The notes beneath the pieces are model-generated. The model did no database searches. It saw only the letters and a program-made list of their open reading frames with translations, and was not told where the DNA came from. Below, piece after piece: positions 1 through 64,000 of a DNA stretch of 64,000 nt; within the stretch, counting starts at the first letter, position 1, and every line of letters starts with the position of its first letter. The DNA is from Pseudomonadota bacterium (GTDB lineage Bacteria; Pseudomonadota; Gammaproteobacteria; Xanthomonadales; Xanthomonadaceae). The stretch spans positions 45,334 through 109,333 of the forward strand of contig JAFEBY010000126.1 in NCBI GenBank assembly GCA_018242465.1, in the 5' to 3' direction. The position numbers and the translations under genes are program-made.

Positions 1-901
1 CCTTGCGCGGCATGCCGGCACGCTTGGTCGCCAGCTCCAGGATGCGGCGCTCGCGCTCGCGCATCTCGGCCATCGCGCCGCGCAGCTGCACCACCAGCGA
101 TTCCAGCATCGGCAGCGGCAGACGGAAGCTCGCGAACACCTCGGCCATCTCGCCGCGCAGCTTCAGCACCGTCTTGTGCGACGGGCCGTGCTTCTCGTAA
201 GCCTTCTCGAACTTGCCGTAGAGATCGGCCAAGGCCGCCATGCCCTCCTTGACCTTGGCTGGATTCGGGCCAGTGGGCGCCGCTTCCTTCTCCTCGCCGT
301 CCTCGTCTTCTTCCTCGTCGACCTCGGCATCGTCCATCGCCATTTCCTCGGCGATGGCGGCGTCGTCATTGAGGTCGTCGGCGAAACCGGAAATGATTTC
401 CGCCAGGCGCTTCTTGCCGGCCTGGACCAGGGCGTAATCGTCGAGCAGCTGCTTGTTCGACCACGGGAACGAGGCCAGCGCGCCCAGCATCTGCTGCAAG
501 CCTTCCTCGATACGCTTGGCGATGGCGATTTCGCCCTCGCGGGTCAACAGCTCGACCGTGCCCATCTCGCGCATGTACATGCGCACGGGATCGGTGGTGC
601 GACCCGTTTCGGTATCGAGTGCGGACAATGCCGCGGCCGCTTCTTCGGCGGCGGTGTCGTCGACTTCGCGACCGCTGCCGGACTGACCGGCGAGCAACAG
701 CGTTTCGGCATCCGGCGCAACCTCGTGCACCTCGATGCCCATGCCGTTGATCAGGCCGATGATGTCTTCGATCTGCTCGGCATCGACGACGTCGTCCGGC
801 AAGTGATCGTTGACCTCGGCAAAAGTCAGGTAGCCCTGTTCAAGGCCCTTGCTGATCAGTAGCTTGATGTCCGATTGCTGGACCTGACGCTCGTTGGCCA
901 T
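1..901 (-). CDS. rpoD: RNA polymerase primary sigma factor RpoD (sigma-70), N-terminal part, truncated by window edge
   Basis: This is the housekeeping sigma factor that directs core RNA polymerase to most promoters. About 300 N-terminal residues are visible and the rest lies beyond base 1. The protein opens MANERQVQQSDIKLLISKG, a typical region 1.1. Region 1.2 follows around residues 100-130 (TDPVRMYMREMGTVELLTREGE). After that comes the non-conserved region, which carries a strongly acidic stretch rich in Asp and Glu near residues 190-205. The start is the ATG at 899-901, preceded on the minus strand by a good AGGTGA ribosome-binding site 7 bases upstream. A perfect TATAAT lies about 40 bases further upstream. 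Identification rests on regions 1.1 and 1.2 and is firm, although the DNA-binding regions 2-4 are not in view. Confidence 0.96.
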   Translation of the reverse strand, partial: MANERQVQQSDIKLLISKGLEQGYLTFAEVNDHLPDDVVDAEQIEDIIGLINGMGIEVHEVAPDAETLLLAGQSGSGREVDDTAAEEAAAALSALDTETGRTTDPVRMYMREMGTVELLTREGEIAIAKRIEEGLQQMLGALASFPWSNKQLLDDYALVQAGKKRLAEIISGFADDLNDDAAIAEEMAMDDAEVDEEEDEDGEEKEAAPTGPNPAKVKEGMAALADLYGKFEKAYEKHGPSHKTVLKLRGEMAEVFASFRLPLPMLESLVVQLRGAMAEMRERERRILELATKRAGMPRK

Positions 902-942
902 GCGGCTCTCACCTGATGTACGTGAAACGGAGTGAACCTGCA

Positions 943-948
943 ATTATA
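943..948 (-). promoter_or_regulatory. Perfect -10 box (TATAAT) of a probable rpoD promoter
   Basis: Read on the minus strand this is an exact TATAAT, placing the expected transcription start near 936 and giving a leader of about 35 bases before the rpoD ATG. No convincing -35 hexamer is present at 16-18 bases, so strength is uncertain. It lies between rpoD and the dtd stop codon, so rpoD can be transcribed separately from dtd. Confidence 0.5.
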
Positions 949-971
949 CCGTGCCAACAGGCTACTTGGGC

Positions 972-1412
972 CTATGCCCGGAGCAGGAAGGTGACCGGGC
1001 CATCATTGACCAGGCTGACTGTCATATGGGAACGGAAGCGCCCGGTTTCCACCCTGCCGGGCGAAATTCGCCGGCATTCGGCCACCAGGCGGTCAAATGC
1101 AGGTTCCGCTTCGGCAGGCGGGGCGGCGGAACTGAAGCTCGGACGCAAGCCGGAAGCAGTATCGGCGGCCAGGGTGAACTGGCTGACCAGGAGCAGATCT
1201 CCGGCGATATCGTGGAGGGATCGATTCATCTTGCCGGCATCGTCGGCGAAAACCCGGTAACGCAGCAGCCGCTCGGCCATCTTCTGGATCTGGCCCTCAC
1301 TGTCCCCCGGCTCGGCGGCGACCAGCGCCAGCAAGCCCGCGCCGATGGCGCCAACAGTTTCGCCCTCCACTTCGACCTTGGCCTGGGTGACGCGCTGAAT
1401 GAGGGCAAGCAT
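972..1412 (-). CDS. dtd: D-aminoacyl-tRNA deacylase
   Basis: Hydrolyses D-amino acids (and mischarged glycine) from tRNA in the cytoplasm, a chirality proofreading step. The protein is 146 residues, the usual family length. It shows the [17 protein letters not shown] motif near residues 77-93 and the C-terminal NDGPVTFLL motif near 136-144. These contain the Gly-Pro pair of the cross-subunit active site. The start MLALIQRV is typical of the family. Longer upstream reading frames are not supported because they would run through the divergent acyltransferase gene. It lies upstream of rpoD on the same strand, with about 70 bases between them. Confidence 0.95.
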
Positions 1413-1449
1413 GGGCGCATTTAAGCACGCGCCCGATAGACTTGGCCCG

Positions 1450-2385
1450 GTGAATCCCGACCGTACCGCCAGCCTCCTCCATGCCCTCGCCTCGGGCCTC
1501 GGCCACCTGCCGTGGGCCGTACTCAACCGGTGCGGCGACGGCTTGGCGCGCATCCAGCGCTGGAGTGGCGGTCGCGAACTGCGGGTCACCCGCCGCAATC
1601 TCGAGTTGGCGATGCCGGAACTGGACAGCGGCGCACGCACGAAGCTGGAACGCGCGGTACTGCGCAGCACCGGCCGCCAGATGATGGAGACCATGCACCT
1701 ATGGACCCATTCGCACGCCGACAATCTGAGACTGATCGACGGCGAGGATGGGCGCGCACTGTTCGATGACGCGCTGCGTTCCGGACGCGGATTGATCGTC
1801 TCGGCGCCGCATTTCGGCAACTGGGAACTACTCAACCAATGGCTGGCCGCGCAGACGCCGCTGGCGATCCTCTACAAGCCGCCGGAATCCAAGGTTGGTG
1901 AAGCCTTCCTGCGCCGCGTGCGCGCAGACGAAGCACCCGACCGCATCACCCAGGTCCGCGCCGAAGGCACGGCGATCCGCGCGCTGTTCAAAACCTTGGC
2001 CGCCGGCGGCGTGGTCGGCATCCTGCCCGACCAGCAGCCCAAGGCCGGCGACGGCGAGTTCGCACCATTCTTCGACAAGCAGGCATTGACGATGACCCTG
2101 CTCAATCGCCTTGCCCAGCGCACCGGTGCCACCGTGCTGCACGCGTGGTGCCAGCGCGCGTCGGACGCGCCGCGCTTTCGCATCAGCATCGAACGCGCCG
2201 ATCCCGAGATCGCCGACGAAGATCCGAAGATCGGGGTCGCTGCGCTCAATCGCGACATCGAGCGCATCGCCCGCTACGATCTCGCGCAATACCAGTGGAC
2301 GTACAAACGCTACACCCTGCGCCCACCCGGCAGCGGTGAAGTGAACCCCTACGCCGACTTCGAAAAGCATTCGAGGCCGCGATGA
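1450..2385 (+). CDS. Lysophospholipid/lipid A acyltransferase family protein (LpxL/HtrB-like)
   Basis: Probable inner-membrane-associated acyltransferase that adds a secondary acyl chain to lipid A or a related lipid. From the GTG at 1450 the protein is 311 residues, the size of LpxL/LpxM. The catalytic HX4E signature reads HFGNWE with His121. A second block with DQQPK around residue 195 also fits the family. An ATG at 1411 is in frame, but it would overlap the divergent dtd start. I therefore prefer the GTG, whose product begins [17 protein letters not shown]. The gene ends in a 4-base ATGA overlap with a glycosyltransferase, so the two are probably co-transcribed and coupled in LPS assembly. 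The exact acyl position cannot be told from sequence. Confidence 0.85.
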
Positions 2386-3167
2386 GCAAGTCCGCGCCGA
2401 AACTACCGGTCACCGGCGTGGTGATCGCGAAGAACGAAGGCGATCGCATTGGCCGTTGCGTGGCGAGCCTCGTGCCGCTGTGCTTTGAGGTCATCGTGAT
2501 GGATTCGCAATCGACCGATGACACCGTGGCGGCCGCCGAAAAGGCCGGCGCACGCGTAGTGCAGCAACCATGGCTGGGCTTCGCCGCGCAGAAGAACGCG
2601 GTGATCGCGCTGGTGCAGACTCCGTGGGTGCTGCTGCTCGATTCCGACGAATGGCTTGCGGATGGCGCCGACGACATGATTCGCAACGCCTTCGCCGATG
2701 GCCGCGTCGAACAGGCGGATGTGTGGAACCTGTTGCGGCGCACGCACTATCTCGGCACCGCACTGAACCACGGTGGCTGGGGCAAGGAAAAGGTCGCGCG
2801 CCTGTTCCGCAACGACCTGCGTTACAAACCGGCGAGCGTTCATGAGGCGCTGGATCTCGCCGCCAAGCGCATCTCTACGCTCGGCGCACGCATCGAGCAC
2901 GACACCGCGCGCAGCGATGACGAATACGCAACCAAGCTGCACCGTTATGCCGCGCTATGGGCGCAACAACGCCACGCACAGGGACGACGCGCCGGTGTGA
3001 TCGCCGCGCCGCTGCACGCCGCCAGCTACTGGCTGAAGAACTACGTGCTGCGCGGCGGCTTCCTCGATGGCGGCAAGTCCGCACGCTATCACGCGCTGCA
3101 TGCGGGCTATGTGTACGAGAAGTATCGCAAGCTGCGTGAATTGACGCGCTTAGGCACCACGCATTAG
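2382..3167 (+). CDS. Family 2 glycosyltransferase, WaaE/KdtX-like LPS core glycosyltransferase
   Basis: Likely transfers a sugar onto the LPS inner core at the cytoplasmic face. The 261-residue protein has the GT-A start VVIAKNEGDRIGRCVASL (residues 13-30) and the nucleotide-binding segment VIVMDSQSTDDT. The metal-binding DSD (residues 87-89) sits in LLLDSDEW. A segment YKPASVHEALDL follows, typical of the WaaE group (beta-1,4-glucosyltransferase of the inner core). It overlaps the upstream acyltransferase by 4 bases. The donor sugar cannot be assigned from sequence. It converges with the GT83 gene across an intergenic repeat. Confidence 0.85.
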   Translation: MSKSAPKLPVTGVVIAKNEGDRIGRCVASLVPLCFEVIVMDSQSTDDTVAAAEKAGARVVQQPWLGFAAQKNAVIALVQTPWVLLLDSDEWLADGADDMIRNAFADGRVEQADVWNLLRRTHYLGTALNHGGWGKEKVARLFRNDLRYKPASVHEALDLAAKRISTLGARIEHDTARSDDEYATKLHRYAALWAQQRHAQGRRAGVIAAPLHAASYWLKNYVLRGGFLDGGKSARYHALHAGYVYEKYRKLRELTRLGTTH

Positions 3168-3180
3168 GCAGACTCGCAAA

Positions 3181-3240
3181 AAAAGCATCGCCCGGCTGTG
3201 CGTCTTTAGCGGTTATCCGCAGTGTCCGACACGCCGTTAA
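3181..3240. repeat. Intergenic repeat, copy 1 (second copy at 62477-62537)
   Basis: About 60 bases beginning aaaagcatcgcccggctgtg and ending at the stop codon region of the downstream minus-strand gene. It matches 62477-62537 with roughly four mismatches and one single-base gap. The core contains the small palindrome gcggttatccgc. It lies exactly between two convergent genes and overlaps the last bases of the GT83 gene, so it may act as a transcription end or RNA-processing element. No coding function was seen. Confidence 0.75.
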
Positions 3241-4904
3241 TGCGGACACCCGGCAACAGCCCCACCGCGCACCAGATACCACGTGCGGCGATTCGAATGC
3301 GGCACCTGTTCCAGCGCGGAATCCGGAATGCACTTCGGCAGCACCGTGTCCTGCACCAGCAGCCAGCGATGCTGCGGATCCGCCTGCAGCCAATGGATCG
3401 CGTCGGTGGTCTGCGCCTGCATGTCGCGGGTGAACCCGAAATTCGTCGCCGGGCGATCGGCCATCAGCAGGTTCTGTTCCTTCCAGCCGAGCAGCGCGAG
3501 TTGCGCATCGGGACCGATGCGGGCACCGACATCGCGCATCAGTCCACGCGCCGATGACGAATCGTTGAGCAACGGATAGCCGAATACGCCGAACAGCACC
3601 CACAGCGTGCCCAGCGACACGATCGTGGCGATCTCCAGGCGCTTGCGCCACCATGCCAGCGCGACGATCACGCCGGCGCCCATCGCCAGCAGCATCCAGC
3701 CAATGCCGGCGCCGGATTCAAGTCCACGCTCGGTGAGGAAGTGCGTGGTCGATTTCGAGTGACCGAAGGCCAGCAATCCGCCACCGATCACGAGCCCGAT
3801 CGCCATCACTGCCAGCACCGTCGCCAGCAATCGCCGTGGCCATGCCTTTTTCAACAATCCCGGAAGCAGCGGTGCCAGGGCGAGACCCCACATCGGCAGC
3901 ACCGGCATGATGTAGACGTCGCGCTTGCCCGACGGAATGCTGAAGAAAATCACCAGCAGCACGCCCCAGGCCAAAGGCAGCAGATAGCGTGCGTCCATGC
4001 GTTGCAGGCAGCGTTTCCACGCCGGAATCGCCCACGGCAACGCCAGCATCGCCGGCAGCCACATGCCGAGCACGACCACGATGAAATACCACCACGGCTG
4101 CGCATGGTCCCACGACTGTGCGTAACGCTTCGCCGTCTGGTGGAACAGGATGTCGTTGAGATAGGCGTCGTAAGCGGGATCGTGATGCGATCGCACCGCC
4201 AGCACCATCGGCACCAGCCAGATGCACATGGCCGCGACCAGGAACAACGGCGCGATCCAGAATCGCCAATCGCGCAGGTGCAAGGACACGCGTTCACCAC
4301 GTGACTGCCAGCCGCGCACGCTGGCGAAGATCGCCGGAACCAGCATCAGCAATGCCAGCACGCCGACGCCCTTGGTGATGGTGCCGAGTCCGGCGAAGAA
4401 CCAGCCGATCCACCACCAGCGCCAGTTCGGACCCAGCAGGAGATGGCGCAGCAATCCGTAATTGGCGATGGTGATGAAGCAGGTCACCAGCGGATCGATC
4501 TGCGCTTTCTTGGCCTGATAGGTGAACTGGAACGCGAGCAGCACCGCCCACGCCGCCCACAAGCCGATCTTCGGCATCCACAGGCGCTTGCCGAGATCCG
4601 CAACACAGGCCAGCGTCGCCAACGTCGCCAGCAGCGACGGCAACAGGAAGGCGACGCGCCAATTGCGGAAAACCTCGAAGAACGCCGCCTGCAACCACAT
4701 CAGCATCGGCGGCTTGTCGGAATACAGTTCGATGCCGCGATGCGGGAACAGCCAGTTGCCACTCTCGACCATTTGCTTCGCGACCAATGCGAAACGCGGC
4801 TCGTCTGCGGGCCAGGGATCGCGCAGGCCGATGCCGGCACCGACGATCAGCAGCGCGGCAATCCAGAACAGCCAGGTATCGCGGGATGAACGAGTCTTCA
4901 GCAT
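3237..4904 (-). CDS. GT83-family membrane glycosyltransferase (ArnT-like, PMT_2 family)
   Basis: Polytopic inner-membrane glycosyltransferase that uses a polyprenyl-phosphate-linked sugar on the periplasmic side. From MLKTRSSRDTWLF the protein is 555 residues, the length of ArnT. It has about 11-12 hydrophobic segments, the acidic pair in the first periplasmic loop (PADEPRFA, Asp34-Glu35) and the SDKPPMLMW motif near residue 66. This matches the ArnT pattern. The other aminoarabinose genes (arnBCAD) are not nearby, so the donor and acceptor are unknown and a lipid A or glycan-modifying role is an inference. It follows rsmB after 28 bases and probably belongs to the def-fmt-rsmB transcript. 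Longer upstream starts overlap rsmB and were rejected. Confidence 0.85.
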   Translation of the reverse strand: MLKTRSSRDTWLFWIAALLIVGAGIGLRDPWPADEPRFALVAKQMVESGNWLFPHRGIELYSDKPPMLMWLQAAFFEVFRNWRVAFLLPSLLATLATLACVADLGKRLWMPKIGLWAAWAVLLAFQFTYQAKKAQIDPLVTCFITIANYGLLRHLLLGPNWRWWWIGWFFAGLGTITKGVGVLALLMLVPAIFASVRGWQSRGERVSLHLRDWRFWIAPLFLVAAMCIWLVPMVLAVRSHHDPAYDAYLNDILFHQTAKRYAQSWDHAQPWWYFIVVVLGMWLPAMLALPWAIPAWKRCLQRMDARYLLPLAWGVLLVIFFSIPSGKRDVYIMPVLPMWGLALAPLLPGLLKKAWPRRLLATVLAVMAIGLVIGGGLLAFGHSKSTTHFLTERGLESGAGIGWMLLAMGAGVIVALAWWRKRLEIATIVSLGTLWVLFGVFGYPLLNDSSSARGLMRDVGARIGPDAQLALLGWKEQNLLMADRPATNFGFTRDMQAQTTDAIHWLQADPQHRWLLVQDTVLPKCIPDSALEQVPHSNRRTWYLVRGGAVAGCPH

Positions 4905-4932
4905 GGCGCGATCATACGGGAAGACCCGTCGA

Positions 4933-6273
4933 TCATTGTTTCCGCAGGCGTGCGTAGAAGAAGCCATCCATGCCGCCCTCGCCGGGCAGGCGCTGGTGGC
5001 CGCAGCCGGTATCACGGCCGAAGGTCGCATCGAGCGGATCGAGTCGCGCATCGGCCATGCGCTGAAGGAATGTCTCGACCTGGCGATCGTTTTCCTCGCG
5101 CAGGATCGAGCACGTCGCATAGACCAGCGTGCCGCCCGGCGCGAGCGTCGGCCACAGCGCATCGAGCATGCGCGACTGCAGCGCAACCAGCGCCGCAACG
5201 TCTTCGGCGCGACGATGCAACAGGATGTCCGGCTGGCGGCGGAGGATGCCGGTCGCACTGCACGGCGCATCGATCAGGATGGCGTCGAACGCGCGGCCAT
5301 CCCACCATGCATCCGGCGTGGTGGCATCGGCGGCAAGCAGTTGCGCCGACAGCCCGAGGCGCTGCAGGCCTTCCTCGACGCGGCGCAGGCGACGCGCATC
5401 GATGTCCGCCGCGATGACCTGCAACCCCGGTTCGCGTTCGAGCAAGTGCGTGGTCTTGCCGCCGGGCGCGGCACAGGCATCGAGCGCGCGCATGCCGGCC
5501 TTCAACGCGAATGCATCGGCGATCAGCTGGGCACTGCCATCCTGCACCGACACCGTCCCTTCGCCGAAACCGGGCAGCGCGCTCACGGCAACCGGCGTTT
5601 CCAGCATCAGGGCATCGGCGGGGTGATCCGGAATCCGCACATCCATGCCGTTCTCGCGCAACTGCGCTGCATAGGCATCACGATCGGTCTTGCCGCGATT
5701 CACCCGCAACCACATCGGCGGCGACGTGCGACTGGCGCGCAAGATCGCTTCGACATCCTCCGGCCAATCCGCACGCAATCGTTCAAGCAGCCATTGCGGC
5801 CAACCCGCTTGCGCATCGGCGCGCACCAGCGGCTCGCGCGTGGCACGGCGCAGCACCGCATTGACCAATCCGGCCTGATGGCTGCGCTTGAGCAGGCGCG
5901 CGGCCTCCACCGTCGCATCGACAGCGGCATGGCTTGGCAAACCCATCGCATCGAGTTGCGCCAATCCGGCGTAGAGCAGCGCGCGCAGGTCGTTGTCGCG
6001 CTGGCCCAATGGCCGCGGCAGCCAGGCCTTCAACGTCGCGTCGTAGTCGGCGCGGTTGCGCAGCGCCGCCATCACCATCGCCTCCAACAGCGCGCGATCG
6101 CGACCATCGGCGATTCGCGATTGCGCCGCCGACAGTTCGACCTTCAGCGAACGCCCGCGATGCATCACCGCATCGAGCACGCGCGCGGCATCGGCACGCA
6201 CGCCCGCACCGCGATCGCCGCCCGTTCGCGCCTGATCAGGCCGTGTTTGTTTAAAGCTGGCCACGACGAGCAT
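4933..6273 (-). CDS. rsmB: 16S rRNA (cytosine967-C5)-methyltransferase RsmB
   Basis: Methylates C967 of 16S rRNA using S-adenosylmethionine. The 446-residue protein has a NusB-like N-terminal domain (about residues 25-150) followed by the Rossmann methyltransferase domain. The SAM-binding [10 protein letters not shown] is at 265-274. The two Cys motifs of m5C enzymes are DAPCSATG (Cys338) and YATCS (Cys388, the catalytic nucleophile by comparison with E. coli Cys375). It overlaps fmt by 23 bases in the common bacterial order def-fmt-rsmB. A GTG nine bases inside the chosen start is an alternative. Confidence 0.96.
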
Positions 6274-7171
6274 TCAGGTAATCGGCAGCGGACACCGCAC
6301 GTCCGCCCTCGCGCTGCAACGTCAACAGGCGCAACACGCCATCGCCGCAGGCGACATCGATGCCGTCGCGAGTGGCCGCGACCACCGATCCCGGCGCAGC
6401 ATCGACATCGACATCGGCAGCAACTGCCTTCGCCGCATGGATGCGCACACGCTCGCCCGCCAGCACCGCTTCGGCCACTGGCCACGGCTGGAATGCACGG
6501 ACCTTGCGTGCCAGCACTTCGGCGCTATCGCTCCAGTCGAGGCGCCCTTCCGCCTTCTCGATCTTGGCGGCGTGGGTCACGCCCTCCGTCGATTGCGGTT
6601 GCGCCGCCGGCAGCGTTCCCGCGTCCAGCATCGTCAGGCCTTGTGCCAAGACATCCGCGCCGATCCCGGCGAGGCGTTCGTACAGCTGGCCGGAGGTTTC
6701 ATCGGCACCGATCGCAGTCGCCGCGCGCAACAGTACCGGCCCGGTGTCGAGGCCCGCTTCCATCTCCATCAGGCACACGCCGGTTTCGGCATCCCCGGCC
6801 TCGACCGCACGCTGGATCGGTGCTGCGCCGCGCCAGCGCGGCAGCAACGAACCGTGCAGGTTCCAGCAACCGAGGCGCGGAATCTTCAACACCTTCTTCG
6901 GCAGGATCAGGCCATAGGCCGCGGTGACGATCAGGTCGGGTTCGAGCGCCTGCAATTGCGTCTGCACTTCGGGATCGCGAAGCGTCTCCGGCTGGCGCAC
7001 TTCGATGCCGCGTTGCAGCGCTTCCTGCTTCACCGGCGAAGGTGTCAGCACACGACCGCGACCTGCGGGACGATCGGGCTGGGTATAGACGGCAACGACT
7101 TCGGCGCGTTCGCAAGCCACGCGCAACCCCGGCACGGCGAATTCCGGCGTGCCTGCAAACACGATCCTCAA
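6251..7171 (-). CDS. fmt: Methionyl-tRNA formyltransferase
   Basis: Formylates the initiator methionyl-tRNA with 10-formyltetrahydrofolate, needed for efficient translation initiation. It is 306 residues, the usual length. The N-terminal catalytic domain carries [19 protein letters not shown] with Asn104 and His106, and LDTG with Asp142. These match the E. coli catalytic triad N106, H108, D144. A C-terminal OB-type tRNA-binding domain follows. It starts one base after the def stop codon and overlaps rsmB, so translation of the three genes is probably coupled. Confidence 0.97.
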
Positions 7172-7172
7172 A

Positions 7173-7691
7173 TCACGCTGCCTTTTTTTCGCGCGCCGCC
7201 TTGGCCAGCTTCTTCTTCACCATCTCGCGCTTGAGCGGCGACAGGTAATCGACGAACAGCTTGCCGTCGAGATGATCCATCTCGTGCTGGATGCACACTG
7301 CAAGCAAGCCATCGGCATCCATCTCGAAGCTCGCGCCCTTGCGGTCGGTCGCACGCACGCGGATGTTCGCCGCACGCGTCACGTCGGCGAAGATGTTCGG
7401 TACCGACAGGCAGCCTTCCTGGCAAACCTCTTCACCTTCCTTGCCCAGGATTTCCGGGTTGATGAAGACCATCGGCGAATTCTTCTCTTCGCTGATGTCG
7501 ATCACCATGAAGCGCTGGTGCACGTCGACCTGGCTGGCCGCAAGGCCGATGCCGGGCGCGTCGTACATGGTCTCGAACATGTCGTCGAGGCGTTTTTGGA
7601 ACTCGGGGGCGGCAATGCCGGCCACATCGACGGGCACGGCTTTCGTGCGCAGCCGGGCGTCGGGAAATTCGAGGATCGTGAGCAGTGCCAT
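7173..7691 (-). CDS. def: Peptide deformylase
   Basis: Removes the N-formyl group from new proteins, using a metal (usually Fe2+). It is 172 residues with all three signature motifs: GIGLAASQ (47-54), EGCLSVP (92-98, metal ligand Cys94) and QHEMDHLDG (135-143, ligands His136 and His140, catalytic Glu137). The lysine-rich C-terminus is common in this enzyme. I chose the ATG giving [12 protein letters not shown] longer frame starting at 7760 adds 23 residues with no family match. It is first in the def-fmt-rsmB-GT83 operon and divergent from the LysM gene. Confidence 0.97.
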
Positions 7692-7838
7692 GGTCGGGGT
7701 CCGGAATGCGTGCGGGAACATCGCCGCCAGCGCAGGCGCCCAGTGTAACGCGGCGGGCACCAGCCTCTCCCAACGCCGGCTGGCCGGGCATTCAGGGATG
7801 CTCGGGCCAATCAGATCGGGGATTTAAATGTAAGGGTC

Positions 7839-7867
7839 TTGTGAAACCGTGAACTTTGTGGTGTAAA
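7839..7867 (+). promoter_or_regulatory. Candidate sigma-70 promoter for the LysM-dprA unit
   Basis: TTGTGA and TGTAAA are separated by exactly 17 bases, each matching the consensus at 4 of 6 positions. The predicted start is near 7874, about 34 bases before the LysM gene ATG. It lies in the 216-base divergent gap after def. The rest of the gap shows no gene. Confidence 0.45.
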
Positions 7868-7907
7868 TGGCCGTCCGTATTGGGGATTTGTCGGGGAACC
7901 TCAGGCC

Positions 7908-9071
7908 ATGGCCTCGCTCCTTTCGCGCTTCAACCTGTCGCTCAAGACCGTTGCCGCCACCGCGGCACTCACCGTCGCCGGCCTCGCCATCGCCGGGAAT
8001 CCGGGCATTCGCCCCGATCATCCCGACACCTACGTGGTGAAGAAGGGCGACACCCTGTGGGATATCGCCGGCAAGTTCCTCAGCCGCCCATGGCTGTGGC
8101 CGGAAATCTGGCAGGCCAACCCGCAGGTGAAGAATCCGCATCTGATCTACCCGGGTGACGTCCTGAGCCTGGCGTACATCAACCGCACCGCCGAGGCGCA
8201 GCATCGCGCCGAAGCACCGATCCCGGGCATTCCGCTGGCGCAGGTCGAGCCGTGGCTCAAGGACATGCGCGTGGTCGACAGCTTCGACCAGCTGCCCTAT
8301 GTGGTCGGCCTCGAGGATGATCGCCTGCGCGGCTCGCAGGGCTACGTCGTCTACGCCAAGGGCCTGCCCGCAAGCGCGGTCGGCCAGCGCTTCCTGATCG
8401 TGCGCCCGAACGTGCGGTACGCCCGCCTCGACCGCCGCCAGGGCGGCGACATCATGGATACCGCCGACCTCGACTTCCGGGGCAAGCGCACCATCGATTT
8501 CGATCAGTTCTGGACCGCGGCGATCACCCCGGACCGCGGACACGACCTGCTCGGCTACGAGTTGCAGCGCGTCAACATCGGCACCGTGACCCGCGGCGAA
8601 GTCGGCGGCATCGAGGCCTCGACCGTCCGTCTCGATGAAGCGGGGCGCGAAGTGCGCGAAGGCGACCGACTGATCCCGGTCGATGCCCAGTCCTACGATC
8701 CCTACTTTGTGCCGCACCCGCCGAAGGCGCAGTTCGAATATCGCCACGCCCAAGTGCTGGCCGTGGCCGATCGCCTGCGCACCGCTGGGCCGCGTGACGT
8801 CATCGCGATTTCGGTCGGCAGCCGGGACGGCGTCGACAACGGCACCGTGTTCTCGCTGTGGCGCATGGGCAGCAACAAGGTCGACCGAGTGAAGTACCAG
8901 CGCACCGAAGATCTGGTCGGCAACTACGGTCGCGTCCGCCTGCCCGACGAGTTCTCCGGCCACGCGATGGTGTTCCGCACCTTCGACCACGTCAGCTACG
9001 CGCTGGTGATGGACGGCATCAAGCCGACCGAAGTCGGTTACGAGCTCAAGCACCCGGACGCTCCGTACTGA
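7908..9071 (+). CDS. LysM peptidoglycan-binding domain protein
   Basis: Exported or membrane-anchored cell-wall-binding protein of 387 residues. An N-terminal hydrophobic segment (about residues 12-30, ending AIAG) looks like a signal peptide or anchor. A LysM domain follows directly (about 41-88, TYVVKKGDTLWDIAGKFL through YPGDVLSL). It is of the longer form that carries a PWLWPEIWQANP insert. The remaining 300 residues form a conserved domain of unknown role. The position between def and dprA is common in gammaproteobacteria, where the gene is usually annotated as a LysM-domain protein. No catalytic domain is recognisable. Confidence 0.9.
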   Translation: MASLLSRFNLSLKTVAATAALTVAGLAIAGNPGIRPDHPDTYVVKKGDTLWDIAGKFLSRPWLWPEIWQANPQVKNPHLIYPGDVLSLAYINRTAEAQHRAEAPIPGIPLAQVEPWLKDMRVVDSFDQLPYVVGLEDDRLRGSQGYVVYAKGLPASAVGQRFLIVRPNVRYARLDRRQGGDIMDTADLDFRGKRTIDFDQFWTAAITPDRGHDLLGYELQRVNIGTVTRGEVGGIEASTVRLDEAGREVREGDRLIPVDAQSYDPYFVPHPPKAQFEYRHAQVLAVADRLRTAGPRDVIAISVGSRDGVDNGTVFSLWRMGSNKVDRVKYQRTEDLVGNYGRVRLPDEFSGHAMVFRTFDHVSYALVMDGIKPTEVGYELKHPDAPY

Positions 9072-9127
9072 ACGGCATCTGGTTGATCGTGCCCGGAAAG
9101 GATCAGATTTTTCCGACACGGTAGCGA

Positions 9128-9149
9128 GACGGCGCCCTAGGGCGCCGTC
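9128..9149 (+). terminator. Perfect GC-rich hairpin after the LysM gene
   Basis: Arms gacggcgccc and gggcgccgtc pair perfectly around a 2-base loop, 57 bases after the LysM stop and 26 bases before dprA. The T tract downstream is weak (gtcgttt), so it may attenuate rather than stop transcription into dprA. Confidence 0.5.
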
Positions 9150-9174
9150 GTCGTTTCCGCCCCAAGCTGGCGGC

Positions 9175-10305
9175 ATGGTCGACTTCGATATGCCCGAACT
9201 GGCGGCACGGCTGGCGCTTCTGTGCGCCGGCGGCCGGCGCGCACCCCGCCGCGAATTGCTGCAGCTTCATGGCAGCGCCGGTGCAGTCCTGGCCGCGGGC
9301 CCGCACGCGTGGCGCGCGGCCGGGTTGTCGGAGGACACCTGCATTCGCTTGCGCCGCGGCGCCGATCCGGACATCTGGCTGCGCACCGCGGAATGGCTGC
9401 AACGCCCAGGACATCGCCTGATCGCCTGGCACGATCCCGACTATCCCGCCGCCTTGCGCACCGTTTCCGGCGCGCCGCTGATGCTGTTCGCCGCCGGCGA
9501 CGCCTCCTTGCTGCAGGATCCCGCCATCGCCATCGTTGGCACCCGTTCCGCCAGCCCCGGCGGACGCAGCCTCGCCAGGCAGTTCGCCCATCGCTTCGCC
9601 GATGCCGGGATGGTGGTGGTCAGCGGACTCGCCGCCGGCATCGATGGCGCCGCCCACGAAGGTGCGCTCGAAGTCGGCGGCAACACCATCGCCGTCCTCG
9701 GCAGCGGCCCCGATCTCTGCTATCCCGCCCAGCATCGCGATCTCCACGCACGGATCGGCGGGCGCGGACTGCTGGTCAGCGAATATCCGCCCGGCACCCA
9801 GCCGCTGCGTGACCATTTCCCGGCGCGCAATCGCATCATCGCCGGACTCGCGCAGGGCACCCTGGTGGTCGAGGCCGCCGCGCGCTCGGGCGCCCTGATC
9901 ACCGCGCAGTTCGCCGTCGACGCCGGTCGCGAGGTCTGGGCGGTTCCAGGATCGATCCACGACCCCCACGCACGCGGCTGCCACCGCCTGATCCGCGATG
10001 GCGCCCAGCTGGTGGAAAGTCCGGAAGACGTGTTGCTATCGCTGGCACCCACCCAGGTGCGGGCAGGCCAGCGCGCGAAGCCAACCAATGGCAGCGCCCT
10101 CAAGGGGCCTGTTCAGACTGCCAAGGGCTGGGACAGCGACCACAAGAACGTGTGGTTGGCACTCGGTCACGACCCAACCCCTATGGATGCACTGGCGGAT
10201 CGCACCGCATTGACGCCAGCCCGACTCTCCTCCATTCTCCTGACCATGGAGCTGCAGGGGGCAATCACGGTCAAACATGGTCGCTACCTCCGCACTCCCG
10301 GGTGA
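9175..10305 (+). CDS. dprA: DNA-processing protein DprA
   Basis: Binds incoming single-stranded DNA during natural transformation and loads RecA. The 376-residue protein has an N-terminal SAM-like region, then the extended Rossmann DprA/Smf domain. Its motifs are AIVGTRSASPGGRSLA, VVSGLAAGIDGAAHEGAL and HFPARNRIIAGLA, and a C-terminal winged-helix domain covers about the last 65 residues (MDALADRTALTPARLSSILL). The start at 9175 could alternatively be the ATG five codons later. It is followed by smg after a short gap, as in many gammaproteobacteria. Confidence 0.96.
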   Translation: MVDFDMPELAARLALLCAGGRRAPRRELLQLHGSAGAVLAAGPHAWRAAGLSEDTCIRLRRGADPDIWLRTAEWLQRPGHRLIAWHDPDYPAALRTVSGAPLMLFAAGDASLLQDPAIAIVGTRSASPGGRSLARQFAHRFADAGMVVVSGLAAGIDGAAHEGALEVGGNTIAVLGSGPDLCYPAQHRDLHARIGGRGLLVSEYPPGTQPLRDHFPARNRIIAGLAQGTLVVEAAARSGALITAQFAVDAGREVWAVPGSIHDPHARGCHRLIRDGAQLVESPEDVLLSLAPTQVRAGQRAKPTNGSALKGPVQTAKGWDSDHKNVWLALGHDPTPMDALADRTALTPARLSSILLTMELQGAITVKHGRYLRTPG

Positions 10306-10353
10306 AGCAAGGCTTCCGCCATCCACGCGCCAACGGGCGCAGGCCGGGGATCG

Positions 10354-10827
10354 ATGAAAGAGAGCATTCTGGACGTCCTGCTGTATCTCTTCGAACACTG
10401 CTTTACCGATGACACCGCGCCGCCGCAGGATCGCGACGGACTCCAATCGACGTTGCTCTCAGCCGGATTCAGTCCTGCCGAAGCCAATCGCGCCTTCGAC
10501 TGGCTCGATGGCCTGGCGGAACGCCGCCCCACATTCACCAGTCAGGGGCCATCGGGACCAACCCGTGTCTTCACCAGCGGCGAGTTGTCCAAGCTCGACA
10601 TCGAGGCGCGCGGCTTCCTGATCTACCTCGAACAACACGGCGTGCTTGATGCCGACCAGCGCGAACTGGTGCTGGACCGCGCGATGGCGCTCGACCAGGA
10701 TGAACTCGACCTCGACGATCTGAAATGGGTCGTGCTGATGGTGCTGTTCAACCAGCCGGGGTCCGAGGCTGCGTACGCGTGGATGGAAACGCAGATGTTC
10801 GCGGACGATCCCGAACCGCTGCACTGA
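10354..10827 (+). CDS. smg: Smg family protein (DUF494)
   Basis: Conserved protein of 157 residues found between dprA and topA in many proteobacteria, with unsettled function. The opening [17 protein letters not shown] and the region [19 protein letters not shown] near the C-terminus are characteristic. It is acidic, with no signal peptide. The next gene starts two bases after its stop, so they are probably co-transcribed. Confidence 0.92.
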
Positions 10828-10829
10828 CG

Positions 10830-11327
10830 ATGTCGTTGCCGCCCCCCTTGCCACCGCCGTTGCCAACGGCGGTGCAGCCACAACCGCCAGCAACGTCGAA
10901 AAACAACGGGTGCCTGATTGCACTGGCGGTCGCTGCCGCGCTCATGGTCCCGCTCATCGCCATCCTCGCCGCGATCGCGCTCCCGGCCTACCAGCAATAC
11001 GTGTTGCGATCCAAGGTGATGACGGCCATCGCGGCCACGCGCCCGGCGCAAGTCGCCATCGACAAGCGGCTCGCGCAAGGCGGCGAATGCCCGGGCAACG
11101 CCGACACCGATTTCAATGGCATGCAAGGCGTCGAGCGCGTGGAAATCGGGCAACTTGCCGAAGACGCGACGCGTTGCGCCTACGCCATCCACCTCGGCAA
11201 CACCGGCAGCACCCAACTCGACGGCAAGACGATCTGGATGGATCGCGCGAAGTCCGGCGACTCCGCCTGGAATTGTCGCTCCGACATCGACAATCGCTAC
11301 CTGCCAACGACTTGCCGCGCAGACTGA
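10830..11327 (+). CDS. Pilin-like membrane protein without a prepilin cleavage site
   Basis: A 165-residue protein with a proline-rich N-terminus (1-26) and a single hydrophobic helix (about 27-53). The helix end reads ILAAIALPAYQQYVLRSKV, as in type IV major pilins. The C-terminus has two cysteines (149 and 162) placed like the pilin disulfide loop, with Trp just before the first. The processing signal is gone. By alignment with PilA the residue before the cut site is Ile instead of Gly, and mature position 5 is Ala instead of Glu. It is therefore probably a membrane-anchored pilin fold rather than a filament subunit. It follows smg by two bases and precedes a GYF_2/RDD protein. Confidence 0.75.
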   Translation: MSLPPPLPPPLPTAVQPQPPATSKNNGCLIALAVAAALMVPLIAILAAIALPAYQQYVLRSKVMTAIAATRPAQVAIDKRLAQGGECPGNADTDFNGMQGVERVEIGQLAEDATRCAYAIHLGNTGSTQLDGKTIWMDRAKSGDSAWNCRSDIDNRYLPTTCRAD

Positions 11328-11379
11328 GCTCACGCAGACTGCCCCTTCGCAACAGCGCATCGATACATAGGGGAATCGA

Positions 11380-12390
11380 ATGACCGAGTGGTATTACGCC
11401 GATCGCCAGGGCCAGCAGCGTGGTCCTGTGCAGTCGCAGGAATTGCTGGCCTTGCGCAATGCCGGGCAGATTGCCCCGGACACGCTGGTCTGGCGCAACG
11501 GCATGTCGAACTGGCAGGCCTTCGCCACCGTGGCGAACGAGGTGATGCCGTCGCCAACCGAAACCGCATCGCCGATGCAGGGCAGCTCGATGTACGAGAT
11601 GGTGACGCCTGCGGCGTCCATGGCCGACGTCGTGGCGCCTGCGCCGGCACCAAGCGCGACGCCCGTGCCCGCGGCTCCCGTCGCCGGCGGCAGCTATTCG
11701 ATGTACGAGAAGGCAGCAGCCCCGGTCGCGCAGGCCAGCGATCCCTACGCGGCACCACGCGCGGCCATCGGCACCACCAACGCGCTTCCCGTGCGTGGCG
11801 GGCATGTCGTCGATGCCGGGTTCTGGAAGCGAGTGGCAGCCTACATCATCGATGGCGTCCTGCTGGGCGTCGTCGGTTATGCCGTGCAATTGCCGTTGCT
11901 GCTGGCGATCGGGTTCAATGCTTCATCGCTGGCGCAGGGGAATTTCGGGTCGATGACGATCTTCGGGCTCCTCTTGGCCTACCTCATTCCGATCGCGATC
12001 CAGGCAACCTATTACGCCTGGTTCCACTCCTCGGACCGGCAGGCGACACTGGGCAAGCGCGCCATCGGTATCAAGGTCACCGGGATGCAAGGCGAGCGCA
12101 TCAGCTTCGCCCGCGGCATCGGTCGCTATTTCGCGTTCCTGCTGAGCGGCTTCACTTTCGGCATCGGCTATGTGCTGGCTGCGTTCACCGACCGCAAGCA
12201 GGCGCTCCACGACATGATCGCCTCGACCTACGTGGTCGACCAGTGGGCCTATACCGATCACCCCGACCGCCAGGATGAAACCCTCGGGACCGGGACCAAG
12301 ATCATCCTGGGCATCGGCATTGCCCTGATTGCCCTGTTCTTCCTGGCCATGTGCGCCGCGATTGCCATTCCTATTCTCAGTCGCCACTGA
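11380..12390 (+). CDS. GYF_2 (DUF4339) and RDD domain membrane protein
   Basis: A 336-residue protein. It starts with a GYF_2 domain (about 3-50: WYYADRQGQQRGPVQSQELL, with LVWRNGMSNWQAF), predicted to bind peptides. A Pro/Ala-rich linker (about 60-140) contains the repeated phrase SMYE. An RDD membrane domain (about 145-290: GFWKRVAAYIIDGVLLG, then GKRAIGIKV and DRKQALHDMIASTYVV) is followed by a last hydrophobic helix (about 305-330) whose end again resembles pilin helices (AIAIPIL). Transport substrate is unknown. It lies between the pilin-like gene and topA. Its pairing with a pilin-like protein suggests a shared membrane function, which is only an inference. Confidence 0.88.
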   Translation: MTEWYYADRQGQQRGPVQSQELLALRNAGQIAPDTLVWRNGMSNWQAFATVANEVMPSPTETASPMQGSSMYEMVTPAASMADVVAPAPAPSATPVPAAPVAGGSYSMYEKAAAPVAQASDPYAAPRAAIGTTNALPVRGGHVVDAGFWKRVAAYIIDGVLLGVVGYAVQLPLLLAIGFNASSLAQGNFGSMTIFGLLLAYLIPIAIQATYYAWFHSSDRQATLGKRAIGIKVTGMQGERISFARGIGRYFAFLLSGFTFGIGYVLAAFTDRKQALHDMIASTYVVDQWAYTDHPDRQDETLGTGTKIILGIGIALIALFFLAMCAAIAIPILSRH

Positions 12391-12446
12391 GACAGCTTGA
12401 CAGCCACCTCACGGCGTGATTCCACTATAAAAAGAGGTTGAACCAG

Positions 12447-12472
12447 ACGCCCGGGCCCCATGTCCCGGGCGT
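12447..12472 (+). other. GC-rich hairpin in the topA upstream region
   Basis: Arms acgcccggg and cccgggcgt pair perfectly over an 8-base loop, 57 bases after the RDD gene and 57 bases before topA. There is no T tract on the plus strand. It could be a terminator remnant or a structured topA leader. TTGACA at 12397 and TATAAA at 12426 lie upstream, but their 23-base spacing does not make a standard promoter. Confidence 0.4.
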
Positions 12473-12528
12473 TGGCGTCTCGACCACCCCATTTGCCGGT
12501 CTGTTGCCGGCCCCGGAATCCTGTTGCC

Positions 12529-15039
<2,511 letters not shown>

Positions 15040-15122
15040 CCATGCCGCCTGCCTGCAGGGCATGCGCGTTTCCGTAACAGGCCCGGGCGCATGATTCATG
15101 CTCCCGCCTTCAGGAGCCCACG

Positions 15123-15539
15123 ATGAACAATCTCGACAAGGTCGTCTACACTGCCCGCGTCCACACCAACGGCGGCCGCGAGAATGGCCATGCCCGCAGT
15201 GACGATGACCACCTTGACGTGCGTATGACACCCCCTGGCAAGGGCGACGGCACCAATCCCGAGCAACTGTTCGCGGCTGGGTATTCGGCCTGCTTCATCG
15301 GCGCGATCAAGGCGGTCGCAGCACGCCAGCATTTGCAAGTTCCCGAAGGTGTCGGCATCGATGCCGAAGTCGACCTCGGACCGGTCGGCCAGGCCTTCGG
15401 CGTCGCCGTTCGCCTGAACATCCATCTGCCGGGCATGGATCGCGCCGCTGCGCAGAAACTGATCGATGACGCGCATCAAGTCTGTCCGTATTCCAACGCG
15501 ACGCGTGGCAACATCCCGGTCACGTTGACGCTGGCCTGA
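15123..15539 (+). CDS. ohr: Organic hydroperoxide resistance protein, Ohr family
   Basis: Thiol peroxidase that reduces organic and fatty acid hydroperoxides using lipoylated proteins. It is 138 residues. The two catalytic cysteines are present: Cys57 in YSACFIGA and Cys121 in QVCPYSNATRGNI. The GGRENGHARSDD segment supplies the active-site Arg20. Length and order match Ohr rather than OsmC. No ohrR repressor gene lies beside it, unlike many ohr loci, so its control is not visible here. Confidence 0.94.
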   Translation: MNNLDKVVYTARVHTNGGRENGHARSDDDHLDVRMTPPGKGDGTNPEQLFAAGYSACFIGAIKAVAARQHLQVPEGVGIDAEVDLGPVGQAFGVAVRLNIHLPGMDRAAAQKLIDDAHQVCPYSNATRGNIPVTLTLA

Positions 15540-15550
15540 GCGCCATCTCC

Positions 15551-16111
15551 GTGGATCTGCTTGATGTCGACTCCGCTGCTGCGCTGATCCGGCGTGGCGG
15601 CGTAATCGCCTATCCGACCGAAGGCGTGTGGGGATTGGGCTGCGATCCGCGCAACGAACAGGCGGTGCTGCGCATCCTCGCGATCAAACAGCGCGAGGTC
15701 GAAAAAGGCCTGATCCTGATCGCAGCGAACGAAGCGCAACTCGCACCGTTCGTGTCGATGGATGTGCTGGGCGATGCACAATGCACGGCGGTCCGCACGA
15801 CCTGGCCAGGCGCTGCGACCTGGATCGTGCCGGCATCGGCGGCGGCCCCGCGCTGGATCACCGGTCAGCACGACGGCATCGCGGTGCGGGTCTCTGCACA
15901 TCCGCCCGTCATCACACTTTGCGATGCCTTCGGCGGCGCGCTGGTTTCGACCAGCGCCAATCGCGCTGGCCGCGATGCGCCGACGCGAAGATCCGGATTG
16001 GATCCCGAAGTTCTTGCACTGCTGGATGGCGTGCTTGCTGGCGAAACCGGTGGATTGCTGCAAGCGACGCCGATCCGCGACGCCCGCAGTGGAGCCATCC
16101 TGCGCGGCTGA
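15551..16111 (+). CDS. tsaC: Threonylcarbamoyl-AMP synthase TsaC (YrdC/Sua5 family)
   Basis: Makes threonylcarbamoyl-AMP from threonine, bicarbonate and ATP, the first step of t6A37 tRNA modification. The 186-residue YrdC domain shows RRGGVIAYPTEGVWGLGCDP near the N-terminus, IKQREVEKGLILIA for the substrate pocket, and VSTSANRAGRDAPT near residue 137. It lacks the C-terminal Sua5 domain, so it is the short TsaC form. The start is GTG at 15551, 11 bases after the ohr stop. The gene order topA...tsaC is common in gammaproteobacteria. Confidence 0.93.
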   Translation: MDLLDVDSAAALIRRGGVIAYPTEGVWGLGCDPRNEQAVLRILAIKQREVEKGLILIAANEAQLAPFVSMDVLGDAQCTAVRTTWPGAATWIVPASAAAPRWITGQHDGIAVRVSAHPPVITLCDAFGGALVSTSANRAGRDAPTRRSGLDPEVLALLDGVLAGETGGLLQATPIRDARSGAILRG

Positions 16112-16120
16112 AAATCGGGC

Positions 16121-16142
16121 TTTCGTTTCGCTTGAAACGAAA
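16121..16142. promoter_or_regulatory. Perfect inverted repeat upstream of gltB
   Basis: tttcgtttc and gaaacgaaa pair perfectly around a 4-base loop, ten bases after the tsaC stop. There is no T tract on the plus strand, so it is a weak terminator candidate for tsaC. Its position just upstream of the gltB promoter elements also allows an operator role. Confidence 0.4.
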
Positions 16143-16143
16143 A

Positions 16144-16172
16144 TTGTGGCAGTGCACAAATTGTGGTCTAGT
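16144..16172 (+). promoter_or_regulatory. Candidate gltB promoter with an internal palindromic operator
   Basis: TTGTGG and an extended -10 (TGG plus TCTAGT) are spaced by 17 bases, giving a start near 16179. In the spacer lies the perfect palindrome CACAA-A-TTGTG (16155-16165). The sequence aaattgtgg occurs twice, 17 bases apart (16141 and 16158), so a dimeric repressor or activator could bind here. The hexamers are individually weak. The regulator is not encoded nearby. Confidence 0.4.
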
Positions 16173-16234
16173 CGGGTGAAGAGGGACTCCGCACGCGCGA
16201 GTCGCCCTCTCACCACCAACACGACTGGACCACG

Positions 16235-22146
<5,912 letters not shown>

Positions 22147-22192
22147 GCGAGCCACCCTTTCCGGCACGTGGCAACACGCGCAAGATGGCGCC

Positions 22193-22876
22193 ATGCGCCC
22201 GGCTGCCGCCATCGCCCTGTCCATGCTGCTCGCTTGCACCTGCACGCGGGCCGCGCAGAACAGTGAAGTCACTGTCTATCGCTGCACCGATGCCCGCGGG
22301 CAAGTCGAACTGCGCGACAGTCCCTGCCCCGCCAATCAACACCAACAAACGCGACAGATGTTGCGACCCAAGGATGCGCCCCCAAGCGCGTCGACACCTG
22401 CACCCACTCCGCCAGCGGCACGGGACAACACGCGCGAAGTACGTTACGTGCTGCGCCAGCCGCGACCGCTGTACGAATGCACGGCCGCCGACGGCAGCCG
22501 CTATACCAGCGAAAGCGGCGAAGGAACCCTGCGCTGGCAACCGGGATGGGTTGCTGTGCCGCCATGGGGCATGCGGCCACCCGTCGCTCCGCTGGGCGGT
22601 GGCGGAACACAAGTGCATTACCAGGATCGTCACACCAACATCCGCATCGCGCATGGCGTCGGAATCGGCGCCTACCCCGGCATCGCCTACGCTGGCGGCG
22701 CATGGGTGCGCGATAGTTGCGTGCCGATGCCGCAGGAACGCATGTGCGCGACGCTCATGCAGCGACGCGATGACATCCGCCGTCGCAACGTGCTGCGCCA
22801 ACCCAGCGAACAGGCGCAGCTGGATGCCGAAGAATCCTCCATCAATGCGAGATTGCGCGACGAATGCAACAACTGA
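22193..22876 (+). CDS. Predicted lipoprotein with DUF4124-type domain (paralogue 1)
   Basis: A 227-residue predicted envelope lipoprotein. The lipobox is LLAC with Cys15. The mature part has a DUF4124-like hairpin (VYRCTDARGQVELRDSPCP), a Pro-rich linker, a second Cys-containing hairpin (LYECTAADGSRYTSES), a Gly/His-rich stretch, and a C-terminal helix with paired cysteines (CVPMPQERMCATLMQRRDDI). The next gene encodes a shorter relative with the same plan and overlaps it by 13 bases. The function of DUF4124 is unknown. The location, two genes upstream of a putative type IV effector, makes an immunity role conceivable but unproven. Confidence 0.75.
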   Translation: MRPAAAIALSMLLACTCTRAAQNSEVTVYRCTDARGQVELRDSPCPANQHQQTRQMLRPKDAPPSASTPAPTPPAARDNTREVRYVLRQPRPLYECTAADGSRYTSESGEGTLRWQPGWVAVPPWGMRPPVAPLGGGGTQVHYQDRHTNIRIAHGVGIGAYPGIAYAGGAWVRDSCVPMPQERMCATLMQRRDDIRRRNVLRQPSEQAQLDAEESSINARLRDECNN

Positions 22877-23532
22877 CGAGCATGACCAAGGCGATCATCG
22901 CGACGGGCCTGTTGCTGGCATGTGCCGTTGGCGACAGCGCCGGCCAAACCATGCGCACGCGCAAGGGGAAAGCGCCGGCGAATGATCCCAATGCCACCGT
23001 GATCTATCGCTGCACCGATGCCGGCGGCATGCTCAGCATCCAGAGCACGCCGTGTCCGCGTGGCCAGCACCAGGAACGCAGCGTGATCGCTCGGCCGGTC
23101 GATCCACTGCCCATGCCGATCGCAGATGCCACGCCCACCACTCCGGTCGCAAGCACCGCGCCGGCACCACAGGCAGCAACGCCCGTCGCACCTGCCGACG
23201 ACACGCCCTTGCCGCCGCCTCCGCTCTATCTCTGCCGCACCTCCTCAGGCGGCAGCTATGCAAACGAAACCGACACGCCACCCGAACGCTGTCGCGATGT
23301 GCCGCTGGTGAACATCAGCAGCTCCCAGAACGTGCCCGACCACGAATGCCAGATGGAGCGCGATCGTTGCGAGCGGATTCCCGACCAGGAACTGTGCGCA
23401 GCCTGGAAGCAACGCTTGGGCGAAGCCAGGTCGATGCTGGAACTCGGCAACCCGGATCTGGTCGAACGGGCGACCCGGCAGCGCGATCAGGCGCAGCAGG
23501 TGATGAATCGTTCATGTTTGACGCAGCACTGA
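22864..23532 (+). CDS. Predicted lipoprotein with DUF4124-type domain (paralogue 2)
   Basis: A 222-residue relative of the preceding gene product. The lipobox LLAC has Cys20 (counting from the first ATG; an ATG at 22882, six codons later, may be the true start). The mature protein has VIYRCTDAGGMLSIQSTPCPRGQHQ, a Pro/Ala linker, LYLCRTSSGGSYANETDTPPERC, and a charged C-terminal helix with CQMERDRCERIPDQELCAAW. The shared order of Cys hairpins in both proteins indicates tandem duplication. It lies 54 bases upstream of the putative XVIPCD gene on the same strand. The function is not known. Confidence 0.72.
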   Translation: MQQLTSMTKAIIATGLLLACAVGDSAGQTMRTRKGKAPANDPNATVIYRCTDAGGMLSIQSTPCPRGQHQERSVIARPVDPLPMPIADATPTTPVASTAPAPQAATPVAPADDTPLPPPPLYLCRTSSGGSYANETDTPPERCRDVPLVNISSSQNVPDHECQMERDRCERIPDQELCAAWKQRLGEARSMLELGNPDLVERATRQRDQAQQVMNRSCLTQH

Positions 23533-23586
23533 AAGTTTGATAGTAGTCACACTTTGTTGCCCTGAATCATCCAGACGCCTGACCGG

Positions 23587-24402
23587 ATGCCCGTGCTTGT
23601 GGTGGAACTCGAGCGATTGACCATCCCAGAATTCAGTCTCGGGATCGCACGCGAGCCCGGCAGTGAGCGTTTGGGTGCACAGATCATCGAACCCGCACCA
23701 TTGCGCGCCAGCGACTTGCCGCTGGCGATGGTCGCTCGGGAACATCGCGGCGAACTGCTGGCGAAGGCGAACCGCCTGCTCGACGCCTCGATGCAGGAAC
23801 CCCTGGACCAGGTCCCGTCGCGGCGCAGCGGCGCGGTGGCGTCGATGCAGACGCAGTTCCTGATCGACCAGTATCTGCACTACCTCGGCTGGGCCAAGGC
23901 TCACCCCGCTGGCACGTTGCGCATCGATGGCAGCGACTACCACTGGGGGCGCCAGCAGACCAATGCCCTGGTCGAAACGCTGGAAGAACGCCTGAAGCAA
24001 CTCGGCATGCATGGTGATCGCCCAACCCGCGACAGCAGCCAGGCCTCATTCCGCAACCATGCCGATCTCGCTCAAAGCATGGTCGCTCGGATTCCCGCCG
24101 CCGCGATCACGCGCATGGCAGCCGGCGTCTGTGCGGAAGACATCGCCTATGCGCTCGTGGATGCCGGGCGTCGCGAAGGGTTCGCGCCGGCATTGCCGGT
24201 CTCGGTGGTGTCATCCAGTGACGGCAGTCGGGTATTCGCGGTCCAGGGGGATCTCGTCGATCCGGCCAGCATGCGTGTCAGTGTGGCGATCGATCAGGTG
24301 CGGCCGGGTACCGCAGTGGCGTTGCGTGAATCGCTCGCGCACGCGGACGCCGCAGTGGCTCCTGACATTGCAGCGCAGCCTGCACTGCAATCGAGACGCT
24401 GA
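23587..24402 (+). CDS. Putative type IV secretion effector with C-terminal XVIPCD-like domain
   Basis: A 271-residue protein with no signal peptide or membrane segment. The C-terminus (about 195-255) reads VSVVSSSDGSRVFAVQGDL then VDPASMRVSVAIDQV. This fits the XVIPCD, whose hallmark is FAVQG followed by DPA and an alternating V pattern, ending in a loosely ordered Ala/Gln tail. That domain marks substrates of the bacteria-killing type IV system in Xanthomonadales. The first 150 residues (including IDGSDYHWGRQQTNALVETLEERLK) match no toxin fold I recognise. An in-frame stop at 23563 shows the protein is not longer. The secretion system itself is not in the window. It may be an effector or a remnant of one. 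Confidence 0.6.
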   Translation: MPVLVVELERLTIPEFSLGIAREPGSERLGAQIIEPAPLRASDLPLAMVAREHRGELLAKANRLLDASMQEPLDQVPSRRSGAVASMQTQFLIDQYLHYLGWAKAHPAGTLRIDGSDYHWGRQQTNALVETLEERLKQLGMHGDRPTRDSSQASFRNHADLAQSMVARIPAAAITRMAAGVCAEDIAYALVDAGRREGFAPALPVSVVSSSDGSRVFAVQGDLVDPASMRVSVAIDQVRPGTAVALRESLAHADAAVAPDIAAQPALQSRR

Positions 24403-24405
24403 GCG

Positions 24406-25179
24406 TCAGAACCCGTAGCGCAGGAACCCGCCATCCACCGCGATGCACTCGCCGGTGATGTAGCTCGCCGCCGGCAGGCACAGGAACGCGACAGCGGCGG
24501 CAACCTCCTCGGGATCGCCAATACGCCCCATCGGCGTGCGTTGCAGCACGTCGTCGAGATATTCGGGATCGGACAACTTCGCCGACGTGCGGCGGGTGCG
24601 GATGTACCACGGCGCCACCGAATTCACCCGCACGCCATCTTCCGCCCATTCGACCGCGAGATTGCGCGTCATCTGGTGCAGCGCGGCCTTGCTCATGCCG
24701 TAGGGTGCGCCGGTGCGCACATGCGTCAGGCCCGACACGCTGCCGACATTGACGATGCTTGATGCCGCGTGTTGCGTCAGCAGAGGATGCGCCAGGCGCG
24801 ACAACTCGAACGCGGAGAACAGATTGGTCTCGAAGATCTGCCGCCACTCGTCTTCGCCATATTCGACGGTGGGCCGGCTGTGGTTGGTTCCGGCATTGTT
24901 GACGAGGATGTGCAGGCCGCCCTGGTCCTCGACCCAATCCATCAACGCACCGCGTTCTTCCTCGTCGCTGACATCGCAGTTGTACGCGAACACGCCGCCA
25001 TCGGGGAATTCGTCCTGCAGGTCGGCAACGACCTGTTCCAGCACGCCGGCGTCGCGCGCCGCCAGCATCACTTCCGCACCCAGGCCCAGCAGTTCGCGCG
25101 CGATCCCCAACCCGATGCCGGCGCTGCCGCCGGTGACCAGTGCGGTTTGCCCATCCAGTCGCCAGCGCGGATTGTGCAT
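24406..25179 (-). CDS. SDR-family oxidoreductase (tropinone reductase-like)
   Basis: NAD(P)-dependent short-chain dehydrogenase of 257 residues. The Rossmann glycine motif is [10 protein letters not shown] (near residue 15). NNAG is in ILVNNAGTN. The catalytic Ser-Tyr-Lys are in [20 protein letters not shown]. The C-terminal [15 protein letters not shown] is typical. The WYIRTRRT segment resembles tropinone reductase-type SDRs, but the substrate is unknown. It lies 16 bases downstream of sppA and may share its transcript. It converges with the XVIPCD gene, leaving only 3 bases between stops. Confidence 0.9.
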
Positions 25180-25195
25180 GTCGGGTGCTCCGTGG

Positions 25196-27106
25196 TTACA
25201 ACGAATCGAAACCGCAATAGCAATGCGCCATCGCCTGCACCGGCGAACGCGCGCGGATGAATTGTTCGCGCAGATCCTGCAATTGATGTTCGACACGGGC
25301 ATCGGCGCCACCTTCGGCCAGCCCGCGCAGCCACGACGAACGCGCCAGCATGCTTGCGGCGAGGCGCGATTCGACATTGCCGGACAACAAGGTATCGAGC
25401 GTGCCGGCACGGCGTTCGATGTAGCGCACGCGCACTGAGTCCTTGGCGATCTTCGCCTTGCCCGCGGCGAAATCGACCGCAGCCTGCAAGCCGCCGAATT
25501 CGTCGACCAGGCCACGCTCCTTCGCCTGTGCGCCACTCCACACGCGACCGCGCGCGATCGCATCGATCTGTTCGACGCTCTGCTTGCGTGCTTGCGCGAC
25601 CTTGCCGGTGAAGTCGCGATATCCCTTTTCGATCACCGACTGCAGGATGGTGGCGACACCCGGATCCAGCGGCCGGGTGATGTCCATCGCACCGGCCAGC
25701 GGCGCGGTGGCGACACCATCGGTATGCACGCCGATCTTGCCCAGCGCGCGCGATGCATTGGGGATCAGGCCGAAGATGCCGATCGATCCGGTGATCGTCG
25801 ACGGATCGGCATAAATGCGATCGGCGTTCATGCTGATCCAGTAGCCACCCGATGCGGCGACATCACCCATCGACACGACCACCGGCTTGCCAGCGTCCTT
25901 GAGCGCCTGCACTTCGCGACGGATCTGTTCGGAAGCGAACACTTCGCCGCCGGGCGAATCCACCCGCAGCACCACCGCCTTCACCATGTCGTCAAGGCGC
26001 GCTTCGCGCAGCAATTCCGAGGTCGAATCGCCGCCGACGCGACCACCGCCCTGCTTGCCCGGCACGATCTCGCCTTCGGCCACCACGATCGCGACCTGCT
26101 GGCTGCCGTCACCGACCGGCAATTGCGTGCGCAGGTTGCGCAGGTACTGGTCGTAATCGACCTGGCGGAAACCGCCATCGGCATCCTTGTCGGCAACGCC
26201 GGCCTTCACCAGCATCTCCTCGACTTGGGCGCGCGTCTTCAGGCCATCGACCAGTTTTTGCTCGAGCGCGTATTTCGCGAGATCGCCTTGCGTATTGGCG
26301 ACTCCCTGCGCGATGCCGTCGATGCCGGCCTTGACCACGTCCGGCGTCAGCTTGCGTGCGCTGGCGACGTCACCGATGTAGCGTTGCCAAAGATCGTTCA
26401 TCCAGAACAGGTCGGCTTCCTTCGCTTCCGGCGAGGCGTTGTCGCGCACATAGGGTTCGGCTGCCGATTTGTATTCGCCCACCTTGAATAATTTGAAATC
26501 GATGCCGAGTTTGTCCTGCAGGCCTTCGCGCATGTACGGGCGATAGCTCGACAGGCCTTCCAGCAACAGTCCGTGGCCGTCGGGATCGAGATAGACCTGG
26601 TTGGCCTGGGCCGCGATCAGGTACTGGCCTTGCGTCATCCCTTCGGAGAACGCGATCACCTGCTTGCCGCTGGCCTTGAGGCGCTGCAGCGCGGCGACGA
26701 TTTCATGCGTGCTGGCCATGCCCGACGGAGTCAGCTTGTCGACGTCGAGGAGGACGCGCTCGATCGATTTGTCCTTCGCCGCGGCATCGATCACCTTGAC
26801 CAGATCGCGCAGGCGCACGACCTTGCGACTTGGATCCTCTTCGCTGTTCTGCGCGATCAGCTTGGTCAGCGCGTCACGACCATCCTCTTCCATCACCTTG
26901 CCTTCCGGTGCCAGCACCAACGTGGTGCGATCGAGCACCGGCGTGATCGCCGCGCGTCCGCTCATCGACAGGAAGCCGACGAAGAGGAACAGCAACACGA
27001 AGAAGACGATATTGAGGACGAGGCGACGGGTGAAGTTGGCGACGTCCCAGACGCCCTTGAAGAAGCTGAAAATCGGGTTGGAAGGGCGTGGTGCGGGCTG
27101 GTTCAT
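25196..27106 (-). CDS. sppA: Signal peptide peptidase SppA, 67K type
   Basis: Inner-membrane serine protease that degrades cleaved signal peptides in the periplasm. The protein is 636 residues with one N-terminal transmembrane helix (about 30-47), followed by the duplicated S49 protease domains. The catalytic dyad is visible: Lys213 in [11 protein letters not shown] and Ser419 in [10 protein letters not shown], as in E. coli Lys209/Ser409. The C-terminus has extra residues ([21 protein letters not shown]). The start [15 protein letters not shown] fits the family. Confidence 0.95.
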
Positions 27107-27195
27107 CGGAAGAAAATCACAGGTGGATGCGGACAGCCTAGCAGTCCTGCGGTTGCCTGCATGTGCCGGAAGAATGCGCCTTCGTTACCGAGGAT

Positions 27196-28539
27196 TCAGG
27201 CCACCCGCCGGCTGCTGCGCCAGGCGCGCCGACCGAGCAGGATCGCGGCGACGGTCAGGCCGGCGATCAGCCCCGCCCACATGCCCTGCGGGCCGATGCC
27301 CAACCCGAGCCCAAGCCCCGCGCCCACCGGCATGCCGACGCCCCAGTAGGCGAACGCGGCGAGCAGCATCGGCACGCGGGTGTCCTGCATTCCGCGCAGC
27401 GCCCCGGCTGAAATCACCTGCACGCCATCGGGATACTGGAACGCCACCGCGAACAGGATCAATTGCGCCGCCAGCGCGGCGACCATCGCATCCTGGGTGT
27501 AGGCACCGACGATCAAGTGGCGTCCGAACACCATGACCAGCGCGGTCAGGGTCTGGGTGATCAGCAACAGGGCATAACTCGCACGCAAGGCACGCCGCAA
27601 GGCCATGCCGTCCGCGCGACCGCGGGCGTGGCCGACGCGCACTGTCGTCGCTTCGGCGAGGCCGAGCGGAATCATGAAGCACAGGCTGGCGACGTTGATG
27701 GCGATCTGGTGCGCGGCCGCCGGGATCGCGCCCAATCGCCCGATCAATAGCGAAGTGACGATGAAGAGGCTGCCTTCCATCGCCACGGTGACGCCAATCG
27801 GCAGGCCGGTCGTGAGCAAGCGCCGCAATTCGGTCCAGTTCGGCGCTTCCAGATGCGCGAACAAGGCAAAGCGGGTGAAGCGCGGCGATCGCCACAGGTA
27901 CAGCGCGAATGCACAAGCCTGCATCCACATCATCACTGCCGAGGCGGTGCCGAGGCCGGCGGCACCACGCGCCTCGAAACCGAAGCGCCCGAAGCACATC
28001 GCATACCCGAGGGGCGCCAGCACGGCGAGACCACCGAAACCGAGCAGCATCGTCGGCAGGGTCCAGTGCAATCCGTCACTGAGGTAACGCATGCACAGGT
28101 ACAAGGTGAAGGCCGGGATGCCCCAGCGGATGCCGAGCAGGAAGGCTTGCGCATGCGGGCGCACCTCGACGGCGATCCCCATCGCCGGCAGCAATTTCGC
28201 CGCCAGCGTCAGGAAGCCGAACATCAGCACACCCAGCACCAACGCCAGCCACAGCGACTGACGGAACAACGGGCCGATCTCGTCGCGGCGACCTGCGCCA
28301 TCGAGTTCTGACACGCGCGGCGGCAACGACATCAGCGTCCCCATCGGCACCAGCATCGGCAGCCAGAACAACGCGTTGCCGACCGAAACGCCAGCCAGGG
28401 TATCGGTGCCGTGGTGGCCCGCCACCGACGAATCGACGAAACCGATCAGGCCGGATGACAGATGGCCAAGCGTGAGCGGTGCCGCCAGCAGGGCGCTGGT
28501 GCGCATTTCCTGCGCAAAGGACGTTGGTCTGGATGCCAC
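27196..28539 (-). CDS. MATE family efflux transporter
   Basis: Twelve-helix Na+ or H+ coupled multidrug exporter of 447 residues. Family signs are the paired halves, each opening with a leucine-rich helix (ALLAAPLTLGHLSSGLIGFVDSSVAGHHG, then GLPIGVTVAMEGSLFIV). Conserved AAHQIAINVASLCFMIPLGLAEATTVRVGHARG follows the second. I chose the GTG at 28537-28539, which adds ASRPTSFAQEM before the usual first helix. The ATG eleven codons later would cut into the conserved amphipathic start. The substrate cannot be told. It is divergent from the DUF3667 gene. Confidence 0.92.
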   Translation of the reverse strand: MASRPTSFAQEMRTSALLAAPLTLGHLSSGLIGFVDSSVAGHHGTDTLAGVSVGNALFWLPMLVPMGTLMSLPPRVSELDGAGRRDEIGPLFRQSLWLALVLGVLMFGFLTLAAKLLPAMGIAVEVRPHAQAFLLGIRWGIPAFTLYLCMRYLSDGLHWTLPTMLLGFGGLAVLAPLGYAMCFGRFGFEARGAAGLGTASAVMMWMQACAFALYLWRSPRFTRFALFAHLEAPNWTELRRLLTTGLPIGVTVAMEGSLFIVTSLLIGRLGAIPAAAHQIAINVASLCFMIPLGLAEATTVRVGHARGRADGMALRRALRASYALLLITQTLTALVMVFGRHLIVGAYTQDAMVAALAAQLILFAVAFQYPDGVQVISAGALRGMQDTRVPMLLAAFAYWGVGMPVGAGLGLGLGIGPQGMWAGLIAGLTVAAILLGRRAWRSSRRVA

Positions 28540-28617
28540 GGAATGACCTGCAACGACAACGGGGTGGCCGCGACATGCCGCGGCCCGGTATCTTAACGCC
28601 TCGCCCGGAGTGACCCG

Positions 28618-29793
28618 ATGACCAAGCCGCTGGATCCGATCGAGCCAATCACCGCGACGATGTCGCACGATGGCCCGCATCCGCAGTACTGCGAAAATTG
28701 CACCACCGCGTTGCAGGGCCCGTACTGCCACGCGTGTGGCCAGCACGGCCACAACCCGCTCAAGAGTTTCAAACACGCCATCGAGGACGTGTTCGAATCG
28801 TTCTGGCATGTCGACGGTCGCATCTTCCGCACCCTGCGCGACCTGCTGCTGCCCTGGCGCATCATCAACAATTATCTGGGCGGCCAGCGCGTGCGCTACA
28901 TCCCGCCGCTGCGCATCTTCGTCATCCTCAGTCTGGTGACGTTCTTCGTCGCCCACTTTGCCATCCATTCCGAAACCGGGCCGATCCAGTTCAACAACAC
29001 CGATGCCAACGGCATTCCCGCCGCGACCACGGTGGAAGAAGTCCAACGGCTGCGCGACAAGGCGCTGGCTGACATCAACGAAGGCACAGCCAAGGGCAAC
29101 CACAATCCGGGGTTCGTCGCGGGCGTACTCGATGCAGCGCGCCAAGCCGTGCAGGCACAGGCCGACCAGCGCATCCACGAACTCGAAAACGCCAAGGCCA
29201 AAGGCCAGCCAGTGCCCCCGCCATCCCCTGCATTCGTGGTGGATACATCGGACAACCACAACGACGGCAGCGACTGGAACGTGACCACCCGGAAGATCCA
29301 CGTCGCGTGGCTGCCGGAATTCGCCAACGACGCCCTCAACAATGCGGTTCAACGCGGTGCCAAGAACGCCAAGCGCTTCTCCAAGGATCGTTCGGAACTG
29401 TTCCAGGCCTTCATCGGCTCGATCCCGACTGCGCTGTTCTTCATGGTGCCGTTCTTCGCCCTGCTGCTGCGCGTGTTCTACCTGTTCACGCCTTGGACCT
29501 ACCTCGAACACCTGGTGGTCGCGCTCTACAGCCATGCTTTCCTGCTGCTGGGCAGCCTGGTGTCCTTCCTGCTGTCGATGTCCTTGCGCACATTGCTGGG
29601 CTCGGGCCCCGTGAGCGCGATGATCAGCTTTCTGGTGATGGCGATGATGGTGATCCTGCTGTGGACGCAGAAGCGCGTGTACCGGCAGGGGTGGATGCTG
29701 ACGCTGGCCAAGTGGCTCGCGATCGGCTCGATTTACTGGGTCCTGCTCGGGTTCGGCGCACTGTTCGCGTTGCTGCTGGTCTTCCTCAAGTAG
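28618..29793 (+). CDS. DUF3667 membrane protein with N-terminal zinc ribbon
   Basis: A 391-residue protein of unknown function. The N-terminus has a four-cysteine zinc ribbon (Cys25, 28, 37 and 40 in YCENCTTALQGPYCHACGQ). The DUF3667 body follows (KHAIEDVFESFWHVDGRIFRTLRDLL and GQRVRYIPPLRIFVILSLVTFF). A hydrophilic middle section of about 190 residues follows the first transmembrane helix, and then 4-5 hydrophobic helices at the C-terminus. The small DUF4286 gene lies 10 bases downstream, so they are probably co-transcribed. Confidence 0.88.
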   Translation: MTKPLDPIEPITATMSHDGPHPQYCENCTTALQGPYCHACGQHGHNPLKSFKHAIEDVFESFWHVDGRIFRTLRDLLLPWRIINNYLGGQRVRYIPPLRIFVILSLVTFFVAHFAIHSETGPIQFNNTDANGIPAATTVEEVQRLRDKALADINEGTAKGNHNPGFVAGVLDAARQAVQAQADQRIHELENAKAKGQPVPPPSPAFVVDTSDNHNDGSDWNVTTRKIHVAWLPEFANDALNNAVQRGAKNAKRFSKDRSELFQAFIGSIPTALFFMVPFFALLLRVFYLFTPWTYLEHLVVALYSHAFLLLGSLVSFLLSMSLRTLLGSGPVSAMISFLVMAMMVILLWTQKRVYRQGWMLTLAKWLAIGSIYWVLLGFGALFALLLVFLK

Positions 29794-29803
29794 GACGGCA
29801 TTG

Positions 29804-30112
29804 ATGACCAACGTGGTCTACGAGGTCAATCTCGACGTCGATGCCGCGATCGCCGACGCTTATCTCGCGTGGTTACGCGACCACGTTGCGGAGATCCTCG
29901 GGTTGCCCGGCTTCCTCGATGCGCGGATCTTCGCGGTCGAGGACCCGCCTCCGGGACGCATCCTGTGGTGTGTGCACTATCGCGTTCGCAGTCGCGCCGC
30001 GCTCCAGGACTACTTCGACCACCACGCCGCCGCCATGCGCGGCGACGGCATCCTGCGCTTCGGTGATCGCTTCAGCGCGAGCCGCAGGATTCTCGAGCCA
30101 CTGGCCGGCTAA
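29804..30112 (+). CDS. DUF4286 family protein
   Basis: A 102-residue soluble protein with a ferredoxin-like pattern (VVYEVNLDVDAAIADAYLAWLRDHVAEIL, LPGFLDARIF, YRVRSRAALQDYFDHHAAAMRGDG). This is typical of DUF4286, a family distantly like antibiotic biosynthesis monooxygenase folds. Its role is unknown. A TTG one codon earlier is in frame, but the ATG at 29804 is preferred. It is the second gene after DUF3667 and converges with the DUF3106 gene. Confidence 0.85.
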   Translation: MTNVVYEVNLDVDAAIADAYLAWLRDHVAEILGLPGFLDARIFAVEDPPPGRILWCVHYRVRSRAALQDYFDHHAAAMRGDGILRFGDRFSASRRILEPLAG

Positions 30113-30119
30113 GCGCTGC

Positions 30120-30656
30120 TCAGCGGTCCGACATCTGCGACAACCATGCCCCCCGATTCGCAGCCGGGACGTCAATCAATTGCTTGCGCAGCGCGTCGCG
30201 CTGCTCCGGCGGCGTGCGCCAGGCGATGCGTCCGAGCACGGCCAATTCATCAGGATGCATTTCATGGAGGATGCGCAGCAACGGCGCGCGCTCATCCTCG
30301 GGCACGTAGGACAACAACGGCGACAGCTGCGGCCACAACGCACCGATTTGCGGACCGAGCAGCCAGCCGCGTTGTTCTGAGCGATCGAGTTGCGCGAATT
30401 CGGCGCGGAACCGCGACTGCTCGTCCGCGGGCAATGTGGCAAACGCCGTCGCGGCATCGCGGATGCGCTGGCGTTGCGCGTCATCCAGCTGCAGCCACGC
30501 CGACTGGCGTTCGCGCTGGTCGCGCTGGCGGTCGAGATCGATGCGCTGCTGGCCGGCCGACGTTTCCGCCATCGGTGGCGGCGTGCGCTGGCAACCCGCC
30601 ACCAGCACCATCACCAACGTCGCGAATACGCGCAAGCCAGCTCCCTCACTGCGCAT
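30120..30656 (-). CDS. DUF3106 domain lipoprotein
   Basis: A 178-residue predicted lipoprotein. The signal sequence ends LVAGC (lipobox), followed by a Gln/Arg-rich helix and DUF3106-type repeats (WLQLDDAQRQRIRDAATAFATLPADEQ, FRAEFAQLDRSEQRGWLLGP). The chosen ATG lies inside the last codons of the upstream membrane-protein gene, an 11-base overlap that implies translational coupling. In many beta- and gammaproteobacteria DUF3106 genes sit downstream of an ECF sigma factor and an anti-sigma-like membrane protein. No sigma gene is present here. Its function is unknown. Confidence 0.8.
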   Translation of the reverse strand: MRSEGAGLRVFATLVMVLVAGCQRTPPPMAETSAGQQRIDLDRQRDQRERQSAWLQLDDAQRQRIRDAATAFATLPADEQSRFRAEFAQLDRSEQRGWLLGPQIGALWPQLSPLLSYVPEDERAPLLRILHEMHPDELAVLGRIAWRTPPEQRDALRKQLIDVPAANRGAWLSQMSDR

Positions 30657-31023
30657 CGTTGGCCTCCGGCGGTTCACCGTCGCTCATGGTCTCGGGCAGT
30701 TCGGGCAGCACGTCAGCAGCAGGCGTCCCTGCCTCATGGCGCTGCGAGTACCACGACAGGAATTCGAGATCGTGCACCACCGCGGCGTCGCTGTCGTCTG
30801 GGGCCAGTTCGCCGCGCGCGGAGGACACCTGATCGTTCTCCGGCGGCAACGCCGTCTGCGGCAGTGCCTGGGTGGTGATATGCGGGCCATCATCGCCAGC
30901 CAGCGCCTGCGGCCAGTCGCCCACCCAAGTCGAGAGCAGGGCCGCCACGGTCAGCACGGCCACCCCGACCAGCCAGGACCAGCTGCGCCGGGACAATCCA
31001 AACACGCCTGGAGCAGGTGTCAC
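30646..31023 (-). CDS. Small single-pass membrane protein of unknown function
   Basis: From GTG at 31021-31023 the protein is 125 residues. A GTG at 31003-31005 is an alternative giving 119. It has one transmembrane helix (SWLVGVAVLTVAALLSTWV) followed by an acidic tail of about 90 residues (DLEFLSWYSQRHEAG, then VLPELPETMSDGEPPEAND). The layout and its neighbour resemble the anti-sigma-like partner of DUF3106 operons, but there is no adjacent sigma factor and no recognisable anti-sigma domain. It overlaps the DUF3106 gene by 11 bases. Confidence 0.65.
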   Translation of the reverse strand: MTPAPGVFGLSRRSWSWLVGVAVLTVAALLSTWVGDWPQALAGDDGPHITTQALPQTALPPENDQVSSARGELAPDDSDAAVVHDLEFLSWYSQRHEAGTPAADVLPELPETMSDGEPPEANDAQ

Positions 31024-31240
31024 GGGATCAGGCGATGAGATGCGGCATCCGCAGAATGATAGCGTGCAGCCCACTCCCGTCCTGTACCGCCAGTCATGCC
31101 CGGAGGGCTTGCATCGCAACCGGAACTGTGCATCCCGATGGAAGGTTGTACACAGGGTTCATGCGGTTGTCACGAAACCGGATACTTGGCCGTGATGACT
31201 CAGTGATTCCGCAGAATTCACTTGCAAGTTCCTGAATTAA

Positions 31241-31258
31241 AAAAGAATTGGTTCTTTT
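31241..31258. other. AT-rich perfect hairpin in the priA upstream gap
   Basis: aaaagaa and ttctttt pair around the 4-base loop ttgg, within a 344-base gap between the divergent membrane-protein gene and priA. The flanks are unusually AT-rich for this chromosome (cctgaattaaaa before, cactttttt after). It could be a promoter UP region, an unwinding-prone segment, or a minus-strand feature. Apart from this hairpin and the DnaA boxes, no gene was seen in the gap. Confidence 0.4.
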
Positions 31259-31335
31259 GGCACTTTTTTCACCATTCATCGGATTGTGACGAAAAACGCC
31301 CTGTTTCGCCCGCGATCGGAATTGCCTGCACAGAC

Positions 31336-31358
31336 TTATCCACATCCCGTGTGGATAA
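31336..31358. promoter_or_regulatory. Inverted pair of perfect DnaA boxes directly upstream of priA
   Basis: TTATCCACA (31336-31344) and TGTGGATAA (31350-31358) are both exact consensus DnaA boxes, facing each other across 5 bases and ending 9 bases before the priA ATG. A weaker box, TTGTACACA, lies at 31146-31154 with one mismatch to TTATNCACA. The pair overlaps the place where the priA promoter or ribosome-binding site should be, so DnaA binding would be expected to affect priA expression. The same bases can also fold into a 9-bp hairpin, so an operator for another protein remains possible. Confidence 0.65.
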
Positions 31359-31367
31359 ACTCAGACC

Positions 31368-33542
<2,175 letters not shown>

Positions 33543-33564
33543 GGCGCTGTGTGTTTGGCAACAT

Positions 33565-33657
33565 GCGAGTGACCCCCTCCCTGGGTCACCCGCACGTGCC
33601 TCCCTTTGTTCCACGCGGAAGTCGACCGACTTCACGCGCGTGGCGAATCCATTCGCC
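33565..33657. other. Cluster of three hairpins in the priA/kinase intergenic gap
   Basis: The 290-base gap between convergent priA and the histidine kinase gene starts with three consecutive inverted repeats. The first is at 33565-33593 (gcgagtgaccc paired with gggtcacccgc, one mismatch). The second is at 33611-33643 (ccacgcggaagtcg paired with cgacttc/cgcgtgg, 14 pairs with a 3-base bulge). The third is at 33642-33657 (ggcgaat and attcgcc, 2-base loop). No clear T tract follows. It may be a bidirectional terminator, a repeat element or a small RNA. The rest of the gap to 33832 shows nothing recognisable. Confidence 0.45.
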
Positions 33658-33832
33658 TGCACCACGGGAGCAACGCCATCCTGTCATTGCCACCGTGTTG
33701 ACCTTGCCGGCCAAGACAACCACGTCCTGGGAACTCCGACTACGGTTTCGGTTCGGGGGATGGCTAAAACTGCGCCTCCCTCGTGCCGGCGCAGAGATTG
33801 AACATATTCGCAATGAAAAAACACCCCCAAAT

Positions 33833-35680
33833 TCAGGTGACTTTTCCGTTCCATGGGCTAAGCGGCATCAGAAGGTTGATCTCCGTTCCATGTTCGTCAC
33901 GAACGACTTCGAACACTGCCCCAAGCCTCTGTGCCCGCGTTCGCATACTGGCCATGCCGGTACCGCCCTCTCTGTTCGCTTGCGGTTCAGATTTCGCCAT
34001 CGGCATGCCGATGCCGTCGTCGCGCACCTGCATGCGCAGGCTTTCTGCCGTGCATTCCAGCGTCACGTCGACACGTCGCGCCTGACTGTGCTTGAACACA
34101 TTGGTGAGCGCTTCCTGCAAGAGGCGCAGCAAGTCGAGGCTGCGTGCGCTGCCGAGATTGACGCCCTCCAGCCCATGCAGCGCCCAGTGATCCTCGATGT
34201 CCGCCGCCTCCAGCAGGCGACTGGTTCGATGCCGCAAAGGGATGATGAATTCTGCGAGGTCGCCGTGTTCGCGCGCGGTACTGTCGATCACCAGCCGCAA
34301 GTCATCGCGCATTTCACTGAGGATGCCGATGACGCGTGCCTTCGGCATGTCGTCTGGTGCCAGCTTCAGCTCGGCAATGGTGCCGACCAGAGTGCCGCCA
34401 AAGCCGTCGTGGAGATCACGCGCCAGCCGCAGGCGTTCGCCGGCGCGACTGTGCGCGAGCTCAAGCGCGTGCTGCTGGCTCATCGTCTGCGTGAGCAGCG
34501 ACGTCGCCGCCTGGACTTCACGGGTGAGTTCGGCATTGAAGCCTTCAACCCGCTTCATGGTGGTGGCGAAACGATAGGCCAGCACGAACCCCATGCCGAG
34601 GATGGTCAGCGGCGACAACAGGGCGCCGAGGTAGCTGGAGGACTTCATCCAGCACAAATAAACTAAGAGATCGTGGAAGGACATCACCAGCGGGACGCTG
34701 ACACACGCCGCCAGCACCAGGTAGTCGCTGCGGCGATTGCGCAACGCGTAGGCGATGAAAGCCAGGTTGGCGGCATACACGAAGACGATCGCGGGCAGCA
34801 GGTAGGTATTGCGCTGCGGACCCATCCAGTCGGGGACGATTGGCACCAGCACCAGCGCCAGCGCCACGATCACCAGCAGCGCACGCTCGATGTGCGGCCA
34901 GCGTCGATTGCAGTAGCGCAGCAGGAAGATCGCGTGCGCAATCACCATCGCGACGAAACTGGCGGCGATGAAGGCCTGCCACATGTTGGTGGTCGGGAAC
35001 GGCCGGATACTCTCGATGATGTAGTTGCTGCCGTACAACGCCCCGAAGAAACCGCTGAGTGCGTACCAGCCATAGGTGGTGTCTTGCCGGCGCAGCAGCC
35101 AGAACAACCCGAACATCGCGGACACCACGATGCCGATGGCGAAATCGAGGATCTGCAGGTCGCGACGAATGAAGACCGCGTTGTCGAACTGGGTTTTCAG
35201 TGCAGCCGCATCGCCGACCGACACGGTTCCGAAGCCCGGCGCGTATTCACTGAGGCCCGACACCCGTACCAGAAGCTCGTTCTGCCCCTGCTTGAGCAGC
35301 GGTGCCTGCACAACGAAATAGCGCGGAATATGCCATTTGCGTGATAGCGGCTCCACCAGCGATGCATCGCGATCGATCACGCTGCCATTGAGTCGCACCT
35401 CCGCTGCCATGCAGGTGTAATCGAGCAGGAGCCCCACCGACACGCGGGCATCGGCCTGATTCCAGCGAACGCGATACCACACCACTCCGCTGTAGCCAGG
35501 CCAGCGCAAGCTCCACTGATCCATCAGCTTGACCGGCACCCAGCCGTCGCTCGGGGGCATGGTCGCATTCCAGTCCGAACGCACCGCTTCGGCCTGATCG
35601 ATGGTGACAACTGTCGGTTCGGCGGCACTCGCGAAGTTCGCCAGCAACGCCAGCACCAGCGCGCACAACAGCCGGATCAT
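33833..35680 (-). CDS. Sensor histidine kinase with 7TMR-DISM-type sensor (NarL-type)
   Basis: A 615-residue membrane kinase. A signal peptide ends at ASAAE. A periplasmic jelly-roll-like domain (about 25-165) precedes seven hydrophobic helices (about 180-385, 7TMR-DISM type). A coiled-coil linker follows, then a HisKA_3 domain with His in RLARDLHDGFGGTLVG. The HATPase domain has LLQEALTNVFKHS (N box), RDDGIGMP (G1) and GGTGMASMR (G2). It overlaps the LuxR-type regulator gene by 4 bases and surely forms a pair with it. The periplasmic ligand is unknown, though related jelly-roll sensors bind carbohydrates. Confidence 0.9.
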   Translation of the reverse strand: MIRLLCALVLALLANFASAAEPTVVTIDQAEAVRSDWNATMPPSDGWVPVKLMDQWSLRWPGYSGVVWYRVRWNQADARVSVGLLLDYTCMAAEVRLNGSVIDRDASLVEPLSRKWHIPRYFVVQAPLLKQGQNELLVRVSGLSEYAPGFGTVSVGDAAALKTQFDNAVFIRRDLQILDFAIGIVVSAMFGLFWLLRRQDTTYGWYALSGFFGALYGSNYIIESIRPFPTTNMWQAFIAASFVAMVIAHAIFLLRYCNRRWPHIERALLVIVALALVLVPIVPDWMGPQRNTYLLPAIVFVYAANLAFIAYALRNRRSDYLVLAACVSVPLVMSFHDLLVYLCWMKSSSYLGALLSPLTILGMGFVLAYRFATTMKRVEGFNAELTREVQAATSLLTQTMSQQHALELAHSRAGERLRLARDLHDGFGGTLVGTIAELKLAPDDMPKARVIGILSEMRDDLRLVIDSTAREHGDLAEFIIPLRHRTSRLLEAADIEDHWALHGLEGVNLGSARSLDLLRLLQEALTNVFKHSQARRVDVTLECTAESLRMQVRDDGIGMPMAKSEPQANREGGTGMASMRTRAQRLGAVFEVVRDEHGTEINLLMPLSPWNGKVT

Positions 35681-36369
35681 TCCAGAAGACCCAGGGCACG
35701 TGCCTCGTGGACAGCGGCGGTGCGCGATTTCACCGCAAGCTTGCGGTAGATGTTCTTGGTATGCCCTTCGATGGTCAGGCGCGACAGGCTGGTGCGCTCG
35801 GCGATGTCGCGATTGCCCAAGCCCTGGGCCACCAGTTGCAGGATCTCGAGTTCTCGTCCCGACAACGACGGCACGGCCACCGTTTCCGCCGGCGCTTGCG
35901 TTGCTGCTGTCGGCACCATGGCAAGGATCCGGCGCGCGATCATCGGGTCGATCGGTGCGCCGCCGCGCTGCAGGCTGCGCAGCGACAGCACCAGTTCGAT
36001 GTCCTCGCGGTCCTTGAGCAGATAGCCAATCGCACCGGCGCGCAACGCGGCGAGGATGGTTTCCTCCTCGGCGAAGGCAGAGACGATCACGGCCTGGGTG
36101 TCCGGCGAATCCAGTTGCATGCGCCGGATCAACTCGATCCCGCTGCCATCGGGCAGGCGCACGTCGACGAGCGCGAGTGACGGGCGCTGCTCGCGCAGCA
36201 GGCTGCCGGCGCTGGCGAGATCCGGGGCGATATCGATCCGGGCTTCCGGCCCCGCGACCTCGCGCATCAGCATGCGCAACCGCGCCTGCATCGCTGAATC
36301 ATCCTCCACGATCAGGATCGACGTGAGCTGAATCGGTTCTGGTTCCAACGCTTCCCTCCCCCTCTGCAT
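35677..36369 (-). CDS. NarL/LuxR-family response regulator
   Basis: A 230-residue partner of the adjacent kinase. The receiver domain has the acidic pair in ILIVEDDSAM, the phosphorylatable Asp in LALVDVRLPDGSG and the conserved Lys in GYLLKDRED. The LuxR-type helix-turn-helix follows (LSGRELEILQLVAQGLGNRDIAERTSLSRLTIEGHTKNIYRKL). I chose the ATG at 36367-36369; a longer frame to 36462 adds a non-family segment. It precedes the kinase gene in the transcript and overlaps it by 4 bases. Targets are unknown. Confidence 0.93.
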   Translation of the reverse strand: MQRGREALEPEPIQLTSILIVEDDSAMQARLRMLMREVAGPEARIDIAPDLASAGSLLREQRPSLALVDVRLPDGSGIELIRRMQLDSPDTQAVIVSAFAEEETILAALRAGAIGYLLKDREDIELVLSLRSLQRGGAPIDPMIARRILAMVPTAATQAPAETVAVPSLSGRELEILQLVAQGLGNRDIAERTSLSRLTIEGHTKNIYRKLAVKSRTAAVHEARALGLLE

Positions 36370-36466
36370 GTGACAGTTTAACGTCCACGCACCAGCGCTG
36401 CGGCACGCCCGATCGTGGCGAATGCGCGACAATGGCCGCTCTCTCCGCATGCATGGACCCATTCAC

Positions 36467-37411
36467 GTGGCCAGCCAGCTCGACCAGCTCCGAACCCTGT
36501 CCACCGTGGTTGCCGATACCGGCGACATCGACGCCATCGCGCGCTACCAGCCGATGGACGCCACCACCAACCCGTCGCTGCTGCTGAAGGCCGCCGCTCT
36601 GCCGGCCTATGCAGGACATATCGATGCCGCGCTCCGCGAGGCCGAAGGCCAGGGCGATGCCCGCATCACCGATGCCTGCGACCGCCTTGCGGTGGCGATC
36701 GGCGGTGAAATCCTCAAGCTGGTTCCTGGCCGCGTCTCCACCGAAGTCGACGCCCGACTGAGCTTCGATACCGACGCCACCATCGCCAAGGCCCACCGTC
36801 TGGTCGATCTCTACCAGCGCAGCGGCATCGGCACGGAACGCCTGCTGATCAAGGTTGCCGCGACCTGGGAAGGCATCCGCGCCGCGGAAAAACTCGAACG
36901 CGAAGGCATCCACTGCAACCTCACCCTGCTGTTCTCGTTCGCGCAGGCGGTGGCGTGCGCGGAGGCCGGCGTATTCCTGATCTCGCCCTTCGTCGGCCGC
37001 ATCCTCGACTGGCACGTCGCCAACGGCATGGCCAAGCCGGCGACGCCACAGGACGATCCCGGCGTGCAATCGGTCACGCGCATCTGGAACTACTACAAAC
37101 AGCACGGCTACCAGACCGTGGTGATGGGGGCGAGCTTCCGCAACACCGGCGAAGTGCTGGCGCTGGCCGGTTGCGATCGCCTCACCATCTCGCCGGAACT
37201 GCTGGGCGAACTGGCACAGTCGAATGATCCGATTGCCCGCGCACTGGTCGACGACGGCACGCGCCAACCGGCGCCGCCGGCACTCGCCGAATCCGCGTTC
37301 CGCTGGCAGCACAACGAAGACGCGATGGCCACCGACAAGCTCGCCGAGGGCATCCGCAAGTTCGCGATCGACCAGGGCAAGCTGGAAGCGCTGCTGCGCG
37401 AACGCGGCTGA
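36467..37411 (+). CDS. tal: Transaldolase
   Basis: Pentose phosphate pathway enzyme that moves a dihydroxyacetone unit from sedoheptulose-7-phosphate to glyceraldehyde-3-phosphate. From GTG at 36467 it is 314 residues, like E. coli TalB (317). The start [18 protein letters not shown] aligns with the family. [10 protein letters not shown] is present, and the Schiff-base lysine is Lys129 in [11 protein letters not shown] (E. coli Lys132). [11 protein letters not shown] and [11 protein letters not shown] complete the signature. An ATG at 36449 would add six residues. Confidence 0.96.
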
Positions 37412-37424
37412 TCATCTTCCGGTG

Positions 37425-38699
37425 ATGGCAGCGACTCCCCACATCGTCATCATCGGCGGCGGCTTCGCCGGGCTTTGGGCAACGCGCGCATTGGCGGGCA
37501 TGCCCGCGCGCATCACCCTGGTCGATCGCCACAATCACCATCTGTTCCAGCCGCTGCTCTACCAGGTCGCGACCGCAGGACTGTCGGCACCGGACATCGC
37601 CGCGCCATTGCGCCACATCCTGCGCCGCCAGAAGAACGTCGAAGTCCGGATGGCGACGGTCACCGCGATCGACACCGATGCAAAGCGCGTCACCCTCGAT
37701 GACGGCACAACGCTCGACTTCGACCGCCTCCTGCTCGCCAGCGGCGCAACCCACGCCTATTTCGGCAACGATCAGTGGGCGGAACACGCGCCCGGCCTGA
37801 AGACGCTCGATGATGCGCTCGACCTGCGGCGCAAATTGCTGTTCGCGTTCGAGCGCGCGGAAGCCGCGAGCGATCCCATCGAACGCGACGCATGGCTGAG
37901 CTTCGCCATCATCGGCGGTGGCCCGACTGGCGTGGAGCTGGCCGGCACGTTGGCGGAAATCGCACGGGAAACGCTGCGGGACGAATTCCGCAACATCGAT
38001 CCCTCGCAGGCGCGCGTGCGCCTGGTCGAAGCCGGCCCGCGCGTGCTGGCCGCGTTCCCGGAGGAATTGTCGGAGAAAGCGCGCAGGCAGCTGGAACATC
38101 TGGGGGTGGAAGTCACGCTGGGGACGCCGGTGAAGGGCATCGCTGCCGACGGCTATACCCTGGGAGACACCTTCGTCCCGGCAAAAACCGTGGTGTGGGC
38201 AGCGGGCGTGGCGGCATCCCCCTTGGGTGCCATGCTCGACGTGCCGCTCGATCGCGCCGGTCGCGTGCTGGTGCAACCCGATCTGTCGATCCCCGGTCAT
38301 CCCGACATCTTTGTTGCCGGTGACCTTGCGTCATTGGTCCAGGCGAATGGAAAACCGGTCCCCGGCGTCGCACCCGCGGCCAAGCAGATGGGTCGGCTGG
38401 CCGCGCGCAATATCCGCGCGCGATTGGCTGGCGAAACGACCACCGCGTTCGTCTACAAGGATTACGGCAACCTCGCCACCATCGGGCGCATGGCCGCCGT
38501 GGTCGATCTCGGCACGCTGCGCTTCTCCGGCATCCTGGCGTGGTGGTTCTGGCTGGTCATGCATGTGTTCTTCCTGATCGGTTTCCGCAATCGCCTGGTC
38601 GTGCTGCTCAACTGGTTCTGGGCGTACTGGAGCTATCAGCGCGCAGCGCGGATCATCCTCGGCGAGGATCGCGACCATCCCGCAATGGAGCGGCCATGA
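37425..38699 (+). CDS. NAD(P)/FAD-dependent oxidoreductase, type II NADH dehydrogenase
   Basis: Peripheral inner-membrane NADH:quinone oxidoreductase of 424 residues that does not pump protons. Two dinucleotide sites are visible: FAD at HIVIIGGGFAGLWATRAL near the N-terminus and NADH at FAIIGGGPTGVELAGTLAE near residue 165. The NDH-2 motif reads FQPLLYQVATAGLS. The C-terminus has hydrophobic and amphipathic helices that hold it at the membrane. A GTG one codon before the ATG is possible. It overlaps the TRIC channel gene by 4 bases. Confidence 0.92.
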   Translation: MAATPHIVIIGGGFAGLWATRALAGMPARITLVDRHNHHLFQPLLYQVATAGLSAPDIAAPLRHILRRQKNVEVRMATVTAIDTDAKRVTLDDGTTLDFDRLLLASGATHAYFGNDQWAEHAPGLKTLDDALDLRRKLLFAFERAEAASDPIERDAWLSFAIIGGGPTGVELAGTLAEIARETLRDEFRNIDPSQARVRLVEAGPRVLAAFPEELSEKARRQLEHLGVEVTLGTPVKGIAADGYTLGDTFVPAKTVVWAAGVAASPLGAMLDVPLDRAGRVLVQPDLSIPGHPDIFVAGDLASLVQANGKPVPGVAPAAKQMGRLAARNIRARLAGETTTAFVYKDYGNLATIGRMAAVVDLGTLRFSGILAWWFWLVMHVFFLIGFRNRLVVLLNWFWAYWSYQRAARIILGEDRDHPAMERP

Positions 38700-39319
38700 A
38701 CACAGCGGCGACACTGCTGCTGGCCCTCGATCTCGTCGGCACCTTCGTGTTCGCCCTCAGCGGCGGCACCCTTGCAGTACGGATGCGACTCGATCTGTTC
38801 GGCGTGCTGGTGCTGTCGTGCGCCGCTGCTGTCTCCGGGGGCATCGTCCGCGACGTCCTGATCGGCGCGCATCCACCAGCCTCACTCGCCGACTGGCGCT
38901 ACCTGGTCACGGCCATGGTCGCGGGTCTGGCGACCTTTCGCTGGCACGATGCGATCGAACGCCTGCGCAATCCGGTGCAGTTGTTCGATGCCGCCGGCCT
39001 CGCGCTGTTCGCGGTCCTCGGCACCGACAAGGCGCTGGCGTTCGGGCTATCGCCATTCGCTGCGATGCTGCTCGGAATGGTGTCCGGCATCGGCGGCGGC
39101 ATCGCCCGCGACGTACTCGTGGCGCGCGTGCCGGTGGTGCTGAAGGCCGAACTGTATGCAGTGGCGGCGCTGGTCGGTGGCGGCGTGGTCGCGCTGGCCG
39201 CATACCTGCAACTGCCGCGGCATCCGGCGATGCTGGTCGGCGCGCTGGTCTGCTTCGGGCTGCGTTACATGGCGATGCGCCACGGCTGGCAATTGCCGGT
39301 AGCACGCCCGCGCGATTGA
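38696..39319 (+). CDS. TRIC cation channel family protein (YadS/UPF0126 type)
   Basis: A 207-residue inner-membrane protein of seven helices built from two repeated units. Each unit carries the glycine-rich kinked motif of TRIC channels: SGGIVRDVLIGAHPP in the first and GIGGGIARDVLVARVPVVL in the second. Bacterial members form homotrimeric monovalent cation channels. It is co-transcribed with the NDH-2 gene (ATGA overlap), and a strong hairpin follows 11 bases after its stop. Confidence 0.92.
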   Translation: MNTAATLLLALDLVGTFVFALSGGTLAVRMRLDLFGVLVLSCAAAVSGGIVRDVLIGAHPPASLADWRYLVTAMVAGLATFRWHDAIERLRNPVQLFDAAGLALFAVLGTDKALAFGLSPFAAMLLGMVSGIGGGIARDVLVARVPVVLKAELYAVAALVGGGVVALAAYLQLPRHPAMLVGALVCFGLRYMAMRHGWQLPVARPRD

Positions 39320-39330
39320 CCCCCAATGCA

Positions 39331-39356
39331 AACGGCCCGGATCGCTCCGGGCCGTT
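39331..39356. terminator. Strong hairpin between convergent TRIC and rpoH genes
   Basis: aacggcccgga and tccgggccgtt pair perfectly over a 4-base loop, 11 bases after the TRIC stop and 26 bases from the rpoH stop. T tracts are short on both strands, but the location between convergent genes makes a bidirectional terminator likely. Confidence 0.8.
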
Positions 39357-39382
39357 CGCTGTTGCTTCGATCGCGACGGTGC

Positions 39383-40273
<891 letters not shown>

Positions 40274-40279
40274 GGGCGA

Positions 40280-40309
40280 ATCTTAGCAGTCCGGTGTGAT
40301 GAGTGCCAA
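40280..40309 (-). promoter_or_regulatory. Candidate rpoH promoter giving a near-leaderless mRNA
   Basis: On the minus strand TTGGCA (5 of 6 matches) and TAAGAT (4 of 6) are 18 bases apart, with a TGC extended -10. The expected start, 7 bases after the -10, falls on base 40273, the A of the rpoH ATG. No Shine-Dalgarno sequence fits between them. No clear sigma-32 consensus was found in the gap to 40479. Confidence 0.5.
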
Positions 40310-40479
40310 ACAACCATACGGCCCCGTTTTCGGGCGTTCAGGGACAGGAAAACCCGGACTCCAACCGCCTCCCTATCCCTATGGGGACGACATGGACAAG
40401 ATGCAATGGTGGCGAAAGGTCCCCTGCACATCGCAGGCGTAGCGTAGCCCTGCCTTCCCTCTAACTTCCGGAGTCGTGC

Positions 40480-41184
40480 ATGAAGCACCCGATCCTGTTG
40501 TCCCTGATCTCGCTCGCGCTGTCGGCCACCCTGCCGGCCATGGCCCAGACCGCCGCCCCGGCCGGCTCCACCGGCCAGTGCAAGGACGGCAGCTATACCT
40601 CCGCCAGCTTCAAGATGGGCGCCTGCCGCGGCCACAAGGGCGTCCAGTCCTGGTTCGGTGCGACCGAGGCCAAGCCCGCGAAGCCGGCCAAGTCCGCGAC
40701 CGCAGCGGCAAAACCGGCGGCGACACCTGCATCAGCAGCTGCACCTGTCGCGACGTCCACCGCCGGCGCCACCGGCCTGTGCAAGGACGGAACATCCACC
40801 AACGCCGCCTCCAAGTCCGGCGCCTGCCGCGGCCACAAGGGTGTGCAGACGTGGTACGGCAGCACGGCCACCACGACCAAGCCCGTTGCTGCCCCGGCCC
40901 CTGCACCCGCCGCAGCCCCGGCGCGTCCGGCCCCGGTGGCCACCACGGCACCCGCCCCGGCCGCTGCGCCGGCAGCACGCACGCCACGCACCATGCCGGC
41001 TCCCGGCCCGGTCGCAGCCGGCGGCGGCAATGGCCAGGTCTGGGTCAACATGAAGACCAAGGTCTATCACTGCCAGGGTGATCGCTGGTACGGCACCAGC
41101 AAGGACGGCCAGTACATGAGCGAGAGCGCCGCGACTGCCGCCGGTGCCCGTGCGTCACGCGGCAAGACCTGCGGCGCGAAGTAA
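40480..41184 (+). CDS. Secreted DUF3761 tandem-repeat protein
   Basis: A 234-residue exported protein. The signal peptide MKHPILLSLISLALSATLPAMAQ is followed by two near-identical DUF3761 units. They are CKDGSYTSASFKMGACRGHKG at about 32-52 and CKDGTSTNAASKSGACRGHKG at about 104-124, each ending in VQSWFG or VQTWYG. Ala/Pro/Lys-rich linkers separate them. A C-terminal domain carries CQGDRWYGTSKDGQYMSES and a last Cys, similar to proteins annotated as carrying YMSE motifs. The function of DUF3761 is unknown. The gene stands alone between divergent rpoH and a bidirectional terminator. Confidence 0.85.
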   Translation: MKHPILLSLISLALSATLPAMAQTAAPAGSTGQCKDGSYTSASFKMGACRGHKGVQSWFGATEAKPAKPAKSATAAAKPAATPASAAAPVATSTAGATGLCKDGTSTNAASKSGACRGHKGVQTWYGSTATTTKPVAAPAPAPAAAPARPAPVATTAPAPAAAPAARTPRTMPAPGPVAAGGGNGQVWVNMKTKVYHCQGDRWYGTSKDGQYMSESAATAAGARASRGKTCGAK

Positions 41185-41206
41185 TCGATCCGCAGCATCG
41201 GAACCG

Positions 41207-41248
41207 AAAAACGCGGCTTCGCTCCTGATCGGAGCGGGCCGCGTTTTT
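41207..41248. terminator. Bidirectional Rho-independent terminator (DUF3761 gene and pgaD)
   Basis: aaaaacgcggc (41207-41217) pairs with gccgcgttttt (41238-41248), and cgctcc pairs with ggagcg inside, with loop tgatc. The run of five T on each strand makes a textbook terminator for both convergent genes. Confidence 0.92.
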
Positions 41249-41272
41249 CATTCGTCCTGATTCAATCGAAGA

Positions 41273-41728
41273 TCAAACCCTGCGTTCGATCGAGTTGATC
41301 GCACCATCGTCATCGTGATGGACCACGCAGATGCGGCTGTCGCGGCCATCCTGCAATTCCTGGCGCGGCACCTGCAGGCGACGCGCTTCATCTTCCAGTG
41401 TTTCCGTCATGGGGACCGGCACCGGCTTGCGGTTGGGGATCAGGCTCCACAGCAACAGCAGCGCACAGGTGCCGAACACCAGCAGCGCCGAATGCGACAG
41501 CGACACCGGGGTGATGGTGTCGATCGCTTCCTGGGCGGCCAGGTCCCAGTCGACGTGGAGGCGATGCGCTTCGCGCAGGGAACGGAACGCGACGCGGAAC
41601 GCCGGGATCCATAGCAGGATCCAGCCGATCCACACCAGCAGCGTCGCGCCATCCGAGATCAGCCGGCGCCCACGCCCGAGTTCACCGCGGGCATTGATGA
41701 TCGGCGGCTTGGCGCGCGGCTCAGCCAT
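41273..41728 (-). CDS. pgaD: Poly-beta-1,6-N-acetylglucosamine biosynthesis protein PgaD
   Basis: Small inner-membrane partner of the PNAG synthase PgaC, needed for polymer synthesis and c-di-GMP response in E. coli. From MAEPRAKPPIINARGELG the protein is 151 residues with two transmembrane helices (TLLVWIGWILLWIPAF and HSALLVFGTCALLLLWSLI). The start overlaps the pgaC end by 8 bases. The hydrophilic C-terminus (about 50 residues) contains LEDEARRLQVPRQELQDGR. PgaD proteins are poorly conserved, so the call depends partly on the neighbouring pgaC and pgaB. Confidence 0.85.
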   Translation of the reverse strand: MAEPRAKPPIINARGELGRGRRLISDGATLLVWIGWILLWIPAFRVAFRSLREAHRLHVDWDLAAQEAIDTITPVSLSHSALLVFGTCALLLLWSLIPNRKPVPVPMTETLEDEARRLQVPRQELQDGRDSRICVVHHDDDGAINSIERRV

Positions 41729-43022
41729 GGTCGCCGCCCCCACTCTTCATGTGGACACCGCGATCGGGACTGACCCAGCGCGCACGCTTGCCCTCGCCCA
41801 TCATCCACGCCTTGGGGAAGGCGACGACGGTGGCGGCGGTGTTGATCAGCCAGAACATCAGCGGATACCACACCATCCAGTAGTAGTTGCGACCCAGCCC
41901 GTGCTCGTAATGGCTGTCCAGCCATTTGCTGACGGCGAATTGCAGCAAACAGGTGAAGGCGAGGAAGACGCTGCTGTATTGCGGGATCAGCGGCGACCCG
42001 ATGCCCGGAAACCAGTCATCGGGCAGCACGTAGCCGAGCAGCCACACCACCACCATCGCCAGCATCACGTAGGCCCACGTCAGGCTGAGCACCAGCTCCA
42101 GCAGCAACGGCCACAGGCGGTTCTGGCTGGGCTGGAAGATCACGCCAAGATTGCGCCGCAACACCTGCGCGCCACCGGTCGCCCAGCGCAGGCGCTGTTT
42201 CCACAAGCCCTTGAGCGTTTCCGGCATCAGGATCCACACCAGCGCATGCGGTTCGTAGCGCACGTCCCAGCCGCCACGCTGCAGGCGCCATGTGATGTCG
42301 ATGTCTTCGGTCAGCGCATCGGGATTCCAGTAACCGACCTGGCGCACCGCCGAGCGGCGGAATGCAGTGATGACGCCGGAAACGGTGAACAGCGCGCCGA
42401 AGACCCGTTGCGCGCGCTTGATCATGCCGACGATCGACGAGAACTCGCCGACCTGCACGCGGCCGAGCAGGGTCGAACGGTTGCGGATGCGTGGATTGCC
42501 GGTGACGGCAGCAACGCGCGGATTGTCGAAGTGGCGCACCATCCAGTACGCGGCATGCGGATCGAGCAAGGCATCGCCGTCGATGCAGATCAACAGGCGG
42601 TTGCGCGCGAGCATCGCGCCGGCCTGCAGGCCCATCGCCTTGCCCTGGTTGCGGGCGAGATGGACCACGCGCAGGCGCGGATTGTCGGCGACCATGGCAT
42701 CGAGGATCGCGCCGGTGTCGTCCTTGCTGCCATCGTTGATGGCGATGACCTCAAAGTCGGGATAGTCGAGCTTGAGCGCCTGCCCAATGGTTTCGGCCGC
42801 GTGCGGGCCTTCGTTGTAGCAGGGAATCAGCACGCTGATGCCGGGGGCGTCGGCAGGGATTGGCGGATGATCGAACGACGGTTCGCGGCGCTCGATCCGC
42901 CAGTAGAACAGGATCGCCCCGAGCATCCACAGGTAGGACATGAATACCGGGTAGTAATAGACGAATCCCTGAAGCGTCAGCCAGGCCGTGGGCAGGAATG
43001 CCTGGAACGAACCCGGAATCAT
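41721..43022 (-). CDS. pgaC: Poly-beta-1,6-N-acetylglucosamine synthase PgaC
   Basis: Processive family 2 glycosyltransferase of 433 residues that polymerises GlcNAc from UDP-GlcNAc. It has an N-terminal transmembrane helix, then the GT-A domain with SVLIPCYNEG, VIAINDGSKDDTG and IDGDALLDP. TEDIDITWRLQRGGW follows, with QRLRWATGG (the QxxRW motif) after it. Multiple C-terminal membrane helices include one with the WYPLMFWLINTAATVVAF pattern of PgaC. It overlaps pgaB by 4 bases and pgaD by 8, forming a tight operon. Confidence 0.95.
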   Translation of the reverse strand: MIPGSFQAFLPTAWLTLQGFVYYYPVFMSYLWMLGAILFYWRIERREPSFDHPPIPADAPGISVLIPCYNEGPHAAETIGQALKLDYPDFEVIAINDGSKDDTGAILDAMVADNPRLRVVHLARNQGKAMGLQAGAMLARNRLLICIDGDALLDPHAAYWMVRHFDNPRVAAVTGNPRIRNRSTLLGRVQVGEFSSIVGMIKRAQRVFGALFTVSGVITAFRRSAVRQVGYWNPDALTEDIDITWRLQRGGWDVRYEPHALVWILMPETLKGLWKQRLRWATGGAQVLRRNLGVIFQPSQNRLWPLLLELVLSLTWAYVMLAMVVVWLLGYVLPDDWFPGIGSPLIPQYSSVFLAFTCLLQFAVSKWLDSHYEHGLGRNYYWMVWYPLMFWLINTAATVVAFPKAWMMGEGKRARWVSPDRGVHMKSGGGDHG

Positions 43023-45031
43023 TGGTCGTCCTCGTCGTCGTCCTGCGGGTTGAGCTTGCTGTCGAGCGCCGGCTTCAGCAGTGCCGCATCGGGCACGTTG
43101 TTGAATACATTGTCGGGATAGTAGCCAACGTGCTTCACGCCCATTCCATAGAGCATGCGGATGGTGTCGGGGAGCTCGTTCGGCGGCAGCGGCGCATCAT
43201 TCTTGCGCCAGTCCACCGACTGCAGTTCGAATACGGTGTGGTTGATGCCGTGCGGCACCGCCTTCACCTTGGCCACCATGTCCTTGTAGAACTTCTGCGG
43301 ATCTTCGGCCTGTTCCATGTAAGGCATGACCATGATCGCGGTGTAGTCGTAGCGCTGGATCGACTTGCGCAGGTTCTGCGCGTACCAGGTCTCGGCCTCG
43401 GGATTCAGCGCAACCTGCGCATAGAGGTTGCGCGCAGTGAGCAGGCCCGGCTGTTCGGCACGCACGGCAGCGGCGACATCCAAGGCGAACCCATCGAGGA
43501 AATCGGTCTTGCGCTCACTCCACTTCAGCAGCAGGGCGTGATCACTGCGCAGGGTCGGCAGCGGTTGCGGCAGGCCCCAGGCACGGTACTGCTTTTTCGC
43601 CCAGCGGCTGCCGTCCTCGTAATCGGACAGGGTGACGTCATCATGGAAGAGGATGCCGTCGAACGTCGCCTGGCGGCCGAGATCCTCGTAGATGTCCTTC
43701 ACCCACTTGCGCACGCGTGGCGAGAACGGCGTCAGTCGCGGATAGCCCATCGCCAGGTGGTTGGCTTTGTTCGGCAGCGTCACCACCACGTCCTTCGACA
43801 CCGGATCGCTGGCCGGCGGCTGCCACGCCAGCAGCGGCATCCACGCGAACACGCGCTTCACCTGTGTCCGTGTCAGCAATTGCCAGGCAACGCGGTTGAA
43901 CAGATCGGCGCGCATCGGCATGTGGCGATTGGGGAAATACACCGCATCGGCAGCGCCATTGGCATCGGGATCGGCGAACGCCTGCAGGTAGACGATGTTG
44001 ATGCCGAGACGCTGCACGCGATCAAGCAGCTTGCCGAGGTTGGCTTCGGTCTGCTCGGGATCCTTGTCATAGATGTAGTCGAGGTCGATCTGCGCGACCT
44101 TGGCGGCGCGGCCTTGGTCAAGCACGTTGCGTTCGCGCACACGCAGCAGGTGGGCCAGCACTTCCGGCGTGGTATCGCCCATCACCAGTTCGCGGCGCAG
44201 TGCCGACAGCGGCGTCGCCACGCTGTTCGGACCATCGTCGAGATTGAGGCCGAGCGGCATGCCGGCCTGTTCGGCGATCTTGCTGACATCTGCGTTGTAA
44301 CGGCCGTACGGCCACACCATCACCCGCGGCGCCTTGCCGAGGCGCTTGCTGATCAGTGCGCGGTTGCGAGCGAAATCGCGGCGGATGCGCGCCCGGTATT
44401 CGTCCACGGTTTCATAGCGCTGCTGGTCGGGAACCCATTGCAGCGCGGTCGCCGCCGGCTGGCGGTTGCCCTGCGGGTTGGCGAGGATGCCGCGATGCAG
44501 GTCGAAGCTGTGGCTGGCGATCTCGACCAGTCCGCTGTCCTGCATCTTCTTCAGTTCGCTCCACGCCATCAGTTCGTTGCGCGGCAGCGGGCGTCCGTCG
44601 AAATCGAAGTCCTTGCCTTCCGGCACTTCCAGCCAATGACCGACCAGCGCGACCACTGCGGGAATCTTCTCGCGCTTGAGGATCGGCCATGCGTTCTTGT
44701 AGACCGATTCGTAGCCGTCGTCGAAGGTCATCAGCACCGGCTTCACCGGCAGCGGCTTCTTCTTGGCGCGTGCGTCGAGGATGTCCTGCACCGAGACGAA
44801 ATGGTAGCCGTTCGCCTTCAACCACTGCAGCTGTTTTTCCAGCAACGCCGGCGGCACCGCGTAAGACGGCGTCAGCGCGTCCTTGCGTTCCGCGATCTCG
44901 TGGTAGCACAGCACGGTGACTTCCGGCGGCACGATCGCGGCGCGCGCGACGGACGCAAGCGCACCAGCCGCGCACAGGCAGGCAATGGCGAGGAACTGCA
45001 GGGAACGGAGGACGGCCGGGACGCGGGGCAT
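43019..45031 (-). CDS. pgaB: Poly-beta-1,6-N-acetylglucosamine N-deacetylase PgaB
   Basis: Periplasmic enzyme that partly deacetylates PNAG so the polymer can be exported. From MPRVPAVLRSLQF it has 670 residues. A signal sequence (AIACLCAAGALASVARAA) precedes the CE4/NodB deacetylase domain, with VTVLCYHEI, MTFDDGYES and WPYGRYN. A C-terminal (beta/alpha)8 hydrolase-like domain (about 310-640: TFDGILFHDDVTLSDYEDGS) binds the glycan. A TTG at 45052 would add seven residues. It is followed by pgaC with a 4-base overlap. No pgaA gene is present; the next gene upstream is ung. Confidence 0.95.
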   Translation of the reverse strand: MPRVPAVLRSLQFLAIACLCAAGALASVARAAIVPPEVTVLCYHEIAERKDALTPSYAVPPALLEKQLQWLKANGYHFVSVQDILDARAKKKPLPVKPVLMTFDDGYESVYKNAWPILKREKIPAVVALVGHWLEVPEGKDFDFDGRPLPRNELMAWSELKKMQDSGLVEIASHSFDLHRGILANPQGNRQPAATALQWVPDQQRYETVDEYRARIRRDFARNRALISKRLGKAPRVMVWPYGRYNADVSKIAEQAGMPLGLNLDDGPNSVATPLSALRRELVMGDTTPEVLAHLLRVRERNVLDQGRAAKVAQIDLDYIYDKDPEQTEANLGKLLDRVQRLGINIVYLQAFADPDANGAADAVYFPNRHMPMRADLFNRVAWQLLTRTQVKRVFAWMPLLAWQPPASDPVSKDVVVTLPNKANHLAMGYPRLTPFSPRVRKWVKDIYEDLGRQATFDGILFHDDVTLSDYEDGSRWAKKQYRAWGLPQPLPTLRSDHALLLKWSERKTDFLDGFALDVAAAVRAEQPGLLTARNLYAQVALNPEAETWYAQNLRKSIQRYDYTAIMVMPYMEQAEDPQKFYKDMVAKVKAVPHGINHTVFELQSVDWRKNDAPLPPNELPDTIRMLYGMGVKHVGYYPDNVFNNVPDAALLKPALDSKLNPQDDDEDDQ

Positions 45032-45098
45032 GCGCAGCTCAACGGGAACCAACGGTCATTCTAGGCCGTGGCGGCCATCCGCCGGCATTAAATGACTG

Positions 45099-45794
45099 TC
45101 ATCTCGCCATCGGTAGCGACCAGTCGATCGGGGCCTGGCCGTGGCGCGCCAGATAGTCGTTGGCGGCAGAGAAATGTCCGCAGCCAATGAAGCCGCGATA
45201 CGCCGACAGCGGTGACGGGTGCGGGGCCTTGAGTACGCGATGCCGGCGCGGGTCGATGACCTTGCCCTTGGCCTGCGCGTAGCTGCCCCAGAGCAGAAAG
45301 ACCAGCCCTTCGCGCTCGCGGTTGAGGACATCGACCACATGGTCGGTGAAGCCTTCCCAGCCGCGGCCCTGGTGGCTACCGGCCTGTCCTTCCTCGACCG
45401 TGAGCACCGAATTGAGCAACAACACCCCCTGCCGTGCCCACGGCATCAAGTCGCCGTTGGCCGGACGCGGCAGGCCGAGGTCACGGTGCAGTTCCTTGTA
45501 GATGTTGTCGAGCGACGGTGGCACCGGGATACCCGGCAGCACCGAGAAGCACAGGCCATGCGCCTGGCCGGGACCGTGATAGGGGTCCTGGCCGAGGATC
45601 ACCACCTTGACCGCGTCGAACGGCGTGGCGTCGAAGGCGGCAAAGATGTGTTTCGGCTCGGGATGGATGCGTGCCCCGGCATGCAGGCGTTCGCGCAGGA
45701 AGACGGAGAGTGCGCGCATGTCTTCGCGCTGCAGCCAGTCGCCGACGCGCGCCTTCCATGACGATTCGAGGCGGATGGAATCGCTGTCCGCCAT
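45099..45794 (-). CDS. ung: Uracil-DNA glycosylase
   Basis: Removes uracil from DNA, starting base excision repair. The 231-residue family 1 enzyme has the catalytic [18 protein letters not shown] (Asp as general base), the uracil pocket [10 protein letters not shown] and the DNA-intercalation loop [17 protein letters not shown] with its catalytic His. The start ATG at 45792-45794 gives [13 protein letters not shown]. It sits between the double-receiver regulator and pgaB on the same strand, with 7 and 67 bases on either side. Confidence 0.97.
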
Positions 45795-45801
45795 CACCGG
45801 T

Positions 45802-46638
45802 TCAGTGCCGGACCAACCGCGCCGCATGCAGCTGGAACAGGATCTTGGTCACCAGCAGGCGTTCCTCCACCGGCTTCAGCACCAGGTCGTTGGCACCGGC
45901 CACCAGCAGGTCGCGCTGCTTGTCCGGGTTCTCGTCACCGGTCATCACGATGATCGGCAGCGCGCGTTTTCCGAGATGGAATTCGCCACGCACCCGTCGC
46001 AGCACGTCGCCGCCGCCCAATGGACCGTTGAGGTAGACGTCGGTGAGGATGAGATTGGCACCCGGCGCATCATAGGTTCCGCGATGTTCGGCGAGATAAT
46101 CGAGCGCGGCCTCGGCACTTTCGACATGGATCACATCGAGGCCCTGCACCGCCAGCATGCGCTTGATCGCCAGCGCGACGACGCGGCTGTCCTCGATGTA
46201 GAGCACGCGCGCACCGGCGATCGGTTGCGGCTGCACGTATCCGCGCAGGAACGCGACCAACGCACCGTAACCGAGTTCCTTGTCGAAGTAATCGGTGATC
46301 TCGTCGCCGAGGGTGCGCGTTTCCAGCCGGTGCTGGACATCGGACGACACCGCGATCACTGGCACATAGGCATGGCCCGCCGCCTCGTGCACCGCGCGCG
46401 CGACATCCTGGCCATCGCCGTCGGGCAGCACCAGCGAGGTGGTGACGAGATCGACATGGCCCGCGGCCAGCGCCGCTTGCGCGCTGGCGACGCCATCGCA
46501 GGGCACCACGCTGGCATTCGGCAATTCCTTCAGGAGGACGTCGCCGATCAGCTTGCGCACCATGCGCGAGCCATCGACCACCATCACGCGCGGCGCTTCG
46601 CTGACAAGATGACGCAGATCGCGGGTTGGAGTCGGCAT
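45802..46638 (-). CDS. Double-receiver response regulator with a degenerate first domain
   Basis: A 278-residue protein made only of two receiver domains. In the first (about 15-140) the phosphorylation position is Ser ([13 protein letters not shown]) and the acidic pocket has a single Asp (VMVVDGSRM), so it should not be phosphorylated. The second (about 143-265) has the acidic pair (YIEDSRVV), the phospho-Asp in [13 protein letters not shown] and Lys in [10 protein letters not shown], so it looks functional. There is no DNA-binding or enzymatic output domain. The start codon overlaps the ftsX stop by one base (TGATG), implying coupling to ftsEX. A role as a protein-interaction regulator is an inference. 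Confidence 0.85.
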
Positions 46639-47576
46639 CAGCGTTCGGTGGGCCGCGTCTGGCGCAGGAAGTGGCCGGTGACGATACCTGCACCCAGCCA
46701 TCCCAACAAGGTCGCGGCGAACACCGCGGCCAGTGCCTGTACCGGCGTCAGCGGTTGCAGTTCGAAATGCGATCCATAGCTCGCGGCGAGCGTCGACAAT
46801 GGCGACTGCAGGGCAATGTTGGCCGCGGTGAGCGCCGCCAGCGCGAGCAATCCCGCGCCCAATCCATACAACGCGCCAAGATAGAGGAAGGGCCGGCGGA
46901 TGAAGCCGTCGGTGGCGCCGAGCAATTGCAGCACGCCGATTTCTTCGCGACGCGACTGGATATCGAGGCGCACGGTATTGCCGATCACCAGCACCGCGCC
47001 GGCGCCGAGCATCACCGCCAGCACCAGCGCCAGCCGCGTACCCAGCTGCAGCCAGTCGTCGAGGCGCTTGCGCCACACCGCATCGTGCTGCACGAGGTCT
47101 GCTTCCGGCATTTTCTTCAGGGCATCGGCCAATGCCAACTCGTCGGACTTCGGCGTCACCACCAGCACGTTGGGCAGCGGATTGCCGTCGAGTCCATCCA
47201 GCGCGTCGCCCAGGGTGCTGCTCTTGCGCAATTCGGCGAGGCCTTCGTCCGGCGTTTTCCACACCACGTTGCCGACGTCGGGGCGCGCCCGGACTTCCTC
47301 CGCGAGTGCGCGGGCACGATCGACCTTGGTGTCCTGCTTGAGGAAGACGCTGATCTCGCGCGAACGCTGGACGTCGCCGGTGAAGCGCTGGACGTTCTGC
47401 AGCACCAGCCACAGGCCCAGCGGCAAGGTGAACGCGAGCGCGATCACCGCGATGGTCAGCAGCGACGCGAACGGCTTGCGCGCCACGCGGCCGAGACTGG
47501 CGACCACGCTGTAGAGATGATGGTCGATCCAGGTCCCGACGCCTGCGCGTGGTGCTTCGACGCGCTGGTTACTCAT
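46638..47576 (-). CDS. ftsX: Cell division protein FtsX
   Basis: Integral-membrane partner of FtsE that controls periplasmic peptidoglycan hydrolases at the septum. The 312-residue protein has a cytoplasmic N-terminus, a first helix (FASLLTIAVIALAFTLPLGLWLV), a periplasmic extracellular loop (about 60-175), and three C-terminal helices. NTVRLDIQSRREEIGVLQLLGATDGFIRRPF, the hallmark of the family, lies between helices 2 and 3. It starts inside the end of ftsE (8-base overlap). Confidence 0.96.
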   Translation of the reverse strand: MSNQRVEAPRAGVGTWIDHHLYSVVASLGRVARKPFASLLTIAVIALAFTLPLGLWLVLQNVQRFTGDVQRSREISVFLKQDTKVDRARALAEEVRARPDVGNVVWKTPDEGLAELRKSSTLGDALDGLDGNPLPNVLVVTPKSDELALADALKKMPEADLVQHDAVWRKRLDDWLQLGTRLALVLAVMLGAGAVLVIGNTVRLDIQSRREEIGVLQLLGATDGFIRRPFLYLGALYGLGAGLLALAALTAANIALQSPLSTLAASYGSHFELQPLTPVQALAAVFAATLLGWLGAGIVTGHFLRQTRPTER

Positions 47577-48258
47577 CGGCGAGATCCTCGGGCGAAATGT
47601 CGTCGACCAGCTGGCCCTGGTTCAACACCAGCACCCGCTTCTTCATGCGCTTGACGAGGTTGAGGTCGTGGCTGGCCACCAGCACGCTGGTCCCGCGCTC
47701 CGGCAACGACGCGAACAACTCCATGATCTCGGCGGACAGCGCCGGGTCGAGGTTGCCGGTCGGTTCGTCGGCCACCAATATCCGCGGTTCGCCGATCAAC
47801 GCGCGGGCGATGCCGACACGCTGTTGCTCGCCGGCAGAGAGTTGCGGCGGCAGCGATTTCTCGCGACCACCAAGTCCGAGGCGCTCCAGCTGGCTGCGCA
47901 CGCGCTTGCCGATCTCGGGACGCGGCATTCCGCGCAGGATCAGCGGCAGCGCCACGTTTTCGAAGATGCTGCGATCGGCCAGCAACTGGTGGTTCTGGTA
48001 GACCACGCCGACATCGCGTCGATGCAGCGCGACCTTGCGGCCGCGGACAGTGTGGAGGTTGCGTTCGTCGAACAGCACCGCGCCGCGACTGGGGCGCTCG
48101 GCCAGCTGGATCAGCTTGAGCAGCGTGCTCTTGCCGGCGCCGGAATGCCCGGTAATGAAGAGCATTTCGCCCGGTTCCACCGCGAAACCGACGTCCGCCA
48201 ACGCGTGGCGACCGCCGGGATACTGTTTGCTGACGCCGTCGAAGCGGAGAAGGCTCAT
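47569..48258 (-). CDS. ftsE: Cell division ATP-binding protein FtsE
   Basis: ABC-type ATPase of the divisome that works with FtsX. It is 229 residues. Walker A is in ITGHSGAGKSTLLKLI, the signature in LSAGEQQRVGIARAL and Walker B in ILVADEPTGNLDP. The start MSLLRFDGVSKQYPGG is typical. It is the first gene of the ftsE-ftsX-regulator-ung-pgaBCD run. It is separated from rhlB by only 18 bases. Confidence 0.97.
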   Translation of the reverse strand: MSLLRFDGVSKQYPGGRHALADVGFAVEPGEMLFITGHSGAGKSTLLKLIQLAERPSRGAVLFDERNLHTVRGRKVALHRRDVGVVYQNHQLLADRSIFENVALPLILRGMPRPEIGKRVRSQLERLGLGGREKSLPPQLSAGEQQRVGIARALIGEPRILVADEPTGNLDPALSAEIMELFASLPERGTSVLVASHDLNLVKRMKKRVLVLNQGQLVDDISPEDLADE

Positions 48259-48276
48259 GCCGGCATTATGCCGGGA

Positions 48277-49965
48277 TCAGTGTTGTCGCGACGCTCCGCG
48301 CGTGACCAATCGGCGCAGGCCTTGGCCAATGCGGCCAAGCAAGCCCGGCTTCGCCTGCTCGGCGGCCGGCTTCACGCCAGCATGATCATGCTTGCCGCCG
48401 GTGTTGTCGCGACGCGGCGCGCGTTGTTGCGTCGACGTCTCCTGTTGCGGGACTGCAGTGCCATCGACCGGGCGGCCCTTGCGGCGGCGACGGCGCTTGC
48501 GCGGCGCTTTGTTTTCGTCGCCTTCCGCGACAGCGACCGAAGCCGCAGGCGTGTTGTCCTGCACTTCCGGACGCGGTGCGCGCGACGGACGCGGGCCACG
48601 ACGTTCGCCGTCACGACTGCCTTCGCCGCGGCGACGGCCATCACTGCCACCGCCAGTGCGCGCACGACCACCACCTCGCTTGGCCTCGTCGGCGGCGCGT
48701 GCCTCGCGGGCTTCCTTGAAGATGGTGCCGATGCTGTCGTCTTCGTCACCCACACCGGCTTCGGGCTTCGGGCGTTCCGGACGCGGCAACGCCACCAGCA
48801 ATTCCGGATCGACGCTGGCGCGCGGGATTTCCTGGTCGATGTAGGCCTCGATGTCGGGCAGGCCCATCGCGTAGCGTTCGCAGGCGAAGCTGATCGCATC
48901 GCCTTCGGCACCCAGGCGCGCGGTGCGGCCGATGCGATGCACGTAGTCCTCGGCGTCGAACGGCAAATCGTAGTTGTAGACGTGCGAGACGCCATCAATG
49001 TGCAGGCCACGGGCGGCGACGTCGGTCGCGACCAGCAGTTCGAGCTGGCCGGCCTGGAACTTCTTCAACAGCGATTCGCGCTTCTTCTGCGGCACGTCGC
49101 CGGACAGTACGCCAACGCGATAGCCGGCCTTTTCCAGTGCCCGCGCCACGCGCTCGACGAAGACCTTGGTGTTGACGAAGACCATCGTGCGCGCGCCTTC
49201 GCTGCGCGAGAGCAGGCCGAGCAGCAGCGGCAATTTTTCGTCGTCGGCCGGGAAATACAGGCGCTGGCGCACGCGGGCGGCGGTGACCGTCTCCGCTTCC
49301 ACCACCAGCTTCTCGGGCTCGTTCATGTGCTCGTAGGCGAGCTCGAGCACGCGATGGCTCAGCGTCGCAGAGAACAGCAGGGTTTGGCGTTCGGTGCGCG
49401 CCGGCATCCTGCGCAACAGGAAGCGGATGTCCTTGATGAACCCAAGGTCGAACATGCGGTCGGCTTCGTCGAGGATGCAGACCTCGCAAGCGTGCAGGCT
49501 CACTACCTTGTGCTGCTTGACGTAGTCGATCAGGCGACCGGGCGTGGCGATGATGATGTCGGCGCCACGCTGCAACTGCTCGCGCTGCTTGTCGTAATCG
49601 ACGCCGCCGTAGACCAGCGCGATCTTCAGGCCAAGGTCGGAAGCGAACTTCATCGCATCCTTGTGGATCTGGATCGCCAGCTCGCGGGTTGGGGCCAGGA
49701 TGAGTGCGCGCGGATCTTCCGGCTTGCGCTCGGCCATCGCCGGACGGGTCAGCAGGCGATTGATCGCCGCGATCAGGAAGGCCAGCGTCTTGCCGGTGCC
49801 GGTCTGGGCCTGGCCGGCGACGTCACGCCCGGCCAGCGCGACCGGCAGGGTCAGCGCCTGGATCGGGGTGCAGCGGTTGAAGCCGGCGGCTTCCAACCCC
49901 GCGAGCAGTGCGGGATGCAGGTCGAAGGAGGAAAAGGCGACGTCGGTCAGCGGTTTGTCGGACAT
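48277..49965 (-). CDS. rhlB: ATP-dependent RNA helicase RhlB (DEAD-box)
   Basis: Unwinds structured RNA, and in E. coli is the helicase of the RNA degradosome. From [20 protein letters not shown] it has 562 residues. The helicase core has [29 protein letters not shown] and [10 protein letters not shown]. The C-terminal extension of about 170 residues is longer than in E. coli RhlB (421 residues). It is strongly basic and Gly/Arg-rich ([31 protein letters not shown]), so it probably binds RNA. It is divergent from trxA-rho, as in E. coli. Confidence 0.92.
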
Positions 49966-50192
49966 GAAATTCTGTGCGGGATACGCGCGCAATCGGCGCT
50001 TGGGGATCGGCGGCCACGCGCTGGGCGGGCGCCGGAAGTGGCATTCCGGGAAGGCAGGCCGGGTCTTGAAGTCCGCCTGCAAGCCCGCACATCTTAGCAA
50101 GTCGAACCTGCAGCCGCGTCACAGCTGCTGCGACCGGGACGTGAGAAGCTATCTCCGTCCCCCTTCCGATCCGTCCCCATTCCGGAGTGTCC

Positions 50193-50531
50193 ATGAGCAG
50201 CGCCAACGTTTTCCATGCCACCGACAAGGACTTCGACGACCTCGTCCTCAAGTCCGACCAGCCCGTGCTCGTGGATTTCTGGGCGCCGTGGTGCGGTCCA
50301 TGCAAGATGATCGCCCCCAGCCTCGACCAGCTCGCCGATACCTACGAGGGCAAGGCCAAAGTCGTGAAGGTCGACATCGAGGCCAACCCGCAGCTGGGCA
50401 TGCGCTTCAACGTCCGCAGCATCCCCATGCTGGTGATGTTCAAGGGCGGCCAGATCGCCGCGACCCAGATGGGCGCGCCGCCGAACGTGAAGTCGGTGCT
50501 GTCCCAGATGATCGACCGCGCGGTCGCTTGA
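50193..50531 (+). CDS. trxA: Thioredoxin
   Basis: General protein disulfide reductase of 112 residues. The redox motif is WCGPC in VDFWAPWCGPCKMIAPSL, with the cis-proline in RSIPMLVMFKGG. Start options are GTG at 50187 and ATG at 50193. I prefer the ATG, preceded by a short gag/ggag. The following gene is rho, as in many gammaproteobacteria. Confidence 0.96.
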   Translation: MSSANVFHATDKDFDDLVLKSDQPVLVDFWAPWCGPCKMIAPSLDQLADTYEGKAKVVKVDIEANPQLGMRFNVRSIPMLVMFKGGQIAATQMGAPPNVKSVLSQMIDRAVA

Positions 50532-50566
50532 TCGTCCCCGAATCCTGAATATCTGCCGGCTACCGC

Positions 50567-50595
50567 TTGCCGCGGCGCGCCGGCAGTGCTAGTTT
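50567..50595 (+). promoter_or_regulatory. Candidate rho promoter in the trxA-rho gap
   Basis: TTGCCG (4 of 6) and TAGTTT with a TGC extended -10 are exactly 17 bases apart, giving a rho leader of about 120 bases. The arms tgccggc (50554) and gccggca (50579) flank the -35, so the same DNA might serve as a weak trxA terminator. Rho genes often carry autoregulated leaders, but no known element was recognised here. Confidence 0.35.
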
Positions 50596-50722
50596 CTAGG
50601 CGTCCGGCGCGCCTGTCCGTTCCACTCGACATCTCCGCCGCACCCATCTCGTTGCACCGAATCCATTCCCGAACCACCCCGCCGGCCTCTGGCCTGGCGC
50701 TCGCCATTGCGAGGATTCCCCT

Positions 50723-52408
50723 TTGTCTGAAGAAGAAATCAAGCCCGCCCCGAAGCGTCGTGGTCGTCCGCCCAAAGTGCGCCCCGAAGCCACCGACACC
50801 GCCGCGGCACCCGTTGCCGTTGAGACCGCCCCCCCTCCTGCACCAACCCCGCCCCCGGCACCCGCACCCGCGCCGACCGCGGCACCCGTCGCCAGCCAGC
50901 CGAGCGCTCCCGCGCAGTCGCATGACCAAGACCATGGCGGCGAACAGCAGCAGGGCAGCAACGGCGGCCCGAGAGAAGACGGTCAACGCTTCAACAACAA
51001 CAATCGCCGCGAGCGCTTCAAGAATCGCCGCGATCGCCAGCGCGACCGCTATCGCGACCAGGGCCTGCCAAGCGACGACGACGGCCAGCCCAACGGACCG
51101 CCGCCCTCGGCGCGACCGATGCCGACCATTCCCGAAGGCTTCCCACAGTATTCGCTGGGCGACCTCAAGCGCATGCCGGCGCAGAAACTGCTCGATATCG
51201 CCGAGCAGCTGCAGATCCACGAAGGCGTGGCCCGCGCCCGCAAGCAGGACATCATCTTCGCCCTGCTGAAGGTGCTGACCCGCCACGGCGAAGGCGTCGC
51301 CGCCGATGGCGTGCTGGAAATCCTGCCCGATGGCTACGGCTTCCTGCGCGCGGCCGAGGCCAGCTACCTGGCTGGCCCCGACGACACCTACATCTCGCCA
51401 AGCCAGATCCGCCGCTTCAACCTGCGCACCGGCGACCACATCGCCGGCCGCATCCGCTGGCCCAAGGATGGTGAACGCTACTTCGCGCTCAACATCGTCG
51501 ACACCATCAACGGCGAGCCGATCGAAGCCAGCAAGAACAAGACACTGTTCGAAAACCTGACACCGCTGTTCCCGCGCAAGCGCTTCAAGCTCGAGCGCGG
51601 CGACGGATCGTCCGAAGACATCGCCGGCCGCATCCTCGACCTGATGGCACCGCAGGGCAAGGGCCAGCGCGCGCTGATCGTGTCGCCGCCGAAAGCCGGC
51701 AAGACGATGATGATGCAGCAGATCGCCACCGCGATCACGACCAATCATCCCGACGTCCACCTGATCGTGCTGCTGATCGACGAACGCCCGGAAGAAGTGA
51801 CGGAAATGCAGCGCACCGTGCGTGGCGAAGTCATCTCCTCCACCTTCGACGAACCGGCCGCGCGCCACGTCCAGGTCGCGGAAATGGTGATCGAGCGCGC
51901 CAAGCGCCTGGTCGAGCACAAGAAGGATGTCGTCATCCTGCTCGACTCGATCACCCGCCTCGCCCGCGCCTACAACAACGTGCTGCCGTCGAGCGGCAAG
52001 GTGCTGACTGGCGGTGTCGACTCCAACGCCATGCATCGCCCGAAGCGTTTCTTCGGCGCAGCGCGCAATGTTGAAGAAGGCGGCTCGCTGACCATCATCG
52101 CCACCGCACTGGTCGATACCGGCAGCGCGATGGACAAGGTGATCTACGAAGAGTTCAAGGGTACCGGCAACTCGGAAGTGCACCTCGACCGCCGCATCAC
52201 CGAGAAGCGCGTCTACCCGGCGATCGGCGTCAACCTCTCCGGCACCCGCCGCGAGGACCTGCTGATCGAGCCCGACCTGCTGCAGAAAATCTGGATCCTG
52301 CGCAAGCTGCTGCATCCGATGGACGAAATCGCGGCGATGGAATTCCTGCTCGACAAGATGAAGAACACCAAGTCGAACGACGAGTTCTTCAGCTCGATGA
52401 AGCGCTGA
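50723..52408 (+). CDS. rho: Transcription termination factor Rho
   Basis: Hexameric RNA helicase that ends transcription. The protein is 561 residues from a TTG start, supported by GAGGA seven bases upstream. The usual Rho core begins at about residue 140 ([21 protein letters not shown]), with the OB-fold RNA-binding region and the ATPase ([43 protein letters not shown]). The first 140 residues are an extension of Lys/Arg (PKRRGRPPK), then Ala/Pro repeats and an Asn/Arg-rich stretch ([19 protein letters not shown]). This probably disordered domain is known from other high-GC bacteria and can alter RNA affinity. Confidence 0.97.
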
Positions 52409-52429
52409 GTCGCGGCATCACCCGAAATG

Positions 52430-52456
52430 AAAAAGCCCCGCGAAACGGGGCTTTTT
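52430..52456. terminator. Bidirectional Rho-independent terminator after rho
   Basis: aaaaagccccg and cggggcttttt pair perfectly around a 5-base loop, 21 bases after rho. The T run on each strand also serves the ankyrin gene coming from the other side, 35 bases from its stop. Confidence 0.95.
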
Positions 52457-52491
52457 CGTAACGAAGCGATCGTACCGCAAGCCCATGTCGA

Positions 52492-55400
52492 TCAGTGCGA
52501 ACGATCCTGCGGTCGCAGCATGCGCGCCATCGACAGATCCTGTGCCGTCGGCGTTGCTTCGGCAAGCTCGGCGGCGACGTCGACGAAGCCGCGCATCAGG
52601 GCGATGTCGCGCGGGGTGCGGTTGAGGCGATCGCGCTGACCCAGTGGCGCCCCGCTGTCACGCAGGCGTCGTGCCACCGACATCAGTCCGTGCAACGCAG
52701 CGATATGCAGCGGACCGAAGCCACGCGGGTCCTGGGCATCGAGCAGTACGTCTTCATCGAGCATGCGCTCGAGTCCGGCGAGGATCACTGCTTCGTCGCA
52801 GCCGGTGCCCGGCTCGGCGCGGGCACCGAGCAGCAACAGCAACGGGGTGACACCGGCTTCGGCGCGGGCATTGGCATCGGCTCCTGCGAGCAGCAAGGTA
52901 TCAAACAGCGTCACCAATCGCGTGCGGTCGCGCGCAGTGAACCCGTAGAGCGCAGCGCAGTGGATCGGCGCCAACCCCTGCGGATCGGCGGCAGCGACAT
53001 CAGCACCGGCGCGCAGCAATCGCGTGACCATTTCCGGCAACCCCAGTGCAGACGCGAGCATCAGGACCGTGACGTCACCGGGCAATCGTTGGCCAAGATC
53101 GGCGCCGGCTGCAAGCAGGCGATCGACCACCACGGCGTGGCGCATGCTGACCGCTGCCGACAACGGCGTGGCCCCGGTGCTGGCGCTGAGTCCGACATCC
53201 GCACCGTGCGCGACCAGTTGTTCCACCGCATCGGCATGGCCGCCCCCGGCCGCGCGCAGCAACGCACTGCAGCCCTGGGCATCGAGCGCATCGACAGGGA
53301 AGCCAAGTTCAAGCATGCGTCGCACTGCATCGCCGTCACCGGTGATCGCCGCAGCCGGCAGATCGCTCGGACGCAAGGCGCGGCCCGGCAACGGCCAGCC
53401 GCGCCAGTCGAGCCAATCGGCAAGATCCTTGCGGCCATTGGCCAATGCGACGCCGAGCGCGGTCTGGCCATCGGGGGCGCGGGCATCGGGCCTTGCGCCG
53501 ACGGCGACCAGCGCACGCACCGCGTTGGCGTCGCCGCATGCGGTCGCGACATGCAGCGCGCTCAAGCCGGAACCATCGACTGCGCAGGGATCGACTCCGC
53601 TGTCGAGCAAGCGTTGCGTCAGCCGCGGCCAATGCAAACGAATGGCGTGATGCAAGGGCGGATCGCCGGCACTGTCGCTGGCAAAGGGATCGGCACCGCG
53701 TTCGAGCAATTGCAACGCAAACATTTCGCCATGTTCGGACGGATGTGCACGATTGGCCTGCAGATGGTTGGCGAACACGCCGGCACCCGCAGGACTGGCG
53801 CCGCGCCGCCACAACAGGTCGAGTCCCTGTGCCGCAGCGACATCGCCGGGCGCAAGGCGCAGCAACTGTCCGAGCAGACTGTGACCCTCGCGGCTGGCAT
53901 CAACATCGGCGCCGCGTGCGAGCAGCCACGGCACCAGCTGCGGCGACGATGGCGCGAGTTCGGCGAGCATGCGGGTGAATTCACTGCGTTCCAGCAGCGG
54001 CGCGAAACGTTCGAGCGTGGCGCTGTCGCCATCGCGCAGGGCATCGCTGACGACGGCGTACGGTGGCCGGTTCGGTGCGGCATCGTCCGCAGGGACATCG
54101 CCGTCGCTGCCGGCAACCGGCGGCGGCACGAAAGCGGGATCGAGCGCCTGCACCACCGACCAGCGGCCCAGCGCTTTCGCGCGCGACAGCGCATCGATGC
54201 CGGCATCATCCATCGCATCGGCACGCGCGCCGGCGGCCTGCAACACGGTGATGATGTCGGCACCGGCGACTTCGCCTTCCACCGCATGACGCAGGACATC
54301 GTGGCCATCGGCATTGCGCGCGGCGGCATCGGCCTTCGATTCCAGCAAGGCATCGATCACGTCGCGATGACCACCCTGCGCCGCCAGCATCAGCGGCGTG
54401 GTCTGCGTCGCATCCCGGACATCGACGCCGGCGCCGCTGTCGAGCAAGGTCTGGACGATGGCGGAATGCCCGGCCTGTGCAGCGAGATGCAATGCGCTGC
54501 GACCGTCGCCATCCACCGCATCCGCCACCTGCGCGCGATGGCGCAGCAACAATTGCACACCGGCGGGATCGTCGTCATCGGCGGTTGCAGCGGCGAGCAA
54601 CGGCGCCAGCGCATTCGCCGGGGCGACGCTGGCACCACGTTCGAGCAGAAATTTCGCCAGCCGCCAGTTGCCGGCGGCACAGGCCATCGCCAACGGTGTC
54701 TGGCCGTTGTCGTTGGCGGTGTCGATCTGCGCCTGGGCATCGAGCAGCAAGGCGGCGACGCCGGGATCGGTGCTGCGCGCGGCGTGGTGTAGCGCCGTGT
54801 TGCCCTGGGGATCGGTGGCGCGGACATCGGCGCCATTGGCGAGCAGCATCGCCACCGCATCGGGACGGCCGTGCCAGCTGTCGCGCGTCGCGGCGAGCAA
54901 CGGCGTGATGCCGCTGGCATCGGCATCGAGCGAAACGCCATGGGCAATCAGCGTGCGCAGCAGCCGCAGGTCGGGCAGCACCGCGGCAAGGATCGGCAGG
55001 CGGCGCTGGTCACGATCGTCCGTCGCCGGCAGCGCATCGGCGCGGGCGCCGGCATCGAGCAGCGCGAGCGCGCGTTCGACGCGACCGCTGCGGGCAGCAG
55101 CGTGGAGTTCACGATCCAGTTCGTCATTGCCGGTCGTGGCGGGAAGATCCACGACAGCATCGGCCGCGGCTTCATCCTCCAGATGCAATTCCGGCAAGGC
55201 ATCGAGGCTGACCGGTTCAGCGTTGCGTGCAGGCGCCGGGGTCGGCATCGTCGCCTTGACCTCTTTCGCCACCCGCTGGATGCGCGCGGAGAAGCGCAGC
55301 ACCGGCAGCAGCAACGCCAACAGGACGGCGAGCGCCCAGCGCAACGAGCCGTTGACCACCCCCGGCCACGCCAGCACCAGGACCAGCGCAACCACGCAGG

Positions 55401-55872
55401 CCACCGCGACGGCCGGACGCAAGCCGCTCCAGGCCCAGCGCCGTGCTGGATCGCGTTCGCCCAGGGCGTGGTGGAAGGCGAAGCGGGCGTCGCCGGCATC
55501 GCTGGTCCACAGCGGCCATACCCGCCACGCCAGGATCACGCCGATCGCCGCCGCCAACCCGAGGCCGAGCGCGGCCGGCAACGAGCCCGACGTCATCCAG
55601 GCATGCAGCGGCCACGCCGCCAGCGCCGCACCGGCCACCACCGCGGCGGCCCAGACCACGACATGGCTGGTGATGACCCGGGGCACGCGCTCCGTCGAAC
55701 TTCCGCGCAATGGCCAGGTACTGGCCAGCAGGCCACTGCCGAGGGCGCCGCCGATCGCGGCGATCCAGCCGCCAAATCCGGTCGCGAGCAGGGCCAGCAC
55801 GCCGGCGGCAGCCGCCGCCTGCCAGGGCACCGCGGATTGCCCCACGACTGCGGGACGTTGCTGGTCAGGCAT
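52492..55872 (-). CDS. Large membrane-anchored ankyrin-repeat protein
   Basis: A 1126-residue protein of unknown function. The first 200 residues hold about six hydrophobic helices (roughly 17-52 in two, 68-90, 96-117, 150-170, 174-193). They are followed by a basic stretch (RFSARIQRVAKEVK) that predicts a cytoplasmic C-terminal side. From about residue 245 to the end are some twenty ankyrin-type units with patterns such as GNTALHHAARSTDPGVAALLL and GRSALHLAAQAGHSAIVQTLL. The final part has more divergent repeats (GFGPLHIAALHGLMSVARRLR). Ankyrin repeats bind proteins, so it may be a membrane scaffold. ycgL overlaps the start by 8 bases. A terminator follows the stop. Confidence 0.9.
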   Translation of the reverse strand: MPDQQRPAVVGQSAVPWQAAAAAGVLALLATGFGGWIAAIGGALGSGLLASTWPLRGSSTERVPRVITSHVVVWAAAVVAGAALAAWPLHAWMTSGSLPAALGLGLAAAIGVILAWRVWPLWTSDAGDARFAFHHALGERDPARRWAWSGLRPAVAVACVVALVLVLAWPGVVNGSLRWALAVLLALLLPVLRFSARIQRVAKEVKATMPTPAPARNAEPVSLDALPELHLEDEAAADAVVDLPATTGNDELDRELHAAARSGRVERALALLDAGARADALPATDDRDQRRLPILAAVLPDLRLLRTLIAHGVSLDADASGITPLLAATRDSWHGRPDAVAMLLANGADVRATDPQGNTALHHAARSTDPGVAALLLDAQAQIDTANDNGQTPLAMACAAGNWRLAKFLLERGASVAPANALAPLLAAATADDDDPAGVQLLLRHRAQVADAVDGDGRSALHLAAQAGHSAIVQTLLDSGAGVDVRDATQTTPLMLAAQGGHRDVIDALLESKADAAARNADGHDVLRHAVEGEVAGADIITVLQAAGARADAMDDAGIDALSRAKALGRWSVVQALDPAFVPPPVAGSDGDVPADDAAPNRPPYAVVSDALRDGDSATLERFAPLLERSEFTRMLAELAPSSPQLVPWLLARGADVDASREGHSLLGQLLRLAPGDVAAAQGLDLLWRRGASPAGAGVFANHLQANRAHPSEHGEMFALQLLERGADPFASDSAGDPPLHHAIRLHWPRLTQRLLDSGVDPCAVDGSGLSALHVATACGDANAVRALVAVGARPDARAPDGQTALGVALANGRKDLADWLDWRGWPLPGRALRPSDLPAAAITGDGDAVRRMLELGFPVDALDAQGCSALLRAAGGGHADAVEQLVAHGADVGLSASTGATPLSAAVSMRHAVVVDRLLAAGADLGQRLPGDVTVLMLASALGLPEMVTRLLRAGADVAAADPQGLAPIHCAALYGFTARDRTRLVTLFDTLLLAGADANARAEAGVTPLLLLLGARAEPGTGCDEAVILAGLERMLDEDVLLDAQDPRGFGPLHIAALHGLMSVARRLRDSGAPLGQRDRLNRTPRDIALMRGFVDVAAELAEATPTAQDLSMARMLRPQDRSH

Positions 55873-56137
55873 CCGTCCCCCAATCCGAGGTCATGGGATC
55901 GAGCGACAACTCTTGCGGCATCTGCAGATGGAAGCCGCGATCGGCCAGATTCGCCATCACTTCTTCGGGGTTTTCGCGGGCCAGCTTGCGCCCGGCCGTC
56001 AGTTCGGTTTCCAGCACGAACTGCAGCGGACCGAGTTGCGTGCGCAACGCCTCCGGCAACTTTGCGCCCTCGTCGCGCGCGGCGAGGAAGACATAGGTAT
56101 CGGCCTTGCGGGTGCTCTTGTAGACGTAGGCGCGCAT
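55865..56137 (-). CDS. YcgL domain protein (DUF709)
   Basis: Small conserved gammaproteobacterial protein of 90 residues with unknown function. The family opening is MRAYVYKSTRKADTYVFLAARD, followed by LPEALRTQLGPLQFVLETEL and a Leu-rich stretch ending in HLQMP. A reading frame starting at 56176 adds 13 unrelated residues. It overlaps the ankyrin gene by 8 bases, so the two are in one operon. Confidence 0.9.
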   Translation of the reverse strand: MRAYVYKSTRKADTYVFLAARDEGAKLPEALRTQLGPLQFVLETELTAGRKLARENPEEVMANLADRGFHLQMPQELSLDPMTSDWGTDA

Positions 56138-56252
56138 GCAACTCTTCCGGAATCCGGGGAATTGTGGGGGAAGCATCGTCGCAAGGGAACCGCCGATTCA
56201 GATTGGCTTGCGTTAGCCTAGGTGATCTTCACGCTCCGGAATCGACCTCGCC

Positions 56253-57863
56253 ATGATGCGCGGACCCTTGATGCGCGCGAACACCGTGCTGCTGCTGTGC
56301 ACGGCATGGGTGCTGATATTCGCCAATTCCAGCGCATGGAAACTGCTGGCATCGCTCGATCCCGGCGGCCTGCCGCACTGGCTGTTCCTGCTGTGCCTGG
56401 GCGTGTTGCTGGCGATGACCATCCTCGTCGTGCTGCTGCCGCTCAGCTTCAAATGGGCGATCAAGCCGTGGCTGGTAATCGTATTGCTGTGCGCCGCGGC
56501 CGCCGCCTTCTTCATGGACGATTTCGGCGCGGTGGTTGATCGCCACACCCTGCGCAGCGTGTTCGAGACCAATTCGCGCGAGGCCGGCGAGTGGTTGTCG
56601 TGGCGAATGGCGTGGAAGATCGGCGCGGCTGGCGTACTGCCGGCATTGCTGGTGCTGTGGACGCGGATCGACTGGCAGCCCTTCCCCCGCGAGCTGTGGT
56701 CGCGGGCGAAGCTGGTGCTGGTCGTGATCGTTGCGAGCGCCATCGCGATCGGCATCAGCGGTCGCGGCGTCGCCTCCAGCCTGCGCACCCAGCGCGAACT
56801 TGGCCACGTCATCAATCCGATGGCGATCGCCAGCGGGCTGTACGCCTATGTCGACAATGCGCGACCACAGGCCGCGATCGTGGTGCAACCGCTGGGGCGC
56901 GATGCGACGCGACCCGCCGCACCCGCTGGCGCCAAACCGCAGGTGCTGGTGTTCATCGCCGGCGAGTCGGTGCGCGCGGCCAGCTGGGGCCTGTCCTCCC
57001 ATGCACGCCAGACCACACCGCAACTCGCGCAACTGGCGGTGACGAATTTTGCCGACGTGCGCTCCTGCGGCACCGATACCGCGGTCTCGCTGCCGTGCAT
57101 GTTCTCCAACCTTGGCCGCAGGGACTTCAGCGAACGCGCCGCCCTCGCCCGCGAAAACGCGCTGGACGTACTGGCCCATGCCGGCGTCGACGTGTCCTGG
57201 TTCGACAACAACACCGGCGACAAGGGCATCGCCAAGCGCGTGCACGAAACCGAACTCCAGAACTCGACCGATCCCAAGTGGTGCAGTGCGCGCAACTGTT
57301 TCGACGGCATTCTCGTCGATGCCCTGAAGAAGACCCTGGCCGAGGTGCATGGCGATCGCGTGATCGTGCTGCACGTGAAGGGCAGCCACGGGCCGGCCTA
57401 CTACCAGCGCTACCCGGCGGAATTCGAACAGTTCAAGCCGGTGTGCCGCAGCAACCAGCTGCAGACCTGCACGCCCGAACAAATCCGCAACGCCTACGAC
57501 AACAGCGTGCTCTATACCGATTCGGTCATCGCCTCGGTGATCGCCACGCTGCGGGACGACCACGCCATCGACGGCGCGGTGCTGTTCGTCTCCGACCACG
57601 GCGAATCGCTGGGCGAAAACGGCCTGTACCTGCACGGCGCACCATATGCCTTCGCCCCCGACGTGCAGACACATATCCCGATGACTTTGTGGATGTCCGA
57701 CGGCTTCCGCCAGCGTGACGGCATCGATGCCGCCTGCGTGACGCGCCAGGGTGCGCACCCCTGGAGCCACGACAACATCTTCGACTTCCTGCTCGGGTTG
57801 ATGCAGGTGCACAGCAACGCCTATCGTCCGCAGCTCGATCCGCTGCGACAATGTCGGACATGA
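56253..57863 (+). CDS. EptA-like phosphoethanolamine transferase
   Basis: Inner-membrane enzyme that adds phosphoethanolamine to lipid A or a related glycan. The 536-residue protein has about five N-terminal membrane helices followed by a periplasmic sulfatase-like domain. Its metal and nucleophile motifs are [15 protein letters not shown] and [15 protein letters not shown] (the Thr nucleophile of EptA). [13 protein letters not shown] and [22 protein letters not shown] follow. Several Cys in the periplasmic domain ([20 protein letters not shown]) fit disulfides seen in this family. hemF begins just inside its 3' end. Confidence 0.9.
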
Positions 57864-58801
57864 CAACGCTCCCGACCACTTCTTTCGATGACGTTCGCGA
57901 CTGGCTGGCTGGCCTGCAGGACCGCATCTGCACAGCCATCGAACACGCCGACGGCGGTGCCCGCTTCATCGAAGATGCATGGGCGCGTGAAGGTCACGGC
58001 ACCCTGCTGGGCGGTGGCGGGCGCACCCGCATCCTCCGCGACGGCGCGGTATTCGAACAGGCAGGCATCGGTTTTTCCGACGTGTCGGGAACGCAACTTC
58101 CAGCCTCGGCCACTGCGGCGCGCCCTGAGCTCATTGGCGCGCAATGGCGTGCTTGCGGCGTCTCGCTGGTGTTCCATCCGCGCAATCCCCACGTCCCCAC
58201 CACCCACGCCAACGTCCGCCATTTCCGCGCGGAGAAGGATGGCGAAACGGTCGCGTGGTGGTTCGGTGGCGGGCTCGACCTCACGCCGTTCTACCCCGTC
58301 GACGAAGACGTGCTGCATTGGCATCGCACTGCCCGTGCGCTGTGCGAATCCTTCGGCGGCGAGGCGCGCTACGCCGCCCACAAGCGCTGGTGCGACGAGT
58401 ATTTCCTGCTCAAGCATCGCGGCGAGACGCGTGGCGTCGGCGGCCTGTTCTTCGACGATCTCCAGGACGATTTCGAACGCGACTACGCCTACATGCGCGC
58501 GGTCGGCGACGGCTTCCTCGACGCCTATCTCCCCATCATCGAGCGCCGTCGCAATACGCCGCATGGCGAACTCGAACGCCAGTTCCAGCTCTACCGGCGC
58601 GGCCGCTATGTCGAATTCAATCTGGTCTTCGACCGCGGCACCCACTTCGGCCTGCAATCGGGCGGACGCACCGAATCGATCCTGATGAGCCTGCCGCCGC
58701 TGGTGCGCTGGGAATACGGCTACCTGCCGGAACCCGGCAGTGCCGAGGCCCGCCTCGCCGACTACCTGCGCGCGCGCGACTGGCTGAGCGAACTGGCCTG
58801 A
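57851..58801 (+). CDS. hemF: Aerobic coproporphyrinogen III oxidase
   Basis: Oxygen-dependent enzyme of heme synthesis that converts coproporphyrinogen III to protoporphyrinogen IX. It is 316 residues from the first ATG; an ATG three codons later makes a typical ATGA overlap with eptA and is equally likely. Family motifs are [52 protein letters not shown] and [31 protein letters not shown]. These contain the His residues required by HemF. It shares a short overlap with the pEtN transferase gene, an unusual pairing. Confidence 0.97.
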
Positions 58802-58805
58802 CCGA

Positions 58806-59375
58806 TCAATCGTTCTGGGGGCTGCCAGGGCGACGCCGGCGACGGCGATGGGAGCGCGGCGGCAATTGCCCCGCATAGAAATCCGCACGCGCATCACCGC
58901 CGTTCTGGCGCTGGATCACGCTGATACTGCCGTTGGTTTCGAGCAGCGCCAATGCGACATCGTTCGGATTCGACACGTTGTTGAGACGCAACGCCTCGAT
59001 GTAGTCGTCGTGGCTGACCAGCTGGCGGCGCAAGACATCGTCGAACACCTGGCCATTGCGCGCCAGCACCACGGGAACGCCTTCGACCAGTTGGTCGAAG
59101 CTCCGGCTGCGCGAGGTGAAGAACGCAACCGCGAAATTCAGCGCGATCAGGCAGCCCGCCAGCAGGAAGGCACCAGTAATCGAGTTGTCCCCTCCATTCA
59201 GGCCGTTCTGCACGGCGTTGCCGATCAGGATCAGCAACACGAGGTCGAACGGCGTGAACTGGCCGACGGCGCGCTTGCCCGACACGCGCACCAGCACGAT
59301 CACCATCAGGTAGATCACCAGCGCGCGGAGAGGGAAGTGCCACCACGGTGCGGAAAGATGGAACAGGTCGCTCAT
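58806..59375 (-). CDS. DUF421 membrane protein (YetF-like)
   Basis: A 189-residue inner-membrane protein with three N-terminal helices (LRALVIYLMVIVLVRVSGKRAVGQFTPFDLVLLILIG, GAFLLAGCLIALNFAVAFF). A soluble YetF-type domain follows (VEGVPVVLARNGQVFDDVLRRQLVSHDDYIEALRL, NPNDVALALLETNGSISVI) and an Arg-rich end (SHRRRRRRPGSP). The function of YetF/DUF421 proteins is unclear. It converges with hemF, with 4 bases between stops. Confidence 0.9.
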   Translation of the reverse strand: MSDLFHLSAPWWHFPLRALVIYLMVIVLVRVSGKRAVGQFTPFDLVLLILIGNAVQNGLNGGDNSITGAFLLAGCLIALNFAVAFFTSRSRSFDQLVEGVPVVLARNGQVFDDVLRRQLVSHDDYIEALRLNNVSNPNDVALALLETNGSISVIQRQNGGDARADFYAGQLPPRSHRRRRRRPGSPQND

Positions 59376-59432
59376 GCGGGTGGCTCACGGCATCGGATCG
59401 ATGAGCGAGTGTGCCATTGCCGGCGCTGAAAT

Positions 59433-59463
59433 AAAAAACCCCGCCGGAGGGGGACCGGCGGGG
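59433..59463 (-). terminator. Rho-independent terminator downstream of polA
   Basis: ccccgccgg (59439-59447) and ccggcgggg (59455-59463) pair perfectly, and six A precede it on the plus strand, giving a T run on the minus strand. It therefore serves polA, whose stop is about 215 bases upstream in the minus-strand direction. Confidence 0.9.
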
Positions 59464-59679
59464 CGGGTTCCAGACGACGTTTGGGGAGAACGTGCCTGAG
59501 CAGGAATCACTCCAGGGGAGGGAGTTATCCAAGACAGACGTTGCATCTGTCACGTGTAGTTAAACACTGAAGATGTCTGCGATGCGTAAATCAAACCGAA
59601 AAAAAACGTAAATCGGGAATGGGTTCAGCACGCGTTTAGAAGCATGGTTACGGCGGCGTTCACCTTCGAAACCGGGTGG
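59464..59679. other. AT-rich gap between the polA stop and its terminator, no gene seen
   Basis: This 216-base stretch is locally AT-rich (tagttaaacactg, gaaaaaaaacgtaaatcggg). It holds no supported reading frame on either strand. It is probably the polA 3' untranslated region, with an upstream region of the DUF421 gene beyond the terminator. Confidence 0.4.
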
Positions 59680-62439
59680 TCAATGCGCTTGCTCCCAATT
59701 CGCGCCCTGGCCGCCATCCACCACGAGTGGTACCCGCAGATCAGCCGCGGCCGACATGGATCGGCCGGCCTCCTCGCACAAGGTGGCAGCGAAAGCCTCG
59801 TCGCACTCGAACACCAGTTCGTCGTGCACCTGCATGATCATCAACGCCTTGTCGCGCTGTGGCTGCAGCCATGCATCGATCGCTACCATCGCGCGCTTGA
59901 TGATGTCGGCAGCAGTGCCCTGCATCGGCGCATTGATCGCCGCCCGTTCGGCCCCGGCCCGCTGGGCCTGATTGCGACTATCGATATAGGGGAGATAGAG
60001 CCGGCGTCCGAACACGGTCTCGACATAGCCCTGCTCGCGTGCCTGGGCGCGGGTGCGCTCCATGTAGTCGCGCACGCCCGGATAGCGGCTGAAGTACAAC
60101 GCGATGTAATCCTGGGCCTCGCCACGGGGCACCCCGAGCTGGCGAGCCAGCCCGAAGGCGCCCATGCCATACATCAGGCCGAAATTGATCGCCTTGGCGG
60201 CGCGGCGCTCGTTGCCGGTGACCTCGTCCAGCGGCCTTCCGAAGACCTCGGCGGCGGTGGCGCGATGGATGTCCTCGCCGGAGGCGAAGGCGCGCAGCAG
60301 CGCCGGATCCTCCGAGAGATGCGCCATGATCCGCAGCTCGATCTGTGAGTAGTCGCAGGCGATGATGACGCGCCCCTTGGGCGCGACGAAGGCCTGGCGG
60401 ATCCTGCGTCCCTCGTCGGTGCGGATCGGGATGTTCTGCAGGTTGGGATCGTTCGACGACAGGCGCCCGGTGGCGGCGCCCGCCTGGTTGTAGTTGGTGT
60501 GGACGCGCCCGGTGTGCGGGTTGATCATCTCCGGCAGCTTCTCGGTGTAGGTGCTGCGCAGCTTGGCGTAGCCGCGATAGTCGAGGATGACGCGCGGCAG
60601 CTCATGCTGGTCGGCGATCGCTTCCAACGCCTCCTCGTTGGTCGAAGGCGCGCCGCCCGGCGTCTTCACCAGCGCCGGCAACTTGAGCTCGTCGAACAGG
60701 AGGGCGCCAAGTTGCTTGGGCGAATCGAGATTGATCGAACGGCCGGCCAACTCGGTGGCGCGTTGTTGCGCTTCGAGCATCCGCCGCGACAGTTCCGCCG
60801 ATTGCGCGCGCAACTCGGCAGCGTCGATCAGCACGCCATTGCGTTCGATTCGCGCCAACACTGGCACCAGCGGCAGCTCGATGTCGCGATACACGCTGTC
60901 GAGTTTCGGTTCGGCGGCGAGTTTCGGCGCCAGTACTTCATGCAGGCGCAAGGTGACATCGGCATCTTCGGCGGCGTACCTGGTCGCGACGTCGAGCGCG
61001 ACCTGGCTGAAGGAGATCTGCTTCGCGCCCTTGCCGGTGACATCCTGGTACTGGATGGTCTCCATCCCGAGCAGGCGCTTCGCTTGCGTGTCCATGTCGT
61101 GGCGCTGGCCGGAATCGAGCACGAAACTTTCCAGCAAGGTGTCGCCCAGCGGCGGCGACACCTCCAATCCGTGGCGATGGAGGATGTGGAGATCGAACTT
61201 GCCGTTCTGCGCGACCTTGTGCTTGGCCGGGTCGGCGAATGCCGGCTGCAATGCGGCCACCACCTCAGCGAGCGACAACTGCGCGACATCGGTGGCGTCA
61301 TGGGCGAGCGGGATGTAGCAGGCCTTGCCGGACTGCGTGCTCAGCGACATGCCGACCATGCGCGCCTGCATCGGGTCGAGGCCATCGGTTTCGGTGTCGA
61401 AGGCGAACATCGACGCGTTGTTGAGCGCATCCACCCAGGCCTGAAGTTGTTTGGCATCCGTCACGCACTCGTATTCGCCTGGACGTGACAGCTGCGGATC
61501 GATATCGCCTGTCGCGACCGGCGCGGCGACGAATCCGCGCAAGCCGGCCGGCGCTTTCGGGATCGAAGCGCCAGACGATTCCGGAACGCCCGCACCCTCC
61601 AGTTCCTTCAATGCCTGGTTGAAGCCATAGCGCGCATAGAGCGTGCGCAGGGCGTCGACATCGCGGTCACGCAGGGCGAGGTCGCCATACCCATCGTGCA
61701 GCGGCACGTCGGTGCGAATGGTGGCGAGCTGGTAGTTCAACGGCAGGCGCGGCAAGGTCGCGCGCAACGACTCGCCGATTTTGCCGCCGATCTTGTCGGC
61801 ATTGGCGATGACGCCATCCAGCGATCCATATTCGCCCAGCCATTTCGCCGCGGTCTTCGGACCACACTTGGGCACGCCGGGAATGTTGTCGACGGCGTCG
61901 CCCATTAGCGACAGATAATCGATGATCTGCGCCGGCGTGACGCCGAACTTGGCGACAACGGCGGCATCGGAATCGAGCTTGCTGCCGCTCATGGTGTTGA
62001 CCAGCCCGACACCGGGACGCACCAGCTGCGCCATGTCCTTGTCGCTGGTGGAAACCGTGACCTCGATGCCTGCTGTCGCCGCCTGCACGGCCAGGGTGCC
62101 GATGACGTCATCGGCCTCGACGCCGGATTCACGGATGATCGGCAGGCCCAGCGCCTGCACGATCGCCATCAGCGGTTCGATCTGCACGCGTAGGTCGTCG
62201 GGCATCGGCGGGCGATTGGCCTTGTACTGCGGATCAAGGTCGTCGCGGAAGGTCGGCCCCGATGCATCCATCACGAAGGCGATGTAGTCGGGCTTGTCCT
62301 TGAGGTGCGCGCGCAGCATGTTGACGACGCCGAACAACGCGCCGGTCGGCTCACCCTGGGCATTGCTCAGTGGTGGCAGCGCGTGGAAGGCGCGGAACAG
62401 GTAGGACGAACCGTCGATCAGGACCAGGCGTTTGTTCAT
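59680..62439 (-). CDS. polA: DNA polymerase I
   Basis: Repair and Okazaki-fragment polymerase. From MNKRLVLIDGSSYLFRAFHAL it is 919 residues with all three domains. The 5'-3' exonuclease is at about 1-290 (VMDASGPTFRDDL, ESGVEADDVIGTLA, GDAVDNIPGVP). The 3'-5' exonuclease is at about 320-515 (FAFDTETDGLDP, AQNGKFDLHIL), with its acidic metal ligands intact so proofreading is expected. The polymerase domain follows, with NYNQAGAATGRLSS, ACDYSQIELRIMAHLS, RRAAKAINFGLMYGMG and MQVHDELVFE. A reading frame from 62484 adds 15 unlikely residues. Confidence 0.98.
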   Translation of the reverse strand: MNKRLVLIDGSSYLFRAFHALPPLSNAQGEPTGALFGVVNMLRAHLKDKPDYIAFVMDASGPTFRDDLDPQYKANRPPMPDDLRVQIEPLMAIVQALGLPIIRESGVEADDVIGTLAVQAATAGIEVTVSTSDKDMAQLVRPGVGLVNTMSGSKLDSDAAVVAKFGVTPAQIIDYLSLMGDAVDNIPGVPKCGPKTAAKWLGEYGSLDGVIANADKIGGKIGESLRATLPRLPLNYQLATIRTDVPLHDGYGDLALRDRDVDALRTLYARYGFNQALKELEGAGVPESSGASIPKAPAGLRGFVAAPVATGDIDPQLSRPGEYECVTDAKQLQAWVDALNNASMFAFDTETDGLDPMQARMVGMSLSTQSGKACYIPLAHDATDVAQLSLAEVVAALQPAFADPAKHKVAQNGKFDLHILHRHGLEVSPPLGDTLLESFVLDSGQRHDMDTQAKRLLGMETIQYQDVTGKGAKQISFSQVALDVATRYAAEDADVTLRLHEVLAPKLAAEPKLDSVYRDIELPLVPVLARIERNGVLIDAAELRAQSAELSRRMLEAQQRATELAGRSINLDSPKQLGALLFDELKLPALVKTPGGAPSTNEEALEAIADQHELPRVILDYRGYAKLRSTYTEKLPEMINPHTGRVHTNYNQAGAATGRLSSNDPNLQNIPIRTDEGRRIRQAFVAPKGRVIIACDYSQIELRIMAHLSEDPALLRAFASGEDIHRATAAEVFGRPLDEVTGNERRAAKAINFGLMYGMGAFGLARQLGVPRGEAQDYIALYFSRYPGVRDYMERTRAQAREQGYVETVFGRRLYLPYIDSRNQAQRAGAERAAINAPMQGTAADIIKRAMVAIDAWLQPQRDKALMIMQVHDELVFECDEAFAATLCEEAGRSMSAAADLRVPLVVDGGQGANWEQAH

Positions 62440-62476
62440 GGGGGGATTTTCGCACGCACTGGCTTGGCGGGGACTG

Positions 62477-62537
62477 AAAAGCATCGCCCGGCTGTGCCGC
62501 CTTTAGCGGTTATCCGCAGCGACCGACACGCCGTGAA
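62477..62537. repeat. Intergenic repeat, copy 2 (matches 3181-3240)
   Basis: Begins aaaagcatcgcccggctgtg and ends accgacacgccgtgaa. It matches 3181-3240 at all but about four positions plus one gap, and again lies outside coding DNA, about 40 bases upstream of polA. It runs directly into the larger palindromic element at 62533. Confidence 0.75.
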
Positions 62538-62898
62538 CCCATCCATGGAGGCTCGACTCGGCCCGCTGCGCGGGACCGGCCACTCGCTCACGCTCGTGGC
62601 GTTCGGAATCACCACGCGGCATGCCGCGTAAGCGGCGCTTCCTCACCCATGCCTCGTATGGTCGGCCACTGCGGACGAACCGCACGACGCCGCCGGTGGT
62701 TGCTCTCAGGGGGTGGCGTGCGAGCAACAGCTCGCACGTTGCTGCTTTTCAGCTCTCCGTAAAGCAACAACACGCGCGCTCAGTGGGTGGCCAGTCCGGT
62801 AAGCGGGCATTGCGCCGCATGGATGCGGCGCATGAGCCTACATGGATGTATTCACGGCGGCCCGCGCACCGGACTGGCCACCCGCTGAGACAGCGCGC
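62533..62898. repeat. Composite palindromic repeat element between uvrD and polA
   Basis: gtgaacccatccatggaggc (62533-62552) recurs inverted as gcctacatggatgtattcac (62836-62855) with a few changes. Inside are the perfect palindrome cgcggcatgccgcg (62615-62628) and the hairpin gtgcgagc/gctcgcac around 62718. A long hairpin also lies here, with arms at 62774-62800 and 62868-62897 (gtgggtggccagtccggt against accggactggccaccc). Its loop contains gcgccgcat/atgcggcgc (62812-62831). The ccatccatgg/catggatg motifs resemble intergenic repeats common in Xanthomonadaceae genomes. No real gene was found in it. Confidence 0.65.
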
Positions 62899-62902
62899 GC
62901 GA

Positions 62903-64000
62903 TCACCCCGGCGACAAATTCGCGAACGCCAGCACCAGCCACTTGCTGCCGGCATCGTCGAAATTCACCTGGACGCGCGCATGCGCGCCGTTGCCTTCGA
63001 TGTCGGTGACGGTGCCGCTGCCGAATGTCGGATGACGGACCTGCGCGCCCAGCGCAATGCCCGGCGCCGCGATCGGCGCATGGCCGAAATCGCGACGCGG
63101 CATCGGCGCGTAGGCACGCGATACCTTGACCTTCGGCCGCACCTCGTTGACCAGCGACGACGGGATCTCGCGCAGGAAGCGCGACGGAATCCCATACATG
63201 TCCTGGCCATGCAGGCGTCGCGCCTCGGCGTAGGCCAGCACCAGCTTCTGGCGCGCGCGGGTGATGCCGACGTAGGCGAGGCGGCGCTCCTCCTCGAGGC
63301 GTCCGCTCTCTTCCGAAGACCGCGCGTTCGGGAACAGCCCTTCCTCCATGCCGGCGAGGAAGACCAGCGGGAATTCCAGGCCCTTGGCGCTGTGCAGCGT
63401 CATCAACTGCACACCGTCGTCGCCGGCTTGCGCCTGGCCCTCGCCCGCCTCCAGCGCGGCATAGGCGAGGAAGGCGACCAGTTCGCTCAGTTGCGCGGTT
63501 TCCTCGTCGTCGCCGCGCACGAAGCGCGAAGCCACGCTGACCAGTTCGTCGAGGTTGTCGGTGCGCGAATCGAGGCTGCCGCGAGATTCCTTCTCGTAGT
63601 ACGCACGCAAGCCACTGCGTGCCAGCACGTGGTCGATCTTGTCCTGCAGCGACAACTCGGCGCTTTCATCCTGCAATTGGTCGATCAACTGCAGGAACGC
63701 CGCCAGTGCGTTGCGTGCGCGCGCCGTGAGATCACCGGCGTGCACCAGCTCGCGTGAAGCGTCCCACAGCGTCATCCCGGCACCGCGCGCCATCCGCCGC
63801 ACCTCGTCCAGGGTGCGTTCGCCGATGCCGCGCGTCGGCGTGTTGACCGCGCGTTCGAAAGCCGCGTCATCCGCACGCGACGCGATCAGGCGCAGGTAGG
63901 CCAGGCTGTCCTTGATTTCGGCGCGCTCGAAGAAGCGCATGCCGCCATACACGCGATACGGCAATTGTTCCGCCAGCAGGGCTTCTTCGAAGGCGCGTGA
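62903..64000 (-). CDS. uvrD: DNA helicase II (UvrD/PcrA/Rep family), C-terminal part, truncated by window edge
   Basis: 3'-5' SF1 helicase of nucleotide excision and mismatch repair. The visible 365 residues are the C-terminal portion, and the frame continues past base 64000 (SRAFEEALLAEQ precedes LPYRVYGGMRFFERAEIKD). Seen are motif IV/V elements: YGGMRFFERAEIKDSLAYLRLIASRADD, LMTLHSAKGLEFPLVFLAGMEEGLFPN, and motif VI in EEERRLAYVGITRARQKL. The Tudor-like end is VRHPTFGSGTVTDIEGNGAHARVQVNFDDAGSKWLVLAFANL. Family order favours UvrD. The N-terminal Walker A is not in the window. Confidence 0.93.
   Translation of the reverse strand, partial: SRAFEEALLAEQLPYRVYGGMRFFERAEIKDSLAYLRLIASRADDAAFERAVNTPTRGIGERTLDEVRRMARGAGMTLWDASRELVHAGDLTARARNALAAFLQLIDQLQDESAELSLQDKIDHVLARSGLRAYYEKESRGSLDSRTDNLDELVSVASRFVRGDDEETAQLSELVAFLAYAALEAGEGQAQAGDDGVQLMTLHSAKGLEFPLVFLAGMEEGLFPNARSSEESGRLEEERRLAYVGITRARQKLVLAYAEARRLHGQDMYGIPSRFLREIPSSLVNEVRPKVKVSRAYAPMPRRDFGHAPIAAPGIALGAQVRHPTFGSGTVTDIEGNGAHARVQVNFDDAGSKWLVLAFANLSPG

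Follow-up and report, generated by a model that had tools for sequence, protein, structure and literature searches.

Why should a perfect inverted pair of DnaA boxes stand directly in front of the gene for the replication restart helicase? In the 64-kb stretch of DNA analysed here (the window), the boxes TTATCCACA (31336–31344) and TGTGGATAA (31350–31358) are separated by 5 bp, and 9 bases intervene between the pair and the ATG at 31368 of priA (31368–33542, plus strand), whose product was identified as PriA by NF004067 (990.8 bits), TIGR00595 and the Pfam domains PriA_3primeBD and PriA_C. These coordinates bear out the initial annotation, which had described the pair and had also called its 9-mers rare: from the dinucleotide composition of this window (65.3% GC), the expected numbers are 0.07 for exact boxes and 1.9e-8 for exact pairs with a 5-bp spacer, whereas two exact boxes are present, those of the pair alone. 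The source genome (2.52 Mb, 87% complete) contains five exact copies of TTATCCACA, including the two of the priA pair. In the same genome (L001, G000:C4:22591), a TTATCCACA box with degenerate neighbours lies directly 5′ of dnaB, which encodes the replicative helicase (NF006443). Scans of positions 30700–31600 for sigma-70 promoters and terminators found none. Two readings had been offered for the pair, DnaA control of priA and a site that titrates or reactivates DnaA. On the evidence of sequence comparison, we consider that the pair is probably the core of a candidate DARS-type DnaA-reactivating element situated at priA, and not mainly an operator of that gene.

The pair is part of a larger arrangement. 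A third DnaA box, GCCTGCACA (31324–31332, plus strand), which goes beyond what had been annotated, lies 3 bp from the pair; with it the core reads box III-N3-box II-N5-inverted box I, followed by priA, where box II is TTATCCACA on the plus strand and box I is TGTGGATAA on the minus strand. Box III is weak in the window (5/9). Farther upstream, the weaker box TTGTACACA, which resembles box IV, was found where it had been reported (31146–31154, plus strand). The whole module is ~220 bp long: a DnaA box stands near −190 and an IHF consensus near −111, ahead of the three-box core. An AT-rich hairpin had also been proposed in the gap before priA; the inverted repeats there are short, with arms of 7 bp at most (e.g., AAAAGAA/TTCTTTT at 31241/31252), and what relatives keep at this place is the IHF consensus and a T-tract block.

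Is this arrangement maintained in related genomes? Conservation of both boxes and of their spacing had been set beforehand as a test, and the module passed it. In the genus, the exact pair with its 5-bp spacer was present in 15 of 17 genomes, with PriA adjoining at all 15 loci. In the family, an exact inverted pair (any spacer from 0 to 20 bp being allowed) was found in 227 of 247 genomes, the spacer being 5 bp in every site among the matches listed, and the reversed-pattern control was found in 0 of 247. Thirteen of the 20 remaining genomes carry a copy matching at 15–17 of 18 positions, that is, with one to three changes (G019, G070, G037, G081, L051, L052, L054–L057, L059, L060 and L079), and the other seven were unreadable: they lack a PriA match at 1e-30, are cut by a contig edge or have no upstream sequence among the regions retrieved. 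We aligned 60 of the 247 priA-upstream regions, hand-picked across 31 genera from genomes with listed priA coordinates and including four of the 20 genomes without an exact pair; the pair scored 18/18 in 55 of them and 17/18 in five. Each position of box II is identical in 58–60 of these 60 genomes, as is the last position of box I in 59 and every other position of box I in all 60, and the loop and most flanking positions are variable. The priA-distal 9-mer at the place of box III ends in CACA in 60/60 and in TNCACA in 56/60, whereas the priA-proximal 9-mer at 3 bp ends in CACA in 0/60. Because the CACA-ended box occurs on the distal side only, the element is directional relative to priA.

Conservation extends upstream of the core. 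First, a TTGTGCACA-type DnaA box lies ~190 bp before box II in the aligned upstream regions; the family alignment shows strong conservation of the block TTGTGCACA, relatives carry either TTGTGCACA or TTATGCACA where the window has TTGTACACA, and a TTATGCACA-type box is found at −187 to −192 in many members of the class. Second, of 75 sequences (two of which end short of this place), 65 match the IHF consensus YAANNNNTTGATW at −110 to −112 with ≤1 mismatch, and 32 match it without a mismatch, against shuffle means, for any match within 250 bp, of 8.5/75 and 0.4/75, respectively. The corresponding place in the window (31225–31237, minus strand; −111 from box II) is degenerate, with two mismatches. 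Because 20 of 21 family genomes, the source genome among them, have an IHF-alpha that scores above the cut-off, a role for IHF is at least possible. Third, a T-tract block of the form TGGC-N2-TTTTTT-N2-CCA lies near −78, and the alignments show it to be conserved about as well as the IHF site; its copy in the window is TGGCACTTTTTTCACCA (31258–31274, no strand assigned), and the block is kept in both the family and the genus alignments.

To look beyond the family, we built a model from sequence alone (R1) on 51 aligned modules. Its input was 56 sequences, of which L141, L156 and L105 were dropped for wrong automatic orientation, and the window (L016) and E. coli (L112) were deliberately omitted from training. 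R1 matched positions 31141–31359 of the plus strand of the window over model positions 12–230 of 232 (85.5 bits, E 1.1e-25; R1 E-values are rough owing to a shortened calibration); the window has no second match up to E 10, and the next-best match in the source genome scored 13.1 bits versus 85.5. In the class, 340 of 369 genomes, which supplied 19 of the training sequences, contain a match at E ≤1e-3; one to three per genome are common, and the best rows listed are nearly all full length. The surroundings of 80 named priA genes (541 kb) speak for the specificity of R1: of 59 matches there at E ≤0.01, 58 lie upstream of priA and the remaining one lies just past its 3′ end. A full-length module was observed just downstream of priA in L207 (4725–4934, minus strand, 67.7 bits). 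At E ≤1e-6, 37 of the 80 named loci have an upstream match (11 of the 37 are training sequences), including those in records labelled Lysobacter, Luteimonas, Thermomonas, Pseudoxanthomonas, Vulcaniibacterium, Rhodanobacter, Dyella, Luteibacter and Sedimenticola and, among the betaproteobacteria, Pseudogulbenkiania, Thiobacillus, Gulbenkiania and Pigmentiphaga. The other 43, including Marinobacter, Ectothiorhodospira and Tolumonas records, have no match at this threshold, and four of the 80 (L206, L220, L225 and L252) have <200 bp of upstream sequence. An R1 scan of 60 priA loci gave a match at E ≤1e-6 in 37; within those 60, 14 of the 30 loci from class genomes without an exact pair matched, one of them 1.25 kb upstream.

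What known element does the module resemble? According to the accessible parts of PMC5742627 and PMC8682772, E. coli DARS1 and DARS2 have equal box spacing, with box I opposed to boxes II and III. The DARS1 core is TAATACACA-TGG-TTATCCACA-GGAAT-AGTGGATAA, and that of DARS2 is TTCTTCACA-ACT-CTATCCACA-GAAAA-GGTGAATAA, in agreement with Table 1 of PMC11317965 as far as that article was accessible; the latter replaces a copy reading TTATCCCAG, which was rejected as the DARS2 core. The module shares this geometry of three boxes, with box I opposed to boxes II and III and spacings of 5 and 3 bp. When seven E. coli loci were scanned for III-N3-II-N5-I at a threshold of 20/27 box positions, DARS1 matched at 24/27 and DARS2 at 22/27, and the arrangement was not found at datA, oriC, polA, purH or priA. 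R1 scored 40.7 bits at DARS1 (model positions 71–230) and 25.1 bits at DARS2 (63–230), gave partial matches of 16.6–18.4 bits at datA, polA and purH, and found no match up to E 10 at oriC and priA; the scores indicate similarity to DARS1 and DARS2 beyond the boxes, much of each coming from the core itself.

The likeness to DARS2 is not confined to the core. On its box III side, DARS2 carries two IHF-type sites, one at −99, in the same orientation as that of the module, and one at −83; the IHF consensus of the module likewise keeps a set distance from the core on that side, the DARS2 site at −99 being 12 bp nearer. When the IHF sites of DARS2 were displaced by 5 or 10 bp, activity fell, less so with one 10-bp displacement, and DARS2 requires Fis (both from the accessible text of PMC4245941). 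The further DnaA box of DARS2, at −197, is oriented opposite to the distal box of the module, and DARS2 has a Fis consensus at −137, whereas the module has no conserved site for the Fis consensus GNNYANNNNNTRNNC corresponding to FBS2-3 of DARS2 (best offset, 6/75 sequences); the mean number of mismatches at −78 is 2.1, and a weak Fis site may be present there. DARS2 lies in the mutH region at 0.41 of the replichore, whereas the module lies at priA and at 0.07–0.30 of the replichore from dnaA in 20 complete genomes (median, 0.21), not at mutH in mid-replichore. DARS1, unlike the module, has no IHF consensus (≤1 mismatch) from −300 to +100, and it lies between bioD and uvrB, beside uvrB, at 0.66 of the replichore.

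How might such an element work? By extension from the published work on E. coli DARS, ADP-DnaA would bind boxes I–III, and the opposed boxes I and II would place two AAA+ domains head to head, as ADP-DnaA molecules are described to meet on the DARS boxes I and II (accessible parts of PMC5742627 and PMC8682772). ADP would then be released, and apo-DnaA would leave the DNA and reload with ATP; IHF bending at −111 would help the reactivation. The chromosomes of Xanthomonadaceae would have their main strong DARS, or the only one, at priA. DnaA occupancy may also affect priA transcription, an effect that would be unnecessary for explaining the conservation; by analogy with uvrB, which stands beside E. 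coli DARS1 and is listed among DnaA-repressed genes in the accessible portion of PMC11317965, regulation of priA may be a second function of the module. The core geometry, the IHF-type site placed as in DARS2, the conservation in the family, the scores of the blind model and the occurrence of the module away from priA count in favour of the DARS-type reading. Against it count the replichore position, which at 0.21 is closer to that of datA (0.20) than to those of DARS1 and DARS2, the lack of a conserved Fis consensus, the weak box III and twice-mismatched IHF place of the window, and the absence of the module from E. coli priA and, at E ≤1e-6, from 43 of the 80 named priA loci. The annotation had left titration and reactivation side by side; the reactivating form is the one that the DARS1/DARS2 geometry of the sequence favours.

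Could the module serve mainly as a DnaA/IHF operator of priA or of a divergent gene, coupling initiation to the restart helicase? DnaA regulates genes through paired boxes in E. coli (PMC11317965, accessible part), the orientation of the module relative to priA is fixed, with box III distal in 60/60, and conserved blocks stand between the core and a promoter-like element: 3′ of the core, many family members have ACTTGCG and CGCAA blocks and then a −10-like TAGACT near the priA ATG. TAGACT is placed just before the ATG (e.g., L113–L172), which points to a priA mRNA with little or no leader. We nevertheless regard this explanation as unlikely for three reasons, which also tell against the control of priA by DnaA that had been proposed for the pair. 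First, 48 of the 73 R1 matches listed for 52 class genomes with known priA lie away from priA and 25 lie upstream of it, and among the 75 exact pairs listed for 61 class genomes, 46 lie elsewhere, 26 adjoin priA and three come from genomes in which PriA had no match; a listed pair was among the grounds for choosing the genomes, and the fractions are not population estimates. Second, the window and G011 lack ~90 bp that G003 and G013 have between core and ATG, yet they retain the core; the distance from core to ATG is 9 bp in the window versus ~100 bp in G003 and G013, and the ACTTGCG, CGCAA and TAGACT blocks are absent from the window. Third, the distance between module and priA is variable, being 101–223 bp to the start of priA homology in 58 of the 60 family genomes and 343 and 383 bp in the other two; in G004 and G008 the core is likewise close to priA, with 47 bp to the homology start. 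Copy number also varies, with two or three tandem modules 5′ of priA in L010, L011 and L012 (G005, G006 and G007), L173, L181, L196, L203 and L059; those of the genus members L010–L012 are spaced 336–338 bp apart.

Away from priA, the module mostly keeps its parts and changes its neighbours. Among 16 such class loci, box III was found in 15 and the IHF consensus, at −99 to −111, in 11; at these 11 it lies either at −99/−100 or at −109 to −111, about one helical turn apart. The locus L040 has the palindrome without box III. Neighbouring genes, named solely where Pfam confirmed them, include those for RDD, RrnaAD, class II tRNA synthetase, alpha/beta hydrolase and L31. The gene on the other side of the module varies at priA loci as well (fructosamine kinase in L192, UPF0093 in L193); in L244, a sigma-factor gene with DUF3106 stands beside the module, and DUF3106 is also found nearby in the window. 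Because the module is kept in most genomes while its neighbours change, a chromosome-level task in DnaA control would explain the module better than the control of one gene. A reading of these sites as replication origins was tried and rejected, in that no rpmH, mnmG, dnaN or dnaA motif was found near 30 class loci; the patterns were crude and the evidence is weak, and the same regular expressions missed the L31 gene in L021 that Pfam later found.

Another explanation is a datA-like site, at which IHF between DnaA boxes would promote ATP hydrolysis by DnaA, or a cluster that merely titrates DnaA, as had also been proposed. Like the module, datA is an origin-proximal cluster of DnaA boxes with an IHF consensus (0.20 of the replichore, compared with the median of 0.21), and it shares the III-N3-II double box, in the form TTGTAAACA-GAG-TTATCCACA. 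The IHF consensus of the module lies between the distal box and the core, and that of datA also lies between DnaA boxes (PMC5742627, in its accessible part). However, datA has boxes around one IHF site and no opposed core pair: the inverted box I at 5 bp, which is among the most conserved parts of the module, is not found there. The datA IHF consensus lies at +65, on the side opposite to that of the module, and the R1 match is the partial one of 16.6 bits. We therefore consider a datA-like site improbable. The III-N3-II double box is likewise shared by E. coli polA and purH (Table 1 of PMC11317965, article accessible in part), which differ from the module in lacking the inverted box I and an IHF consensus at the corresponding place.

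Perfect 9-5-9 palindromes are also typical of dimeric repressors, and the module might accordingly be the operator of an unrelated dimeric regulator that resembles DnaA boxes by chance. We hold this to be very improbable, given the third box, which has the CACA end of DnaA boxes and stands at a constant 3 bp on a single side, the additional TTATGCACA-type box and IHF consensus, and the matches of the blind model R1 to DARS1 and DARS2. An RNA hairpin in the priA leader, which the position of the palindrome 9 bases from the start codon in the window and one symmetrical change noticed incidentally in L089 might suggest, is scarcely credible and is disfavoured. In many family members the −10-like element lies between the palindrome and the ATG, which would leave the palindrome outside the priA transcript; pairs are altered by changes on one side in G019, G037 and G128; and the same module occurs away from priA elsewhere.

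How does a DARS-type element at priA relate to what has been described? In the accessible parts of PMC4245941, PMC8682772 and PMC5742627, DARS-mediated reactivation of DnaA is known from E. coli, and the conservation of DARS2 is reported for E. coli-related gamma- or betaproteobacteria. The literature covered, which includes PMC12371093 and PMC4585315, was accessible in part and leaves most subscription journals outside, describes no DARS at priA or in Xanthomonadaceae; for this reason, we place the module as a further, probable DARS whose location at priA and taxonomic range are unexpected. Our results suggest that this type of switch occurs more widely than has been described, often beside the replication-restart gene. 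With a recognizable DARS-type module in most of the class genomes sampled, and commonly next to priA, this DnaA switch would become a general one, the list of modules would provide candidate sites for DARS tests outside E. coli, and the question would arise of why reactivation so often adjoins the gene for the restart helicase. We speculate, tentatively, that the priA promoter region is an ancient seat of a class-wide DARS: the module would have stood there before the sampled gamma- and betaproteobacteria diverged, would since have been relocated or copied to other sites (mutH and uvrB in E. coli) and would still have its sole strong copy there in Xanthomonadaceae. If so, a single locus would physically link the reactivation of DnaA with the expression of the restart helicase. 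In a sample of the phylum, R1 matches were observed in 119 of 150 genomes, many of them outside the class and many partial and weak, and DARS-type cores may reach other proteobacterial classes.
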